From: Halalkalicoccus sp. CG83
GTDB lineage: Archaea > Halobacteriota > Halobacteria > Halobacteriales > Halalkalicoccaceae
Direction: 5' to 3'
NCBI RefSeq assembly: GCF_037081715.1
Contig: NZ_JAZDDH010000001.1
Span: 1 to 64,000, forward strand
DNA: 64,000 nucleotides
Shown: positions 1 through 64,000 of the stretch, in pieces
Numbering within the stretch: position 1 is the first letter of the stretch
Layout of the letters: each line of letters starts with the position of its first letter
The notes under the pieces: model-generated
Databases searched by the model: none
Seen by the model: only the letters and a program-made list of their open reading frames with translations
Told to the model about the DNA's origin: nothing
Program-made: the position numbers and the translations under genes

Positions 1-135
1 GGGCTGGACGACGACGACGCCAAACGCATGATCGTCAGCGGGTTCATCGAGCCGCTGACCGAGGAGCTGCCGATCGAGTACGCGGTCGAGCTCAACCGCC
101 TCATCGAACTCGAGATGGAAGGTTCGCTGGGCTGA
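1..135 (+). CDS. Fe-S cluster assembly scaffold, SufB/SufD family (3' end only)
   Basis: The first 44 codons of the window are open and end at TGA 133-135. They give the C-terminus typical of SufB/SufD proteins, with the segments [11 protein letters not shown] and [14 protein letters not shown]. These proteins form the scaffold on which the SUF machinery builds Fe-S clusters in the cytoplasm. The upstream part, and any sufC partner, lie outside the window. A T-rich stretch at 168-182 may be its transcription end. I cannot separate SufB from SufD on the tail alone, although the closing segment reads more like SufB. Confidence 0.8.
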
Positions 136-258
136 TCCATTCGGCGGAAATCGCCGATCCGAGCTCACTCTTCTCGCTTTTTCGACCCGCGTTCGTCGTG
201 AGAGACGGGTATGTTCTCCGTTCGGTCACGTCCGTATCGCTGCTCCAGGGGAACACCC

Positions 259-264
259 TTTAAG
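259..264 (+). promoter_or_regulatory. TATA-like box of trpB
   Basis: TTTAAG is centred about 27 bases before ATG 289, the spacing expected for an archaeal TATA box and a leaderless transcript. This supports the start at 289 over the longer frame that opens at 211. Confidence 0.6.
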
Positions 265-288
265 CATCGACGAGGCGAGAAACGAGTA

Positions 289-1440
289 ATGTCCGAAGGC
301 GACTTCGAGGGTTACGGCGGACGACACGTCCCCGACGCGCTCAGAGAACCGCTCGACCAGCTCGCGAACGCGTACGACGAGGTCTCGGCCACCGACGAGT
401 TCCGAAACGATCTCCGTGATCTCCTCGAGGAGTACGCGGGGAGGCCGACGCCGCTCTACTACGCGCGCAATCTGAGCGAGCGCTACGACGCCGAGATCTA
501 CCTCAAGCGCGAGGACCTGCTCCACGGCGGTGCACACAAGATCAACAACACGCTCGGCCAGGGACTGCTCGCGAGGAAGGCCGGCAAGAAGCGACTCATC
601 GCCGAGACCGGCGCCGGACAGCACGGCACCGCGACGGCGATGGTCGGCGCGCTCCTCGGGCTGGACACGGAGATCTACATGGGCGAGAAGGACGTCGAGC
701 GCCAGAAGATGAACGTCTTCCGGATGCGCCTGATGGGCGCCGAGGTGAACGAGGTAACCCGGGGCGCGAAGGGGCTGGCCGACGCGGTCGACGCCGCTCT
801 AGAGGACTTCGCGGGAAACGTCGAGGACACCCACTACCTCGTCGGTTCGGTGGTCGGCCCCGATCCGTTCCCGCGGATGGTCCGCGATTTCCAGTCGGTG
901 ATCGGCGAGGAGGCACGCGAGCAGTTCCTCGAGCGAACCGGCGCGCTCCCGGATGCGGCGGTGGCCTGTGTCGGCGGCGGCTCGAACGCCATCGGGCTGT
1001 TTCACGCCTTCCGCGACGATGACGTCGCGTTCTACGGCGCGGAGGGCGGCGGCGAGGGCAGCGACTCGTCGCGCCACGCCGCCCCGCTCGCAAAGGGACG
1101 CGACGACGTGATCCACGGGATGCGCACCCGGGTGATCGACGAGGAGGTCGAGGTGCACTCGGTCTCCGCGGGGCTCGACTACCCCGGCGTCGGCCCCGAA
1201 CACGCGATGTTCCGTGCGGTCGGCCGGGCGGAGTACGTCGGGATCAGCGACGAGGAGGCGTTGGCGGCGTTCAGGGAACTGAGCGAGACGGAGGGGATCA
1301 TCCCCGCCTTGGAATCGAGCCACGCGATCGCACGCGCGATCCAGTTGGCCGAGGCGGACGAACACGAGACGATCCTCGTCAACCTCTCGGGCCGTGGCGA
1401 TAAGGACATGGAGACGGCAGCGGAGCACTTCGGGTTCTGA
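289..1440 (+). CDS. trpB: Tryptophan synthase beta chain
   Basis: The 383-residue PLP enzyme joins indole and serine to make tryptophan. The PLP lysine lies in HGGAHKINN (about Lys84), and the phosphate-gripping loop is [16 protein letters not shown] and the closing NLSGRGDKD motif are also typical of TrpB. The start at 289 is chosen because a TATA-like box lies 27 bases upstream and similarity begins here. The flanking genes (SUF scaffold upstream, a haloarchaeal hypothetical downstream) are unrelated. trpA and trpC, usual partners in a haloarchaeal trpCBA operon, are not adjacent. The subunit therefore either pairs with a TrpA encoded elsewhere or works as a stand-alone indole-using enzyme. 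Confidence 0.95.
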
Positions 1441-1476
1441 ACGGGATCGACCCGTGATCGAACTTCGAGGACCGGC

Positions 1477-1851
1477 CTACCGGAGCACCTCGCTGATGGC
1501 CGTCGCGAGCGACTCGAAGTCCTGCATGCTCAGCCCGTCGGTGGTGACGAACACGCCCTCGCGGTCGGAGGTCACCCGAACGAGAAAGCCGTGATCGAAC
1601 ACGCGGATGGTGTAGTTGTAGTTTCCGAGCTCCGAGCTCTCGTAGGCGTCCTTCGTGATGCGAAAGCCGCGCCACTCGTTGCCGATGAACGTCGAGAGGT
1701 CGGCGTCCTTCTCCAGGTCGTCGCGGAGGTAGATCTGCTCGAAGTCGTCGCGGGTGAAGTAGGTCACCGAACGGAGACTGTCGCCGACGGCGCTTCGGGC
1801 GGTACGGACGATCTGCTCCTTGGTCGTGGGATCGATCAGGTCGCTGGTCAT
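1477..1851 (-). CDS. Conserved haloarchaeal hypothetical protein
   Basis: A 124-residue acidic soluble protein starting MTSDLIDP. The pattern (LRSVTYFTRDDFEQIYLRDD, then GNEWRG, then YTIRVFDHGFLVRV, then FVTTDGLSM) recalls small haloarchaeal proteins of unknown function that I have seen before; I cannot assign a role. It has no membrane segment, signal peptide or cysteine. It runs tail-to-tail with trpB (36-base gap) and is divergent from the SDR gene, with only 82 bases between their starts. ATG at 1849-1851 is chosen because similarity begins here; the open frame continues further upstream without coding character. Confidence 0.7.
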   Translation of the reverse strand: MTSDLIDPTTKEQIVRTARSAVGDSLRSVTYFTRDDFEQIYLRDDLEKDADLSTFIGNEWRGFRITKDAYESSELGNYNYTIRVFDHGFLVRVTSDREGVFVTTDGLSMQDFESLATAISEVLR

Positions 1852-1933
1852 ACCGGAGGGGCGCTCGCGGACACAATAAAACCCTGCCGCCACGCGAAGT
1901 CTTTTGCCGATCGCTCGCGCGCCTCCCCATGTC

Positions 1934-2725
1934 ATGGATCTACAGATCGACGGCAACGTAGCGCTCGTCACCGCCTCCTCGAGCGGTCTGGGCAAGGCCG
2001 CCGCGACGGCGCTCGCCCGTGAGGGGGCGAACGTCGTGATCAACGGCCGCGACGAGGACCGACTGGAAGAGGCACGCGAGGAGATCGAGGAGGTCGCCAC
2101 GGGCGAGGTCGTCGCCCAGCCGGGCGACCTGACCGACGCCGACGACATCACGGCGCTCGTCGAGACCGCCGTGGAGGAGTTCGGCGGTCTCGACCACCTG
2201 GTCACCAGCGCGGGCGGCCCGCCCTCGGGACCGTTCCTCGAGACCAGCGAGGAGGACTGGTACGACGCATACGACCTGCTCGTGATGAGCGTCGTTCGGC
2301 TGGTGAAGGAGGCCGCGCCCCACCTCCGCGAGGGCGACGGCGGCACGCTCGTCACGATCACCTCCCGGAGCGTGAAGGAGGCGATCGACTCGCTCGTGCT
2401 CTCGAACTCGGTGCGCATGAGCGTCATCGGCCTCGAGAAGACGCTCTCATCGGAGCTCGCACCCGAGGTTCGCGCGAACGCCGTCCTCCCCGGGCCACAC
2501 GAGACCGCCCGGATTCGAGAGCTCGTCGAGCAGGCCGTCGATCGCGGCGATTACGACTCCTACGAGGAGGGACTCGAGGACTGGAGCGAGGGCATCCCCC
2601 TCGAGCGGATCGGCGATCCGATGGAGCTGGGCGAGGTCGTTGCCTTCCTCTCCTCGCCGCGCTCGAGCTTCGTCAACGGCGTCTCGGTGCCGATCGACGG
2701 CGGCGCGGGCGCGTCGAACCTCTGA
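1934..2725 (+). CDS. SDR-like Rossmann protein with altered catalytic residues
   Basis: A 263-residue short-chain dehydrogenase/reductase fold. The N-terminal nucleotide-binding loop reads TASSSGLG in place of TGxxxGIG and is followed by an acceptable NAD(P) region (NVVINGRDEDRL). SAGG occupies the usual NAG position. By alignment with IGLEKTL, the catalytic Tyr-x-x-x-Lys is replaced by Ser-x-x-x-Arg (SNSVR). This matches the beta-ketoacyl-reductase-like SDR subgroup that lacks a perfect catalytic tetrad. The C-terminus (SSFVNGVSVPIDGG) is canonical. It may be a reductase with unusual chemistry or a non-catalytic binding protein. The TCTTTTGCC stretch near 1900 is a weak TATA candidate. Confidence 0.85.
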   Translation: MDLQIDGNVALVTASSSGLGKAAATALAREGANVVINGRDEDRLEEAREEIEEVATGEVVAQPGDLTDADDITALVETAVEEFGGLDHLVTSAGGPPSGPFLETSEEDWYDAYDLLVMSVVRLVKEAAPHLREGDGGTLVTITSRSVKEAIDSLVLSNSVRMSVIGLEKTLSSELAPEVRANAVLPGPHETARIRELVEQAVDRGDYDSYEEGLEDWSEGIPLERIGDPMELGEVVAFLSSPRSSFVNGVSVPIDGGAGASNL

Positions 2726-3315
2726 GACGGGGTCGGACGAACGGACACGAGGACGGGTATCGATCGAGCCCCGCCGCGTTCGTTCAACTCCTCCACCGAG
2801 CGGTTGCGGATCTGCCCTGTTCATCGGGGCTGGGAAGCACTACGGTGAATCGTATAAACCGAAATTTCCCTGTGAAATTCCTGTCGTTTCCACATACGTC
2901 ATCCGTTTGAGATTGTCCGTCATTTATCCATTTCCCTCGCGTCGGATCGCTCTTCCCGGATGGGAACTATCCGTCGTTCGGGGGTTTTCCGCTCTCTCCC
3001 CGAGTTCTGTCATTTGGGTAACTATAATCGGGTGGAGTTCGTCGATCGTAACACTGGGTGATCCCAGTATGGACCCCCACACGTTCCATCGGACCGCCCG
3101 GGGTGCCTCTGACGTCGAACACGCTGGGAGTGGATGAGCTTCCGTACCTGCTCTCCGGAATCCCGGGCGTTCCGCGGAAGCCGGCGTCGACGCCGGCTTC
3201 GGGGTCCGGCGAGGGTCTGCTTGACTCGTTCCCCTCGTTCGTACCGAGACCGCGAGCGACGGTGCCGTGGCGCCGGTTCCCAAACCGATTTACCGCCGGT
3301 GGTCGATCCTCGGAC
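2726..3315. other. 590-base intergenic stretch with no credible gene
   Basis: Frames crossing this stretch show no haloarchaeal coding character. Bases 2840-2935 are clearly richer in A+T than the surroundings. Visible structures are a CTGGG/CCCAG hairpin at 3053-3066 and a perfect 22-base palindrome at 3178-3199 (centre GTCGAC). A TATA-like CGATTTACC at 3286-3294 probably serves the cupin gene. The stretch could be a decayed mobile-element footprint, but no transposase remnant is recognisable. Confidence 0.6.
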
Positions 3316-3660
3316 ATGGAACCCGTCGACTTCGACGAGGCCGAGACGTACGAACCCGAGGAGGGCTGGGCGCGCCGCGCTCTCGCTGGCAGCGACCGAT
3401 TTACCTTCGAGTGGTTCGAGAAGCCGTCCGGACATAGCTCGCCGATGCACGACCACGAGAACGAGCAGGTGTGTCTCTGTCTCGAAGGTGAGCTCACGGT
3501 CCACACCGAGGACGACTCGGTAACGCTCTCGGCGTACGACTCGGTATGGCTCGACGCCTGGGAGTCCCACCGCGTCGAGAACGAGGGCGACGAGCGGGCC
3601 GTCGGACTCGACGTGTTCGCGCCCGGTCGATCGTTCGACTTCTGGACCGACCGGGAATGA
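3316..3660 (+). CDS. Small cupin-domain protein
   Basis: A 114-residue single-domain cupin. Motif 1 is clear: HDHENE inside GHSSPMHDHENEQVCLC, giving the His-x-His-(x3)-Glu metal site. Motif 2 is represented by DSVWLDAWESHRVEN. Small cupins bind a divalent metal and act as sugar or acid isomerases, dioxygenases or sensors; the sequence does not say which. It overlaps the next gene (FAH family) by four bases as ATGA, so the two are translationally coupled and may act on the same substrate. A TATA-like CGATTTACC lies about 25 bases before the ATG. Confidence 0.85.
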   Translation: MEPVDFDEAETYEPEEGWARRALAGSDRFTFEWFEKPSGHSSPMHDHENEQVCLCLEGELTVHTEDDSVTLSAYDSVWLDAWESHRVENEGDERAVGLDVFAPGRSFDFWTDRE

Positions 3661-4502
3661 GCCCGAACACGACCTACCTCGCTCGGAGCGTCGACGGCAG
3701 GCCGTTGCTCGGCGACGAGACCGGGTTCGTCCCGCTGGCGGCAGCCGTCCCCGAACTGGAGAGCGTCGAGGCGGCCCTCCCCGCGGCGGCCGCGGGCGAA
3801 CTCCCCGACCCGGCCGCCGCGACCGCTCGGCGAGTCCCCTCCGAGGAGATCGCGTTCGGCCCTCCGATCCCGCGCTCGTCGCTCGGAAAGCTCTGGGGGA
3901 TCGGCCTGAACTACGAGGAACACGCGGGCGATCTCAACGAGGAGCGCCCCGAGGAGCCCGCGAGCTTCATGAAGCCGCGGACGGCTGTGGCGGGCCCCGG
4001 CGGGCCGATCCGCCTCCCGCCCGAGGAGCGAACCGGGCGCGTCACCGCCGAGGCGGAGCTCGCGGTCGTGCTCGGACGGAACTGTTCCGATCTGGAAGAA
4101 GGGGAGGTCGACGACGTGGTCGCGGGCTACCTGCCGGTGATCGACATGACCGCCGAGGACGTACTGGAACGGAACCCGCGCTTTCTGACGCGGGCGAAGA
4201 GCTTCGACAGCTTCCTCGTTCTCGGTCCCGCCATCGCCGTCCCCGACTCGCCGCCCGAGTTCGGCGATCGCGAGGTTCGAACGATCATCAACGGCGAGGC
4301 CATCGCCGAGAACCGGACGAGGAACATGCTGTTCTCACCGCGCGAACTCGTCGCCTTCCACTCGGGGGTGATGACGCTCGAGCCCGGCGACGTGATCAGC
4401 ACCGGCACGCCCGGTGCAGGCGTCATCTCGCCGGGTGACCACGTCCGAACGGAGGTGGACGGGATCGGTTCGGTCGTCGCGGACGTCGTCGGGCGACGCT
4501 AG
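3657..4502 (+). CDS. Fumarylacetoacetate hydrolase family protein
   Basis: A 281-residue FAH-family enzyme. The characteristic LWGIGLNYEEHA opens the catalytic domain, acidic metal ligands lie in EAELAVVLG and DMTAED, and the C-terminus carries FSPRELVAFHSGVMTLEPGD and STGTPGAG. Family members cleave or isomerise beta-diketo acids in catabolism of aromatic compounds (FAH, HpcE/HpaG types). The N-terminal 70 residues are a short cap region. It starts inside the last codon of the cupin gene (ATGA overlap). The stop overlaps the convergent DUF502 gene by four bases. Substrate unknown. Confidence 0.9.
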   Translation: MSPNTTYLARSVDGRPLLGDETGFVPLAAAVPELESVEAALPAAAAGELPDPAAATARRVPSEEIAFGPPIPRSSLGKLWGIGLNYEEHAGDLNEERPEEPASFMKPRTAVAGPGGPIRLPPEERTGRVTAEAELAVVLGRNCSDLEEGEVDDVVAGYLPVIDMTAEDVLERNPRFLTRAKSFDSFLVLGPAIAVPDSPPEFGDREVRTIINGEAIAENRTRNMLFSPRELVAFHSGVMTLEPGDVISTGTPGAGVISPGDHVRTEVDGIGSVVADVVGRR

Positions 4503-5128
4503 TCGTCGGCCGCCGGCCGTCCCTCCCGGTCGTCGTCGCGCTCGCCCTCCTCGTAGACCGGGATCGACGTTCGCCGGTCGCGCCGGTCGCCGAACCCGCC
4601 GCTGAGCAGCCGCGTCATCGCCTCCTCGACGCTCTCGTCGGTCGGGATCGCCGCCTCGGGTTCGACCTCGATCACGTAGCCGCTCGTGACGTTCGGCGCC
4701 GTCGGCATGAACAGCTGTAGCCTGCCGTCGTCGGTGCGTTTTCCGGTCTTGAAGGCGGTCATGTAGACCCCGTTCCACGTTCGGACCCGAACTGGCTGTC
4801 TGAGTTCGGCGTCGCCCGACACCGCGGTCTCGACGGCGAACTGCGAGGCGTTGTAGACGACGCGAAGCCCCGGCACGCGGTTGATCACGTCGGCGAGCCG
4901 TACGGTGACCAGCGCGCCCGCCGCGGTTCGCATCGCGATCCCCGCCAGTACCACCGCCGCGGCGAACACGACGAGAGTCGTGACCACGCGGAGCAGCGGA
5001 TCCTCGATGACGCCGACCAGCGGGAGGCCGGCGATGAACAGAAACAGCCAGGAGACGGCATAGAGGCTCACGAGCACGGGCACCAGGATGATCAGCCCGC
5101 TGGCGAGGTCCCGTTTCCAGTACGACAC
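4499..5128 (-). CDS. DUF502 family membrane protein
   Basis: A 209-residue protein with two N-terminal membrane helices (about residues 10-35 and 45-68), followed by a soluble domain with NRVPGLRVVYNASQ and MTAFKTGKR and a charged disordered tail. This arrangement is diagnostic of DUF502, a widespread prokaryotic membrane family of uncertain function. The stop overlaps that of the convergent FAH gene, so the two share a termination region. Confidence 0.85.
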   Translation of the reverse strand: MSYWKRDLASGLIILVPVLVSLYAVSWLFLFIAGLPLVGVIEDPLLRVVTTLVVFAAAVVLAGIAMRTAAGALVTVRLADVINRVPGLRVVYNASQFAVETAVSGDAELRQPVRVRTWNGVYMTAFKTGKRTDDGRLQLFMPTAPNVTSGYVIEVEPEAAIPTDESVEEAMTRLLSGGFGDRRDRRTSIPVYEEGERDDDREGRPAADD

Positions 5129-5256
5129 GTCTTCGGGGTACTCCGCGTGCGGTTATCAACGTGTCCCCCGATCCCCACTAGGGTCGCGTCCGTGACGGAT
5201 CGACCCCATAGATCTCTCGGCTGCCGAGAATCGAAGCGCGGAGATCGACTGTCGGC

Positions 5257-5544
5257 TTACTCGTCGTCCTCCGCGGCCTCGACGCGTGCGGCGTGTTTCT
5301 CGAGTTCGGCGGCGAGCGTTCGGGCCTGTTCGGCCGAGAGCGTCACGCGGTCGACGTGAGCCGGCACGTTCTCCAGATCGGTGTTGTCGAGTTCGAGCTC
5401 GAGGGAGACGTGATCCGGGTTCTCGCGGGGCGCGGTGGCGTTCAACACGGCGAGCGCCTCGTCGGTCCAGCCGTGGCCCTTCGCCTCGCCGTCCAGCAGG
5501 TCGAACGTCGTGTACGCGTTGATCTTCATCAGGCGGTCGGGCAT
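5257..5544 (-). CDS. Small conserved haloarchaeal protein, probably DUF6360
   Basis: A 95-residue acidic protein (MPDRLMKINAYTTFDLLDG). Its pattern of a short beta-rich N-terminus and an amphipathic helix (LSAEQARTLAAELEKHA) matches what I remember of DUF6360; the number is from memory. Function unknown. It is divergent from arsR (125 bases between starts) and points towards DUF502 with a 128-base gap. An internal ATG at 5527-5529 (MKINAY) is an alternative start. Confidence 0.75.
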   Translation of the reverse strand: MPDRLMKINAYTTFDLLDGEAKGHGWTDEALAVLNATAPRENPDHVSLELELDNTDLENVPAHVDRVTLSAEQARTLAAELEKHAARVEAAEDDE

Positions 5545-5640
5545 ACGAGTCGTAAACGGTCGAAGGGACTTAGCGCTCGCGAAGTCGGCCGTATCCGGGT
5601 TCGAGGGCTCCGTCGAAACGAATTCAGCGGGCGAAACAGC

Positions 5641-5672
5641 TATATCCGATATACTACATATGCAGTAATATG
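5641..5672 (+). promoter_or_regulatory. arsR promoter with probable ArsR operator
   Basis: A perfect 13-base palindrome, TATATC-C-GATATA (5641-5653), lies where the TATA box of arsR should be. A second dyad, CATAT-(6)-ATATG (5657-5672), overlaps the first start codon. ArsR-type repressors bind such A+T-rich dyads and leave when arsenite binds, so autoregulation of the arsR-arsM operon is likely. This is inferred from sequence only. Confidence 0.6.
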
Positions 5673-6014
5673 AATATGAGCGACACGAACCCACTAACCG
5701 GGTGTTGTACGTCCCTGACCCCTGAGGTCGATACGACCGTGCTCGAACGCGACGTGGAGGTGGCGTCGGCGCTGGCGAACGAGACCAGATACGAACTGCT
5801 GCGTCTGCTCGTCGCCGCCGACGGGGAGGTCTGTGCCTGCGAGTTCGTCGGCAGCGTCGACGCGAGCCAGAGCACCGTGAGCCGCGGACTCTCGACGCTG
5901 TACGAGGCCGGACTGACGACCAGACGCAAGGAGGGCCAGTGGCGCTACTACGCGCCGGCCGAGGCGGCCGAGCGACTGCTGGAGACGTTCGACGCGATCC
6001 GAGAGGGACGATAA
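5670..6014 (+). CDS. arsR: ArsR-family metalloregulator
   Basis: A 114-residue winged-helix repressor. The recognition region is SQSTVSRGLSTLYEAGL and the wing includes WRYYAP. Cys55-x-Cys57 (EVCACEF) sits where classical ArsR proteins carry the arsenite-binding ELCVC motif, and an extra Cys12-Cys13 pair near the N-terminus could supply further thiolate ligands. It is two bases upstream of arsM, so it forms an operon with the arsenic-detoxifying enzyme. ATG at 5670 or 5676 could be used; the operator-like dyad overlaps both. Confidence 0.92.
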   Translation: MNMSDTNPLTGCCTSLTPEVDTTVLERDVEVASALANETRYELLRLLVAADGEVCACEFVGSVDASQSTVSRGLSTLYEAGLTTRRKEGQWRYYAPAEAAERLLETFDAIREGR

Positions 6015-6016
6015 CG

Positions 6017-6802
6017 ATGAGTGAACTGGACCCCGCCGAGCAGCGCCGCGCCGTCCGCGAACGCTACGGCGCGATCGCCGAGGGCGGAGGCGACTGCTGT
6101 GACGACGGCTGTGGGACGGACCGGAAGCGGGCGGAACGGCTCGGCTACGACGCGAGCGACCTCGACGTCGTCCCCGAGGCGAACCTCGGACTCGGCTGTG
6201 GCAACCCGACGGCGATCGCCTCGCTGGAGGAGGGAGAGACCGTCCTCGACCTCGGCTCCGGCGGCGGGTTCGACTGCTTCCTCGCGGCGCGCGAGGTCGG
6301 CGATGCCGGACGGGTCATCGGCGTCGACATGACGCCGGAGATGGTCGAACGTGCCCGCGAGAACGCGGCGAACGACGACGCGACGAACGTCGAGTTCCGG
6401 CTGGGCGAGATCGAACACCTGCCGGTCGCCGACGGAACGATCGACGTGATCCTCTCGAACTGCGTGATCAACCTCTCGGCCGACGAGGAGCGAGTCTTCG
6501 AGGAGGCGTTTCGCGTCCTCCGGCCGGGTGGCCGGCTCGCGATCAGCGACGTCGTCCTGACGGCCGACGTACCCGAAACGCTACGTAACGATCCCGAGCG
6601 CCTCACCGGCTGTGTCTCGGGTGCGGCGACGATCGGCGAGCTAGAGACGATGCTCGGATCGGCGGGGTTCGAGGCGATACGGATCGAGCCGGAAGAAGGG
6701 AGCGAGACGGTCATCCGCGAGTGGTCCGACGAGTACGACCTCTCGGACGTGCTCGTCTCGGCGCGGATCGAGGGGAGAAAACCGGCCGCAGAAGCACGCT
6801 AG
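6017..6802 (+). CDS. arsM: Arsenite S-adenosylmethionine methyltransferase
   Basis: A 261-residue class I methyltransferase. The SAM-binding loop is DLGSGGGFD (78-86), followed by GVDMTPEMVERARENA. Cysteines match ArsM: a cluster at 27, 28 and 32 (CCDDGC), Cys61 in GLGCGNP, Cys149 in SNCVINL and Cys199 in TGCVSGA. The enzyme methylates As(III) with glutathione-like thiols as reductant, giving volatile or less toxic products. It lies directly downstream of arsR. arsR-arsM pairs are known in Halobacterium and other haloarchaea. Confidence 0.95.
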   Translation: MSELDPAEQRRAVRERYGAIAEGGGDCCDDGCGTDRKRAERLGYDASDLDVVPEANLGLGCGNPTAIASLEEGETVLDLGSGGGFDCFLAAREVGDAGRVIGVDMTPEMVERARENAANDDATNVEFRLGEIEHLPVADGTIDVILSNCVINLSADEERVFEEAFRVLRPGGRLAISDVVLTADVPETLRNDPERLTGCVSGAATIGELETMLGSAGFEAIRIEPEEGSETVIREWSDEYDLSDVLVSARIEGRKPAAEAR

Positions 6803-6815
6803 AGGAGAGGGACGC

Positions 6816-8591
6816 CTAGTCGTCCGCCGACATCGGCGTGTCGTCGGGATAGGCGGGCGCGGGGCTGAAGTCGAGGTCATCGTCCTCGGCGTAGGGGTAC
6901 CAGGTCTGCTTGGTGTTGTGCATGTAGGGGTCCTCGTAGGAGGTCTCCTCGGGTTCGACGAGTTCGGAGAGCGTCTCCTCGTCGCGGTCGACGACGAACT
7001 CGCGGAACGTCTCGCCCTCCTCGCGATCGGCGGCGTAGCCCTCGATCAGGTTCGCGATCGCGCCGGGGACCTCGTCGGCGGGCACGCGCTGGGTGACCCA
7101 GTCGGCGAAGTTGGGGTTCTCGCCCAGCCCGCCGCCCAGGCCGATGTCGAGCGCCTCGACCGGCTCGCCGTCCTTTCGCGTCTTCATGCCCCGCAGCGAG
7201 ACGTCCGCGATCTGGGGCTGGGCGCAGGAGGCCGTACAGCCCGAGAGGTGGATGTGGAAGTCCTCGACGTCCTCGGGGAGTTCGACGTTCTCCTTGAGCC
7301 AGCGCGAGTAGCGCACCTGCCTGTTCTTGGTCTCGACGATCGACAGCGAGCAGAACTCCGTCCCCGTACAGGCGATCGAGCCGCGCTGGAACGGGTGTGG
7401 GTCGGGGCTGTACTCCTCGAGCAGCGGCTCCGCGAGCAGCTCGTCGAGGTTCTCCTCGGGGACGTCCGTGAGGATGAGGTTCTGGCGCTGGGTGATGCGG
7501 GCCTCGCCGGAACCGTACTCGTCGGCGATGTCGGCGAGCTCGATCACCTCGTCGGCACCCATCCGTCCGACGAGGACGTTCAGACCGACGTAGTAGTTGC
7601 CGTCGTTCTGCTCGTGAACGCCGACGTGATCCGCGTGACCGTCGGTCGTTCCGGCGTTGTACGAGTAGCTCTCGCGGAGGTCCTCGCCGGCGGTGTGCAT
7701 CTCGAAGTCGACGTACTCATCCTGGAGGACGTCTCGGACCTTCTCGGGACCCCACTCGTCGACGAGGAACTTGATCCGGGCGTTGTAGCGGTTCTCGCGG
7801 TCGCCGTGATCGCGGAACAGCGCACTGAGCCCGCCGGCGACGTCGGCGGCCTGCTCGGGCGTGACGAACACGTCGATGTTCTTCGCGAACCGAGGCTCGT
7901 TTCGTGCGAGGCCGCCGCCGACCCGTACGTTGAACCCCTCGACGGTCTCGCCGTCGATCTCCTTCTCCGCGGGCTCGAGGCCCAGGTCGTTGATGTCGCC
8001 CTGGCCGCAGCCCTCGTCACAGCCCGTCACGCTGACCTTCCACTTCCGCGGGAGGTTCGAGTGATCGTCGTTGCCCTTGAACGTGTCGTGGAGCTCGTGG
8101 ATCGTATCGAGGGCGTCGACGTGCTCGTTCTTGTCCTTGCCGGCGACCGGACAGCCGACGATGTTTCGCCAGGAGTCACCGCAGGCCTGCAGCGTCGAGA
8201 GCCCTGCCTCCTCGAGTTCGTCCCAGACGTCGGGGACGTCCTCGATGTTGATCCAGTGGTACTGGATCGCCTGGCGAGTGGTGAAGTCGGCCCACCCGTT
8301 GCCGAACTCGGGGTTCTCCGCGGGGCCGGTCGAGTACTTCTTCGCGATCTCGCCGATCGTCCGGAGCATACCCGGTTCGAGCACGCCGTTGGGCGGGCCG
8401 ACCCGCATCATGAAGTAGCTCTCCTGGCCGGCGCGCTGGTGGTACAGCCCGTACCACTTGAAGCGCTCGAACCAGGCGTCGTGTTCGTCCTCCGGGATCG
8501 CGTCCCAGCCCTCCTCCGCGAACCGCTCCATATGCTGGCGGATGTCCGTTCCGTAGACATCGTCCTTCCAGCCCTCGACGTCACTAGGCAT
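6816..8591 (-). CDS. Ferredoxin-dependent nitrite/sulfite reductase
   Basis: A 591-residue protein with the duplicated ferrodoxin-like plus siroheme/4Fe-4S architecture. The cluster cysteines are Cys408 and Cys414 (CTGTEFC) and Cys452 and Cys456 (GCTASC). The first half carries QACGDSWRNIVGCP (about 136-148) and TGCDEGC (191-195). These enzymes reduce nitrite or sulfite by six electrons to ammonium or sulfide, using ferredoxin, in assimilation. The assimilatory NirA/NasD branch is more likely for a haloarchaeon, but no nitrate reductase or transporter adjoins it, so sulfite is not excluded. TTTAC at 8616-8625 is a TATA candidate before ATG 8591. A small cysteine protein lies just upstream. 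Confidence 0.9.
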   Translation of the reverse strand: MPSDVEGWKDDVYGTDIRQHMERFAEEGWDAIPEDEHDAWFERFKWYGLYHQRAGQESYFMMRVGPPNGVLEPGMLRTIGEIAKKYSTGPAENPEFGNGWADFTTRQAIQYHWINIEDVPDVWDELEEAGLSTLQACGDSWRNIVGCPVAGKDKNEHVDALDTIHELHDTFKGNDDHSNLPRKWKVSVTGCDEGCGQGDINDLGLEPAEKEIDGETVEGFNVRVGGGLARNEPRFAKNIDVFVTPEQAADVAGGLSALFRDHGDRENRYNARIKFLVDEWGPEKVRDVLQDEYVDFEMHTAGEDLRESYSYNAGTTDGHADHVGVHEQNDGNYYVGLNVLVGRMGADEVIELADIADEYGSGEARITQRQNLILTDVPEENLDELLAEPLLEEYSPDPHPFQRGSIACTGTEFCSLSIVETKNRQVRYSRWLKENVELPEDVEDFHIHLSGCTASCAQPQIADVSLRGMKTRKDGEPVEALDIGLGGGLGENPNFADWVTQRVPADEVPGAIANLIEGYAADREEGETFREFVVDRDEETLSELVEPEETSYEDPYMHNTKQTWYPYAEDDDLDFSPAPAYPDDTPMSADD

Positions 8592-8680
8592 GTATCCGTT
8601 ACTATCGCCCCTGCGCGTAAACCCCCCGCCCTCCCGTCAAGGGTCCCCGGTGCTCGGGGGTACCGGAGAATATTGCGAGA

Positions 8681-9001
8681 TCAGGCGGGCATCGTCGCGT
8701 GGCCCGCGTCGGGGTCGACCGCCACGAACTCCCCGTCCTCCAGGCGACCGATCGGGAGCCACCCGAGCGGCCCGTGCGTGCTGCAGGTGATACACCGGCC
8801 GATCGGCCGGGCCTCGACGCTACCCTCGCGCACCCGGGAGTCGAAGAACGCCTCGAGGAGTACGTCGGCGGTCTCACAGCCGCAGAACTCGTGGTCGTCG
8901 ATCCGCCACATCTCGCTGACGCCGACCTCGCGCGAGTCGCCGATGCTGATCCAGGCGCCGTCGTCGAGCACCCGAACGGGAACGTCCATCTCCATGTCCA
9001 T
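8681..9001 (-). CDS. Small protein with two cysteine pairs, upstream of the nitrite/sulfite reductase
   Basis: A 106-residue acidic protein I do not recognise. It has a Cys40-Gly-Cys42 pair (HEFCGCET) and a Cys70-x-x-Cys73 pair followed by His76 (CITCSTHGPLG). Four closely disposed cysteines in a cytoplasmic haloarchaeal protein suggest bound zinc or iron-sulfur. It ends 89 bases before the reductase start on the same strand, with a CCCCG/CGGGG hairpin in the gap, so co-transcription is possible but not certain. ATG at 8999-9001 is taken; 8993-8995 is an in-frame alternative. Confidence 0.65.
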   Translation of the reverse strand: MDMEMDVPVRVLDDGAWISIGDSREVGVSEMWRIDDHEFCGCETADVLLEAFFDSRVREGSVEARPIGRCITCSTHGPLGWLPIGRLEDGEFVAVDPDAGHATMPA

Positions 9002-9206
9002 GTGTGATCGACGGGACGACGGGCTAAGCACCCGTCGTCGCGTGCAAGCCTTACCGGTGTGTGGTTCGAACGGGCGAACCGCGCAACGGCGACGGGAACC
9101 CCGTTCGTTGTCGACGGAGATAGGGGAAAGAATCACCCCTACACGGGAGTCGGGGAAGGGTTTGTCCACGGGGGCGACCTTTTGCGTTGGCCGCCCCAAC
9201 GGAGGA
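9002..9206. other. Divergent intergenic region
   Basis: 205 bases between the minus-strand cysteine protein and the plus-strand micro-ORFs. It holds a CCTTTTGCG TATA candidate at 9178-9186 and a GGAGG Shine-Dalgarno sequence at 9201-9205. No gene is apparent. Confidence 0.5.
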
Positions 9207-9290
9207 ATGATGACCCGAAACCGCGACGAGCAACGCCAGCATACGTCGGCTGACGTGGCTCCCGAACTCCACGAGGAGGACGGACGATGA
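9207..9290 (+). CDS. Micro-ORF of 27 residues
   Basis: Reads MMTRNRDEQRQHTSADVAPE and seven more residues, then TGA. A strong GGAGG at 9201-9205 precedes two consecutive ATGs (9207 and 9210). Spacing makes 9210 the better start, since GGAGG would abut the first. The stop overlaps the next ORF as ATGA. The composition is charged and soluble. It is either a real micro-protein or a leader whose translation feeds the next cistron. Confidence 0.5.
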   Translation: MMTRNRDEQRQHTSADVAPELHEEDGR

Positions 9291-9409
9291 GCGACGACCA
9301 CGACGACGAACACCTGAAGGACATCGAGGAGGGGGCTGGCTGCACCGAGATCTGGGAACACCTCTCCGAGAAACGCGAGCGCGAGGCGGCCGAAGGACGC
9401 GGCGACTAG
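9287..9409 (+). CDS. Micro-protein of 40 residues
   Basis: MSDDHDDEHLKDIEEGAGCTEIWEHLSEKRE plus a short tail. It is highly acidic, predicted helical, with a single cysteine in GAGCTEIWEHLSE. The start overlaps the stop of the 27-residue ORF (ATGA) and the stop lies 38 bases before the ParB-like gene on the same strand. The very acidic composition is what a real haloarchaeal protein should have. Function unknown. Confidence 0.6.
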   Translation: MSDDHDDEHLKDIEEGAGCTEIWEHLSEKREREAAEGRGD

Positions 9410-9447
9410 CGACGGGGTTTTTGCCGGAGGGGGCCAACGTCACCGTA

Positions 9448-10116
9448 ATGACAGAGGAACGACCAGGACGGACGCCGCCCAGCGAGCGGCGATCCCCGGT
9501 CGGAAAGCCGGTCGTCAGGGGCGACGCCGCCGTCACTGGCGAACGGGCCCGCGAGGCCGTCCAGTTCGATCCCCACGACCCCGCCAGTCTCGCCGAGGCC
9601 GCCGAAACCGTCCGCCAGTTCGCCGACGAGACGATCGGCGGCGAGGACAACGTCTACATGCTGCGCGGTGCCGCCGCCTGCGCCGCACTCGTCCGCGGCG
9701 AGGGGTCGTACAAGGCGGCCGCGGAACGCGCCGGCGGCGGCGCGAGCGTCTCCTTCATCCGGAAGTGGGCCCGGGTGCACGACCTCCCACAGGCGGTGAG
9801 GCGTCACGTGGCCATGGGCCACATCGCGCCGACGGCGGCGAAACACATCGCCCGCGTGGCCGGTGACGCCCGGTTCCAACTCGCGTGGGCGACGGTCGAC
9901 AACGACCTCACCGTTCGGGAGGTGCGCGCGATCGCGAGCGACGTGAGCAACGGCGCGTCCGTGGAGGAGGCGCTCGCGACCTACGGCATCACCCTCGGCG
10001 AACTCACACTACAACTGCCGCCCGAGATATACCGCGAACTACGCCGCGAGGCGGCCTACGAGGGCGTTCGCGCCGGCGACGTCGTCGCCGACGCGCTCAG
10101 CGAGTACCTCGACTGA
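9448..10116 (+). CDS. ParB-like helix-turn-helix protein lacking the ParB CTPase domain
   Basis: 222 residues. Positions about 85-165 resemble the central HTH and linker of ParB/KorB: GSYKAAAERAGGGASVSFIR, then RVHDLPQAVRRHVAMGHIAP (compare LPEEIQELVEEGELS), then LTVREVRAIASDV. The N-terminal ParB/Srx nucleotidase domain with its GxxR box is absent. The last 35 residues (LQLPPEIYRELRREAAYEGV) look like a ribbon-helix-helix or dimerisation tail. It probably binds DNA; a partitioning role is not shown because there is no parA nearby. Two micro-ORFs lie immediately upstream. The 3' end overlaps the convergent M20 gene by 20 bases. ATG 9448 is preferred to the upstream TTG. Confidence 0.75.
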   Translation: MTEERPGRTPPSERRSPVGKPVVRGDAAVTGERAREAVQFDPHDPASLAEAAETVRQFADETIGGEDNVYMLRGAAACAALVRGEGSYKAAAERAGGGASVSFIRKWARVHDLPQAVRRHVAMGHIAPTAAKHIARVAGDARFQLAWATVDNDLTVREVRAIASDVSNGASVEEALATYGITLGELTLQLPPEIYRELRREAAYEGVRAGDVVADALSEYLD

Positions 10117-11350
10117 GATACGTCTTCGCGGCGTCGACCAGCAGCCGCTCCGCCGCGAGCACCTCCGACCAGTCGATCGTCTCGTCGGGAAAGTGGGCCT
10201 GGTCGACCGATCCCGGACCGAAGACGACCGTCGGGATCCCGGCCTCGATGTAGTGGCGCGCGTCGGTGCCGTAGGTCGCCCCTCGTGGAGTCGGATCGAG
10301 GCCGTCACGCTCGAGCACCTCCCCGACCGCCTCGACGACCGGCTCGTCGGCGTCGATCTCGGCGGGCTCGAACTGCACCGAGAAGCGCTCGAACGACGGC
10401 GGGTTCGCGGAGAGCCACTCGTCGTCGCGGGCGATCCCCGAGAGCCGCTCGTCGACGCTACGCTCCACCTCCGAGACGGTCTCACCGGGGGCGACGCCGA
10501 TCCGGAACTCCGCCTCGAGCCGTGCCGGAACGGAGGAGGCCCACGATCCCGCCGTGACCCGGCCGGCGACGATCGGCCACGGTCGCGGAAACTCGGCGTA
10601 CAGCGGATGGGTGACCGTTCGCGAGCGCTCGTCCTCGAGAGCCGCGAGCGCGCGACGGATCCGCTCGAAGCGTGGAAGCACGTCCTCGCCGTTCCACGGC
10701 GTCGCCGCGTGGGCCGATCGGCCGGTGACCGTGAGCCGCTTCATCAGGGTGCCCTCGGTGGCGATCACGGGCGTCAGTTCGGTCGGTTCGGCGATGATCG
10801 CCGCATCCCGTTCGAACGGGTACGGGTTCGAGAGTGCCGCGGCCGCCGTGCCGATCCCGCCGTCCTCCTCGCCCGCAACGCTCTCGACGACGATCCGACC
10901 GTCGAGATCCGCGTCGGCGAGCCGTCGGGCGGCGAAGACGCAGGTCGCGAGCCCGACCTTCATGTCGGCCGCGCCGCGGGCGGTCAGACGGTCGTCCGTC
11001 TCGGGATCCCACCGCGGCTCGAACGGGTCTCCCTCCCATCCCTCGGCCTCGGCGGGGACGACGTCGACGTGGCCGTTGAGCACGAGCGTCGGTCCCTCCC
11101 CCGATCCGAGTTCGAGGACGCCGGCGACGCTCGGCCGGCCGTCCGCGTCGATCTCCCCGGGATCGTCCGGGAAGGAGGGATGGGATGCGAGTGCCGCGGG
11201 ATCTGCCTCCCAGCGGTAGGTCTCGAACCCCCACTCCTCGAGGCGGGTCTCGAGCCACTCCTGGGCGGGGGCCTCGTTGCCGTCGGTGGTGTCGAACGCG
11301 AGCAGGCGCTCGACGAACTCGCGGCGGTCGGCGTCGGATAAGTCGGACAT
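10097..11350 (-). CDS. M20 family metallopeptidase / deacylase (ArgE/DapE/ACY1 type)
   Basis: A 417-residue cytoplasmic zinc hydrolase. Metal and catalytic residues are visible: His94 and Asp96 in NGHVDVVP, Asp129 in GAADMKVG, the catalytic glutamate pair in AGEEDGG (about 161-162), and the C-terminal metal His in DQAHFPDE. A lid/dimerisation domain (about 190-300) interrupts the catalytic domain. Substrates in this family are N-acyl amino acids, succinyl-diaminopimelate or dipeptides; context does not choose. Haloarchaea normally annotate this protein as ArgE/DapE-related. Confidence 0.9.
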   Translation of the reverse strand: MSDLSDADRREFVERLLAFDTTDGNEAPAQEWLETRLEEWGFETYRWEADPAALASHPSFPDDPGEIDADGRPSVAGVLELGSGEGPTLVLNGHVDVVPAEAEGWEGDPFEPRWDPETDDRLTARGAADMKVGLATCVFAARRLADADLDGRIVVESVAGEEDGGIGTAAAALSNPYPFERDAAIIAEPTELTPVIATEGTLMKRLTVTGRSAHAATPWNGEDVLPRFERIRRALAALEDERSRTVTHPLYAEFPRPWPIVAGRVTAGSWASSVPARLEAEFRIGVAPGETVSEVERSVDERLSGIARDDEWLSANPPSFERFSVQFEPAEIDADEPVVEAVGEVLERDGLDPTPRGATYGTDARHYIEAGIPTVVFGPGSVDQAHFPDETIDWSEVLAAERLLVDAAKTYLSRGTR

Positions 11351-11435
11351 GAACCAGGGGTCGTCTGGGGGGAGCCTAAAGCGTTCGGCTCGAATCCTGA
11401 ACGCTTATCACCGTGGACCGGCGAACGTGATACGA

Positions 11436-11509
11436 GGGCCGGTAGCTCAGTCCGGCAGAGCGTCTGACTCTTAATCAGACGGTCGCGTGTTCAAATCGCG
11501 CCCGGCCCG
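11436..11509 (+). tRNA. tRNA-Lys (anticodon CTT)
   Basis: The cloverleaf closes: acceptor GGCCGGG-type pairing of GGGCCGG with CCGGCCC, anticodon stem TCTGA/TCAGA around loop CTCTTAA (anticodon CTT), T-arm GCGTG-TTCAAAT-CGCGC, discriminator G. No intron and no encoded CCA. CGCTTATCA at 11402-11410 is a likely promoter element. The 3' end is copied downstream. Confidence 0.95.
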
Positions 11510-11760
11510 CTTTCGCTCCGAACACTACTGTGAGGAGCGAAGCAGCCACGAAACGATTTGGACGCAGGGAGCGAAACGAGCGTGAGCGAGTGGAGTGACT
11601 GGGTGTTCAAATCGCGCCCGGCCCGCTTGCTGTCGGCGAACGACCTCGTGAGCTGACGGCAACGGAACCGACCGATTGGGGACAGAAGACGGAACGAGCG
11701 TGAGCGAGCGGAGCGACCGGGTAGTCAGATCACGTCCGGACCGGTCGTCTCATCGCGAGC
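11487..11760 (+). repeat. Tandem, decaying copies of the tRNA-Lys 3' end
   Basis: The last 23 bases of tRNA-Lys plus three flanking bases (11487-11512, 26 nt) recur exactly at 11603-11628. A third, degenerate copy sits at about 11719-11746 (GGTAGTCAGATCACGTCCGG). The spacers also match each other: ACGAGCGTGAGCGAGYGGAG occurs at 11576-11595 and again at 11694-11713. The period is about 116-118 bases. Such direct repeats of a tRNA 3' end are what tRNA-targeting integrases leave, or they arise by slippage. No integrase is present. Confidence 0.8.
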
Positions 11761-11789
11761 GACGGGAACGACCGGCGGGGAGCGGACTT

Positions 11790-11969
11790 TCAAGCCCGGG
11801 TCGGGAGGTACGACATCGAGATCAGCAGGAAGACTGTTATCCCGCTCAGCACGCTGATCCACCGCAGCCCCGTTCGGTCGGGGACGAGACCGAGCGCTCC
11901 GAGAGACCACGCACCGATCGCGACGAGGGCGAAGAACGCCGCATACACTGCCGCTGCGCGTCGTTGCAT
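11790..11969 (-). CDS. 59-residue two-helix membrane protein
   Basis: Opens MQRRAAAVYAAFFALVAIGA and closes SYLPTRA. It has two hydrophobic helices (about residues 5-29 and 38-55) joined by a short polar loop (PDRTGLRW). A TATA-like CTCTATACG lies about 25 bases before the ATG (near 11990-12000 on the opposite strand), consistent with a leaderless transcript. The positive N-terminus predicts N-in topology. It is short enough to escape routine gene calling. I do not recognise a named family. Confidence 0.65.
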   Translation of the reverse strand: MQRRAAAVYAAFFALVAIGAWSLGALGLVPDRTGLRWISVLSGITVFLLISMSYLPTRA

Positions 11970-12135
11970 GTGTCCGGGGATGTCGCCCCGGGCGTATAGA
12001 GGTTACCTTTCGGCGTGGTCGTCGCCGTCGAACGGCGTTCGGAGAGGGGACTCGATGCCGACGGAACCGTGGTCGGGATCGCGCTCGGTCGGTGCCACCG
12101 AAAGACGTACCTGCTCCCGATCCGCTCCTTCGAGC

Positions 12136-12918
12136 GTGAAGGAAACGCACTCCCGGCGCGGGTTTCTGGGAACGGCGGGACTCTCGCTCTCACTCACGCT
12201 CGCGGGTTGTCTCGACTCGTCGGATTCGTCCGACTCCGCGGACTCACCGGAGGGGTCGTCCGAGGGGTCGGACGAGAACTCGACCGACGCGTCGGGATCC
12301 GCGAACGAATCCGATCGAACGGGCGCGTCCGAACCGGAGGACGTGACGTTCGAGTCGACGGCGGGGACGGAACTCGAGGGCACGATCCACGGGGAGGGAC
12401 GCTGTGGCATCGTCCTCACACCCCAGATCAATCTCGACCGGGAGAGCTGGAGCGAACAAGCACGCCGGCTGGCCGACGAGGGGTACTCGGCACTGGCGAT
12501 CGACGAGGACGAGGACGACCGCCCGGGGTCGATCCTGGGTGCCGTCCGCCATCTGACGGAGGAACGCGGAACGGAGCGGATCGTGTTGGTCGGCGCCAGC
12601 AGCGGCGGCGAGGCATCGGTGGTCGCCAACGCACGGGCGGAGACGGACGCCGTCGCCGGGGTGGTCGCCATCTCGCCGGGCGGCGGTGCGGATCGGCCGG
12701 CCGACCTACGGGGCCGAAAGCTGTTCGTAGTGGCCGAGGACGACGACGAGCGCTTCGTGCGGACGACCGAGAAGCTCCACGAGCAGGCTCCGGAGCCGAA
12801 GGAGCTGCGGACCTACTCGGGAGACGAACACGGACAGGGACTCTTCGAGACGGAACACGGCGGGGACCTCCTAGGACGAATACTGGCACTCGTGGACGCC
12901 GCGTGCGAGGAGGGATAG
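12136..12918 (+). CDS. Tat-exported lipoprotein, alpha/beta-hydrolase type
   Basis: Starting at GTG 12136 the protein (260 residues) opens with a twin-arginine signal (SRRGFLG), a hydrophobic stretch and a lipobox (LAGC), followed by a Ser/Asp/Glu-rich linker (about residues 32-75) and a small alpha/beta-hydrolase domain. The nucleophile elbow is GASSGG, with a candidate acid in VVAEDDDERF and histidine in GDEHGQG. It is therefore predicted to be anchored outside the membrane and to hydrolyse an ester. An ATG at 12055 is in frame, but the added 27 residues would bury the Tat motif. Confidence 0.8.
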   Translation: MKETHSRRGFLGTAGLSLSLTLAGCLDSSDSSDSADSPEGSSEGSDENSTDASGSANESDRTGASEPEDVTFESTAGTELEGTIHGEGRCGIVLTPQINLDRESWSEQARRLADEGYSALAIDEDEDDRPGSILGAVRHLTEERGTERIVLVGASSGGEASVVANARAETDAVAGVVAISPGGGADRPADLRGRKLFVVAEDDDERFVRTTEKLHEQAPEPKELRTYSGDEHGQGLFETEHGGDLLGRILALVDAACEEG

Positions 12919-12997
12919 GGGCGACCGGCGGACCGTAAGGGGAGGGATCTCGACGCTCGCGGCACGGACCGAGCGTGGGAACTCCGACCTACCGAGG

Positions 12998-14278
12998 CTA
13001 CACGTAGCCCAGCAACGGCATCGCGAGCCCGACGGCCCAACCGGAGAGGCCGGCGACGAAGAGGAGGCTCCCCCTCCTGTCGGTGCGGGCGGCCCCGGCC
13101 GCGAGCAGTCCGAGGGCGAACAACAGTCCCAGCCGATGGAGGAACAGCGCCATCGGCAGCGCGGAGATCCCCAGACCCGCGAAGTCGAACACGAACGCGC
13201 TACCCAGACCGGCGACGGTGAAGACGAGCGCCGGCTGTGGCTCGGGCGGCCGACCCAGCCAGCTCGCACCGCGGTGGAAATGCAGGAAGCGGGAGGCCGC
13301 TTCCAGAGGCTGGGTCAGGACGATCGTCACCAGCGGGAGCCCGAACGCCAGGATCGGGTAGAGAACGGCGACGAACGCCTTCGGATTGATACCGCTCAGC
13401 GTCGCCTCTAGAACGAGGCCGGCGGTCCGGACGCCGAGGAACAGACTCGCGAGCGCCGCGGCCAGGACGAAGCCGCGAACGTTCGCGCGGATCCAGACGA
13501 GGAGATCCGACGTCTCGCGCCGGACCGTCCGGAGGGTCTCCCTCTCGAGCAACCCGAGGGCGCCGACGAGACCGACGGTCGCCAACTCGATCACCGACAG
13601 CCAGCCGTCGTGTCGAGGCCCGTTCGTGCCGTGGTACTCCCGTCTGACCTCCTCGACGTACGGCTGGTCGAGGAACTCCGTCTCGAGCGTGCTCTGGGAG
13701 TCCTGGATGTCGGTTACGGTGTGACGGAGACGGAACCAGTCCCAGTACTCCTGGTGGATCTGGATCGCTGTCCAGTCGTCGGTCGTCGGCGTGTACGCGC
13801 GGATGTGGTGGCGGCTTCCCAGGTACGACCCCGTGTGGAGCTGGTAGCTCTCGGTGACCCAGACGCCCTCGCCGCCGTGTGGCGAGGTGTCGATGTAGGT
13901 GTAGCGCGTCGAGCCGTGGGCGTCGTCCCACTCGATCGTCTCGTCCTCCCCGGTGACCTCGTAGGTCTCCTCCTGTGCTTCCTCCTCGGGATCGGTCTCC
14001 TCCCACTCGAGTTCCGTCCGGTCGACGAGCGCCTGCTGGACTCGTTCGTCGGAGCCGTGGATGATCAGGTTGATCGCGAGGGTCCGGTCGTCGGGCGATC
14101 GGCCGTGGCTGGTGTACGGCCAGAGGTAGCTTCCTCCCTCTTCGGGCTGGACGAGCCGATCGGAGGCGGGTGCCTCGTAGTCCGTCGAGTCGCTCGCCAC
14201 GTCGACGACCCCGCTTGCCACTAGATAACTGACGGCGAGCACCAGGAGTCCAACGAGGAGCAACTGACGCCGGTTCAT
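12998..14278 (-). CDS. Haloarchaeal multi-pass membrane protein with large extracellular domain
   Basis: 426 residues: an N-terminal helix (about 5-25), a soluble region of about 200 residues rich in aromatic and acidic residues (RYTYIDTSPHGG, GSYLGSRHHIRAY, HQEYWDWFRLRHTVT), then about six hydrophobic helices to the C-terminus. The soluble part faintly recalls the LssY C-terminal domain, but I would not name it on that. The start at 14278 (MNRRQLLLVGLLVLAV) gives a clean signal-anchor. An A+T-rich TCAATAATTAAAAGC segment (near 14325-14339) and TCATATCATC (near 14300) are promoter candidates. Confidence 0.7.
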   Translation of the reverse strand: MNRRQLLLVGLLVLAVSYLVASGVVDVASDSTDYEAPASDRLVQPEEGGSYLWPYTSHGRSPDDRTLAINLIIHGSDERVQQALVDRTELEWEETDPEEEAQEETYEVTGEDETIEWDDAHGSTRYTYIDTSPHGGEGVWVTESYQLHTGSYLGSRHHIRAYTPTTDDWTAIQIHQEYWDWFRLRHTVTDIQDSQSTLETEFLDQPYVEEVRREYHGTNGPRHDGWLSVIELATVGLVGALGLLERETLRTVRRETSDLLVWIRANVRGFVLAAALASLFLGVRTAGLVLEATLSGINPKAFVAVLYPILAFGLPLVTIVLTQPLEAASRFLHFHRGASWLGRPPEPQPALVFTVAGLGSAFVFDFAGLGISALPMALFLHRLGLLFALGLLAAGAARTDRRGSLLFVAGLSGWAVGLAMPLLGYV

Positions 14279-14510
14279 CGGGAGTCCGTTGCTCGGGAGA
14301 TGATATGACGACACTTGAGCGTTGCTTTTAATTATTGACTTCTTACTATGAATTTAGTGGGCGGAAGTGAAATATTACCGACACGGAGCCTACTTCGGCC
14401 TGGCTGCCGATGGCACGACCCGATGACGACAACTCTCGGAGGAGGCTGGCTCTACGGGGAGACTGGAAGGAGTCCGATGGGTCGGCCACTGTGGAACGAC
14501 CGGCATGTGC
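14279..14510. other. Intergenic region upstream of the membrane protein
   Basis: 232 bases. The part next to the membrane-protein start is A+T-rich (14300-14370) and probably holds its promoter. The remainder, up to the 3' end of the glycosyltransferase gene, shows no gene or clear structure. Confidence 0.4.
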
Positions 14511-15611
14511 TCATCGGTACTCCCCACTCGAGAGACGCTCCCGATGGGTGGTCTCGGAGTAGTGCTCGTCGCTCGGAGGCGTGACGTTCCGATAGAGCGT
14601 CTCGAGGAGGGGGAGCGTATTGGATCGGACGGAGTATCGTTCGACGGCGGCTCTGGAGTCCAGATCGGTTCGCAGACACGTCTCGATCGTCTCGAGCATC
14701 GACTCGAGGTTTCCGTACTCGAATCGGCGTCCGTTGTCGGGGCCGATCGTCCGGGTGAACGGGAGGACGTCGGCGGCCGCGACCGGCGTCCCGCAGGCGT
14801 TCGCCTCGAGGGTCGACAGACCCAGCGTGTCGGCGGTCGAGGCCGTCACGAAGACGTCGATGGAGGAGTAGAAGCCCGGTAGCTCCTCCCGCGGGAGGAA
14901 GTCCCAGATCTCGACGTTCCTCGGGGCACGCTCCTCGAGTCGATCCCGGAAGGGCCCCTCGCCGACGATGACGAAATCGTACTCGGGTAACCGCTCGGCG
15001 ACTCGCAGGATCTCGCTGACGTTCTTCTCCGGGCTGAGCCGGCCACTGTAGCCGATCACCGTCCGATCGGGGTACCAGCGCTCGTCGGTCGGCTCGAAGA
15101 ACTCCATGTCGATTCCCACCGGGAGCTTCACGTGTTCGACGTCGCGCTCGATCCGTTCCGTCGAGGCGGTCACGACGTCGAAGCTCTCGAGGAACGTGTT
15201 CTCCCACGGGAGGTATGCCCTCGCGAGCAGGGCCGCAATCGACTCGAACTTGACGTTCTGGTGGAAGTACTCCTCGATGGGCGTGTGGTGGGTGTAGATC
15301 GACGGGAGGTCGTGTTTCCGTGCGTAGTACCGTCCGAGGAGTCCGATCGGCGCCGGTCCGTGGCAGTGGACGACGTCCAGTTCGGGCAGCGTCGAGGGAC
15401 GCTTGAACAGCGGGATCCGGTAGCCGGGGTAGAACGGGTTCGGAACCGAGGTAACGGGAATCTCCCGCTCGCCGGGTTCGTAGTCGCCGTCGGGATAGAC
15501 GACGTACACCTCGTGTCCCGCCCGCTCCAGTTCCCGCTTCCAGAGGTCGATCGTGTACGTCACCCCGTCGAGTTCCGGAAAGTAGCTGTCGGTGAAGAAC
15601 CCGATCCTCAT
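14511..15611 (-). CDS. GT4-type glycosyltransferase
   Basis: A 366-residue GT-B enzyme. The N-terminal domain starts RIGFFTDSYFPELDGVTY, with HCHGPAPIGLLGR and YTHHTPIEEYF, the arrangement seen in mannosyl- and glucosyl-diacylglycerol synthases of the GT4 family. The nucleotide-sugar domain has GYSGRLSPEKN, VGEGPFR and the E-x7-E-like segment TADTLGLSTLEANACGTPV. It should act at the inner membrane face, transferring a sugar to lipid or to a growing glycan. It begins directly after the stop of the second GT4 gene, so the two are co-translated. Confidence 0.9.
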   Translation of the reverse strand: MRIGFFTDSYFPELDGVTYTIDLWKRELERAGHEVYVVYPDGDYEPGEREIPVTSVPNPFYPGYRIPLFKRPSTLPELDVVHCHGPAPIGLLGRYYARKHDLPSIYTHHTPIEEYFHQNVKFESIAALLARAYLPWENTFLESFDVVTASTERIERDVEHVKLPVGIDMEFFEPTDERWYPDRTVIGYSGRLSPEKNVSEILRVAERLPEYDFVIVGEGPFRDRLEERAPRNVEIWDFLPREELPGFYSSIDVFVTASTADTLGLSTLEANACGTPVAAADVLPFTRTIGPDNGRRFEYGNLESMLETIETCLRTDLDSRAAVERYSVRSNTLPLLETLYRNVTPPSDEHYSETTHRERLSSGEYR

Positions 15612-16583
15612 TCAGGCCACCTCCTCGTACAGCGTCCGCAGCCGCCGGGCCGTGTTCGGAAGGGTGAACGCCTCGCTGGTCCGGATCGCGTTCTCCCCGA
15701 GCCGTTCGCGGAGCTTCGGGTCGTTCAGTCGCTCGAGGTCCTCCTCGAACGGTCCGTCGGACTTCAGACAGTCGTGTCCGTCCTCGAGCCACGAGAACGT
15801 CTCGATGTCGCGCACGAGAACCGGCTTGCCGGCGCTCATCGCCTCCAGGAGCGCGATCCCCTCGTTCTCCTCGTGGGTCGGGAAGAAGAAGACGTCTCCC
15901 GCCGCGTACGCGCCTCGGATGTCGTCGACGTAGCCGGTGAACGTGCAGTTCTCGGGCGACCGCTCGATCAGTCTCCTCGTCGATCGGCCCTTGAGCGAGC
16001 GGTCGAGCGGCCCGAACCAGGCGAAATCGAGCCCGGGCATCCGGCGGGCCGTCTCGACGAACGTTCGGAGCCCCTTGCGCTTGATGACGTGGCCGACGAG
16101 GAAGACGACCGGTGGCGTCAGGTCGTATCGACGGAGGTACTCGGATCGCAGCGTCTCGAACCCCTCGAGCTTCTCCCGGTCGACGCCGTTCGTGATGACG
16201 GTCGTCTCGGTCTCGACGTACGTCTCGATCAACCGCCGGTTGTACTCCGAGGGACAGACGAGTACGTCGCCGAGTTCGTATGCTGCCTCGAGATACGGTC
16301 GAAGCGGCTTCGAGAGGACGTTAGTGAACCGGAAGCTGTCCCCGAAGTCCTCCGCGGTGACGTGGGTGTGGATCACGACCGGGATTCCGCGTCTTCGCGC
16401 CCGCTTCGCGTAGTAGATCGATCGCGGCCCCATGAGGTTGAGATGGAGGACGTCGGCGTCGAGTCGCGGCGTCTGTGCGTACTCGATGTCCAGTTCGGCC
16501 AGCATCTTCCGCTGGTTCCTGACCGACTCGCGTATCCCACCGGTCACCACGTCCTCGAACTCGAGATAGTGGCTAACGTTCAT
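15612..16583 (-). CDS. GT4-type glycosyltransferase
   Basis: A 323-residue GT-B enzyme: NLMGPRSIYYAKRARRRGIP in the acceptor domain, then VGHVIKRKG, FAWFGPLD and the donor motif EENEGIALLEAMSAGKPVL. It differs clearly from its neighbour, so the two probably add different sugars to the same glycan or glycolipid. The stop is immediately followed by the start of the downstream glycosyltransferase. The divergence from the sulfatase-like gene upstream is only apparent; all lie on the minus strand. Confidence 0.9.
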   Translation of the reverse strand: MNVSHYLEFEDVVTGGIRESVRNQRKMLAELDIEYAQTPRLDADVLHLNLMGPRSIYYAKRARRRGIPVVIHTHVTAEDFGDSFRFTNVLSKPLRPYLEAAYELGDVLVCPSEYNRRLIETYVETETTVITNGVDREKLEGFETLRSEYLRRYDLTPPVVFLVGHVIKRKGLRTFVETARRMPGLDFAWFGPLDRSLKGRSTRRLIERSPENCTFTGYVDDIRGAYAAGDVFFFPTHEENEGIALLEAMSAGKPVLVRDIETFSWLEDGHDCLKSDGPFEEDLERLNDPKLRERLGENAIRTSEAFTLPNTARRLRTLYEEVA

Positions 16584-16714
16584 GCGACCATGGTTGATGT
16601 CTTCGAAAGTGCTTACGTCAATCTTCTGCAGGCGTATCGATGCATTCAACCCGGGCCTGACCGGGTGCTCGTCCTCTCGTCCCGTTTCGGCGCTTTGCCT
16701 TCCGCTGTCGGGCT

Positions 16715-17644
16715 CTACGAGGGGCGGTCGACCTCGAGCCAGGGGACCTCGACGAGCGGGGGGATCGGCGTCTCGATGTGGTGCTCCCAGACGCCCTGTT
16801 CGCCGAAGGCCTCCCCGTGATCGGCGGTGACGACGACGCGCCCATCGAGCTCCTCGATCAGGTCGGCGGCGGCCTCGAGCACGATTCGGAGGTTCTCCTC
16901 GTAGTACTTCATGACGGTCTCCCGCGTCCCGTCGCGGACGAGCCGCCGAGGGTCGAGTTCGAGCCACAGTCCCGCCTTCATTGCCAGTTCGCTTCGCTCG
17001 AGGACGCGCTCGATCCGCGGCCGGATCGCATCGGTCACCGGCGCGAGCAGCGGGCTGCTCGCGCCGTCGGATTCTCCCTGTCGACGGATGCCGCTGCGGA
17101 TCTGCTCGAGCTTCCTCCCCTGCCCGCGCGAGAGGTAGGGCGCGTGTGGCTGCATGAAGTGGAGGACCGTCCGCTCCGCCCGATCGACGGCGTCGGAGTG
17201 GTCCCGGAGCGATGACTCCAGGCTGGCGGGGGGCACCGTTCCGAGCTCCTCGTCCCAGCCGTGCTTCCAGACGTCGATGACGTCGCTCAGGTGATCGATG
17301 GCGGTCCACTCGTAATCACAGCTGGCGCCCCATTTGAGCTCGTTCAGGGGGATGCCGAGGCTGTTGATGAACGGGTTTCCGGAGAAGTACGCGATGTCGT
17401 GGTTGCCGGTGAACGTCCGATAGGCCCATTCGGGCGTCGAGGAGCCGTTGCTGCGGCGTTTCTCGAGCGTTCCGTCGAGATACTCGTCGTAGACGTCTTC
17501 GAAGACGTCGTATCGACACGCGTCCAGCACCAGACAGTAGTCCCAGTCGGATTCGAGAAACTGCTGGTTTCGCATCGGTTGAAGTACGCTTCGGGAGTCA
17601 TCTATGTATCGCTGTTGATTCCGAGACGGTAGCGTCGACGCCAC
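16715..17644 (-). CDS. Alkaline-phosphatase-superfamily protein, sulfatase-like
   Basis: A 309-residue cytoplasmic-looking protein (no signal or membrane helix). Superfamily metal motifs are present: LVLDACRYDVFEDVYDEY, MQPHAPY and VVVTADHGEAFGE followed by EHHIE. There is no Cys/Ser-x-Pro-x-Arg formylglycine site; the nucleophile region may be SNGSSTPEW. It could transfer or remove a phosphate- or sulfate-linked group on a glycan. It sits between two glycosyltransferase genes and a second sulfatase-like gene on the same strand. An alternative start is MRNQQF at 17575, where similarity seems to begin. Confidence 0.8.
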   Translation of the reverse strand: MASTLPSRNQQRYIDDSRSVLQPMRNQQFLESDWDYCLVLDACRYDVFEDVYDEYLDGTLEKRRSNGSSTPEWAYRTFTGNHDIAYFSGNPFINSLGIPLNELKWGASCDYEWTAIDHLSDVIDVWKHGWDEELGTVPPASLESSLRDHSDAVDRAERTVLHFMQPHAPYLSRGQGRKLEQIRSGIRRQGESDGASSPLLAPVTDAIRPRIERVLERSELAMKAGLWLELDPRRLVRDGTRETVMKYYEENLRIVLEAAADLIEELDGRVVVTADHGEAFGEQGVWEHHIETPIPPLVEVPWLEVDRPS

Positions 17645-17719
17645 GTCGTGGCGGTTCGGCGTTCGTGGGTCGGACCGTCCGGACCGCGCGTGGCAAGTGC
17701 CCGACTCCCCGCTCGTCGC

Positions 17720-19318
17720 TTACTCGAGGTATCCCAGCTCCCGGAGGCGCTCTCTGGTCTCCTCGTCGGCCCCGTCCAGTGCCGCCCCGTCGACTCCGTC
17801 CCCGTCCGGGTCGGTCCAGGCGCCCCCGGTCTCCCGCTCGAACAGCGCAAGCGCTCGTTCGGCGGCGTCGACGGCGTCGTCGGACTCGATCGGTGACCGT
17901 TCGTCCGGGTCGGCGTCGAGCCTGAACCCCTCGTCGGGGATCCGATCCGCTCGGACGTACTTCGCGTCGAGTCCGCGGGCGGCACGCATCCGGGAGTAGG
18001 CTCGGTGGTCCTCCGGGAGGTCGATCCCCGCCTCGGCCGCCTTCTCCTCGAGGTGGTGGAGCTCGATGACCGGCTGGGCGTACTCGACGAACGCGTAGTC
18101 CGTATCGGGTTCGGATTCGAGGACGGCACGCTGTCCGGGGTCGGGCTCGGCGGCGGCCTCGAACTCCCGATACTCGTCCGAGAGAAGCGACCGGGTGGGA
18201 TCGTAGTCGACCGCGTCGTCCGTTCCCCTACCGTGATCGGGAACGTCGAGGGCGTCGAGCGTCGTGTGATAGAGATCGAGCAGTTCGACGAGGTCGGTAC
18301 GTCGATCCGCCTCGAGCGAGGGGTGTTTCACCAGCAGCGGCACGTTGATCAGTTCGTCGTACAGGGCGAACTCGTGGCCGTAGAGGTCGTGCTCGCCGTG
18401 TAGTTCGCCGTGGTCGGCACAGACGACGACGGTCGTCTCCTCCCACCGGCCGGTCTCGCGCAGCCACTCGAACAGGCGGCCGAGTTCGGCGTCGATATGG
18501 GCGATCTCCGCGTCGTAGAGCCCGCGGATCGCTCGCCACTCCTCGGGCCCGATGTCGCGAGTACCCGAGTTGTACTCCTTCGAGTTCTGACAGACCGACG
18601 CAGGGTCGGCGTCGGGGGCGAACCGCTCTCGCTGTTCGCTCGGCGGATGATAGGGGAGGTGGGCATCCATCAGGTTGACGAACGCGAACCAGCCCCGGTC
18701 GCCGTCGCTTCCCTCGATGAACTCCCTCGTTCGGTCGACGACCGCCGGCGTCTTCGAGTCCGCGCCGTCGCCGCTCGCAAGGCGTTCGTGTGCCCTTGCG
18801 CCGATCCGAACGATCCGGGAGGCGAGCTCTCGGAGACGGTCGTCGTCGTTGACCAGTTGCCAGGCCCGAGCCAGCGGCCCCGAGAGGAGGTCCCGAGGCA
18901 TGACCTCGAAGAAGGAGTCGTGGTCGTCGAAGCCGTCGGTGAGGTTGGTATAGGGGGTGATCCAGGCGTTCGACGAGTAACACGCCGTGTCGTAGCCGGC
19001 CGCCGACAGGGTCGACGCGAGGGTGGTCGCGCCCTCCAGATACGGACTGCCCTGGTCGGCGCCGTGCTGGCTCGGATAGAGGCCGGTGAACATCGACGCG
19101 TGAACCGGGAGGGTCCACGGCGCCGGCGCGACGGCCGACTCGAACGTCGTGGCCTCCTCGGCGAACGTCGCCAGTGCCGGCGTCGTCGGGCGATCGTAGC
19201 CGTACGGGGTGAGCCGGTCCTTTCTGACCGTGTCCAGGACGACGAAGAGGACGTTCGACGGACGTTCGTTGCCCATTTTCGCGATGTCGGTGCTCCGCGT
19301 CGATAAATCGGTCGACAT
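17720..19318 (-). CDS. Sulfatase-family protein with threonine at the nucleophile position
   Basis: About 532 residues. Sulfatase-fold motifs are clear: NVLFVVLDTVRKDRLTPYGY (metal Asp), ASMFTGLYPSQHG, MDAHLPYHPP and VVCADHGELHGEH. The usual formylglycine site C/S-x-P-x-R is TLPVH here, so threonine replaces cysteine and histidine replaces arginine. That resembles alkaline-phosphatase-type chemistry rather than a classical sulfatase. No signal peptide. Starts at 19318 or at 19276 (MGNERPSN) are possible. It is divergent from the flippase-like gene with 65 bases between starts. Confidence 0.85.
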   Translation of the reverse strand: MSTDLSTRSTDIAKMGNERPSNVLFVVLDTVRKDRLTPYGYDRPTTPALATFAEEATTFESAVAPAPWTLPVHASMFTGLYPSQHGADQGSPYLEGATTLASTLSAAGYDTACYSSNAWITPYTNLTDGFDDHDSFFEVMPRDLLSGPLARAWQLVNDDDRLRELASRIVRIGARAHERLASGDGADSKTPAVVDRTREFIEGSDGDRGWFAFVNLMDAHLPYHPPSEQRERFAPDADPASVCQNSKEYNSGTRDIGPEEWRAIRGLYDAEIAHIDAELGRLFEWLRETGRWEETTVVVCADHGELHGEHDLYGHEFALYDELINVPLLVKHPSLEADRRTDLVELLDLYHTTLDALDVPDHGRGTDDAVDYDPTRSLLSDEYREFEAAAEPDPGQRAVLESEPDTDYAFVEYAQPVIELHHLEEKAAEAGIDLPEDHRAYSRMRAARGLDAKYVRADRIPDEGFRLDADPDERSPIESDDAVDAAERALALFERETGGAWTDPDGDGVDGAALDGADEETRERLRELGYLE

Positions 19319-19383
19319 TGGGTTCGCACCACCTCGCCGGCGGGGATCAGATGTTTCAAGTCCGACTCCCCCCTCCACTCGGC

Positions 19384-20403
19384 ATGGACGGCCGAGATCG
19401 GCGTGCGCTTCTCATCGGGTTCTCCGGGGCGATCGCGCTGCTGGTCGGGCTGTCGCTCCTCGTCGGCGTAGAACGAGTTCTCGAGTCGCTGGCCTCCGCC
19501 GATCCGACCCTCGTGGTCGCGACGCTCGCCTTCGCGCTGTGCTGGCTCGCCGCCTGGAGCCTGATGCTCCGGAACGTCCTCGCGACGCTGGGCGTGGGGA
19601 TCCCCGTCGGCAAGTCGTTTCTCGTCTACGCCAGCGCCGTCTTCGCGAACAACGTCACCCCGTTCGGGCAGGCCGGCGGCGAGCCGGTCGCCGCGTTGCT
19701 CATCTCAAAGGTCTCGGCCGCCCGCTACGAGACGGGGCTCGCCGGGATCGCGACCGTCGACGTCCTCAACGTCGTCTCGTCGCTCGCGATGATCCTGGTC
19801 GGCGTCGGCTACTACGCGACGACCGCGCGAGTCGGCGAACGGATCGAGACCGCGGTCGGTTCGGCGCTCGTCCTGATCGTCGCGATCGGCGCCCTCATGG
19901 TGCTCGTGTGGCGGTATCGGGACCGGATCGTCGAACGGGCCTCCGGCACGACCGCGTTCGCCATAGGCTACCTCCCGATGGAGGACACCGATCCCGCCAG
20001 CGTCGAGAGGGACGTCGCCGAGCGGCTACACCGCTTCTTCGATCGCGTCGAGCGGGTGGCGACCAGCCGGGAGCGGCTCCTGGTCGTGCTCGGACTGTCG
20101 CTGCTGGGCTGGCTCTTCCAGACGGCGGCGCTGCTCACGGCGTTCGCCGCGCTGGGACACGCCGTTCCGGTCTACGTCGCGCTGTTCGTGATCCCGCTCG
20201 GGAACCTCGCCGGGGCGACGCCGCTGCCGGGCGGACTCGGCGGGATCGAGGCCGCGTTCGTCGCGCTCCTCGTCCCGACGACGGGGGTCGCCGCGCCCGC
20301 CGTCACCGCGGCCGTCCTGATCTATCGAGGGACGATCTACTGGCTCCCGGTGCTGATCGGGGGCGGATCGATGGCGGCGTTCGGCGTTCGAACGATCGCG
20401 TGA
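19384..20403 (+). CDS. Flippase-like integral membrane protein (LPG synthase TM / AglD-type domain)
   Basis: 339 residues with about eight membrane helices. NNVTPFGQAGGEP, near residue 80, and the C-terminal LGNLAGATPLPGGLGGIEAAFVALL are hallmarks of the UPF0104/lysylphosphatidylglycerol-synthase transmembrane family. In haloarchaea related proteins (AglD and others) accompany glycosyltransferases and are thought to move or modify lipid-linked sugars. The start at 19384 is supported by ATGTTTCAAG about 25-30 bases upstream. It fits a role in exporting or transferring the products of the neighbouring glycosyltransferases. Confidence 0.85.
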   Translation: MDGRDRRALLIGFSGAIALLVGLSLLVGVERVLESLASADPTLVVATLAFALCWLAAWSLMLRNVLATLGVGIPVGKSFLVYASAVFANNVTPFGQAGGEPVAALLISKVSAARYETGLAGIATVDVLNVVSSLAMILVGVGYYATTARVGERIETAVGSALVLIVAIGALMVLVWRYRDRIVERASGTTAFAIGYLPMEDTDPASVERDVAERLHRFFDRVERVATSRERLLVVLGLSLLGWLFQTAALLTAFAALGHAVPVYVALFVIPLGNLAGATPLPGGLGGIEAAFVALLVPTTGVAAPAVTAAVLIYRGTIYWLPVLIGGGSMAAFGVRTIA

Positions 20404-20522
20404 CGGCCACGCCCGGTTCGAGTCGACCGCCGAATCCCGTGGTGGAGCTTCGCGGCCGGTCGCGACGGGCGTGGACGGACGAAACCAGTAACGCTTAATC
20501 TCGTTCCCGAGTAGTCCCGCCA

Positions 20523-21044
20523 ATGCAGCCGATGCAGCTCGAGCAGACGCCCGCGTGGCTCGAGTCGATGCTCACCTCCGAGCTCGCCTTCGCCGTGTTG
20601 CTCGCCATCAGCGTTCTGGAGGGGGCGATGCTCCTCCGGTTCATGCCGAGCGAGCTCGTCGCCCCGAGCGCGCTGGCGCTCATCGGATCGTCGGCCTCCG
20701 ACGTGGTCGTGGTCATCGCCGTCACCGTGATCGGGACGACCCTCGGCCAGTTCCTCCTGTTTCGGCTGGTCCGCCGGGGCGGCCGGAACTACGTCCTTCG
20801 CAAGCGCTGGTTTCCGGTGAACGAGTCGAGACTCGATCGGGTCGACGGCTGGTTCGAACGCTGGGGGGTCGTCGCGATCCCGGCGAGCAACACGATGCTC
20901 TTCGTTCGGGGACTCCTCACGATCCCCGCCGGGCTCTCGGACATGGACGGTCGAACGTTCGTCGTCCTCTCAGCGCTGGGATCGCTCTCATTTCAGTCGA
21001 TCATCTCCGCGGTGTACCTCCTCGGCGGCCGCCTCCTCGTCTAG
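20523..21044 (+). CDS. DedA/SNARE-associated family membrane protein
   Basis: 173 residues with about four or five hydrophobic segments. Features of the DedA family are the N-terminal EGAMLLRFMPSELVAPSALALIG segment, the GTTLGQFLLFRLVRRGGR loop, and FERWGVVAIPASNTMLFVRGLLTIPAGLSDM (compare F-x-R-x3-R-x3-PAG). DedA proteins flip phospholipids or carrier lipids such as undecaprenyl phosphate, so it suits a glycan-export neighbourhood. The AACGCTTAATC stretch at 20491-20501 is a candidate TATA element. Confidence 0.85.
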   Translation: MQPMQLEQTPAWLESMLTSELAFAVLLAISVLEGAMLLRFMPSELVAPSALALIGSSASDVVVVIAVTVIGTTLGQFLLFRLVRRGGRNYVLRKRWFPVNESRLDRVDGWFERWGVVAIPASNTMLFVRGLLTIPAGLSDMDGRTFVVLSALGSLSFQSIISAVYLLGGRLLV

Positions 21045-21130
21045 CGCGCCGAGGGTCGAACCGCCGTACGGCGAACGGACGAGGGCTCGAGAACCGCCGT
21101 TCGGATCGTCCCGTTGGACGTCCCTCGTCG

Positions 21131-22603
21131 CTACTCCTCCGAGTCGTCACGATACACCGGGGACCTGATCCGGACGCCCGAGTCGCGGAGACGCCACGCG
21201 AGTTCGATCCCCGTCCACGAGAGCCCCGTCAGGACGATCACGGCGACGGCGGCGAACTCGGAGCGTCCCATCCACACCGGGCTGACGAAGAGGAGCCCGT
21301 TGTAGAGGCGGTGTGGGACGATCGACTCGACGACGTCGGCGAGGCCGCCGAGCACGTCGAACCCGCTCTCGCTCTCGCCGTCGTCCTCGGCGACCCGTGA
21401 CTCGAGTCCGAGTTCGCGCGCGCTCTGCCCGTCGGTACTCTCGTCGCCGGTCTCGAGGCGCTCGGCCTCGTAGGGGAGCGTCGACTCGACCTCCCACTCG
21501 ATCTCGCCGTCGGGCGTCACCTCCATGACGCGGTTGCCGTGGGTATCGGTGACGAGCGTGTTGCCGCTGGGGAGTCGGTCGGCGTCTCGAGGCCACTGCA
21601 TCCGCTCGTCGGACCACTCCCAGCTCCGGGTCCACTCGCCGTCCTCGCGCTGGAACTCCTGGACGCGCCCGTTCTCGGAGTCGGAGACGACGACCGCCGG
21701 CCCGCCCTCGGACTCGGGGATGTAGTCCGGGTTGTGCTGCTCGTACATCACGTCGTAGTCGTCCTCGGCGCCGAGCGTCCACTCGTCGTTCATCCCCGTC
21801 TCGGGATCGACGAACACGACCTGGTCCTGGTTGCGGAGGCTGACCATGACGTGGCCTGCAAGCTCGCCCTCCTCGATGTACTCGACGTCGTTGATGTGCG
21901 CCCAGTCGGACGGGTAGGGACCGCCTCCCTCGACGGGGAACTCGCTCTGGGCGTCCCAGAGCCACTCGACGACCTCCGTCTCGGTGTTCACGACGAACAC
22001 CTGATCCGCGACGATGTCGGCGACCAGGACGCGCTCGTCGTCGATACGGTCGACGTCGTGCCACTCGGCGGCGATCTCTCGGTGGTCGTAGCGTTCGTAG
22101 ATCACCTCGGTCTCTCCCGTCGAGAGATCCGTGCGTTCGATCACGTTCCGGGTACAGGGCGGAGCCTCGCAGGTCGGGCCCTCCGAGTGGATGGTGTCGG
22201 TCGCCGCGTACTCGACGGTCAGCTCCTCGCCCTCGACCGGGTCGACGTCGAAGTACTTGGTGTGCGAGTTGTCGTAGTAGAGGACGCTTCCGTCGGGAGC
22301 GTAGGCGGTGATCGTCCCGGCGCGCCCCGACTCGGTAACGACCGTGTGGCCGTCGCTCGGTTCCGCACGCGGAACGTCCTCCTCGGTCGCCGTCGAGAGG
22401 CCGCCGCCGGACGCCCCGTGGACGACGACGGCCGCCGAGAGGACGACGATCACTACGAAGACCAGGCGGAGTCGGTTGCGCGTGATCAACGACCGCGTTC
22501 GGCGGGCGGCGCGAGACGGCTGGTCCATCACGGTTCGTTCGGCGTCGGGTTCGTCCTGTCGGCCTCTCGTCTCCTCATACGACGCCTTCAGAGGTCCGGG
22601 CAT
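21131..22603 (-). CDS. Arylsulfotransferase (ASST)-like membrane-anchored protein
   Basis: About 490 residues. A membrane anchor (LRLVFVVIVVLSAAVVVHG) is followed by a beta-propeller region: AEWHDVDRIDDERVLVADI, DWAHINDVEYIEEGELAGHV, NGRVQEFQREDGEWTRSWEW and SGNTLVTDTHGNRVMEVTPDG. A second helix (VAVIVLTGLSWTGIELAW) lies near the C-terminus. ASST enzymes move sulfate from phenolic donors, but haloarchaeal members are unstudied. Two cysteines (CEAPPC) may form a disulfide outside the cell. Starts at 22603 or 22528 are both possible; the shorter form leaves a cleaner positively charged anchor. Confidence 0.75.
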   Translation of the reverse strand: MPGPLKASYEETRGRQDEPDAERTVMDQPSRAARRTRSLITRNRLRLVFVVIVVLSAAVVVHGASGGGLSTATEEDVPRAEPSDGHTVVTESGRAGTITAYAPDGSVLYYDNSHTKYFDVDPVEGEELTVEYAATDTIHSEGPTCEAPPCTRNVIERTDLSTGETEVIYERYDHREIAAEWHDVDRIDDERVLVADIVADQVFVVNTETEVVEWLWDAQSEFPVEGGGPYPSDWAHINDVEYIEEGELAGHVMVSLRNQDQVVFVDPETGMNDEWTLGAEDDYDVMYEQHNPDYIPESEGGPAVVVSDSENGRVQEFQREDGEWTRSWEWSDERMQWPRDADRLPSGNTLVTDTHGNRVMEVTPDGEIEWEVESTLPYEAERLETGDESTDGQSARELGLESRVAEDDGESESGFDVLGGLADVVESIVPHRLYNGLLFVSPVWMGRSEFAAVAVIVLTGLSWTGIELAWRLRDSGVRIRSPVYRDDSEE

Positions 22604-22917
22604 TAGCGCTTTCTCTTCGCGATCCACGACCGATCGTCGGCGGACGGGTTCCACGACTCAGCACTGAAGCCACCGATATGTCGGCCATCGACGGGACGAG
22701 TGATTACGGAGTACGTGCTCACTGGCGAACTGATCAACGACCTCAGTGAGCAAGCCGAGCGTCGGGGGGGGGCGTTGACGAGACGTGATCGAGGAATACA
22801 GGGGCCGAGTCCTCGGTATGGCAGGATCACGAGGTTGTGGGTCGTGTGTATCGGCCTCGGTAGAAACGACAGACGAGTGAAGAAATTATAATGATTGTTC
22901 AGGCAATAATTGACGGT
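22604..22917. other. Divergent regulatory region with hairpin, G9 tract and TATA box
   Basis: 314 bases between the ASST-like gene and the lipoprotein. It contains a perfect 9-base inverted repeat TGCTCACTG/CAGTGAGCA (22716-22724 and 22744-22752), a run of nine G (22764-22772), and AAATTATAATG at 22884-22894. The last is about 27 bases before ATG 22918 and is an excellent archaeal TATA box. A 63-residue open frame from 22700 lacks haloarchaeal composition. Confidence 0.6.
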
Positions 22918-24975
22918 ATGGTAACGCGTGAGCGGCTCCTGGCGATCACCCTTACCCTGATCATGGTCACGGCCGCGGGCTGTGCGGGCTGGGGCACCGA
23001 CAGTCCGGCGGATGATCAGGATCAGGGCAACGGTGACGAGTTAGAGGATGCGGATGGGGAGGGACAGGCCGATGGAGGGAACGGGAGTGACGGTTCCAGT
23101 GGTGGCGCTACCGCTAGCGATGGAGATGGTTCCCGGGATTCGAGTTCGAGCGATACGGGCACCGATTCTGGAGATACCGAGGCGAACACCGACACTACTG
23201 ACGAGGGTTCTGACGCGGCCAGCGGAGGGGAGGATGAGAGCGCTAATGAAACCGGTTCAACGGAGGACGGTGACTCTGATTCCAGCACCGATACGGACGG
23301 CGATAGCGATAGCGGCGACAGCGACAGTGGCACCGGAGACGGGGACACCGACCAGGGCAACGAGTACGAGGACACCGTTGAAGAGACCGAGCGCACGCTG
23401 AAGGTAACGGTCGTCGACGAAGACGGCGACCCGATTGAAGGCGCGTCGGTCCACGCAACCGGGCCGGTCCTCTCGAACGGCGTCGCTCACGAACCGGCCG
23501 GCGAAACGAACGTTGACGGCATCGCCACGCTGACGGCCTACGACGGCGAGTATGGCGTAGAAGCCCAGCATGACGGCACCACGACGGACGAGAAGACGGT
23601 CATCGTCGACGGCGATACGGAGGCGACGATCACGATCGATACGAGTCCCGACGAGGATTCCGGCAAGGAGACCCACCCGCTGACGGTTACGGTCCTGAAC
23701 CCCGATGGCGACCCGGTCGAGGGGCTGTCCGTCGATCTCACCACCTACAATGAGGGCGAGCCAGTCGCGACAGCGACGACCGACGAGAACGGGCAGGTGA
23801 CGTTCGAGGTCGAGCCGGGTGACTACGAGCTCGTCCCTGACGTCTCGGACTCCGAGTATACGGACAACGGTACCCATCCCGTCGCCGTCACTGAGGATAC
23901 GGAGTATACGATGAAGCTCGTATCACCGCCGGGCGACGACGGCGGTGACGGTGACGCCGGCGACGATGACGCACCCTACGGCACGCTGACAGCCACGGTC
24001 GAGGACAGCGACGGCGAGACCGTCGAGGGCGTCGAAGTCATCGGGATCGGCCCGGAGGGTGAAATCCACTCCGCCACCACTGACGCGAACGGCCAGGCGA
24101 CGTTCGATCTGAGCGACGGGAAGTACACGTACTACGTCTCCACGGACGGTACCGAATACGCCGACTCATCCGAGGAGGAGATCACCATGGACGGCAGCGA
24201 TCAGTCGATCACGCTGACCGTCCAGGCCGACAACGATGACGAGACGAACACGTTGACGGTCAACCTCGCGAATGATGACGTAGACGGCGTCGAGATCGAA
24301 GTATGGCGCGCGGTATCGGGCGACGGGGATTCCAACCGCGTGACGAAGGAAAGCGAGAACGGTCAGGCGACGTTCGAGCGTGAACCCGGCCATTACTACG
24401 CCGATGCTGAGGGCTACGTCGGGACGCTGGCCCCGGTCGACGTGACGAAAGATATTGAAATCACACTGCAAAACGAGTCCGGTGCGACCGTTCCGGTCAA
24501 AGTCACTGATGCGGAGACCGGCGATCCGATCGCGGGCGCCGAGATCGGCGGAATCTGCCACCTGAACTACAGCACTGGAGAAGTACCCATTACCGGCACG
24601 ACCGACGAGGACGGTGTCGCCCAGGCCCACGCTGACGTGACGCCCGCCTGGTGCACTGGCGTCCGGATCTCAGCGGACGGCTACGAGGACGCCCACGCGG
24701 ATATCAACGTTCCCACGGAGGAGACCGTCACCGTCGAACTGACGCCCGAGCAGGACGGTGGCGAAGAACAGTACCGACTGGGCGTAAACGCGCTCGGCCA
24801 CGAGAATACGGGTAGCAAAGGGATCACGGTAGTCGTGCAGGATGAGGAAACGACGATGACGGTCGCCATTGAGAGAGGTGCGACGCTCGAGAAGGAGAGC
24901 AACATCGTCGAGGTGACTGCGATGACGGCGGTCGCACGGGACTCGCGGACGAGCCTCGCTGCGGTCGTGACCTGA
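22918..24975 (+). CDS. Surface lipoprotein with acidic linker and repeated beta-sandwich domains
   Basis: 685 residues. The signal peptide ends in a lipobox (TAAGC, Cys22). An extremely acidic Ser/Asp/Gly-rich linker covers about residues 24-155. Then come about six carboxypeptidase-regulatory/SpaA-like beta-sandwich repeats, opening with LKVTVVDEDGDPIEGASV, LTVTVLNPDGDPVEGLSV, LTATVEDSDGETVEGVEV, LTVNLANDDVDGVEIEV and VPVKVTDAETGDPIAGAEI. Several carry the pattern D-E/A-N-G-Q-A/V-T-F. The sixth unit lacks that pattern and ends abruptly (SLAAVVT). It is probably a cell-surface adhesin or stalk. The gene is visibly less G+C-rich than its neighbours. ATG 22918 is chosen because a TATA box lies 27 bases upstream and the lipobox then sits correctly. 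Confidence 0.85.
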   Translation: MVTRERLLAITLTLIMVTAAGCAGWGTDSPADDQDQGNGDELEDADGEGQADGGNGSDGSSGGATASDGDGSRDSSSSDTGTDSGDTEANTDTTDEGSDAASGGEDESANETGSTEDGDSDSSTDTDGDSDSGDSDSGTGDGDTDQGNEYEDTVEETERTLKVTVVDEDGDPIEGASVHATGPVLSNGVAHEPAGETNVDGIATLTAYDGEYGVEAQHDGTTTDEKTVIVDGDTEATITIDTSPDEDSGKETHPLTVTVLNPDGDPVEGLSVDLTTYNEGEPVATATTDENGQVTFEVEPGDYELVPDVSDSEYTDNGTHPVAVTEDTEYTMKLVSPPGDDGGDGDAGDDDAPYGTLTATVEDSDGETVEGVEVIGIGPEGEIHSATTDANGQATFDLSDGKYTYYVSTDGTEYADSSEEEITMDGSDQSITLTVQADNDDETNTLTVNLANDDVDGVEIEVWRAVSGDGDSNRVTKESENGQATFEREPGHYYADAEGYVGTLAPVDVTKDIEITLQNESGATVPVKVTDAETGDPIAGAEIGGICHLNYSTGEVPITGTTDEDGVAQAHADVTPAWCTGVRISADGYEDAHADINVPTEETVTVELTPEQDGGEEQYRLGVNALGHENTGSKGITVVVQDEETTMTVAIERGATLEKESNIVEVTAMTAVARDSRTSLAAVVT

Positions 24976-25046
24976 ATCTAAACGCGGTGTGTTATACAAC
25001 CTGATTAACCATTGCACTCAATGAGATTCGAGACAAACGTTCACAC

Positions 25047-25160
25047 ATGTACTTCGAGCTCCCGAAACCAGCGCGGTCGCCGCTGTCGAGGGTGCTTGGC
25101 TGGATGCTGGTGTTACTGGTGTTGGCAGGCGCTGTCGGCTTGTTGATCATGCTCGCGTGA
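25047..25160 (+). CDS. 37-residue single-helix membrane ORF
   Basis: MYFELPKPARSPLSRVLGWM followed by a hydrophobic helix to LIMLA. The amphipathic, positively charged N-terminus and one helix (about residues 17-36) give an N-in anchor. It lies 71 bases after the lipoprotein stop on the same strand. Codon third positions are G/C-rich, as in real genes here, but so short a frame could be chance. No family recognised. Confidence 0.5.
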   Translation: MYFELPKPARSPLSRVLGWMLVLLVLAGAVGLLIMLA

Positions 25161-25258
25161 CTCAGTCGCAACGGTCCGACCGGTACCGAGTTCGGATGGG
25201 GATGAACTCAAACACCGAAAACAGCAGGTAGAAGGTTGGATTCTGAGGGTTTCCTGTA

Positions 25259-25334
25259 AGCCAAGGGCCGGATTTGAACCGGCGATGGGCGGCTCTGCAG
25301 GCCGCTGCGTTAGGCCGGACTCTGCCACCTTGGC
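25259..25334 (-). tRNA. tRNA-Cys (anticodon GCA)
   Basis: On the minus strand the acceptor GCCAAGG pairs with CCTTGGC, the anticodon stem GCGGC/GCCGC surrounds loop CTGCAGA (anticodon GCA), and the T-arm is CCGG-TTCAAAT-CCGG. Discriminator base is U, as in archaeal tRNA-Cys. It follows the rRNA operon, a common haloarchaeal position for tRNA-Cys. Confidence 0.95.
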
Positions 25335-25407
25335 ACGGTCGTCACTATTCGATTTGCGGTCATAAGGATAGCGGTCCGCGATAGCTGTGGCTATCCGTTC
25401 TACATGA

Positions 25408-25441
25408 AGAAAACCCCCGACAGCGGATGCTGTCGAGGGTT
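25408..25441 (-). terminator. Stem-loop terminator after 5S rRNA
   Basis: On the minus strand, AACCCTCGACAGC pairs with GCTGTCGGGGGTT around a four-base loop (ATCC) and is followed by TTTTC. It lies just after the 5S gene and before tRNA-Cys, so it may end most rRNA transcripts or separate the tRNA. Confidence 0.65.
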
Positions 25442-25454
25442 ATGAGGTATGAAT

Positions 25455-25685
25455 GGTAGGCGGCGAACCACCAGTTGCGAGCCGTTGTAACGGACTGGTC
25501 TCGGGTTCCACCGGGACGGACCCTGCGTGTACTTCCGATTGCAGTCCTGGGCTCGTACTTGGCCCCTCTTGCGAGGCAGTTTTCCCAGAGGCTCGCGCAC
25601 TCCAGTACTCGCTGGAACGCTGGCGGGCTTATCTGCCGTGTTCGGGATGGGTACGGGAGTTGCCCCGCCGCTATGGCCGCCTTAA
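25455..25685 (-). rRNA. rrf: 5S rRNA, about 231 nt, with internal insertion
   Basis: The 5' part (from 25685, TTAAGGCGGCCATAGCGG) follows the haloarchaeal 5S consensus through CCCGTACCCATCCCGAACAC and GTACTGGAGTGCGCGAGCC to CTCTGGGAAA. The expected 3' end, GGTTCGCCGCCTACC, which pairs with GCGGC of the 5' end to close helix I, does not follow. It appears about 108 bases later, at 25469-25455. The gene is therefore about 231 nt instead of about 122. Halococcus morrhuae 5S rRNA is the established precedent, also 231 nt with an insertion near this site. Ends are assigned by pairing and may be off by a few bases. Confidence 0.88.
25472..25581 (-). other. Structured insertion inside 5S rRNA
   Basis: About 105-109 extra bases lie between the GGGAAA and GGTTCGCC segments of 5S, bounded by a direct repeat AACTG (25577-25581 and 25472-25476). 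The insertion can fold: hairpin CCTC-GCAA-GAGG (25576-25565, a GNRA loop), stem CGAGCC/GGCTCG (25550-25555 with 25478-25483) and stem GGACTG/CAGTCC (25542-25547 with 25492-25497). The preserved pairing suggests it is kept in the mature RNA rather than spliced; no bulge-helix-bulge site is evident at its edges. Confidence 0.75.
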
Positions 25686-25750
25686 TGCCGATCGACGGAA
25701 TCGAACCGTCGTACGCCGACATCGGTGTGACCGATCGGATCTGCCGTTGT

Positions 25751-25800
25751 GTACGTGCGATTCAGTTTACGCCTGGATCCGTTTACCTGGTGTGGTGACG
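25751..25800 (-). other. 23S processing stem, 3' strand
   Basis: GTACGTGCGATTCAG, TGGATCCGTTTACC and GTGACG here are the complement of segments at 28740-28790 on the other side of 23S. The two form a long duplex with internal bulges, the usual archaeal bulge-helix-bulge substrate cut by the splicing endonuclease to release pre-23S. Confidence 0.85.
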
Positions 25801-25812
25801 GATTCATGCGGT

Positions 25813-28730
<2,918 letters not shown>

Positions 28731-28739
28731 GCTGGAATT

Positions 28740-28790
28740 CGTCACTGTGACCCGGTAAACGGATCCAGTGGACGTCTGAATCGCACGTAC
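28740..28790 (-). other. 23S processing stem, 5' strand
   Basis: Partner of 25751-25800. It carries GTACGTGCGATTCAG, TGGATCCGTTTACC and GTGACG on the plus-strand complement, mismatched only at the internal bulges. Confidence 0.85.
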
Positions 28791-28879
28791 ATACGGCGTC
28801 ATCCGCACGCCCGCAGGTTCTACGGTGCGTGCATCAACCCTTCCCACCCGCGTTTGCACGGGGTGGTGCATCGGTCGTT

Positions 28880-28935
28880 CGGATTAGATCGAAGGGCCGT
28901 CTCCCACTTAAGGGACACGGTTTCGATCTAATCCG
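28880..28935 (-). promoter_or_regulatory. Dyad with TATA-like core in the 16S-23S spacer
   Basis: A perfect 14-base inverted repeat (CGGATTAGATCGAA at 28880-28893 with its complement at 28922-28935) encloses CCCTTAAGTGGGAG on the minus strand. The core CCCTTAAGTGG is identical to that of the main rRNA promoters upstream of 16S. Spacer promoters that boost 23S and 5S transcription are known in haloarchaeal rRNA operons. A pure RNA hairpin role cannot be excluded. Confidence 0.6.
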
Positions 28936-28939
28936 GACA

Positions 28940-29011
28940 TGGACCCACTGGGATTCGAACCCAGGGCATCCTCCTTGCAAAGGAGGCACTCTACCGCTGA
29001 GCTATGGGCCC
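28940..29011 (-). tRNA. tRNA-Ala (anticodon TGC) in the rRNA spacer
   Basis: 72 nt. Acceptor GGGCCCA pairs with TGGGTCC (one G-U), the anticodon stem CCTCC/GGAGG surrounds TTTGCAA (anticodon TGC), the T-arm is CTGGG-TTCGAAT-CCCAG, discriminator A. Its place between 16S and 23S is standard for haloarchaea. Confidence 0.96.
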
Positions 29012-29028
29012 GTCCCTCTCGGGAGGGT

Positions 29029-29090
29029 GTTAGCCTTGGTAGTTCAAAGGTGTCCGACCGGTTCACGAGACGATCGTCGAACTACGGACC
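29029..29090 (-). other. 16S processing stem, 3' strand
   Basis: GTTAGCCTTGGTAGTTC and GAACTACGGACC here pair with 30674-30735 on the far side of 16S. The long duplex with internal bulges is the pre-16S excision site for the tRNA-splicing endonuclease encoded at 34984-36021. Confidence 0.85.
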
Positions 29091-29135
29091 GCGTTGCCTA
29101 AGGTGGGTCGGGGCGTCGCCCCGATCCCGATCAGT

Positions 29136-30609
<1,474 letters not shown>

Positions 30610-30673
30610 GCTCCTGAGCACGAGGCTCAGGAAATAGGCGGGCACACCACGTGACGTGGTGTACACATTGCAT

Positions 30674-30735
30674 GGTCCGTAGTTCGGTGATCAGATCGTG
30701 GACCGATCGGATGTCACCGAACTACCAAGGCTAAC
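30674..30735 (-). other. 16S processing stem, 5' strand
   Basis: Partner of 29029-29090: GGTCCGTAGTTC at 30674-30685 and GAACTACCAAGGCTAAC ending at 30735 are complementary to that segment. Confidence 0.85.
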
Positions 30736-30810
30736 ATCAGATCCCATCTGTACGGCGGACCGCAGGGGTGGAATCCTCATTTCCTTCGGACCTGATTGTT
30801 GGCGAGGAGG

Positions 30811-30822
30811 GTGTATAAACCC
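30811..30822 (-). promoter_or_regulatory. rRNA operon proximal promoter (P5)
   Basis: On the minus strand GGGTTTATACAC is a strong TATA box preceded by CTTCGAA. It lies closest to 16S among six promoter-like elements in the leader. Confidence 0.6.
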
Positions 30823-30919
30823 TTCGAAGCCCGGTCGGCTTCGAGGTCGTGCCCCCATGCCATCAGGTCCGCGACTGCGAGACGCGGTGAGCGTCCCGCG
30901 ATCACTGTGTTTCTTTCTC

Positions 30920-30992
30920 CGCATCACATCCGAGTGCCCTTAACCACTTAAGGGCGTCGGATGCAGGTCGTCGCCGGAATCGCGTCCCGGCG
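30920..30992 (-). promoter_or_regulatory. rRNA promoter repeat copy (P4)
   Basis: A 73-base unit identical to that at 31091-31163. Its core is a near-perfect dyad, CATCCGACGCCCTTAA-GTGG-TTAAGGGCACTCGGATG on the minus strand when read in pieces, with CTTAAG as TATA element. The TATA element thus lies on one arm of the dyad. Confidence 0.75.
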
Positions 30993-31020
30993 TGGCCTCC
31001 TGCGGATCTGGCAGTAGGAC

Positions 31021-31047
31021 GGGATCGAGGATAAACCCATCGATCCC
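31021..31047 (-). promoter_or_regulatory. rRNA promoter within dyad (P3)
   Basis: GGGATCGA and TCGATCCC flank a GGGTTTATCC TATA box (minus strand), giving an eight-base inverted repeat around the core. Confidence 0.65.
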
Positions 31048-31090
31048 GTTGAGGATCGCGGGCCTCGTCCAGTCCCATTCCGTCTTGCTT

Positions 31091-31163
31091 CGCATCACAT
31101 CCGAGTGCCCTTAACCACTTAAGGGCGTCGGATGCAGGTCGTCGCCGGAATCGCGTCCCGGCG
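31091..31163 (-). promoter_or_regulatory. rRNA promoter repeat copy (P2)
   Basis: Base-for-base copy of the 73-base P4 unit, 171 bases upstream of it. Exact identity indicates recent duplication or gene conversion of an active promoter. Confidence 0.75.
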
Positions 31164-31180
31164 CCGCCTTCGTTGCGTAT

Positions 31181-31215
31181 GATCCGAACGCCCTGATACT
31201 GATAAGGGCGTCGGA
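31181..31215 (-). promoter_or_regulatory. rRNA distal promoter (P1)
   Basis: Minus strand TCCGACGCCCTTATCAG followed by CAGGGCGTTCGGA: the same dyad design as P2 and P4, but with CTTATC as TATA element. Confidence 0.65.
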
Positions 31216-31300
31216 CTCGGAGCGATTTCCGACGGAGTCGGAAACCGTCCCGCCGGGAGTCGCCCCGGCCATCGTTCGCATTCATTCCGATGGCAGGGGA

Positions 31301-31310
31301 ACTGATAAGC
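31301..31310 (-). promoter_or_regulatory. Possible outermost rRNA promoter (P0)
   Basis: GCTTATCAGT on the minus strand resembles the P1 TATA element. No flanking dyad, so it is weaker evidence than for the others. Confidence 0.35.
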
Positions 31311-31514
31311 ACGTCGTTCCATCGACGCTTCGTCCATCGATATCACGGAACTCCGTCGCGCGTGTCGCGCGGGTGGAGGTCGAGGAGTCATCCCCGGCGT
31401 GGTGCCGACGGTCGCCTCGAGTGATCCCGCGCACGTGCCCGTGCGCTCGCGAAGACGGTAACTATGTCGAAGTACGCTGTCGCTGCCGGAGCCCCTACCC
31501 CACGGCGCGTTCGG

Positions 31515-31823
31515 CTACTCGTCGAGGTGTTCGATTCCCTGTTTCGAGACGTTGGCCTCGGTGATGTCGTCCGGCATCCAGTCAGGGCTGTCGTCGGGAG
31601 CCGTCTCCCGCCACGCCCAGCCCTCGTAGATGTGGACCTTGTCGGTCCCCTTCTCGCGCAGCTGGATCGTCGTTCGATCCGCCGACTCCTCGCTGGACGC
31701 GGGTTCGAGCCGCCGTGCGGCCTTCAGGGCGGCCTGTCGGGGGGTGTTACCCGAGAAGACGCTCTCCTCGTCGCCGCTGTCCTCGCGCAGTGCAAAGTTG
31801 CGTTTACCGTCTTCACGTACCAT
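31515..31823 (-). CDS. Chromosomal protein MC1
   Basis: A 102-residue DNA-bending chromatin protein. RNFALREDSGDEESVFSGNTPRQAALKAARR and the C-terminal DWMPDDITEANVSKQGIEHLDE align with methanogen MC1 (RNFALRDSEG... PRQAALKAANR... PAWMPDKI). It is a monomer that bends DNA and compacts the nucleoid. This version is far more acidic than methanogen MC1, as expected at high salt. A strong TATA box (TATATTTATAA) at about 31857-31868 implies a leader of about 10-20 bases. It lies next to the rRNA promoters but is transcribed in the same direction, towards them. Confidence 0.9.
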   Translation of the reverse strand: MVREDGKRNFALREDSGDEESVFSGNTPRQAALKAARRLEPASSEESADRTTIQLREKGTDKVHIYEGWAWRETAPDDSPDWMPDDITEANVSKQGIEHLDE

Positions 31824-31996
31824 GGATTGACTCCGTGTCAGTGGAACACATCCCACATTATAAATATATCCCCCGAAACCGGCCGACTGCATACGGATCG
31901 GCGGTCGGGAGAGCACGCGATCGAGGGATCGCGCCGGTCGGTGGGGAGAAAACACTTATGTATGGCGTAGGGAAAACCAAGCGGTAGAGCATCTCG
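31824..31996. promoter_or_regulatory. Divergent promoter region of MC1 and the AbrB-type gene
   Basis: 173 bases. ATTATAAATATATCC (31855-31869) is a strong TATA box that reads best for MC1 on the minus strand. ACTTATGTA (31952-31960) is the candidate for the plus-strand AbrB-type gene. Confidence 0.55.
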
Positions 31997-32194
31997 ATGG
32001 TCCGGAAAAAGAAGCTGAGCCCGAGTGGTGCCAAGGACGACCAGGGCCAGTACCACAACGTACACCTCAATCTTCACGAGGACGAGCTAGCCGTCGCGGG
32101 GATGGACATCGGCGACGAGGTGTTCGTCCGGGTCCGCGAGGACAAGATCATCATCCAGAAGGCCGACAAGGACGAGGTCGAACACGATTTCTGA
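31997..32194 (+). CDS. AbrB/SpoVT-type small DNA-binding protein
   Basis: A 65-residue protein. HLNLHEDELAVAGMDIGDEVFVRVREDKIIIQKA is the swapped-hairpin AbrB pattern (an L-x-L-P-like strand, GhxxGDxV, then hxxxxxxIxIxK). The N-terminus MVRKKKLSPSG is basic and may contact DNA. It probably acts as a dimeric transcription factor. It lies 27 bases upstream of pyrD on the same strand, suggesting co-transcription, although a regulatory link to pyrimidine synthesis is not shown. Confidence 0.8.
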   Translation: MVRKKKLSPSGAKDDQGQYHNVHLNLHEDELAVAGMDIGDEVFVRVREDKIIIQKADKDEVEHDF

Positions 32195-32221
32195 GGCCGG
32201 TACCGCCGGGATTCGACAGGA

Positions 32222-33280
32222 ATGACCTTCTATGAGCGTCTCCGGCCGGCACTGTTTCGTCTCCCGGCCGAGACCGCACACTCGATCGCACAGACGGCGC
32301 TCTCGGTCGGCCAGCGGGACGTGGTCGCGAACCGACTCGAGAAGCGGTATCGAGTCGAGGACGACCGGCTCTCGGTCGACGTCCTCGACCGGCGGTTTCC
32401 CAACCCGGTCGGGGTCGCCGCCGGCTTCGACAAGAACGGTCGGTTCCCGCTCGCGCTGGCGGCGCTGGGCTTCGGCCACGTCGAGATCGGCGGCGTCACG
32501 GCCGATCCCCAGTCGGGCAACCCACGCCCCCGAATGTTCCGGCTGCCCGAGGACGAGGCGATCGTCAACCGAATGGGATTCAACAACGACGGGGCCGACC
32601 GGATCGGCAGTCGGCTCGCGAACGAACCCCTACCCGACGTCCCGATCGGGATCAACATCGGCAAATCGAAGGCAACGCCGCCGGAGCGTGCACCCGAGGA
32701 CTACCGCTACACCTACCGGCGCGTCGCCGACCACGGCGACTTCTTCGTCGTCAACGTCTCGAGCCCCAACACGCCGGGGCTTCGCGATCTCCAGGGCGAA
32801 ACGCGACTTCGGGGGATTCTGACGACACTCCAAGCCGCCGGTGCGAGTCCGCTACTGGTGAAGCTCTCACCGGATCTCGCGCCGGAGGCGATCGAGGACG
32901 CGATCGGCGTCGTCGAGGAGCTCGGACTCGACGGGGTCGTCGCGACCAACACGACCACCGACCGGCCGGAGACGCTGCGCGGTCGTCATCGCGACGAGGA
33001 GGGCGGGCTATCGGGTCGACCGATCGAGGCACGCTCGACCGGGACGATACGGTTCATCGCCGAGCGAACGGAGGTTCCGATCGTCGGCGTCGGCGGCGTC
33101 TTCGACGCGGCGGACGCCTACCGGAAGATCCGGGCAGGCGCGAGCCTGGTCCAGCTCTACACGGGGCTGGTCTACCGCGGGCCCTCGATCGCCCACGAGA
33201 TCAACGAGGGACTGCTCGCGCTGTTGGAGCGCGACGGGTTCGACGCCGTGGAGGACGCCGTGGGTGCCGATCTCGACTGA
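32222..33280 (+). CDS. pyrD: Quinone-dependent dihydroorotate dehydrogenase (class 2)
   Basis: 352 residues. The N-terminal membrane-associated helix (FYERLRPALFRLPAETAHS) is characteristic of class 2 enzymes, which pass electrons from dihydroorotate via FMN to quinone. Motifs include NPVGVAAGFDKNG, GFGHVEIGGVT, NRMGFNNDGAD and NVSSPNTPGLRDLQ with the catalytic serine, then IVGVGGVF and GASLVQLYTGLVY for FMN phosphate. It acts in pyrimidine biosynthesis at the membrane face. The stop abuts the convergent trpS stop with no gap. Confidence 0.95.
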   Translation: MTFYERLRPALFRLPAETAHSIAQTALSVGQRDVVANRLEKRYRVEDDRLSVDVLDRRFPNPVGVAAGFDKNGRFPLALAALGFGHVEIGGVTADPQSGNPRPRMFRLPEDEAIVNRMGFNNDGADRIGSRLANEPLPDVPIGINIGKSKATPPERAPEDYRYTYRRVADHGDFFVVNVSSPNTPGLRDLQGETRLRGILTTLQAAGASPLLVKLSPDLAPEAIEDAIGVVEELGLDGVVATNTTTDRPETLRGRHRDEEGGLSGRPIEARSTGTIRFIAERTEVPIVGVGGVFDAADAYRKIRAGASLVQLYTGLVYRGPSIAHEINEGLLALLERDGFDAVEDAVGADLD

Positions 33281-34873
33281 CTACCGTTCGGACTCGAGTT
33301 CGAAGTCGAGCTCCTCGAGCAGCGTCTCGGCCTCGGCGCGCTTCTCCTGGTGTTCCTCGAGGAACTCGCGCATGAGCCGGGCGGCCTGCTCCTTACAGTC
33401 GCCACAGAGGCGCTCACCGCCGACGCACTCGTCGTAGACCTCCTTTGCGAACCCGTCGTCGTCGCCCGCGAGCAGGTAGGCGTAGAGCTCGTAGACCGGA
33501 CACTTGTCGGCCTCGCCGCCGAGCTCGCGCTGGAGCTCCGCGGTCTCTCGACCGGCCGTCGTCGCGGAGTTGACCTTATCGTAGCCCGTCTCGGGATCGT
33601 CGAGCAGGCTGATGTGGCTCGCGGGGATCGAGGAGGACATCTTCCCGCCGGTGAGCCCGGTCATGAAGCGGTGGTAGATCGACGAGGGCGCGCGGAAGCC
33701 GTAGCCGCCGTGGGCGAGTTCGACCTCGCGAGCGAGCTCCTCGGCCTCCTCCCGGGAGAGCTCGAAGCTGTCGATGTGGGCATCGTAGACGCGCTTCTCG
33801 CCCTCGACGGCCTCGATGAGCGCCTCGAACGCCTCGTCGGTCGCGTTACGATCCAGAAACCGGGTTCGGGGACGAAGCGGCTCCTTGCCGGCGGCGTGGA
33901 GCTTCTCGAGGGCTCCCTCGAGCGCGTCAACCGGATCGTCGACGTCCGCCTCCTCCAACCACTCGGCGGCGTTCACGCAGCGTACCGTCCCGTCCTCGAC
34001 TTCCCCGTCGAGCGTCTCGTAGGCCCGACCGAGCAGGGCACGCTCGGCCGGCGTCGCCTCGAAGCTCGCGTACGCCTGGGTGACGCCGAAGTATCGCGTC
34101 CTGGCCGCGAGGTCGCGCGCGAACCGGACGTGGGGGTCCTGGTCCGGCCCCACCGGGATGACGGTCGGCTTCGGCTCGTCGATCTGGGGGTAGAGGATGT
34201 CGGCCATCTGCGTTACGACCGACTGCATGTGCGAGACGTCGGTCTCGCCGTCGAAGCCGTAGATCGCCTGGAGCTCGGAGAAGTTGGCCTCCGCACCGAG
34301 TTCGAACGCGAGGTCCTGCACGTCGCGGTTCGCCGACTGACGGTAGAGCTCGCCCTCGTCGGGATCGAACCCGAGCGCGAGCAGGCTCAGGAGGTAGTCG
34401 CGCGCGTGTTCGTCGATCTCGTCCCACGAGAGGCCGCGGGCGCTGTGGGCCTCGAGGTCGGCGATCAGTCCGTAGGCGTCCCCGCCGCGCTCCTGGTGCC
34501 AGATCAGCTCGTCGAAGACGAGCTTGTGGCCGATATGGGGGTCGCCAGTGGGCATGAATCCCGAGAGCGCGGCGAACGGCTCGTCCTCGCACATCGCCTC
34601 GAGGACGGGCCGGTAGTCGCGGTGGCCGAAGATCACGCCGCGGCGCATCAGGTAGTGCGGGCTCGGCACCTCGGGCAGGACCTCGTCGAACTCCTCGATG
34701 CCGAACTGTTCGAAGAGCTTCCGGTAGTCGGAGATGGCCGAGGAGCCCCACGGGTCGAGCGCGACGTCGTCACTAGCCGCGCCGCCGTCGGGAAGCACGC
34801 TCTTGGCACGTGCGTCTGATCGTCGATCGTCGTCCGGTTCCGCCGTTCCGGGGGCATCCGTATCGCGTGTCAT
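33281..34873 (-). CDS. trpS: Tryptophanyl-tRNA synthetase
   Basis: A 530-residue class I synthetase. The HIGH element is PHIGHK (about 112-117) and the KMSKS element is KMSSS (near residue 410). A disordered acidic extension of about 40 residues precedes the archaeal/eukaryotic-type core (SPHYLMRRGVIFGHRDY). It charges tRNA-Trp. The downstream end joins pyrD tail-to-tail. endA lies just upstream on the same strand; haloarchaeal tRNA-Trp contains an intron cut by EndA, so the pairing of these genes makes functional sense. Confidence 0.95.
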   Translation of the reverse strand: MTRDTDAPGTAEPDDDRRSDARAKSVLPDGGAASDDVALDPWGSSAISDYRKLFEQFGIEEFDEVLPEVPSPHYLMRRGVIFGHRDYRPVLEAMCEDEPFAALSGFMPTGDPHIGHKLVFDELIWHQERGGDAYGLIADLEAHSARGLSWDEIDEHARDYLLSLLALGFDPDEGELYRQSANRDVQDLAFELGAEANFSELQAIYGFDGETDVSHMQSVVTQMADILYPQIDEPKPTVIPVGPDQDPHVRFARDLAARTRYFGVTQAYASFEATPAERALLGRAYETLDGEVEDGTVRCVNAAEWLEEADVDDPVDALEGALEKLHAAGKEPLRPRTRFLDRNATDEAFEALIEAVEGEKRVYDAHIDSFELSREEAEELAREVELAHGGYGFRAPSSIYHRFMTGLTGGKMSSSIPASHISLLDDPETGYDKVNSATTAGRETAELQRELGGEADKCPVYELYAYLLAGDDDGFAKEVYDECVGGERLCGDCKEQAARLMREFLEEHQEKRAEAETLLEELDFELESER

Positions 34874-34983
34874 TGTCAGATCGACCCGCAGAGAACCCAG
34901 GTCTACCTCACGGTCGGCCGGGACGGCGCAAAAAGGGTTCGCTTACCCCACCGTCCATCGGACGGCGGAGGTGCGTAGCCGGG

Positions 34984-36021
34984 CTACGGCGTGATCCGTC
35001 CGACCGTGAACCACTCGATCGCGTCGCCGGCGAGCGCGAACGTCATCTCCTTTCGGACGCCGTGGGCGAGGCGAACGTCGAGCGCGAGATCCCGCGGTGA
35101 GAAGACGTGATCAGACGGGAGCACGCGAACGAGGCGTTCGGAATGGCCCAGCTCGTCGACCGACTCGACGTCGCCGTAGACGCGGAAGTCGGCGCCGAAC
35201 TTGAAGCCGGTCTTGGGGACGGTCCCGCGCTCGCGAAGGTCGGCGTAGACGGCGAGCCGACGGTCAAAGCGCGCGCCCTCGACCGTCCGGCCTCGATCGA
35301 GCACCGCCCCGTCGACGTCGAGGGTGCCGCGGCGCGCGAGGTAGGCCGCCTCGACCAGCGAGAGCTGAACGATGCCCCGGTCGCTCCGTCTGCCCGCGAG
35401 CGGCTGGCCGTAGAAACACTCGCCGAACAGGCGCTCGGGGGCGTCCCAGACGATCACCCGGTCGGCGATCAGCTCCCCCTCGATCGTCCCGTCCCCGAGC
35501 GTCGCCGAGTCGCCCTCGATCCCCGGACGCTCGACCTCGAAGTAGGTCACCTCGCTCTCCTCGTCGACGACGGCCAGAACCCCGGTCTCGAGCGCAGCCG
35601 CGCGAACGTCGGCGCGCTCGCCGACGACGCGAACCGTCGAGTACGGCTCGTCGTCCCAGGGACCCGAGCCACGTTCGTAGACCGCGAAGTCGGCGGCCGC
35701 GGGCGGGTCGTCGACCCAGTCCTCGCGCGCGGGCGAGAGATAGAACCCCCGTTCGCGGAGGTCGGCATAGACGAGGAAACGGACGGCGAAGCCCGGGTCC
35801 TCGATCCCGGTGACGAACGCCGCGAACTCCCGTTCCGTGCCGTCGACCTCGACGGCACCGAGATCCCCCCGATGGAGCAGGTGGGCGGCCTCGACCGGCG
35901 AGAGGAGGAGGTCGTTCCCCTCGAGCGGCCGGCCGTAGCCCCGCGAGTCGTAGTAGCGCTGGCGGGCGTCGCCGCCGACGCGGACGTCGCCGTCGACGAG
36001 TCTACCCCGTGGTCCATCCAT
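34984..36021 (-). CDS. endA: tRNA-splicing endonuclease, two-repeat form
   Basis: 345 residues containing two tandem endonuclease repeats, which form a homodimer in Euryarchaeota. The N-terminal repeat (LLLSPVEAAHLLHRGDL...VYADLRERGFYLSP) is degenerate. The C-terminal repeat (LSLVEAAYLARRGTL...VYADLRERGTVPKTGFKFGADFRVY) carries the catalytic triad: Tyr in FRVY, His in LGHSERLVRVL, Lys in VRKEM. It cuts bulge-helix-bulge motifs in pre-tRNA and in the rRNA processing stems, both of which exist in this window. It is encoded 110 bases upstream of trpS. Confidence 0.95.
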   Translation of the reverse strand: MDGPRGRLVDGDVRVGGDARQRYYDSRGYGRPLEGNDLLLSPVEAAHLLHRGDLGAVEVDGTEREFAAFVTGIEDPGFAVRFLVYADLRERGFYLSPAREDWVDDPPAAADFAVYERGSGPWDDEPYSTVRVVGERADVRAAALETGVLAVVDEESEVTYFEVERPGIEGDSATLGDGTIEGELIADRVIVWDAPERLFGECFYGQPLAGRRSDRGIVQLSLVEAAYLARRGTLDVDGAVLDRGRTVEGARFDRRLAVYADLRERGTVPKTGFKFGADFRVYGDVESVDELGHSERLVRVLPSDHVFSPRDLALDVRLAHGVRKEMTFALAGDAIEWFTVGRITP

Positions 36022-36051
36022 GTCCGGGGGTTCGGCCCGCGGGCCAAAGGC

Positions 36052-36780
36052 TCACCGGTCGACCGCGCTGCAGGTCGCGTCGAGACAACGCCGCCCTCGC
36101 GGCGTCTCGAAGATCGGCAGTCCGCAGGGACAGTCGCCGTCGACGACGCCGTCCGGAACCACGTAACCGATCTCACAGTCGGGGTAGCTCTCGCAGCCGG
36201 CGAGCAGCCCGCCGCGACGGATGATCCGGAGGACGCCGCCGCAGTCCGGACAGTCCCACGCGCCGTCGAAGCGATCGCGGACGGCGTCGTCGAGCGACTC
36301 ACAGGCACGATCGAGACAGAGCTCGAACGTCTCGCCCCGGGAGACGGCCATTCGCGGCAGACCGCACTCACAGCTCTCCTCGAGCACGCTCGCGCCGTCG
36401 GGCAGACCGTACTCCGCCGTGCAGCCGGGACACGAGACGCGACCGCCGGCCCGGACGAGCACGCGCGAACAATCGGGACAGTCCCCCACCGGAATCCCCG
36501 CCCTCGAACCGGGATAGCGCCCGAAGCCGTAGGCACTCTTCGACTCGACCCGCAGGGTTCGGTCGCCGGCGGTCGCGGTGACGGAGAAGCCCCCGTTGCT
36601 GGCGTGGGAGACGGTGTCGGCGCGGGTGAGCCACGCGACGGGCTGGTAGCCGTCGACGTCGTGGACGAGCACGGTGTTGTCGGGTTTGATCAGGACGACC
36701 ACCTCGCCGCGGTGGGCCACCTCGTCGGCCTGGACGCGACAGTCGCCGGCGAGAACGTGGATGGCATCGGGTTCCGTCAT
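36052..36780 (-). CDS. NucS N-terminal-like domain fused to topoisomerase-type zinc ribbons
   Basis: 242 residues. Positions about 15-80 (GEVVVLIKPDNTVLVHDVDGYQPVAW) match the DNA-binding N-terminal domain of NucS/EndoMS. The nuclease C-domain is missing. Instead, several CxxC modules follow (CPDC, CPGC, CECG, CPDC, CGLP...C), as in DNA topoisomerase I C4 zinc fingers. It should bind single-stranded or branched DNA without cleaving it. TATA-like GGTTTATCG at about 36805-36813 fits a leaderless start at 36780. endA follows 30 bases downstream, suggesting an operon. Confidence 0.8.
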   Translation of the reverse strand: MTEPDAIHVLAGDCRVQADEVAHRGEVVVLIKPDNTVLVHDVDGYQPVAWLTRADTVSHASNGGFSVTATAGDRTLRVESKSAYGFGRYPGSRAGIPVGDCPDCSRVLVRAGGRVSCPGCTAEYGLPDGASVLEESCECGLPRMAVSRGETFELCLDRACESLDDAVRDRFDGAWDCPDCGGVLRIIRRGGLLAGCESYPDCEIGYVVPDGVVDGDCPCGLPIFETPRGRRCLDATCSAVDR

Positions 36781-36870
36781 GGCCCGGGTTGGCTCCGCCA
36801 TCGGCGATAAACCTCCGTCCGTTGCAGTCGAAAGCGGGGGGAGTTTACCGGACGCGCTCGACCGACCGGT

Positions 36871-37521
36871 ATGGACTGCGTGCTGTTCGATATGGACGGC
36901 GTGATGGTCGACTCGGAGGACTACTGGACCGAACTCCAACGCGAGGAGATCCTCCCGCAGACCGTCCCCGGCGAGGACGTCGAGGTCGAGGAGGTCACCG
37001 GGATGAACTACCGCGAGATCTACGACTACCTCGATGAGGAGTACGGGACCGCGCTCACGCGCGAGGAGTTCGTCGGGATCTTTGAGGACACCGCCGAGGA
37101 GCTCTACGGCGAGCGCGTCTCTCTGCTCGAGGGCCTTCACGAGCTGCTCGAGGAGCTCCACGAGCGGGACGTCCGGACCGCGCTCGTCTCCTCCTCGCCC
37201 CACGACTGGATCGACATCGTGCTCGAGCGCTTCGACCTCGAAGGGGAGTTCGACGCGGTGGTGAGCGCCGAGGACATCGACGGGCCCGGGAAGCCAGAGC
37301 CCGCCATCTTCGAGCACGCGGCCGGCGAGCTGGGCGTCTCGGCGGATCGGTGCGTCGCGGTCGAGGACTCGGAGAACGGCGTCGAGGCGGCCGCCCGGGC
37401 GGGGACGACCGTCGTCGCCTACCGGATCGACGCCCACGGCGACATCGACCTCTCGCCGGCGGACGCCGTCGCTGACGATCCGGACGAGTTGCGCGAGGCG
37501 ATACTGGCGCGGACCGAGTAG
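36871..37521 (+). CDS. HAD-superfamily phosphatase, subfamily IA
   Basis: A 216-residue HAD hydrolase. Catalytic Asp7 and Asp9 lie in FDMDGVMVDSE, the Ser of motif II in ALVSSSP, the Lys in GKPEPAIFEHA and the acidic motif IV in VEDSENGVEAA. A helical cap follows motif I, as in beta-phosphoglucomutase-like and phosphoglycolate-phosphatase-like enzymes. The substrate, a small phosphorylated metabolite, cannot be named. Divergent from the zinc-ribbon gene with 90 bases between starts. Confidence 0.9.
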   Translation: MDCVLFDMDGVMVDSEDYWTELQREEILPQTVPGEDVEVEEVTGMNYREIYDYLDEEYGTALTREEFVGIFEDTAEELYGERVSLLEGLHELLEELHERDVRTALVSSSPHDWIDIVLERFDLEGEFDAVVSAEDIDGPGKPEPAIFEHAAGELGVSADRCVAVEDSENGVEAAARAGTTVVAYRIDAHGDIDLSPADAVADDPDELREAILARTE

Positions 37522-37539
37522 TCGACGTTCGGCCGTCGC

Positions 37540-39876
37540 TTACACGACGCGGACCGATCGACTCTCGGAGACGGGCGCGATCGGCAGGTCGGGAAAGGCC
37601 ACCTCGACCGTATAGGTGAGGTCGTCGTCGGCACCGAAAACCCCCACTGGAACGGTCGTCGAACCGAGATAGGCGGTGGTCGCGGTCATCTCGACGTCTC
37701 CATTGACGACGACGCGGATCGCCGCGCGCCCCCCGCCCTCGGTCGAGGCGACGCCCACTTCACGGAGCTCGTTCTCGCCGCGGGCGATCTCCTCGGGAAA
37801 CGCCCCCCAGTCGATCGACACGGCGGGCAGCCCGCCCGCGTTCGCGTGGATTCTCTCGGCGACGCTCTCCGTGAGCCCCGCCTCGACGAGCCCCTCGACG
37901 CCGGCCGCCCGGACCTCTCCCGGAGCGGTGATCCCCTCGGCGGCGAGCTTGCTCGCCCGACCCGGTCCGACGCCGTCGATCGCGGTCAGCCCGACCGCGT
38001 CGTCGCTCACGCCGTACTCGATGCGGGCCTCCAGCCGGCGAACGAGGGTCGCGTCGGCGGGTCCGGCGAATCGTTCGCAGAAGGCGTGGAGCGCAGCGAG
38101 CAGCCTGAGGGCGTTCTGCCGGATCACCCAGGCGTCGCCCGAGAGCTCCGAGGGAGTGGTGCCGTTCATCGCCCCCCGGAGGACGGCGAGCACCTTCCGC
38201 TCGCCCGCGTCGAGGTCCGAGTCGGAGCCCCCGAGCGCCGCGCGTATCGCATCGCGCTCGGCCTTGCGTGCGCTGACGCTGTCGAACTCCGTCGCCTGCG
38301 CGACCGTCCGCAGGATCGGATCAGTCCCGATCGTCTCGCCGTCCGCGAGCGCGTGAAAGCGCTCGGCGGTCGAGAGCCGGAGGTAGTACTGCGAGGCGAG
38401 CACCCCCAACGGGGTGGCCTCGATCGAGAGCTCCTCTCCGAGCGAGACGAATCCGCGATCGACCAACGAATCGAGCGTCGCGCGCACGCGCTCGCGTAGC
38501 GTGTCGAAACCGTACTTCTCGGGTTTGCTCCGGGCGCGCACGTAGTAGAAGGTGGTCTCGATCCACGTCATCACGTCCTCGAGGTCCCGGATGGTCCCGA
38601 GCGCGATCTCGGCGTTGAGATGGGCGTCGAGGTCCTCGGCGAGCCGGGACTCGATCTCCTTTCCCTCCCGCAGCAACCGGCGGTACTTATCCGCCTCCGA
38701 GCGGTCGCAGATCACCCAGCCGTAGCCCACGTCGTCGTAGCCCGGCCGGCCCGCGCGCCCGAGCATCTGGAGGACGTCCAGCGGGCTCATGTCGACCTCG
38801 CCCTCGAGGGGGTCGTGGAGCTTGGTGTCGCGGATCACCACGCATCGTGCGGGAAGGTTCACCCCCCACGCGAGCGTCGAGGTCGAGAACAGCAGCTGGA
38901 TCTTCCCCTCCTTGAACCAGCCCTCGATCAGGTCGCGGTCGTTCTTCGAGAGTCCCGCGTGGTGGAAGCCGACGCCGTCGAGCGCCGACTGGCGGAGCGT
39001 GTCGTTCTCCAACTGTTGGGTCTCGGTGTGGAAGTCGTAGTCGCCGCGCGCGCCGACGGGCACGTCGCGCTGTGCGAGCTCGTCGCGCGACTTCTTCGCC
39101 GCCTGGACGGTGTCCTGGCGCGAGGAGACGAACACCAGCGCCTGGCCGTCCTCGCGGACGTGGGGTTCGGCGAGATCGAGCGCACGATACAGCCGACGGT
39201 ACTTATCGGCAAAGGAGTTCTCGCCGTGGGAGTAGGTCTTCACGTCGGCGTGGAGTTCCACCGGTCGGTAGTCGTCGCCGAAGGAGAACGTCGCCTCGGG
39301 CGGCGCGTCGAGCCAGTCGGCGACGTCCTCGACGTTGGGCATCGTCGCCGAGAGCGCGACGATCCGGACGTCACAGAGCCGCCGCAGCCGGGAGACCGTC
39401 GCCTCAAGCACCGATCCGCGCTTCTCGGAATCGAGGAGGTGGACCTCGTCGATCACGCAGCAGTCCACGCCGGTAATGAAGTCGTAACGGCGACCGTCGT
39501 GTTTTCTCGTCGCCGAGTCGGCCTTCTCGGGGGTCATCACGAGGATGTCCGCGCGGCGAGCCCGACGGGGGTTCAGATCGCGCTCGCCGGTGACGACGTA
39601 GACCGAGTAGCCCAGCGACTCGAAGCGCTCCCACTCGCCCTCCTTCTCGTTCGTGAGCGCACGCATGGGCGCGATGAACAGCGCGGTGCCCCCTTCCCGG
39701 AGGGTCCGACAGATGGCGAGCTCCGCGAGCGCCGTCTTGCCGGAGGCGGTGGGCGCGCTCGCGACGACGTTGACCTCCTCGTCGAGCAGCGCCGGGAGCG
39801 CCTCGCGCTGCATCGCGTTGAACTCCTCGAAGGGAAACGCCTCCGCGAACTCGGGCAGCGCTTCGGCGACCTGCAT
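37540..39876 (-). CDS. Ski2-like SF2 helicase with Sec63/Brl-like C-terminus
   Basis: 778 residues. Helicase motifs: Q region (FNAMQREALPALL), Walker A APTASGKT (41-48), DEVH box (143-146), SATMPN (motif III), FSTSTLAWGVNLPA (motif V), LQMLGRAGRPGYDD (motif VI). A winged-helix and ratchet region follows. The helix-hairpin-helix GLTAIDGVGPGRASKLAAEG lies near 630, and a final beta-sandwich resembles the Sec63 domain of Brr2. This differs from Hel308 in its C-terminus, so it is more likely a Brr2/ASCC3-like archaeal helicase. Substrate (DNA or RNA) unknown. Confidence 0.9.
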   Translation of the reverse strand: MQVAEALPEFAEAFPFEEFNAMQREALPALLDEEVNVVASAPTASGKTALAELAICRTLREGGTALFIAPMRALTNEKEGEWERFESLGYSVYVVTGERDLNPRRARRADILVMTPEKADSATRKHDGRRYDFITGVDCCVIDEVHLLDSEKRGSVLEATVSRLRRLCDVRIVALSATMPNVEDVADWLDAPPEATFSFGDDYRPVELHADVKTYSHGENSFADKYRRLYRALDLAEPHVREDGQALVFVSSRQDTVQAAKKSRDELAQRDVPVGARGDYDFHTETQQLENDTLRQSALDGVGFHHAGLSKNDRDLIEGWFKEGKIQLLFSTSTLAWGVNLPARCVVIRDTKLHDPLEGEVDMSPLDVLQMLGRAGRPGYDDVGYGWVICDRSEADKYRRLLREGKEIESRLAEDLDAHLNAEIALGTIRDLEDVMTWIETTFYYVRARSKPEKYGFDTLRERVRATLDSLVDRGFVSLGEELSIEATPLGVLASQYYLRLSTAERFHALADGETIGTDPILRTVAQATEFDSVSARKAERDAIRAALGGSDSDLDAGERKVLAVLRGAMNGTTPSELSGDAWVIRQNALRLLAALHAFCERFAGPADATLVRRLEARIEYGVSDDAVGLTAIDGVGPGRASKLAAEGITAPGEVRAAGVEGLVEAGLTESVAERIHANAGGLPAVSIDWGAFPEEIARGENELREVGVASTEGGGRAAIRVVVNGDVEMTATTAYLGSTTVPVGVFGADDDLTYTVEVAFPDLPIAPVSESRSVRVV

Positions 39877-39912
39877 CTGTCGGGTAGGGGGCCCCGGAGA
39901 GGAAAGGCGTTT

Positions 39913-41538
39913 CTAGTCGCCACCGTCGCCCGCGTCGGCGTCCTCTGTGCCGTCCTCGTCCTCCCCTCCTTCGGCCTCGCCGACGTCGTCCTCGTCGACG
40001 TCGACCTCGTCGAGGTCGGCGCCGAACCCCTTGAGCAGCGCCCGCGCCAGCGCGGCGACCGGGATGATCTCGAGGCGGCCGATCCACATGTTCGTCATCA
40101 GGATCCCCTTCGCCGCGTCGGGCATCGTCGGACCGGTGGGCCCCGCCGAGAGGCCGACGTTGCCCTGGGCGCTCGCCACCTCGAAGAGGACGACCTCGAG
40201 CGGCAGGTCGAGCACGAGCAGCAGGCAGATCACGCCGAAGAGAAGCAGAAAGATCCAGAGCAGGCCGACCGCGGCGGCCTGATCGAACTCCGAGGAGGAG
40301 TGATCGACGGTGGCCTCGCCCTCCGCCTCGGCGATCTGGGGGGTACGCTGGACATCGGGGAAGAACGCCTCGGTCATCCGGTAGTACGAGCCCTTGGTCA
40401 GCGACATGAAGCGGATGACCTTGATCCCGCCCGCGGTCGAGCCCGACGCGCCGCCGACGGTCATCGCGCCGACGAGCAACAGCTGTGCCTCGAGCGACCA
40501 GACCGTTCCCAGGGCGGTGTCGGTCTGGAAGCCCGTGCAGGTGAGCGCCGACACGAACTGGAACGCGCCGAACCGGACGGCGTCGCCGGGACTCACGAAC
40601 GGCCCGGCGAAGAGGAACAGCCCGACGAGGAGGACGCCGGCGCCGAGGATCCCGAGCAGCCAGCGCGTCTGTCGGTCGGCGTAGAGCGCGTGGACGTCAC
40701 CCCGCAGGGCGTAGTAGTGGACGGCGAAGGAGATCGCTCCGAGCGCCATGACCGGCAGCAGGACGGCCTCGATGACCGGGTCGTCGTAGCTCGCGATCCC
40801 GTCGGGGGTGACCGTGAACCCGCCGGTGGAGATGCCGGTCATCCCGTGGTTGATCGCCTGCCAGGCCGGCATGCCCGCGGCCCACAGCGCGAGCACGGAG
40901 CCGGCGGTGAGCGCGACGAACACCCACCAGATCGCCCGCAGCGTCTCCTCGGTGCTCTCGCCGATCGTCTCGACGGCGGCCTTCTCCTCGTAGAGCTCCC
41001 TGAACGCGCCGCTCTCGCCGGTGAGCACGACAGCCGCCGCGAGCACGACGACGCCGACGCCGCCGATCCACTGGACCAGCGAACGCCACCACTGGATCGT
41101 CGCCGGGAGCACCGACTCGTCGAGTGCCATCGTCAGTCCGGTTCCGGTGACGCCGCTCATCCCCTCGAACGCCGCGTTCGTCGGCGAGAGGAAGACGACG
41201 AGCGTCCGGTCGAGTTCGGGGGTCGCGAACCGGGAGGGGTCGAGCGCGACCGTCCAGGCGACGAAGAGAATCGGCAGGCCACAGAGCACGCCGCTGAACA
41301 GCCACGCGAGCGCGGCGGTGACGAGCCCGTGGGCGGGATCGGTGTCCGGGGAGTCGGTCCCCCAGCGGTTCAGGACGGCGCCGAGCCCGGCGGTGAGTGC
41401 GGCCGAGAGGAGGAAACCGGGGATCGCGTACCACTCGCGCCAGACCGCCGCCACCAGCGTCGATCCCGCCATCAGTCCGCCGAGGAGCACGAACAGGGTA
41501 CCGAGGTCACCCCCGATCGTCCTCGCGTCGTCCCACAT
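39913..41538 (-). CDS. trkH: TrkH-family potassium uptake protein
   Basis: 541 residues with four M-P-M repeats. The pore filters are visible: GMSGVTGTGLT, GMTGISTGGFT, SALTCTGFQT and SAQGNVGLSAG. The C-terminus is an acidic tail of about 45 residues, which may respond to salt. It imports K+ to balance high external salt. TrkA, the regulatory subunit, is not in the adjacent genes. The start at 41538 (MWDDARTIGG) leads directly into the first helix; the longer frame upstream is not protein-like. Divergent from lipA. Confidence 0.92.
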   Translation of the reverse strand: MWDDARTIGGDLGTLFVLLGGLMAGSTLVAAVWREWYAIPGFLLSAALTAGLGAVLNRWGTDSPDTDPAHGLVTAALAWLFSGVLCGLPILFVAWTVALDPSRFATPELDRTLVVFLSPTNAAFEGMSGVTGTGLTMALDESVLPATIQWWRSLVQWIGGVGVVVLAAAVVLTGESGAFRELYEEKAAVETIGESTEETLRAIWWVFVALTAGSVLALWAAGMPAWQAINHGMTGISTGGFTVTPDGIASYDDPVIEAVLLPVMALGAISFAVHYYALRGDVHALYADRQTRWLLGILGAGVLLVGLFLFAGPFVSPGDAVRFGAFQFVSALTCTGFQTDTALGTVWSLEAQLLLVGAMTVGGASGSTAGGIKVIRFMSLTKGSYYRMTEAFFPDVQRTPQIAEAEGEATVDHSSSEFDQAAAVGLLWIFLLLFGVICLLLVLDLPLEVVLFEVASAQGNVGLSAGPTGPTMPDAAKGILMTNMWIGRLEIIPVAALARALLKGFGADLDEVDVDEDDVGEAEGGEDEDGTEDADAGDGGD

Positions 41539-41639
41539 TGGGGGGTCTCGAGTCGCCCTCCTGCAGAAGCTTCGCCTTGCGTTCGACGGGGACGAGCGGT
41601 TCCCGTAGGCTTTTGCCCGATCGGTCCCCAGTACGTCCA

Positions 41640-42575
41640 ATGAGCCTCTCGCGCAAGCCCGACTGGCTGAAGACCCGACCGCCGTCGGGCCAGGAGTTCG
41701 CCGGGATCAGACGCACCCTGCGCGATCACGACCTCCACACCGTCTGTGAGGAGGCGAACTGTCCGAACCTGGGCGAGTGCTGGAGCGGCGGCGCCTCCGG
41801 CGAAGGGGGTACCGCGACGTTCATGCTGATGGGCGATCGCTGCTCGCGGGGCTGTAACTTCTGTGACGTCGAGACGGGCGGAATGGAGCCGCTCGATCCC
41901 GACGAGCCCGCGAACGTCGCGAGCGCGATCGCCGAGATCGGCCTCGACTACGTCGTGCTCACGAGCGTGGATCGCGACGACCTGCCCGACCAGGGCGCGG
42001 GCCACTTCGCCGAGACGATCCGCGAGATCAAGGAGCGCCACCCGGGCATCCTCGTCGAGGTGCTGATTCCCGACTTCCGAGGCGAACCCGAGCTAGTGAG
42101 AGAGATCATCGACGCCGAGCCCGACGTCATCGCCCACAACGTCGAGACGGTCGAACGCCTCCAGTGGCCAGTCCGCGACAAGCGCGCGGGCTACGACCAG
42201 AGCCTCTCCGTGCTCCGGCAGGTGAGCCGCGAGTCGGAGATCTACACCAAGACGAGCCTGATGCTCGGCGTCGGCGAGCACGCCCACGAGATCTACCAGG
42301 CGCTCTCGGACCTGCGCGAGATCGACGTCGACGTCGTGACCCTCGGGCAGTACCTCCAGCCCTCGCGCTCGCATCTCGACGTCTCTCGCTACGTCCACCC
42401 CCACGAGTTCGACACCTGGCGGCGGGTCGCCGAGGAGGAACTCGACTTCCTCTACTGCGCCTCGGGGCCGATGGTCCGTTCGTCGTACAAGGCCGGCGAG
42501 CTGTTCGTCGAGAGCGTCCTGCGAGAGGGAAAGAACGTCGAGGCCGCGCGCCGTACGGCGCGTGCGAACGACTGA
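41640..42575 (+). CDS. lipA: Lipoyl synthase
   Basis: A 311-residue radical SAM enzyme. The auxiliary cluster ligands are Cys36, Cys41 and Cys47 (CEEANCPNLGEC); the radical SAM triad is Cys68, Cys72 and Cys75 (CSRGCNFC). The C-terminal serine ligand lies in GPMVRSSYKAGE. It inserts two sulfurs into octanoyl groups on lipoyl domains, so its likely client is the E2 protein encoded at 47820-49385, about 5 kb away. GGCTTTTGCC at 41608-41617 is a TATA candidate about 28 bases upstream. Confidence 0.95.
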   Translation: MSLSRKPDWLKTRPPSGQEFAGIRRTLRDHDLHTVCEEANCPNLGECWSGGASGEGGTATFMLMGDRCSRGCNFCDVETGGMEPLDPDEPANVASAIAEIGLDYVVLTSVDRDDLPDQGAGHFAETIREIKERHPGILVEVLIPDFRGEPELVREIIDAEPDVIAHNVETVERLQWPVRDKRAGYDQSLSVLRQVSRESEIYTKTSLMLGVGEHAHEIYQALSDLREIDVDVVTLGQYLQPSRSHLDVSRYVHPHEFDTWRRVAEEELDFLYCASGPMVRSSYKAGELFVESVLREGKNVEAARRTARAND

Positions 42576-42596
42576 GCGAAGGGGAAAGCGAGGGAC

Positions 42597-44783
42597 CTAC
42601 TCTCCGTCGTACTCGGCGTCGGCGTCGTCTTCGGTTCCCGGTTCGTCCTCCTCGGCGTCCTTCTCGTCCTCCTCGGCGTCCGTCTCCCGCTCGTCCTCCT
42701 CGACGGGTTCTCCCGCTCTCGCATCTCCGTTCTCGCTCCGTTCGTCGTCGCCCGGAACCGAGTCGTCCTCGTCGGGCGTGTAGACGTACATGCAGTCGTT
42801 GGGGTACGAACGACCGTACTGGGCGGCGTCCTCACAACAGAGCACCCGACCGTCGTCCATCACGTAGACGTTGTCGACGTTGAGCAGCGCCTCGTCCGCG
42901 ACCTCCGCGGGGTCCGAGCCGTCGGGGCCGACGATGACCGGCTCGAGCGTCGAGATGTCGCAGTCCTCCTCGATCTCCGCCCGGTAGACCAGCCCGCCGT
43001 CGACGCGGTCGACCTGGATCTCGCCCTCGTCGTCGCTCATGCCGTCGTTGACCTCGGAGATGCCGACGTAGACGTAGTCGCCGGGCCCCGCGTCGGTGGC
43101 GCTGTCGATACCCTCGCTCTTCCGGAACTCGACGGTCGCGCCGGTCTCCTTCGCGGCGGCACGGGTCTCGATGAACGGCACTCGACGGAGGTGCTCGTCG
43201 ACGCCGTCGGGTCCGTGTTCCTCCCACTGGTCGGCCCACTCGACGATCTCCTCGTCGGTGACGTAGTCCCGGTTGCCGTTCTCGGCGACCTCGCGATCGG
43301 CCTCCTCGAGCGCCGTCTCGAGGTCCTCCTCCCAGTCAGTCTCGGCGTGTTCGAGGTAGTCGACCTGCGTGACGTCGTCGTACTCGGCGATCCAGGACTC
43401 CACCTCGTGGTTGGAGGCGTGGCCCAGTTCGATCCACTCGAGTTCGAGGTCGACCTCCGCCGGCGGCTTCCGTGCGGCGGCGTCCTGATTGGTGACCGTC
43501 GCCGCGTGGAGGGTACCCTCGACGTCGTCGGGGTCCTCGTAGCTCGGGATCGGTTCGTCGGCGACGAACTTGTAGAAGCCCTTGTTCTCGCCGTCGGAGC
43601 TGAGATAGACCGTCCGTTCGTCGCTCTGGACGTCCGGACACTCCCAGGCGGCCCGGCCGCACACCCAGTACTTGATCGGGGTGGGCTCGTCGGATTCGGG
43701 CTCACGGAAATCGACGATGTAGCCGGTCCGGTAGGGGTTGGGATAGACGTCGTCGATCGGCGTAAGGGTGTTCTCGTCGCCGTCCTGATCGACCGGTTCG
43801 GCGCCGAGGTAGTACGCGTGGAGCTCGAGCCCGCTGAGCGCCCAGTTGCCTTGGAGCGTCCAGGAGTCGTCGCCGTAGAGCTCGTCGATCGCCTCCTGGG
43901 TCTCGCCCGCGTTGGGCCGGTTCCAGAACGAGGCCGCACCACGGCGGCCGACGCCGGTGCCCTCCTCGACGATGTCGCTCACCGTCGAGGTCAGCGAAAC
44001 GCGCGTATGGGCGTACTCCTCCTCGGCCGACAACGGCGTGTTCCACGGGCTGAGGTCGCCGTAGCAGTTGATCCGGGTGCCCCCGAGCTCGCGGAGCTCC
44101 TCGGTGTTCGCGAGGTTGCTCGTGTTCTCCAGGTCGGCGCTCCAGCTTCCGTCGTCCTCGCGACGGATCGGCATCCGGCTGACGTTGCCGGGGCTCTGCT
44201 CCCAGTTGGTGAACAGGACCCCCTCGGTGCCCTCGTCGTTCGTTTCGACGAGGTGGTTCATGTCGGGGTCGTGGCCCATGTTCGTATACCGCGAGCCGGC
44301 GAACTCGTCGATCCGCAGCCCGCCGGGCGTGACGGGAATGCCGAGGTCCTCGCCGTCCCCGACGTTGTCGTCCTCCTGGGCGAGCAGTTCGTACTCGCCG
44401 CCCGCGGCCCGGACCCGGCCCTGCTCGTCCTTCGTCGTCGGAATACCGAGTTCGTCGAACTCGTCGCCGCCGTCGCCGCCCGTATCGAACTCGAAGCCCT
44501 TCACGTACCCCACCCCGCCCCTGTCGAAGGGGGCAGGGTTCTGTCGACTCGGGTGCTGGAGGCTGAAGATCAGCGTCCCGCCCTGCGTGACGAACGGCCC
44601 GGTGACCTCCGCGCCGAACGCGGTCGTCGCGAACCGCTCGATCTCCCCCTGGACGTAGGGGGCGTGTGGCGTGTCCTCGTCCTCCTCGTCGTCCTCCTGG
44701 GCGGCCGCCGTGGCTGGAACACTCGCACCGAGCCCCGCCGCCACGGACGTCGCCATCAGCTTTCGTCGGGTGAACTCGACCAT
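42597..44783 (-). CDS. PhoX/DUF839-family secreted protein
   Basis: A 728-residue protein with a Tat signal (TRRKLMATSVAAGLGASVPATAAA) and a large beta-propeller typical of DUF839. Segments such as GGTRINCYGDLSPWNTPLSAEE, WNRPNAGE, VSRMPIRRE and DNVYVMDDGRVLCCEDAAQYGRS are recognisable. PhoX phosphatases use Ca and Fe; whether this member keeps those ligands I could not verify. The C-terminal 90 residues form an extremely acidic tail. A TATA box (TATAAAATTTC) precedes the start by about 35-40 bases. Probably a phosphate-scavenging exoenzyme. Confidence 0.85.
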   Translation of the reverse strand: MVEFTRRKLMATSVAAGLGASVPATAAAQEDDEEDEDTPHAPYVQGEIERFATTAFGAEVTGPFVTQGGTLIFSLQHPSRQNPAPFDRGGVGYVKGFEFDTGGDGGDEFDELGIPTTKDEQGRVRAAGGEYELLAQEDDNVGDGEDLGIPVTPGGLRIDEFAGSRYTNMGHDPDMNHLVETNDEGTEGVLFTNWEQSPGNVSRMPIRREDDGSWSADLENTSNLANTEELRELGGTRINCYGDLSPWNTPLSAEEEYAHTRVSLTSTVSDIVEEGTGVGRRGAASFWNRPNAGETQEAIDELYGDDSWTLQGNWALSGLELHAYYLGAEPVDQDGDENTLTPIDDVYPNPYRTGYIVDFREPESDEPTPIKYWVCGRAAWECPDVQSDERTVYLSSDGENKGFYKFVADEPIPSYEDPDDVEGTLHAATVTNQDAAARKPPAEVDLELEWIELGHASNHEVESWIAEYDDVTQVDYLEHAETDWEEDLETALEEADREVAENGNRDYVTDEEIVEWADQWEEHGPDGVDEHLRRVPFIETRAAAKETGATVEFRKSEGIDSATDAGPGDYVYVGISEVNDGMSDDEGEIQVDRVDGGLVYRAEIEEDCDISTLEPVIVGPDGSDPAEVADEALLNVDNVYVMDDGRVLCCEDAAQYGRSYPNDCMYVYTPDEDDSVPGDDERSENGDARAGEPVEEDERETDAEEDEKDAEEDEPGTEDDADAEYDGE

Positions 44784-45002
44784 GCGAGCGACTAGCTAGC
44801 GGCCTGGTAGAAGAAATTTTATAATAGTTCTAGAGAGGAATCATATCCGATAGTACCGGTAATGAGCAGTGTATAGCGGCTCCGGACGGCTCGAGGAGCG
44901 GGCGTCGAACGAGGGACGTCGGCGACCGACCGACGGATCGAGAAGGGTCTCGCTCGACGGGGTTCGCGGTGAGAGTACGGAACAACGCGCCGTGGAGGGA
45001 GG

Positions 45003-45428
45003 CTACTCCACGTCGCGTTCCTCGACCCCCTCGCGGATCTCCTCGGCGCGCTGGTGGACCCAGGAGGCGTATCGATCGACCTTGGTGTTCTTTATCCCGT
45101 AGAACGACGCCACCCAGTTCTCGTCGATCCCGGGCTGGGTGAGGAAGTACGCGGCGAGCGTGTCCTGTCCGGCCTGGATGATCTCGGGGGGGACGCCCCG
45201 GTCGCCCGTTCCCGCCTCCTGGAACCCGTTGACGTCGAAGTAGACGTCGGCGTACAGCTCCGCACGCTCGGGATCGTCGAACCTGATCCCCTCGTGCTGG
45301 GGCGCCTCGAACCGATACCGAGGGTCGCCGTCCGGCCGGCGTTCCTCGACGATTCTGACGTCCAGTACGTACTCCCTGTAGACCGACTTCTCGTCCTCGA
45401 CGCCGGTGGGGTTTTCGGATCGTGACAT
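45003..45428 (-). CDS. Conserved haloarchaeal hypothetical protein
   Basis: A 141-residue acidic protein with no membrane segment or cysteine. It has a beta-rich N-terminal half (YREYVLDVRIVEERRPDGDPRYRFEAP, GIRFDDPERAELYADVYFDVNGFQE) and a helical C-terminal half (PPEIIQAGQDTLAAYFLTQPG, WVHQRAEEIREGVEERDVE). I do not recognise a named family. It stands alone, with 219 bases to the PhoX-like gene and 272 bases to the PDH operon. Confidence 0.65.
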   Translation of the reverse strand: MSRSENPTGVEDEKSVYREYVLDVRIVEERRPDGDPRYRFEAPQHEGIRFDDPERAELYADVYFDVNGFQEAGTGDRGVPPEIIQAGQDTLAAYFLTQPGIDENWVASFYGIKNTKVDRYASWVHQRAEEIREGVEERDVE

Positions 45429-45700
45429 GGCTCTTTCTCGGCTGGCAGCCGCGTGGGTTCGCGAGCGAAACCAGCTCAGGTGGGTAGATCCTCGCTCGAT
45501 CACCCCATAAACCCATCGTCGGTTTCGGTACGTGCTCCCGAGCGACGGGAAACGGGTGTCGCGGCCTCGGTAGGGACCCGCCGGGGTCGCCCGCCGATCG
45601 GTCGGCCGGTCGGCAATATCTCCCCCTATAGTAAACCTTTTTACGAAAATCCTATAACCCGAGCGAAAGACCGTTCGGGTATGCCGAGGTGTCTCCAGTC
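45429..45700. other. Upstream region of the PDH operon
   Basis: 272 bases. The first half has no clear signals apart from the start of the minus-strand hypothetical gene. The second half holds an A+T-rich patch (45616-45658) with the inverted repeat GTAAA-CCTT-TTTAC (45631-45644) and CTATAAC (45652-45658). Confidence 0.55.
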
Positions 45701-45704
45701 GTGA
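45652..45704 (+). promoter_or_regulatory. pdhA TATA box and 7-codon minicistron
   Basis: CTATAAC (45652-45658) is centred 26 bases before ATG 45681, so transcription should begin at or next to that ATG. The ATG opens a seven-codon frame, MPRCLQS, whose TGA (45702-45704) overlaps GTG 45701 of pdhA as GTGA. A ribosome entering at the leaderless minicistron could re-initiate on pdhA. Confidence 0.55.
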
Positions 45705-46813
45705 GTACGTTACAGCGCGATCCTCGAACGCGCGTCCGCTGTCTCGACGAGGACGGATCGGTGGTCGACGAGGAGGCCCTCCCCGACCTCGACGAGGAGT
45801 CGATGGTCGAGATCTATCGGGGGATGCGCCTCGCCCGTCGGTTCGACCAGCGCGCGGTGAGCCTCCAGCGCCAGGGGCGGATGGGGACCTACCCGCCGCT
45901 GTCGGGCCAGGAGGGCGCCCAGATCGCGAGCGCCTATGCCCTCGAGGACGACGACTGGGTCTTCCCCAGCTACCGCGAGCACGGCGTGGCGATGCTACGC
46001 GGGGTATCGTTGAAACGGACGCTGCTCTACTGGATGGGCCACGAGGCGGGCAACGCGATCCCCGAGGGGAAGAACGTCTTCACCGTCGCCGTCCCGATCG
46101 CCACACAACTCCCCCACGCCGTCGGGGCGGCCTGGGCCTCGCGGCTGAAGGACGAGGAGAGGGCGTTCGTCTGTTACTTCGGGGACGGGGCGACGAGCGA
46201 GGGCGACTTCCACGAGGCGCTCAACTTCGCGGGCGTCTTCGACACCCCCAACGTCTTCTTCTGCAACAACAACCAGTGGGCGATCTCCGTGCCCAGAGAG
46301 CGCCAGACCGCGAGCGAGACGCTCGCTCAGAAGGCCGTCGCCTACGGCTTCGAGGGCGTTCAGGTCGACGGCATGGACCCGTTGGCGGTGTACAAGGTCA
46401 CCCGCGAGGCCCTCGAGAAGGCGAAGGATCCCGGTGACGACGAGCGGCGGCCGACGCTGATCGAGGCCGTCCAGTACCGCTTCGGCGCACACACGACGGC
46501 GGACGACCCTTCGATCTACCGCCAGGAGGAGGAGGTCGAGGAGTGGAAGCGAAAGGACCCCATTCCGCGCCTGGAGTCGTTCCTGCTCGATCGGGGCTAC
46601 CTCGACGAGGAACGGGTCGAGGCGATCGAGAGCGGGGTCGAGGAGGAGGTCGCGGCGGCGATCGACGCGGCCGAGTCGGTCGAGCGCCCCGAGCCCGCAG
46701 AGATGTTCGCGAGCGTCTACGCGGAGATGCCCAACCGGCTGGAACGGCAGTTGGAGTGGTTCGAATCGATCCGCGAGCAACACGGCGACGATTCACTACT
46801 GGGAGGACACTGA
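45701..46813 (+). CDS. pdhA: Pyruvate (2-oxoacid) dehydrogenase E1 component, alpha subunit
   Basis: About 370 residues. The TPP motif [18 protein letters not shown]...NNN is intact, and [18 protein letters not shown] and VFPSYREHG are typical E1alpha segments. It decarboxylates a 2-oxoacid with E1beta and passes the acyl group to lipoyl-E2. Homologues usually begin M-STLQRE, which matches GTG 45701 (V-STLQRD); GTG 45689 is the alternative. The stop overlaps pdhB by one base. Haloarchaeal complexes of this type may prefer branched-chain acids, so the substrate is not certain. Confidence 0.93.
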
Positions 46814-47817
46814 TGAGCGAAACAGAGACCGAGACCACGAGCACGCAGAACCTCACGCTGGTACAGGCGGTACGGGACGGACTGCGAGACGAGATGGCGC
46901 GCGACGACGACGTGATCGTCATGGGAGAGGACGTCGGCAAGAACGGCGGCGTCTTCCGCGCGACCGAGGGGTTGTACGACGAGTTCGGCGACGAGCGCGT
47001 GATCGACACGCCGCTCGCGGAGTCGGGCATCGTCGGCACGGCGATCGGGATGGCCGCCTACGGCCTTCGGCCGGTGCCCGAGATCCAGTTCTCGGGCTTC
47101 ATGTACCCCGCGTTCGACCAGATCGTCAGTCACGCCGCACGCATTCGAACGCGCTCTCGCGGGCGGTTCACCTGCCCGATGACGCTGCGGGCGCCCTACG
47201 GCGGGGGGATCCGCGCGCCCGAGCACCACTCCGAGTCGAAGGAGGCGTTCTACGTCCACGAGCCGGGACTGAAGGTCGTCGTCCCGAGCACGCCCCACGA
47301 GGCGAAGGGCCTGCTCGCGAGTTCGATCCGCGATCCCGACCCCGTCGTGTTCCTCGAGCCCAAACTGATCTACCGAGCGTTCCGCGAGGAGGTGCCCGAC
47401 GAGCCCTACGAGATACCGTTGGGCGAGGCCGCCGTCCGTCGGGAGGGCAGCGACGTCTCCGTGTTCACCTGGGGCGCGATGACCCGTCCCACCCTCGAGG
47501 CCGCCGAGAACCTCGACGGCGAGATAAGCGCGGAGGTGGTCGACCTCCGAACGCTCTCGCCGCTCGACGAGGGGGCGATCGTCGACTCCTTCGAGAAGAC
47601 CGGCCGGGCGGCCGTGGTCCACGAGGCGCCGAAGACGGCGGGGTTAGGCGCGGAGATCGCCGCCACCATCCAGGAGGAGTCGCTGCTCTACCAGGAGGCG
47701 CCGATCCAGCGCGTCACCGGCTTCGACGTACCGTTCCCGCTGTACGCGCTCGAGGACTACTACCTGCCCGAGCCCGCCCGCATCGAAGAAGGGATCAGGG
47801 AGGCCGTCGAGTTCTGA
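46813..47817 (+). CDS. pdhB: Pyruvate (2-oxoacid) dehydrogenase E1 component, beta subunit
   Basis: A 334-residue transketolase-like beta subunit: VIVMGEDVGKNGGVFRATEGL, DTPLAESGIVGTAIGMA, PYGGGIRAPEHHSES, and the C-terminal domain VVDLRTLSPLDEGAIVDS and VVHEAPKTAGLGAEIAA. It forms the alpha2beta2 E1 with pdhA. Start and pdhA stop overlap (TGATG), so translation is coupled. The pdhC start follows its stop by two bases. Confidence 0.95.
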   Translation: MSETETETTSTQNLTLVQAVRDGLRDEMARDDDVIVMGEDVGKNGGVFRATEGLYDEFGDERVIDTPLAESGIVGTAIGMAAYGLRPVPEIQFSGFMYPAFDQIVSHAARIRTRSRGRFTCPMTLRAPYGGGIRAPEHHSESKEAFYVHEPGLKVVVPSTPHEAKGLLASSIRDPDPVVFLEPKLIYRAFREEVPDEPYEIPLGEAAVRREGSDVSVFTWGAMTRPTLEAAENLDGEISAEVVDLRTLSPLDEGAIVDSFEKTGRAAVVHEAPKTAGLGAEIAATIQEESLLYQEAPIQRVTGFDVPFPLYALEDYYLPEPARIEEGIREAVEF

Positions 47818-47819
47818 GC

Positions 47820-49385
47820 ATGGTACGCGAGTTCAAGCTCCCCGACGTCGGCGAGGGCGTCGCCGAGGGGGAGATCGTCAGGTGGCTCGTCGAGCCGGGC
47901 GACGAGGTGAGCGAGGACCAGCCCGTCGCGGAGGTCGAGACGGACAAGGCCGTCGTCGAGGTCCCCTCGCCGGTCGACGGGAGCGTGAAGGAGCTGCTCG
48001 CCGAGGAGGGCGAGGTGGTCCCCGTCGGCGACGTGATCATCACGTTCAACGTGGAGGGCGAGGAGCCGGCCGAAGAGGAGGAGTCCGGACCGGAGGCTGC
48101 GGAGCCGAGCAGCGGGGAAGGGAAACGCGAACCCACGAAGGTCGAGGGGAGGCCCGCCGTCACGAAGGCGGACGCCGGCGAGGACAGGAGAGCCGCCGGA
48201 ACCGAGGACGAGGAGGCGCCGACCGCCTCCAAACGGGTGTTCGCGCCGCCGAACGTCCGCCGGCTGGCACGCGAACTCGGCGTCGACGTCGCGAGCGTCG
48301 AGGGTTCGGGCCCGGGCGGACGGATCTCGGAGGGCGACGTTCGTTCGGCCGCGGAGGGAGACCGGGACGGGGCGGAGTCCGAGGAGTCCGCGGGATCCGA
48401 GGAGGGTCCGTCGGGGCTCGACGAGGAGCTCTCGTCGGCGGTCTCCTCCCAGGAAGGTGACTCCCAGCCACCGGAGGCCGCGGACCGCGAGCGCACGCTC
48501 GCGGCGCCCGCGACCCGCCGGCTCGCCGAGGAGCAGGGCGTCGACCTGAACGCCGTCCCGACCGACGAGACCCGCGACGGCGAGGCGTTCGTCACGCCCG
48601 AGGCGGTCCGCGAGTACACGGAGGCCCGGCGGGCGGCTCCGACCGACGCGGCCGAGGCAACGGCCGAGACGGAGACGGGTCCACGCGAGCGCGAGGAGCG
48701 CGAACCGTACCGCGGGATCCGACGGACCATCGGCCGACAGATGGCCCAGTCGAAGTACACCGCTCCACACGTCACCCACCACGACACGGCGGAGGTGGAG
48801 CGGCTGGTCGAGACCCGGGGAGAGCTGAAGGCGATCGCCGAGGAGCGCGGCGTCCGTCTGACGTATATGCCGTTCGTGATGAAGGCGGTCGTCGCCGCGC
48901 TGAAACAGCACCCCTACCTCAACAGCTCGCTCGACGAGGAGAGCGAGGAGGTCGTCGTGAAGAACTACTACGACGTCGGGATCGCCGTCGCCACCGACGC
49001 GGGGCTGATGGTGCCCGTCGTACGCGACGTCGACGAGAAGGGAGTCCTCCAACTGGCCTCGGAGGTGAACGAACTCGCCCAGAAGGCGCGCGAACGCTCG
49101 ATCAGCAGGGAGGAGATGCAGGGCGGGACGTTCACGATCACGAACTTCGGGGCGATCGGCGGCGAGTTCGCCACCCCGATCATCAACCACCCCGAGGTCG
49201 CGATCCTGGGGCTCGGGGAGCTCGACGAGCGACCGATCGCGGAGGACGGTGAAGTGCGAGCAGCCCACACGCTGCCGTTGTCGCTGTCGATCGATCACCG
49301 GATCGTCGACGGGGCAGTCGCCGCCGAGTTCACGAACACGTTGATCGAATATCTGGAAAACCCCAACCTGCTGCTGTTAGAATAA
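47820..49385 (+). CDS. pdhC: Dihydrolipoamide acyltransferase E2 with one lipoyl domain and two E1/E3-binding-like segments
   Basis: 521 residues: lipoyl domain (1-80, lipoyl lysine in VETDKAVVEV), a long acidic linker, a first peripheral-subunit-binding segment (PPNVRRLARELGVDVASVEG, about 140-175), a second similar segment (APATRRLAEEQGVDLNAVP, about 225-265), then the catalytic domain with RRTIGRQMAQSK and the active site DHRIVDG. It carries the acyl group to CoA. Two binding segments are more than the single one usual in such enzymes; the second lacks the full GPGGR pattern. It is the client of LipA. Confidence 0.93.
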   Translation: MVREFKLPDVGEGVAEGEIVRWLVEPGDEVSEDQPVAEVETDKAVVEVPSPVDGSVKELLAEEGEVVPVGDVIITFNVEGEEPAEEEESGPEAAEPSSGEGKREPTKVEGRPAVTKADAGEDRRAAGTEDEEAPTASKRVFAPPNVRRLARELGVDVASVEGSGPGGRISEGDVRSAAEGDRDGAESEESAGSEEGPSGLDEELSSAVSSQEGDSQPPEAADRERTLAAPATRRLAEEQGVDLNAVPTDETRDGEAFVTPEAVREYTEARRAAPTDAAEATAETETGPREREEREPYRGIRRTIGRQMAQSKYTAPHVTHHDTAEVERLVETRGELKAIAEERGVRLTYMPFVMKAVVAALKQHPYLNSSLDEESEEVVVKNYYDVGIAVATDAGLMVPVVRDVDEKGVLQLASEVNELAQKARERSISREEMQGGTFTITNFGAIGGEFATPIINHPEVAILGLGELDERPIAEDGEVRAAHTLPLSLSIDHRIVDGAVAAEFTNTLIEYLENPNLLLLE

Positions 49386-49387
49386 CC

Positions 49388-50812
49388 ATGGTCGTCGGAG
49401 ACATCTCAACCGGAACGGACGTACTGGTGATCGGCGCGGGACCGGGCGGCTACGTCGCCGCCATCCGCGCGGGACAGCTCGATCTGGACGTGACGCTGGT
49501 CGAACGCGAGGCGTTCGGCGGCGTCTGTCTCAACCACGGCTGTATCCCCTCGAAGGCGCTGATCACGGCGACGGGAGTCGCCCACGAGGCCGCGAACGCC
49601 GAGGAGATGGGGATCCACGCCGACCCCGCGATCGACATGGGCGGGATGGTCGAGTGGAAGGAAGGCATCGTCGACCGGCTCACGGGCGGCGTCGAGAAGC
49701 TCTGTAAGGCGAACGGCGTCAACCTCGTCGAGGGGACCGCGGAGTTCGCGGGCAGCCACAAGGCCCGCGTCGCCCACGACGGGCAGGGCCAGGGCAGCGA
49801 GTCGATCGAGTTCGAACACGCGATCGTCGCCACCGGCTCGCGACCGATCGAGATCCCCGGCTTCGAGTTCGATGGCGAGCACGTGCTGAGTTCGCGCCAC
49901 GCCCTCTCGCCCGACTCCGCGCCGGACTCGCTGGTGATCGTCGGCGCGGGCTACATCGGTATGGAGCTCGCGGGCGTCTACGCGAAGGCGGGCACCGACG
50001 TGACGATCGTCGAGATGCTCGACGAGGCGCTCGCGGGCTACACCGACGACCTCGCGGCGCCCGTCGTCGACAACATCGAGGAGCTCGGCGTCGAACTCCA
50101 CCTCGGCGAGGCCGCCCAGGGCTGGGAGGAGACCAACGACGGGATCGAGGTCGCGACCGAGAACGCCGACGGCGAGGAGTCGACGTTCGACGCGGAGAAG
50201 GTGCTCGTCGCGGTCGGGCGCGAACCCGTCACCGACACGCTGAACCTCGAGAGCGTGGGGCTCGAGCCCGACGAGGACGGCTTCCTCGCGACCGACGACC
50301 GCGCACGGACCGACGTGAGTCACGTCTACGCCGTCGGCGACGTCGCCGGCGAGCCGCTGCTCGCACACAAGGGAATGAAGGAGGGCCGAGTCGCCGCCGA
50401 GGTGATCGCGGGCGAGCCGAGCGCCCTCGACTACCAGGCCGTCCCCGCGGCGGTGTTCACCGAGCCCGAGATAGGAACGGTGGGAATGACCGAGGCCGAG
50501 GCCGAGGAGGCCGGGTTCTCGCCCGTGACGGGACAGATGCCGTTCCAGGCCAGCGGGCGCGCGCTGACGACGGGCCACACCGACGGGTTCGTCCGGATCG
50601 TCGCCGACGAGGAGAGCGGGTTCGTCCTCGGCGGCCAGATCGTCGGCCCCGACGCCTCCGAACTCGTCGCCGAAGTGGGACTCGCGATCGAACTCGGCGC
50701 CACCCTGGAGGACGTCGCGGCGACGATCCACACCCATCCGACGCTCTCGGAGGCCGTCCAGGAGGCCGCGGAGAACGCGCTCGGCCACGCGATCCACACG
50801 CTGAACCGTTAA
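49388..50812 (+). CDS. lpdA: Dihydrolipoamide dehydrogenase (E3)
   Basis: 474 residues. FAD site VIGAGPGGYVAAIRAGQL, redox disulfide in GGVCLNHGCIPSK, NAD site IVGAGYIGMELAGVYAKAG, FAD ribityl site YAVGDVAGEPLLAHKG and the catalytic His in HTHPTLSEA. It reoxidises dihydrolipoamide with NAD. It is the last gene of pdhABC-lpdA, two bases after pdhC. The stop overlaps the convergent zinc-ribbon gene by four bases. Confidence 0.96.
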   Translation: MVVGDISTGTDVLVIGAGPGGYVAAIRAGQLDLDVTLVEREAFGGVCLNHGCIPSKALITATGVAHEAANAEEMGIHADPAIDMGGMVEWKEGIVDRLTGGVEKLCKANGVNLVEGTAEFAGSHKARVAHDGQGQGSESIEFEHAIVATGSRPIEIPGFEFDGEHVLSSRHALSPDSAPDSLVIVGAGYIGMELAGVYAKAGTDVTIVEMLDEALAGYTDDLAAPVVDNIEELGVELHLGEAAQGWEETNDGIEVATENADGEESTFDAEKVLVAVGREPVTDTLNLESVGLEPDEDGFLATDDRARTDVSHVYAVGDVAGEPLLAHKGMKEGRVAAEVIAGEPSALDYQAVPAAVFTEPEIGTVGMTEAEAEEAGFSPVTGQMPFQASGRALTTGHTDGFVRIVADEESGFVLGGQIVGPDASELVAEVGLAIELGATLEDVAATIHTHPTLSEAVQEAAENALGHAIHTLNR

Positions 50813-51093
50813 AACAGCCGTCCCTGGGGAGATCGATCCCGGGAGCCGGGGACGCCGTCCCCCGCGAGATCGGCGACACATCGCCTGCAGTAGCGGTAGC
50901 TCGGGTCGTTCTTCGCCCCGCAGTCGCCACACTCGACGACTCCGTCGGGCGGATTCGCGGGGTCGTCCGTCGGTTCCGCCGTGGTCGCCGTGGCCGAGGA
51001 TTCACCGTCGGCGCGGTAGTAGAGATAGAGCAGGGCGACCAGTTGGATCCCGACGAGCGCGATCACGATCTCGAGAACCGGTGTCTCGAGCAT
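50809..51093 (-). CDS. Small membrane-anchored zinc-ribbon protein
   Basis: 94 residues: one N-terminal helix (VLEIVIALVGIQLVALLYLYY), a polar Ser/Thr/Asp linker, then a single zinc ribbon CGDCGAKNDPSYRYCRRC (two CxxC). Such haloarchaeal proteins are common and uncharacterised; the ribbon faces the cytoplasm or outside depending on topology. Convergent with lpdA, divergent from pheA. Confidence 0.75.
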   Translation of the reverse strand: MLETPVLEIVIALVGIQLVALLYLYYRADGESSATATTAEPTDDPANPPDGVVECGDCGAKNDPSYRYCRRCVADLAGDGVPGSRDRSPQGRLF

Positions 51094-51254
51094 GGGCCTA
51101 TCGGGAACTCGGTGACGAACGCACTTAGCGGTTGTGCCGAGTTGACACGAGCCATGAGCCGCCCCTCGATTGGGACCCGGACCGAAGCGATCCGCCGACG
51201 CAGGCCGTCGACGGACCCGAGGGCTTTTGACGCTGTCTGCGAAACCGGCGGGCG
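51094..51254. other. Divergent intergenic region before pheA
   Basis: 161 bases between the zinc-ribbon gene and pheA. GGGCTTTTGACG at 51220-51231 is the likely TATA-like element for pheA. Nothing else is evident. Confidence 0.4.
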
Positions 51255-52106
51255 ATGAGGGCAGTCACGCTGGGCCCGGCGGGGACGTACTCACACCGGG
51301 CGGCGAACGCGGTCGCCGAGGAGGTGGAGTTTCGCGAGTCGGTCACGGCGATCGTCGAGGCGATCGCCGTCGGCGAGTACGACCGGGGGGTGATCCCGAT
51401 CGAGAACAGCATCGAGGGCAGCGTCACCGAGAGCCTCGACTCGCTCTCGGAGTACGACGTCGCGGTGGTGAAGGAGATCGTCACGCCGATCAGACACGCG
51501 CTGCTCGCACAGGGAACCGACTTCTCGACGGTCGCGAGCCACTCGCAGGCGCTCGCGCAGTGTCGGAAGTACCTCGAGAGCGAACACCCCGACGCCACCC
51601 ACGAGGCCGTCGCCAGCACCGCCCGCGGGGTCGAGCGCGCCCGCGAGAACCCACAGATCGCGGCGATCGGACACCCCGAGAACGCTGCAGGACCACGTCC
51701 TACAGGCAGTCGGACGGAGTCCGACGACGCGGGCGACGAGCTTCGCGTGCTCGCCGAGGACATCCAGGACCGGAGCTCGAACGCGACGCGCTTTCTGGTG
51801 GTCGCCCCCGTCGCGGAGCGCTCGGCGGCGGGCGGGAAGTCGACGATCGTGGTCTATCCCAACATGAACTATCCTGGACTACTGCTCGAGCTGCTCGAGG
51901 CGTTCGCCGAGGAGAACATCAACCTCTCGCGGGTCGAGTCCCGCCCGAGCGGCGACCGCCTCGGCGACTACCTCTTCCACATCGACATCGAGGCGGGCAT
52001 GTACGAGCAGCGTACCGAGCGGGCGCTCGATCGGGTGGAGTCGATCGCCGAGAAGGGCTGGGTTCGTTGGCTCGGCTCCTACGACACCGAACATGTCCTC
52101 TACTGA
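51255..52106 (+). CDS. pheA: Prephenate dehydratase
   Basis: 283 residues. Catalytic domain: TLGPAGTYSHRAA, IPIENSIEGSV, HSQALAQCRKYL, and the TRF motif in SNATRFLVV with the catalytic Thr. The C-terminal ACT domain (YPGLLLELLEAFAEENINLSRVESRPSGDRLGDYLFHIDIE) includes the phenylalanine-binding ESRP, so feedback inhibition is likely. It converts prephenate to phenylpyruvate. Between HPENA and LRVLAED there is a 14-20 residue polar insertion (GPRPTGSRTESDDAGDE), which I do not recall from other members. Confidence 0.94.
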   Translation: MRAVTLGPAGTYSHRAANAVAEEVEFRESVTAIVEAIAVGEYDRGVIPIENSIEGSVTESLDSLSEYDVAVVKEIVTPIRHALLAQGTDFSTVASHSQALAQCRKYLESEHPDATHEAVASTARGVERARENPQIAAIGHPENAAGPRPTGSRTESDDAGDELRVLAEDIQDRSSNATRFLVVAPVAERSAAGGKSTIVVYPNMNYPGLLLELLEAFAEENINLSRVESRPSGDRLGDYLFHIDIEAGMYEQRTERALDRVESIAEKGWVRWLGSYDTEHVLY

Positions 52107-52205
52107 TCGACCCCGTCACGTCGCTCGCGGAGACGCGGCGCTCGATCGCCGCGTGCCGGCTCGATGTCGACAAGGACAAAGTGTCTCCGGCACCTATCGT
52201 TGAAC

Positions 52206-53702
52206 ATGCCTTCTCCCTCCGCGTACCCCCAACTCATCGGACGGCTCTTCGAGACGGCCCAGGAGAACGGCGTGTTCTCGGACTCGAAGACGTTCGTCGA
52301 CTGCGTTCCCGCGGAGGAGCCGGAAACGATCCAGTCCAGGTTCGAGGACGAACAGGAAGTCGAGAACGTCGATCTCGAACGGTTCGTCCACGACCACTTC
52401 ACCGTGCCGGAGGACCCGGTGACGGCGGCGAATCCCCCGACGGAGTCGATGGAGTGGTACATCGACGGGCTCTGGCCCCACCTGATTCGCGACCCCGTCG
52501 ATCAGCGACAGGGCGAGACCGCCATCCCCCTCCCCAACCGGAGCGTCATCCCCGGCGGGCGATTCCGCGAGAGCTACTACTGGGACAGCTACTTCGTCGC
52601 GGAGGGGCTCGCCGTGGACGGGCGAGTCGACGTCATCGAGGACGTCGTCGAGAACTTCGCCTCGCTGATCGACCGGTACGGGTTCGTCCCCAACGGCGCG
52701 CGCGTCTACTACACGACTCGATCGAATCCGCCGGTGTTCAACCGCATACTCGACCTGTTGGCCGCCGAACGTGGCCCCGACGTCGCCCAGGAGTACCTCC
52801 CGCACCTCGATCGCGAGTACGGGTTCTGGATGGACGGCGCGGACGAGATCGGACCCGGCGAGGCCCATCGTCGAACCGTCCGTCTCGACGAGGACGAGGC
52901 CGTGCTCAACCGCTACTGGGACGACCAGGCCCAGCCGCGCGCGGAGTCCTACCGCGAGGACGTCGAACTCGCGGGCCGGATCGATCGCGATCCCTCGGCG
53001 GTCTACCGCGACGTCCGTGCGGCCTGCGAGTCGGGCTGGGACTTCAGCAGCCGGTGGTTCGACGGCGAGGGGATCGAGACGATCCGGACGACCGACCGGA
53101 TCCCGATCGACCTCAACGCGCTGCTGTACGGCACCGAACGGTCGCTCGCACGATGGCACGATTACGTCGGCGACGCCGAGGCCGCGGAGGGGTACCGCGA
53201 CGCCGCAACGGCCCGCCGGGCGTCGATCGATCGCTACTGTTGGGACGAGAAACGGGAGTTCTACTTCGACCACTCGCGAGAACGCGGGGAGCCAACGGAC
53301 TCCTGGACGCTCGCTGCGGTGGTCCCCCTCTTCAGCGGGGCGGCGAGCGACGAGCAGGCGGCGCGCGTCGCCGAGACCCTCGAGAAGCGTTTTCTCCGGT
53401 CCGGCGGCCTGGTGACCACGCTCACCGAGTCGGGCGAGCAGTGGGACGCACCCAACGGCTGGGCGCCGCTCCACTGGATGGCGGTCGTCGGGCTCCAGCG
53501 CTACGGCCACGAGGAGCTCGCTCGCGAGATCGCGGGCCGGTGGCTCGACCTCAACCGCGACGTGTTCGACGAGACGGGGCGAATGCTCGAGAAGTACGAC
53601 GTCACCGGCGGGGGCGTGGGCAGCGGCGGCGAGTACCCGCTCCAGTTCGGCTTCGGCTGGACCAACGGCATCGCGCTCGCGCTCCCCCAGCAGTTCTACT
53701 GA
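52206..53702 (+). CDS. treH: Trehalase, glycoside hydrolase family 37
   Basis: A 498-residue cytoplasmic trehalase (no signal peptide). Trehalase signature 1, PGGRFRESYYWDSYF (117-131 region), and signature 2, QWDAPNGWAP (412-421), are intact, as are LIDRYGFVPNGARVYYTTRS and GGGGEYPLQ-type segments near the C-terminus. It splits trehalose, a compatible solute, into glucose. No trehalose synthesis gene lies nearby. It ends just before a convergent transporter operon. Confidence 0.92.
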   Translation: MPSPSAYPQLIGRLFETAQENGVFSDSKTFVDCVPAEEPETIQSRFEDEQEVENVDLERFVHDHFTVPEDPVTAANPPTESMEWYIDGLWPHLIRDPVDQRQGETAIPLPNRSVIPGGRFRESYYWDSYFVAEGLAVDGRVDVIEDVVENFASLIDRYGFVPNGARVYYTTRSNPPVFNRILDLLAAERGPDVAQEYLPHLDREYGFWMDGADEIGPGEAHRRTVRLDEDEAVLNRYWDDQAQPRAESYREDVELAGRIDRDPSAVYRDVRAACESGWDFSSRWFDGEGIETIRTTDRIPIDLNALLYGTERSLARWHDYVGDAEAAEGYRDAATARRASIDRYCWDEKREFYFDHSRERGEPTDSWTLAAVVPLFSGAASDEQAARVAETLEKRFLRSGGLVTTLTESGEQWDAPNGWAPLHWMAVVGLQRYGHEELAREIAGRWLDLNRDVFDETGRMLEKYDVTGGGVGSGGEYPLQFGFGWTNGIALALPQQFY

Positions 53703-53713
53703 CCGCGCGGCGC

Positions 53714-54124
53714 TCAGACGGCGAGTTCTAGAAGGTAGGAGGTCGAACCGGCACCGCAGTGACAGCCCGAGACCCGTACCAGGGTTCCGGCGGCCCCGGC
53801 GCCGAGTCCGGCACCGAGGAGCGCGCCGCCGCGCGAACCGACGAGCGCGGCGATCGCTCCGGAGAGAAGCAACAGGGCGGAGACCCCCGTCACGTAGAGC
53901 CGGCTCTGGCCGATACCGATCGAGGCGACGGCGACGAACGGGTCGGCTCCGGCGACCTCGAGCGGAATACGGCTGGGGAACAACGCGGGTTCGAACGTCG
54001 GACCGCCGACGGGAGTCGCCCAGAGCAACAGCGCGGTGCCGACGAGGAATCCCGTGATCGATGCCAGCGGCGCGAGCGCTCTCGTCGGGGGGTGCGGAAG
54101 CGATCGATCCCGGGCGTAGCTCAC
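53714..54124 (-). CDS. Small multi-pass membrane protein of the ABC transporter operon
   Basis: 136 residues, GTG start overlapping the permease stop (GTGA). Three or four hydrophobic segments, with a C-terminal cysteine pair (CHCGAGSTS). I do not recognise a family. Coupled translation with the permease suggests an accessory subunit. Alternatively it is a helper of unknown purpose. Confidence 0.65.
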   Translation of the reverse strand: MSYARDRSLPHPPTRALAPLASITGFLVGTALLLWATPVGGPTFEPALFPSRIPLEVAGADPFVAVASIGIGQSRLYVTGVSALLLLSGAIAALVGSRGGALLGAGLGAGAAGTLVRVSGCHCGAGSTSYLLELAV

Positions 54125-54876
54125 GCGGCCTCGACCTCCTGCCACCCGATCTGCCAGTTCGCGAACCAGCGAACCAGCGTCGAGGAGGCGGCGCCGAGCA
54201 GGCCGATGACGATGATCCCGACGATGATGGCCGGGTAGGAGCCGCTCGTGTAGGCCGACCAGGTGAGGAATCCGAGGCCGGTGCCACCGGCGACCATCTC
54301 TGCGGCGATCAGGTTGACCCACGCGAGCCCCATGCCGACGATCATGCCGGCGTGGATCGCCGGCAGCGCGCTCGGGTAGATGACGTGACGGAACGTCTGG
54401 AACGAGGTCGCACCGAGCGACTGGGCGGCCCGCGAGTACTCGACCTCGACGCCGCGTGCGCCCTGGATCGTGTTGAGCAGGATGGGGAAGAACGCGCCGA
54501 GGAAGGTGATGAACATGATCGAGAGCTCCGCTGCCGGGAGGACGAGGATCGTGAAGGGGATCCACGCGATCGGCGGGATCGGCCGCAGCATCTCGAGGGC
54601 GGGAAACGTCAGGTCGGCGAAGACGGTGTACCGGCCGATCAACAGTCCCAGCGGGATGCCGACCGCCGCCGCGATCACGAACGAACCCAGCACGCGGATC
54701 GTGCTCTGGACCGTCGAGATCCAGAAGTCCTCGCGGTAGAGTTCGGCGACCAGCGCGGTCGCGACCTCCACCGGAGTCGGCAGTCCGGGAGCGATGCCGA
54801 GCCGGCTCACGAGGAGCCACAGCAGCGGTACCGCGAGGATCGAGCCGATTCGAACGAGGCGCCGGCGCGACTCCAT
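54121..54876 (-). CDS. ABC transporter permease, nitrate/sulfonate/taurine type (second permease)
   Basis: A 251-residue inner-membrane protein with about six helices. The EAA loop is SLGATSFQTFRHVIYPSALPAI (shortened here), which docks the ATPase. LRPIPPIAWIPFTILVLP is diagnostic of the SsuC/TauC/ThiX class. The start overlaps the ATPase stop by one base (TGATG). A second, related permease is encoded on the far side of the ATPase gene. Confidence 0.9.
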   Translation of the reverse strand: MESRRRLVRIGSILAVPLLWLLVSRLGIAPGLPTPVEVATALVAELYREDFWISTVQSTIRVLGSFVIAAAVGIPLGLLIGRYTVFADLTFPALEMLRPIPPIAWIPFTILVLPAAELSIMFITFLGAFFPILLNTIQGARGVEVEYSRAAQSLGATSFQTFRHVIYPSALPAIHAGMIVGMGLAWVNLIAAEMVAGGTGLGFLTWSAYTSGSYPAIIVGIIVIGLLGAASSTLVRWFANWQIGWQEVEAA

Positions 54877-55730
54877 CAGGCGCCTTCCTCCTGTTCGAGC
54901 GCGCGCTGGGCCTCCTCCCGGATGACCGAGAGCGCGCGTTCGCGCAGCTCGGTGAACCGGTCCGTGGTGAGGACCTCGGAGCTACGCGGCCGTTCGATGT
55001 CGACGTCGATGACGTCCTTGACCCCGCCGGGACGGGCGGTCATGATGACGACGCGGTCCGCGAGGAAGATCGCCTCCTCGACGTCGTGGGTGATGAACAG
55101 CACCGTCCGGTTGTCGCGTTCCCACACCTCGATCAGCTTCTCCTGCATGATCTCCTTGGTCAGCGCGTCGAGCGCGCTGAACGGCTCGTCCATCAGCATG
55201 ATGTCCGGGTCGTTCGCGAGCAGTCGGGCGAGCTCGGCGCGCTGTTGCATCCCGCCGGAGAGCCCCGAGGGGTAGGCGTCCTCGAACCCCTCGAGTCCCA
55301 TCTCGCCGAGGATGCTCTGGGCGCGACCCTCCTCGACGCCGTCGCGCATCTGTGGGCCGAACTCGACGTTCTCCTGTATCGTCTTCCAGGGGAACAGGCG
55401 GTTCTCCTGGAAGACGACGCCGCGCTTGGGATCGGGACCGGTGACCCGTTCTCCGTCGACGATCACGTCGCCCTCGGTCGGCTCGAGATAGCCGGCAATG
55501 CAGTCCATGACGGTGCTCTTCCCGCAGCCGGAGGGGCCGAGCAGCGCGACGAACTCCTCGGCCTCGATGTGGAGGTCCATGTCGTCGACGGCGAGGACGT
55601 GCTCGCCCTCGGGGTCGTAGATCTTCGTGAGGTCGTTGATGTCTATCTCGCCGGTCTTTCCGGCCGTCGATTCGTCCGTCGTCGCTTCGTTCGTCGTCGC
55701 TTCGTTCGTGAGAGAGTCTGGTTTGCTCAT
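54876..55730 (-). CDS. ABC transporter ATP-binding protein, nitrate/sulfonate/taurine type
   Basis: 284 residues. Walker A GPSGCGKST, Q-loop FQENRLFPW, signature LSGGMQQRAELAR, Walker B IMLMDEPFSALD, H-loop FITHD. FPWKTIQENV is typical of SsuB/TauB. An unstructured N-terminal extension includes a five-residue tandem repeat (NEATT/NEATT/DEST) from a 15-base DNA repeat at 55677-55706. It powers both adjacent permeases. Confidence 0.93.
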   Translation of the reverse strand: MSKPDSLTNEATTNEATTDESTAGKTGEIDINDLTKIYDPEGEHVLAVDDMDLHIEAEEFVALLGPSGCGKSTVMDCIAGYLEPTEGDVIVDGERVTGPDPKRGVVFQENRLFPWKTIQENVEFGPQMRDGVEEGRAQSILGEMGLEGFEDAYPSGLSGGMQQRAELARLLANDPDIMLMDEPFSALDALTKEIMQEKLIEVWERDNRTVLFITHDVEEAIFLADRVVIMTARPGGVKDVIDVDIERPRSSEVLTTDRFTELRERALSVIREEAQRALEQEEGA

Positions 55731-55753
55731 GAGTAGGGTGGGTGGTTTGGTCG

Positions 55754-56587
55754 TCAGCCCGAGACGTCCTGCCAGCGGGTGAGACGGTGTCCGATCCGGT
55801 GGACCAGCGACGCCGAGACGTAGCCGAGGACGCCGATCGCGATCATGCCGACGGCGACGGTCGGGGTGTCGAGCAGCCGGTAGGCCTGGAAGATGATGTA
55901 GCCGATGCCGACGCCGCCGGCGATCATCTCGGCGGCGACGACGGTGATCCACGCCAGGCCGACACCTAGCGAGACGCCAGTGATGATCGAGGGCATCGTC
56001 GCCGGGATGATCACGTGGCGGAAGATCTGTCGGGACTCGGCGCCCAGGCTCGATGCCGCCTGGACGTATTCCTCCTCGACGCCCTTGACGCCCTCGATCG
56101 TGTTGATCAGGATCGGGAAGAACGCCCCGACGAACACGACGAAGATCACGCCGCTTCGGAACGTCGGCATCAGCAGCAGGGCGATCGGTACCCAGGCGAC
56201 CGGCGGCACCGGTCGAAAGACCTCGAGCGCCGGGAACAGGGCGTCCTCCCAGGGCCGGCTCGTTCCGATCGTCAGCCCCAGCGGGATGGCGATCGCCATC
56301 GCGAGGGTGATCGCGACGACGACCCGAAGCGCCGAGAACGCGGCGTGTTCGTAGATCGTCTCCCCGCTCTCGGTCATCGGCGCGCCGCCGAGCGCCTCGA
56401 ACAGCGCCGCGAGCGCCACCTCGGGGCCGACGAACTTGTCGAACCCGAGGAAGCCGACGCGGACGGCGACGGACCAGAGGACGAAGAACAGGAGTATCGA
56501 CGTCCCCTGGAGGACCCGTCTGGAGGGCAACGGCACGGCGCCGTCGTCGAACCGTCGCTGGACCCGTTCGATCGTGCTCGTGCTCAT
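55754..56587 (-). CDS. ABC transporter permease, nitrate/sulfonate/taurine type (first permease)
   Basis: 277 residues with six helices. FRPVPPVAWVPIALLLMP and the EAA loop SLGAESRQIFRHVIIPATMP mark the SsuC/TauC class. It overlaps the binding-protein gene by four bases (ATGA) and precedes the ATPase by 23 bases. It is homologous to, but clearly different from, the second permease, so the channel may be a heterodimer. Confidence 0.92.
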   Translation of the reverse strand: MSTSTIERVQRRFDDGAVPLPSRRVLQGTSILLFFVLWSVAVRVGFLGFDKFVGPEVALAALFEALGGAPMTESGETIYEHAAFSALRVVVAITLAMAIAIPLGLTIGTSRPWEDALFPALEVFRPVPPVAWVPIALLLMPTFRSGVIFVVFVGAFFPILINTIEGVKGVEEEYVQAASSLGAESRQIFRHVIIPATMPSIITGVSLGVGLAWITVVAAEMIAGGVGIGYIIFQAYRLLDTPTVAVGMIAIGVLGYVSASLVHRIGHRLTRWQDVSG

Positions 56588-57735
56588 CGTTCGGCCTCCC
56601 TGAGGGGCTCCCAGTCGACCTCGTCCTCGAGCTCGTCGATCGCCGCCCGCAGGGGCTCGGTTCGGTAACGCTCCTCGGGCGGGATCCCCGAGATGACCCC
56701 CTGGTTCTCGTAGAGGAACTCCGGTGCCTCCTGCTTCATCAACCGTTCGACCTCGTCGACGGCCTCGAAGTCGGTGTAGAACAGCATCCGTTCGATCTCG
56801 GGGTTGGCGTCGATGTTCTCGTAGAGGACCGCGTGGAGCGTCTCGCGCTCGTAATCGCGCAGCTGGCCCTCCTGTTGGATCAGGTCGACCGTCCGCTCGG
56901 GATCGGTCGCCATGATGTGTTTAGCCTCGAGTTCGGCCTTCAGCCATCCCTTGGCGGCCTCGGGGTGGTCCTCGACCATCGAGTCCAGCATGAGGAGACC
57001 GGCGGCGTCGTTCGCGTCGTACTCCGCTCCGGTGAAGAGGTACTCGGCGGCGCCCTCCTGAATGACCGACCGCGAGGGGGCGGGCTCCCAGCCGGCACCT
57101 GCGGCGAGACTTCCCTCCCGGATGTTCGTCACGACCGTCTCCATGCCCTGATCCGAGAGGTCGACGTCGATGCCCTCGTTCTGGATGGCCTCGAGGAGGA
57201 ATCGGTGGGTGCAGGTCCCCGTCGTGACGCCGATCTCGTGTCCGTCGAGCTCCGCGGCCTCCTCGATGTCGGAGTCACGAGGGACGAAACAGAGGTTGCA
57301 CTGCTGACCCTCCGAGAAGCCGGCGACGGCCACCATGTCGATCGCCGTCTCCTCGTTCGCGATCGCGGTGATCGTCGGCATGTCGCCGGTGTAGCCGATG
57401 TCGTTCTGTTCGGAGATCATCTTGTTGCCGATCACCGCCCCCTGAAGGGCGACCTCCCAGGCCGCTACCGAGTACTCCTCGGGCAGGTACTTCTCCGCGA
57501 GCCCGGCGTGGCGGATCACCAGCGCCGACCACGACTCGGTGTAGAAGGGCTGGTAGCCGACGATGAGCGACTGCTCGTCGAACCCCGCCGCCGCCCCGCC
57601 GAAGTACTCGCTGCCGGTACAGCCGGCGAGCGCGCTCGCTCCGAGCGCTCCCGAAGCACCGAGAAGGCTCCGTCTGCTGATCCCCGTACCCCCGTTCCGT
57701 CCGCCTGTTCCGCGTGTCCCGTCGGATCCGTCCAT
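56584..57735 (-). CDS. ABC transporter substrate-binding lipoprotein (NMT1/THI5-like)
   Basis: 383 residues with a Tat signal (SRRSLLGASGALGASALAGC) and lipobox. The fold resembles nitrate/sulfonate/taurine and thiamine-precursor binding proteins: SLIVGYQPFYTESWSALVIRHAGL, GNKMISEQNDIGYTGDMPT, ELDGHEIGVTTGTCTHRF. Two cysteines in GQQCNLCF and one in TGTC are unusual for a haloarchaeal exported protein and may take part in ligand or metal binding. Substrate not predictable. First gene of the operon; divergent from leuS. Confidence 0.88.
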   Translation of the reverse strand: MDGSDGTRGTGGRNGGTGISRRSLLGASGALGASALAGCTGSEYFGGAAAGFDEQSLIVGYQPFYTESWSALVIRHAGLAEKYLPEEYSVAAWEVALQGAVIGNKMISEQNDIGYTGDMPTITAIANEETAIDMVAVAGFSEGQQCNLCFVPRDSDIEEAAELDGHEIGVTTGTCTHRFLLEAIQNEGIDVDLSDQGMETVVTNIREGSLAAGAGWEPAPSRSVIQEGAAEYLFTGAEYDANDAAGLLMLDSMVEDHPEAAKGWLKAELEAKHIMATDPERTVDLIQQEGQLRDYERETLHAVLYENIDANPEIERMLFYTDFEAVDEVERLMKQEAPEFLYENQGVISGIPPEERYRTEPLRAAIDELEDEVDWEPLREAER

Positions 57736-57961
57736 TAGTTAACGAATCCGTTGATTTTCGTGTTCACGTTTGATTATTTCCCCATTTGCTCATATCGATG
57801 ATATATCCTAGGGTAAGCGTTGGAAGGGTACAAGGGATGGGCTTGCAGTTGCAACGCCATATCAATGATCGACATCGGGAGAACGACCGACGCGGACGGT
57901 GCAACCTCGGCCGCTGTCGGGTATGGATGTGCTTTTCAGGCCCCCCGACTGAAGAACCGCC
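57736..57961. other. Divergent promoter region of the ABC operon and leuS
   Basis: 226 bases. The half next to the binding-protein gene is A+T-rich (57736-57812) with ATCGATGATATATCC near 57797. TGCTTTTCAGG at 57929-57939 precedes leuS by about 25 bases and is its likely TATA element. Confidence 0.5.
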
Positions 57962-60799
57962 ATGGACTACGATCCGCAGGCGCTCGAGGAGCGGTGGCGC
58001 GAGCGGTGGGCGGAGCAGGGACGATACGAGGCCGATCCCGAGGGCGACGACGAGACCACGTTCGTCACCGTTCCCTACCCGTACCCGAGCGGCGGGATGC
58101 ACATCGGGCACGCGCGCACCTACACCGTCCCCGACGTCTACGCTCGATATCGCCGACAGCGGGGCGACGAGGTGCTGTTTCCGATCGCCTGGCACGTCAC
58201 CGGCACGCCGATCATCGGCGCCGTCGAGCGCCTGAAGAAGGGCGAGGAGAAGCAGCTCTCGGTGCTCCGGGACACCTACAACGTCCCCGAGGACGAGCTC
58301 GCCGACCTGGAGACGCCGATGGGGTTCGCACGCTACTTCATCGAGAACCACTACAAACGGGGGATGAAGCGGCTGGGACTGTCGATCGACTGGCGCCGCG
58401 AGTTCACCACGAACGACGAGCGCTACCAGCGGTTCGTCACCTGGCAGTACGAGACGCTCCACGAGCGAGGGCTGCTGGAGAAGGGGCTCCACCCGGTGAA
58501 CTACTGTACGAACGAGGACCAGCCCGTGACGGCCCACGACCTGCTGGAGGGCGAGGACGCGGAGTTCCAGGAGTACACCCTCGTCAGGTTCGCCTGGGAC
58601 GGTCGAACGGTGCCGATGGCGACGCTGCGTCCCGAGACCGTTCGAGGAGTGACGAACGCCTTCGTCGACCCCGAGGCGACCTACGCGATCGCCGACGTCG
58701 ACGGCGAGGAGTGGTTCGTCTCCCGGGAGGCGATCGAGAAGCTCCGCCTGCAGGACCACGCGATCGAGGTCCGTGAGGAGGTGTCGGGCGAACGGCTGGT
58801 CGGCGAGCGGGTGAGAAACCCGATCACCGACGAGGAGGTTCCCGTCCTCCCCGCCGGGTTCGTCGACAGCGACAACGCCACCGGCGTCGTGATGTCGGTG
58901 CCGGCCCACAGCCCCGACGACTACCTGGCGCTGCGGGAGGCGAAGGCCGACCCCGAACGGCTGCAGGCGTACGGGATCAGCTCGGAAGAAGTCGAGGCGA
59001 TCGAGCCGGTTCCCATTCTAGAGGTCGAGGGCTACGGCGAGATTCCGGCGCGCGACGCGGTCGAGGAACACGGGATCGAGGCGAGCGACGACCCCCGACT
59101 GAAGGAGGCGACCCAGCAGCTCTACAACCGGGAGTTCCACGCGGGACGGCTGCTCGACGCGTACGGCGAGTTCGCCGGCGAGGTGATCGAGGACGTCCGC
59201 GATCGCTACCGCGACCACCACGCCGACTCGGGGGCGTTCGCCGGGATGTACGACTTCACCGAGGAGGTCGTCTGTCGCTGTGGCGGCGAGGTCGAGGTGG
59301 CCTACCAGGACACCTGGTTCCTCCGGTACGACGACGCCGACTGGAAGGAGAAGGCTCACCGCGCGGTCGCCGGGATGGACGCGATTCCGGAGAACACCCG
59401 CGGCCAGTTCGACCACACGATCGACTGGCTCAACGAGTGGCCCTGCATCCGGAACTACGGGCTGGGAACCCGACTGCCGTGGGACGACGAGTTCGTCATC
59501 GAACCCTTATCGGACTCGACGATCTACATGGCATACTACACGATCGCCCACCGGCTCGACGAGATCCCGCCGGAGGAGCTCGACCGGGCGTTCTTCGATA
59601 CGCTGTTCTACGGCGCCGACGCGGTCGACGAGCCCGACGAACGAGCCATAGAGCTCCGCACAGAGTGGGACCACTGGTACCCCGTCGACTACCGGTGTTC
59701 GGCGAACGACCTCATCTCCAACCACCTCACGTTCTACCTCTTCCACCACGCGGAGCTGTTCGACGAGGCGAACTGGCCCCAGGGGATCACCTCGATGGGG
59801 ATGGGGCTGCTCGAGGGCCGGAAGATGTCCTCCTCGAAGGGCCACGTCGTGCTGCCGGGCGAGGCGATCGAGCGCTACGGCGCCGACACGGTGCGTTTCT
59901 TCCTGCTCAACTCGGCCGAGCCGTGGCAGGACTACGACTGGCGCGCCGACCAGGTCGAGTCCACCCGCAACCAGCTCGATCGGTTCTGGAACCGCGCAGG
60001 GGACGTCATCGAGTCCGGCGAGGGCGAACGCGAACTCGAGGGGATCGACCGCTGGCTGCTCTCGAAACTCCAGGGGACGATCCGCGAGACCACCGAGGCG
60101 ATGGAGCGCTTCGAGACCCGAAGCGCGAGCCAGACGGCGTTCTACGGGTTCGAGGAACACCTGAAGTGGTACCGGCGTCGTGCCGAACTCGATCGGCCGG
60201 GCGCGCGCTGGACGCTTCGACGGGTGCTCGAGACGCGCCTCCGTCTGCTCGCGCCGATCGTCCCCTTCCTGGCGAACGAGCTCCACGAGGAGCTCTCCGG
60301 CGAGCCGGCGGAGGACGCCCCGTGGCCGGCGGTCGACCCCGAGTTCGAGGATCGGTCGATCGAGGTCGAGGAGCGCCTGATCGAGTCGCTGACGGGCGAC
60401 GTCGCCGACATCGTCGACGTCACCGGCGAGGACCCGGAGACGATCCGGATCTACGTCGCCGCCGACTGGAAACGCGACGTGTTCGAGCAGGTGGTCGAGA
60501 CCGGCCCCGACGTCGGACAGGTGATGGGCGAGGTGATGCAGGACGAACAGCTGCGCGAGCGCGGCGACGCGGTCAACGACCTCGTCGGCGAGCTCGTCGG
60601 CGTCGTCCGCGGGCGCTCCGACGAGGAGCTCGAACGCCTCCAGGAGGTCGACGAGCAGGAGGTCTACGAGGAGGCTGCCGGCTTCTTCGAGCGGGAGTTC
60701 GACGCCGACGTACGGGTCTACGCCGAGGAGGAGGCCGACGACGCCGTCGATCGGGCCGGGAACGCCGTCCCGCTGCGGCCGGCCGTCCACATCGAGTGA
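57962..60799 (+). CDS. leuS: Leucyl-tRNA synthetase
   Basis: A 945-residue class Ia synthetase. HIGH is MHIGHART (47-50) and KMSKS is KMSSSKG (621-625). The editing domain lies at about 220-330, with TLRPETVRGVTNAF and FVDSDNATGVVMSVPAHSPDDY. The zinc-like pair CRCGG follows near 440. The C-terminal domain of about 180 residues is archaeal in type. Very acidic, consistent with a high-salt cytoplasm. Followed by a small membrane protein gene after 44 bases. Confidence 0.97.
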   Translation: MDYDPQALEERWRERWAEQGRYEADPEGDDETTFVTVPYPYPSGGMHIGHARTYTVPDVYARYRRQRGDEVLFPIAWHVTGTPIIGAVERLKKGEEKQLSVLRDTYNVPEDELADLETPMGFARYFIENHYKRGMKRLGLSIDWRREFTTNDERYQRFVTWQYETLHERGLLEKGLHPVNYCTNEDQPVTAHDLLEGEDAEFQEYTLVRFAWDGRTVPMATLRPETVRGVTNAFVDPEATYAIADVDGEEWFVSREAIEKLRLQDHAIEVREEVSGERLVGERVRNPITDEEVPVLPAGFVDSDNATGVVMSVPAHSPDDYLALREAKADPERLQAYGISSEEVEAIEPVPILEVEGYGEIPARDAVEEHGIEASDDPRLKEATQQLYNREFHAGRLLDAYGEFAGEVIEDVRDRYRDHHADSGAFAGMYDFTEEVVCRCGGEVEVAYQDTWFLRYDDADWKEKAHRAVAGMDAIPENTRGQFDHTIDWLNEWPCIRNYGLGTRLPWDDEFVIEPLSDSTIYMAYYTIAHRLDEIPPEELDRAFFDTLFYGADAVDEPDERAIELRTEWDHWYPVDYRCSANDLISNHLTFYLFHHAELFDEANWPQGITSMGMGLLEGRKMSSSKGHVVLPGEAIERYGADTVRFFLLNSAEPWQDYDWRADQVESTRNQLDRFWNRAGDVIESGEGERELEGIDRWLLSKLQGTIRETTEAMERFETRSASQTAFYGFEEHLKWYRRRAELDRPGARWTLRRVLETRLRLLAPIVPFLANELHEELSGEPAEDAPWPAVDPEFEDRSIEVEERLIESLTGDVADIVDVTGEDPETIRIYVAADWKRDVFEQVVETGPDVGQVMGEVMQDEQLRERGDAVNDLVGELVGVVRGRSDEELERLQEVDEQEVYEEAAGFFEREFDADVRVYAEEEADDAVDRAGNAVPLRPAVHIE

Positions 60800-60843
60800 G
60801 AGAGATCGGTAATCGTTATCCCCCGGGACGTCGTATCCCGACC

Positions 60844-61056
60844 ATGAGCGAATCGGACGACGAGTCCACGATCAAGCAGGTGGTGCGAACGGTGACGCCG
60901 GGCTTCAAGGGTCGGCCCGACCAGGAGATGAACGTCATCGGCATCACCTACTTCCTGCTGCTGTTGATCCTGCTGGTGCCGCTGTTGCCGTTCGTTCTCA
61001 TCGTCTGGCTGCTGACGAAGGTCTTCGGCGCGATCCAACGCCGCCGGGCTAGCTGA
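60844..61056 (+). CDS. Small single-helix membrane protein
   Basis: 70 residues: polar N-terminus (TPGFKGRPDQEMNVIG), one long hydrophobic segment (ITYFLLLLILLVPLLPFVLIVWLLTKVFG) and basic end. The PDQEMNVIG-x-TYF pattern recurs in haloarchaeal small membrane proteins that I have seen annotated as DUF7535 (number from memory). Overlaps the convergent next gene by eight bases. Confidence 0.75.
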   Translation: MSESDDESTIKQVVRTVTPGFKGRPDQEMNVIGITYFLLLLILLVPLLPFVLIVWLLTKVFGAIQRRRAS

Positions 61057-62038
61057 GTCCGAGCAGATCGAACGGGTAGCCGTTGTCGTTCTCGTCGGCG
61101 TGGCCGTAGACGACGTGCGCGGCCGCGACGTCCTGGATCGCGAGCCCCGTCGAGTCGAAGACGGTGAGGCCGTCCTCCGACGTTCGGCCGGGACGGTCGC
61201 CGACGACGATCTCGCCGATCGCGGCGTGGATGTCGTCGTCGATCAGCGTTCCCTCGGCGTATGGAACGTTGATCTCGCCCGAGTGGGTGGTCTGGGCGTG
61301 GTCGTCGATCACCAGTTTGGCGTCGAGCAGGATGTCGTCGGCGAGCTCGTGTTTCCCCTCTGCGTCGGCGCCCATGGCGTTGACGTGGGTGTGCTCGCCG
61401 ATCGCCTCCCGGGGGACGATCGGGTCCTCGACCGGCGTGACCGTCGAGAGCACGTCACAGCTCGCGGCCTCCTCGATCGACCCTCCGGAAACGTCGAACC
61501 GATCCTCGAACCGCGAGACGAACCGCTCGACGCGCTCCTCGTCGAGGTCGCTGATCACGACGCGCTCGATGGGCCGGACCTCGGCGATCGCCTCAAGCTG
61601 GGTGTACGCCTGTGCGCCCGCGCCGACGATGCCCAGGCTCTTCGCGTCCTGACGGGCGAGGTGGTCGGTCGCCACGGCGGCCGCCGCGCCGGTGCGCTGC
61701 ATCGTGAGTTCGGTGCCGTCGAGGATCGCGAGCGGGACCGCGGTCTCGGGGTCGGAGTAGACCATCGTCCCCAGCACGGTGGGCAGGTCGTGATCGGTCG
61801 GGTTGTCGGGGTGGACGTTCACCCACTTGATGCCGGCGGCGTCCCAGTCGCCCGCGTCCATGTAGGCCGGCATCGAGCGGAAGTCGCCGTTGTACTGCGG
61901 CAGGTCGATGTAGGACTTGGGGGGCATCTGGGCGTCGCCGCGCTCGTAGGCCGCGAACGCCTCCTCGATGGCGGGGACGAGCTCCGCGAGGGGCGCGTTC
62001 TCCGCGACGTCGTCGCCGTTCAAAAGCAGCGTCTTCAT
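61049..62038 (-). CDS. Ornithine cyclodeaminase / archaeal alanine dehydrogenase family protein
   Basis: 329 residues. The NAD-binding loop is GIVGAGAQAYTQLEAIAEV, and the family core MQRTGAAAAVATDHLAR and IKWVNVHPDNP is intact. A lysine (PPKSYIDL) and Asp near FDSTGLAIQDVAAA match catalytic positions. Archaeal members act as alanine dehydrogenase, bacterial ones as ornithine cyclodeaminase; this sequence fits either. Start at 62038 (MKTLLLNGDDV). Confidence 0.88.
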   Translation of the reverse strand: MKTLLLNGDDVAENAPLAELVPAIEEAFAAYERGDAQMPPKSYIDLPQYNGDFRSMPAYMDAGDWDAAGIKWVNVHPDNPTDHDLPTVLGTMVYSDPETAVPLAILDGTELTMQRTGAAAAVATDHLARQDAKSLGIVGAGAQAYTQLEAIAEVRPIERVVISDLDEERVERFVSRFEDRFDVSGGSIEEAASCDVLSTVTPVEDPIVPREAIGEHTHVNAMGADAEGKHELADDILLDAKLVIDDHAQTTHSGEINVPYAEGTLIDDDIHAAIGEIVVGDRPGRTSEDGLTVFDSTGLAIQDVAAAHVVYGHADENDNGYPFDLLGLS

Positions 62039-62111
62039 GCCGGCAACTATCGCGAGCACCACTTAGTTCCTCCTGTAGCCCCGATCCGTCGATGCGCCGT
62101 CGATCGGCCCG

Positions 62112-62276
62112 CTATCCCGGACCCCGGTCGGCCTCCTCGAGCACCCACTCGAGCGCCTCGATGTAGCCCCGTTCCTCCGCCTCGACGGCCTCGCCGCCCT
62201 CCTCGAATTCGTCGTACTCCTCGTCGTGGTCCCGAAGGTCGACTAGCCGATCGCGGATCTCCTGCTCGCTTTGCAT
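62112..62276 (-). CDS. 54-residue acidic helical protein
   Basis: MQSEQEIRDRLVDLRDHDEE followed by a glutamate-rich stretch and GYIEALEWVLEEADRG. A conserved-looking haloarchaeal small protein, probably a helical hairpin. It may start six codons earlier (MRSSLMQ). Function unknown. Confidence 0.65.
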   Translation of the reverse strand: MQSEQEIRDRLVDLRDHDEEYDEFEEGGEAVEAEERGYIEALEWVLEEADRGPG

Positions 62277-62380
62277 GAGCGAACTACGCATCCGGGAGAG
62301 ATAAACCAACGCCCGGTATCGACGACCGTGACGGGGAAGAACGGTCCGTCGTCGTGGCGACGTGAAGGGATCGATCCGGA

Positions 62381-62809
62381 CTACGCCATCGCCAGCGGGG
62401 GTTCCTCCTCGGTCCCCGGATCGAGTTTGACGAGTCCGTCTTCGATCCAGACCGGGTACGTCTTCAAGCCTCGTTTCGCGGGGAAGCGGGGCGTGCCGTC
62501 GGCGAGGTCGAACTCCCACCCGTGCAGCGGGCAACTGATGGCGGGTGCGGCCGCCTCGTCCGCTCGCGGCCTCCGGAGTGTGCCGTCGTCGGGCGTGAAA
62601 CTCGCGAAACGGGAGGCGACGTGCTGGCTCGCCGAGGGCTTTCCGAACACCTTCCCCTCGCCCACCGGCCCGCCCATGTGCGGACAGGTGTTTCGTATCG
62701 CGTACAGTTTCCCGTCGACGTCGAGCACCGCGATGCTCTCGCCGTTCACCGTGTAGAACCGTCGGCCGTTTCTGGGAATTTCGGATGCGTCGCCGAGCGT
62801 CAGTGTCAT
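62381..62809 (-). CDS. Rieske-type 2Fe-2S protein with a long loop between ligand pairs
   Basis: 142 residues. Cluster ligands are CPHMGGP and CPLHGWEF (C-x-H and C-x-x-H). About 44 residues separate them, against about 15-17 in usual Rieske ferredoxins; the extra stretch (VFGKPSASQHVASRFASFTPDDG...) is polar. Otherwise the beta fold is typical (GRRFYTVNGESIAVLDVDGKLYAIRN, KTYPVWIEDGLVKLDP). It could be an electron carrier of an oxygenase or a small nitrite-reductase-like ferredoxin. No oxygenase lies nearby. Confidence 0.85.
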   Translation of the reverse strand: MTLTLGDASEIPRNGRRFYTVNGESIAVLDVDGKLYAIRNTCPHMGGPVGEGKVFGKPSASQHVASRFASFTPDDGTLRRPRADEAAAPAISCPLHGWEFDLADGTPRFPAKRGLKTYPVWIEDGLVKLDPGTEEEPPLAMA

Positions 62810-62918
62810 AGGTCAGTCATGGGAATCCGGTCGACGGACCACCCGGTCCGCCGTTGGTGGGGGGGGGGCGTCTCGCTCCTTCGAGGGGTGGTCGTCCCGC
62901 GGTCATGGGTTCGCGTCG
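62810..62918. other. Short gap with poly-G tract upstream of the Rieske gene
   Basis: 109 bases. A run of about ten G lies at 62858-62867, in the region where a promoter of the Rieske gene (minus strand) would sit. No open frame. Confidence 0.5.
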
Positions 62919-63266
62919 CTACGACGCTCGGCGCGCCAGCGCGGCGACTCGGGCGTCGTCGGCCGAGGACCTGATGGCGCTGCGGTGGTCCGTCCACGAG
63001 GTGTAGCGCACTGCCGGGGTGCCGCCCACCAGGGCCGCAGCCTGCCTGGTCGGGACGACGACCTGGCGGGGAACTCGACGCGCCAGCGCGGCTGATCGAG
63101 CGTCGTCGGCCGAGCGCCGGATCGCGCTGCGATGGTCCGCCCAGGAGGCGTAGCGCGCCACCGGGGTGGAACCCACCATGACCGCCGCTTCCTTGGCCGG
63201 GTAGACGATTTGTCGAGGGGAGCGTTCGATCGTCTGTGCCGGAGTCTGTCCGTGTATGATTGCCAT
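62919..63266 (-). CDS. Unrecognised protein built of two 49-residue tandem repeats
   Basis: 115 residues: an N-terminal MAIIHGQTPAQTIERS, then two copies of a unit reading PRQIVYPAKEAAVMVGSTP...RYASWADHRSAI...ADDARSAALARR and PRQVVVPTRQAAALVGGTP...RYTSWTDHRSAI...ADDARVAALARR. The protein is basic and Ala/Arg-rich, unlike its acidic neighbours. It has no membrane segment. The HRSAI-x(2)-SADDAR segment and the W-A/T-DH core are the most conserved. CTATGC at about 63287-63297 suits a leaderless start. I know no family for it; it could be DNA- or RNA-binding. Confidence 0.7.
   Translation of the reverse strand: MAIIHGQTPAQTIERSPRQIVYPAKEAAVMVGSTPVARYASWADHRSAIRRSADDARSAALARRVPRQVVVPTRQAAALVGGTPAVRYTSWTDHRSAIRSSADDARVAALARRAS
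62932..63225 (-). repeat. Two tandem 147-bp units
   Basis: Copies at 62932-63078 and 63079-63225. Both start CGCGCCAGCGCGGC and run in phase with the coding frame. They differ by scattered substitutions, so the duplication is not recent. Confidence 0.8.
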
Positions 63267-63471
63267 ACGTGGGGTAACGCCGGCCAGAAGCATAGCCGTA
63301 GCACTTGATATGGGAGGGACCGCTCGCTGAGCCCTCTACGGGCGTCCCCGACGGTGGTCCGTTCGTCACCGTCCGAAGCGCAACGACGGCGAAGGGCGAC
63401 GAACGTTACGGTCGCGAACCGTCCTACCCAGAGAACGCGTTTTGCCCACCGACAGCGTAGTAACGCATACC
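63267..63471. other. Divergent region before the Bat-like gene
   Basis: 205 bases containing GACGGTG-(10)-CACCGTC at 63351-63374 and GCGTTTTGCCC near 63438-63448, a TATA-like element about 29 bases before ATG 63472. Confidence 0.45.
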
Positions 63472-64000
63472 ATGGTCGTCATTCTCAAGGTACGCGTTCC
63501 GGCCGACGCGTTCGCCCTCGGGCGCGTACTGTCGATCCCGGAGGGGGTCACGGTCGAACTCGAGACGCTCGTCGATCGAGGCGAGCGATCACGGCCGTAC
63601 CTCTGGGTGGTAGCGTCCGACGTCGACGCCGCCCTCGTCGCCGTCGGCGAGCGGACCTCGGCCGACGTGACGGCCGTAGAGGTGCTCGAGGACCGCGCGC
63701 TCGTCGCGCTCGACTGGGATGTGAACCAAGGCGACCTGTTCAACGGAATCAGACGGTGTGAGGGGCAGATCCTCACCGTCACCGGCGACCACGAGGGCTG
63801 GGAGTTCAACGTCCGGTTCTCCGCGCACGCGAACCTCTCGCGGTTCAAACGTTACTGCGAGGACGACGGGATCGAGTTCACCGTCGTGAAGATCTACACC
63901 GCCACCGTGCCCAGGGCGGACGCCACCTTCGGCATGACCGATCGTCAGCGCGAGACGGTAGTGTACGCCGTCCGAGCGGGATACTACGACGTCCCGCGTC
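63472..64000 (+). CDS. Bacterio-opsin-activator-like (Bat/HTH-10) transcription regulator, cut by the window end
   Basis: 176 codons are in the window. The N-terminal region (LKVRVPADAFALGRVLSIPEGVTVELETLVDRGE) is the beta-rich Bat sensor domain. MTDRQRETVVYAVRAGYYDVPR, at the window's end, is the start of the HTH-10 DNA-binding domain. Proteins of this family regulate many haloarchaeal genes, often neighbours. The missing 3' end should hold the rest of the HTH. The CATACC before the ATG offers no Shine-Dalgarno, so a leaderless transcript is likely. Confidence 0.85.
   Translation, partial: MVVILKVRVPADAFALGRVLSIPEGVTVELETLVDRGERSRPYLWVVASDVDAALVAVGERTSADVTAVEVLEDRALVALDWDVNQGDLFNGIRRCEGQILTVTGDHEGWEFNVRFSAHANLSRFKRYCEDDGIEFTVVKIYTATVPRADATFGMTDRQRETVVYAVRAGYYDVPR

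Follow-up and report, generated by a model that had tools for sequence, protein, structure and literature searches.

Structure of the 5S rRNA gene and its operon

The window, meaning the whole 64,000-nucleotide stretch of Halalkalicoccus DNA analyzed here, contains an rRNA operon in the normal haloarchaeal order of 16S, tRNA-Ala, 23S, 5S, a terminator-like hairpin, and tRNA-Cys. The 16S gene (positions 30609-29136, minus strand) is the sole one in the genome, and tRNA-Ala (29011-28940) lies between it and the 23S gene (28735-25816, minus strand). The 5S gene (25685-25455, minus strand) is followed by a hairpin of 13 pairs and TTCTTC (25441-25412, minus strand), which is terminator-like by consensus match only, with 0.4 such matches expected by chance. 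Further downstream is tRNA-Cys (25334-25259, minus strand), a conserved neighbor that also follows the 5S gene of the sister genus G066, where the insertion site described below is empty. Upstream of the 16S gene (30912-31316), a direct repeat of 87 nt (95% identity at a spacing of 171) is part of a succession of partial copies built around ATCCGA...CTTAA...AAGGGCGTCGGA. Multiple rRNA promoters are usual in haloarchaea, and these repeats probably represent such promoters.

The 5S gene is 231 nt long, as delimited by helix I and alignment with 30 homologues and the empty site of G066. As the first-pass annotation had proposed, the gene is interrupted. The 5' part of the core spans 108 nt through loop E inclusive (25685-25578), and the 15-nt 3' part (GGTTCGCCGCCTACC, 25469-25455) stands beyond an expansion segment of exactly 108 nt (25577-25470), all on the minus strand. 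That annotation had correctly given the total length, the 3' part, and the distance of about 108 bases between the two parts; the end of the 5' part, placed there at about 25582, is corrected to 25578 by the alignment with G066. Since a G stands at both junctions, the insert boundary is ambiguous by one base, with 25576-25469 as the other placement. Alignment with the homologues and the empty site puts the insertion between loop E and the three-way junction, at core positions 104.1/105, and the lengths of the segment (~108 nt) and of the whole gene are those of the Halococcus type. The 5' core is identical to that of Halococcus G011 at 107 of 109 positions and to that of G066 at 98 of 108.

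Helix I had been predicted to close only with the distal 3' segment. This holds: the distal segment and the 5' end form seven standard pairs in a row (A-U, then GGCGGC/GCCGCC), whereas the proximal end chosen by Rfam forms only 2 of 10. The Rfam 5S scan that the first-pass annotation had suggested returned a weak match of 74.3 bits (25684-25566), whose 3' end is misplaced and mispaired inside the insert; comparable searches give 87-106 bits for haloarchaeal 5S genes without an interruption. Expanded archaeal 5S genes are prone to misannotation (Stepanov & Fox, PMC7812874), and the 3' end assigned here by Rfam is that error. Our own covariance model (R1) scores the expansion segment at 137.3 bits.

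The genome assembly (3.64 Mb in 6 contigs, 97.09% complete) contains one 5S gene, one 16S gene, and one rRNA operon. An uninterrupted 5S gene elsewhere in the genome, named beforehand as an observation that would speak against the interrupted one, was not found in this assembly. Since the same search recovers the 5S genes of 11 control genomes, Haloferax volcanii among them, a second ordinary 5S gene in the assembly should have been seen. The small missing part of the assembly, spread over its 6 contigs, leaves room for a normal 5S gene and hence for the window gene to be a pseudogene. However, the gene is located in the only rRNA operon, its core is intact, helix I closes, and in five congeners the expanded copy is the sole detected 5S, so that a pseudogene is extremely unlikely.

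Fold of the expansion segment

The alignment comprises 30 different inserts that occupy one and the same site in 5S. Covariation and conservation confirm a V-shaped fold consisting of a short hairpin and a long arm of five helices with a conserved tip. In this alignment, which was fitted to the model structure and favors that fold, 96.3% of the cells are paired and 20 of the 33 pairs are changed on both sides. None of 500 shuffles matches these pairing and covariation values, and pairing falls to 45-49% when the partners are slid by one column. A similar result emerges when 26 sequences are aligned by MAFFT without structure (95.5% paired, two-sided changes in 17 of 33 pairs), and RNAalifold on its own recovers most of these helices. 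The thermodynamic fold of the whole 231-mer, which barely beats shuffles (z = -1.64), was left out of the evidence.

The short arm (25576-25565, minus strand) is the hairpin CCUC-GCAA-GAGG, in which all cells are paired and two of the four pairs are changed on both sides. The long arm (25563-25470, minus strand) comprises helices 2-6, with GCCA.GU/AC.UGGU, CGAGCC/GGCUCG, GGACUG/CAGUCC, and UCGG/CCGA below the tip, and 18 of its 29 pairs are changed on both sides.

Archaeal rRNA introns exist, and the insert could in principle be an intron or other intervening sequence whose removal leaves a normal 5S RNA of ~123 nt; the joined core indeed still closes helix I when folded. However, the boundaries of the insert lack a bulge-helix-bulge motif, and a permissive scan yields loose candidates that are not conserved between lineages. 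Moreover, the homologous segment of Halococcus morrhuae is kept in its 5S RNA and is visible in its 50S subunit (PMC7812874, PMC7530397). Excision is highly improbable on these grounds.

Two candidate sources of the insert were rejected. The local alignment with the 5S core, relevant to self-duplication, scored 12, a value equalled by 1990 of 2000 shuffles, and 142 of 200 shuffles scored as high as the match with 16S/23S. No other Rfam family was found in the insert up to E 10, with the exception of a sub-threshold riboswitch match over the core.

The conserved tip

Column conservation delimits a 27-nt tip, AGUACACGCAGGGUCCGUCCCGGUGGA (25533-25507, minus strand). Its mean is 1.81 bits per column, compared with 1.19 elsewhere in the segment, and 0 of 10000 column shuffles reach 1.81. 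The outer stem of the tip reads CAC/GUG in 27 sequences, CGU/GCG in both f2 sequences (G007 and G023), and GAC/GUC in G356; since these changes are paired, the stem is supported. The flanks, AGUA C...G GA, resemble a bulged-G/sarcin-ricin (loop-E) internal loop, which would be followed by a hairpin. The tip motif was absent from the rest of the window, with up to 8 mismatches allowed, and from viral contigs. Strong covariation together with a nearly invariant tip indicates that the segment is selected as RNA.

The distal stem-loop was previously described as the most conserved part and as a candidate functional domain (Stepanov & Fox, PMC7812874). We lean toward the tip binding something in trans. 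Its role is not universal, since many haloarchaea live without the segment and two lineages, G186 and G356, have tips that depart from the near-invariant sequence. The expanded 5S genes with these altered tips (L125 of G356, Halomarina, 4459-4577, AGUAGACCAGGGUUCGCCCCAGUCGA; L124 of G186, 3287-3407, AGCCCACGCAGGGCUUGUCCCGGUGGA) are natural variants useful for probing the tip. Where the expanded form is the only 5S RNA, the 27-nt tip offers a concrete target for a partner search.

Distribution across Halobacteriales

A covariance-model census found the segment in 41 of 392 Halobacteriales genomes and 12 of 95 genera, distributed over six families (f1, f2, f4, f6, f10, and f13), where a genome without a match may have either an empty site or no assembled 5S. 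BLAST with the insert detected it in 37 of the 392 genomes. Among 393 genomes drawn from the phylum and searched under stricter filters, no match lay outside Halobacteriales. The uninterrupted 5S was read directly in 13 genomes or records.

Within Halalkalicoccus, the GTDB genus of the window, which includes Halalkalicoccus paucihalophilus, a 5S gene is detectable in six of seven members, and all six, five congeners among them, are expanded at the same site. Alignment with Halococcus 5S genes, another check proposed at the outset, shows an insert 91-95% identical and at the same site. Together, these two observations mean that the insert is not a chance feature. The first-pass annotation had left open a related genus or a separate gain. 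The former stands, since the insert is homologous to that of Halococcus; the shared site, length, and fold, together with this homology, exclude the separate gain of an unrelated insert.

The carriers extend beyond the four genera surveyed previously, to Halocatena marina and H. pleomorpha; to Actinarchaeum halophilum and the YIM strains A00010 and A00013; to Halorutilus salinus together with the MAGs Ods01 and Ods02; and to the MAGs QS_3_64_16, QS_4_69_34, and QH_8_64_26. The published RNAMotif pattern needed TCGCCGCC (Stepanov & Fox, PMC7812874). At this place f10 reads TCGTCGCC and f2 reads TCGCTGCC, and because these letters differ, the pattern was unable to detect either lineage. The two f2 loci, L122 (G023) and L123 (G007), represent a deep Halobacteriales lineage; their genomes are small (0.9-1.1 Mb) and incomplete, and their expanded 5S genes are the most divergent.

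A patchy distribution and the flexibility seen by cryo-EM (PMC7530397) are what functionless, neutral padding might show. Against this, 20 of the 33 pairs carry compensatory changes and the tip is nearly frozen among lineages that are up to 23% apart in 23S, and the deepest branches carry the segment. Neutral padding is therefore improbable.

Inheritance, loss, and proposed exchange

When the 23S tree is rooted on other members of the phylum, the expanded lineages Halorutilaceae, f2, g21, and Halomarina/Halocatena branch near the base, and most uninterrupted lineages lie in the crown. G017 (f12, uninterrupted) falls with Halorutilaceae. Equal-cost parsimony on the sampled tree, with G013 entered as uninterrupted without its 5S having been read, requires 5-6 changes, and ancestral presence is one step cheaper than absence (5 versus 6). 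Presence in the Halobacteriales ancestor is weakly favored, in a manner that depends on sampling.

The sister genus G066 has an empty site ahead of the same tRNA-Cys. On 23S, Halalkalicoccus and G066 are sisters inside the crown (support 99), and a clade of Halalkalicoccus and Halococcus is rejected (AU p = 0.0045). Between Halalkalicoccus and Halococcus, the insert differs by 6.1% and the 23S by 11.6%, a ratio of 0.53. All other between-group pairs give 1.27-2.87, and the one other low between-genus ratio, 0.77, belongs to Ods02 and Halorutilus, an f10 pair within a family. The window insert is identical to that of Halococcus G077 at 103 of 108 positions and to that of the congener H. jeotgali at 101 of 108. 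Unlike the insert, the 23S-5S spacer and the 3' flank of the window gene are nearest to those of congeners. An insert tree places Halalkalicoccus together with Halococcus, g43, and g51 at moderate support (82/93).

Since the sister genus is empty and the insert is no farther from Halococcus than from congeners while the 23S is, the simplest reading is that the 5S gene, or part of it, was exchanged between the Halococcus and Halalkalicoccus lineages, and these sequence comparisons make such an exchange somewhat probable. Vertical inheritance by both genera with loss in G066 would dispense with transfer. A published protein tree unites Halococcus with Halalkalicoccus (Stepanov & Fox, PMC7812874), and losses are likely in other lineages anyway. 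However, the rejection of this grouping by 23S, an insert half as divergent as the 23S for this pair alone among the between-group pairs, and a spacer and 3' flank without that closeness make purely vertical descent rather unlikely. The 23S tree is not to be equated with the species tree, because rRNA genes recombine. We retain 5S exchange as the preferred reading.

Several other loci are of note. Two Halococcus dombrowskii plasmids, NZ_CP095007.1 (L155, 261 kb) and NZ_CP095009.1 (L162, 351 kb), carry 16S-23S-5S operons with an expanded 5S, and both operons adjoin nucS and a TATA-binding-protein gene; rRNA operons on such plasmids are a possible vehicle for 5S exchange. In Halodesulfurarchaeum (L025 of G043, 1383-1610), a 5' core of the uninterrupted type, GGAAGTTAAG, is joined to a mostly Halococcus-like insert and to a 3' arm like that of Halomarina/Halocatena, GTCGACGCC. 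This mosaic appearance suggests recombination inside the 5S gene. On pNG700 of Haloarcula marismortui (L161, NC_006395.1), a 5S-like stretch at 4001-4103 has a nitroreductase gene, not 23S, just upstream and is apparently a stand-alone 5S.

Functional implications

We are confident that the window carries a functional 5S gene of the known, expanded Halococcus type. In H. morrhuae, all of the 5S pool consists of the long type, and the mature RNA keeps the segment (PMC7812874, PMC7530397). In its 50S subunit, the segment projects at a four-way junction and leaves the core undisturbed; the outer part is flexible by cryo-EM, and no bound factor was reported (PMC7530397). In our reading, the window gene is the sole 5S gene at work in a Halalkalicoccus species. 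Its segment folds as an independent two-armed domain and, by analogy with H. morrhuae, would be retained in the mature RNA and project from the large subunit without disturbing the core. The long arm may serve as a spacer that presents the tip on the solvent side of the central protuberance, where a protein or RNA acting in trans may dock onto it. The segment appears to be old within Halobacteriales, with losses in numerous lineages, and the copy in Halalkalicoccus would share a recent ancestor with that of Halococcus through 5S exchange.

We regard the segment as a ribosomal element that is probably old, under selection, and exchanged from time to time. We propose, more tentatively and at somewhat less than even odds, that the arm is an ancestral Halobacteriales ribosomal module that predates the Halorutilus split, was lost many times, was regained in Halalkalicoccus and Halodesulfurarchaeum by 5S exchange, and binds a factor on the ribosome's outer face through its nearly invariant tip. 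The gene adds one more example of an oddity that was already published, and the wider distribution matters more: a segment formerly viewed as a four-genus feature spread by transfer is now also found in the deepest haloarchaeal branches.

Comparison with known expanded 5S rRNAs

A 231-nt 5S rRNA was reportedly described in H. morrhuae by Luehrsen et al. in 1981. The H. morrhuae 5S agrees with the window gene in its 231-nt length, 108-nt segment, insertion site, fold, and single 5S type (Tirumalai et al. 2020, PMC7530397), and the two inserts are identical at 98 of 108 positions. Retention in the mature RNA is demonstrated in H. morrhuae, whereas for the window gene, which has its own operon spacers, we infer it. 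Halalkalicoccus is already on the list of Stepanov & Fox (2021, PMC7812874) with the same structural type, and horizontal transfer was proposed there. The presence of a Halococcus-type 5S in this genus is thus published, and our analysis adds a wider and deeper distribution, covariation, and the conflict with 23S. Their survey covered four genera; Halocatena/Actinarchaeum, Halorutilus, the deep f2 lineage, and several others are additional here. The bacterial 5S expansions of the Thermoanaerobacterium type (positions 52-53) are likewise large structured insertions in 5S, but differ in site, length, and, as published, structural type.
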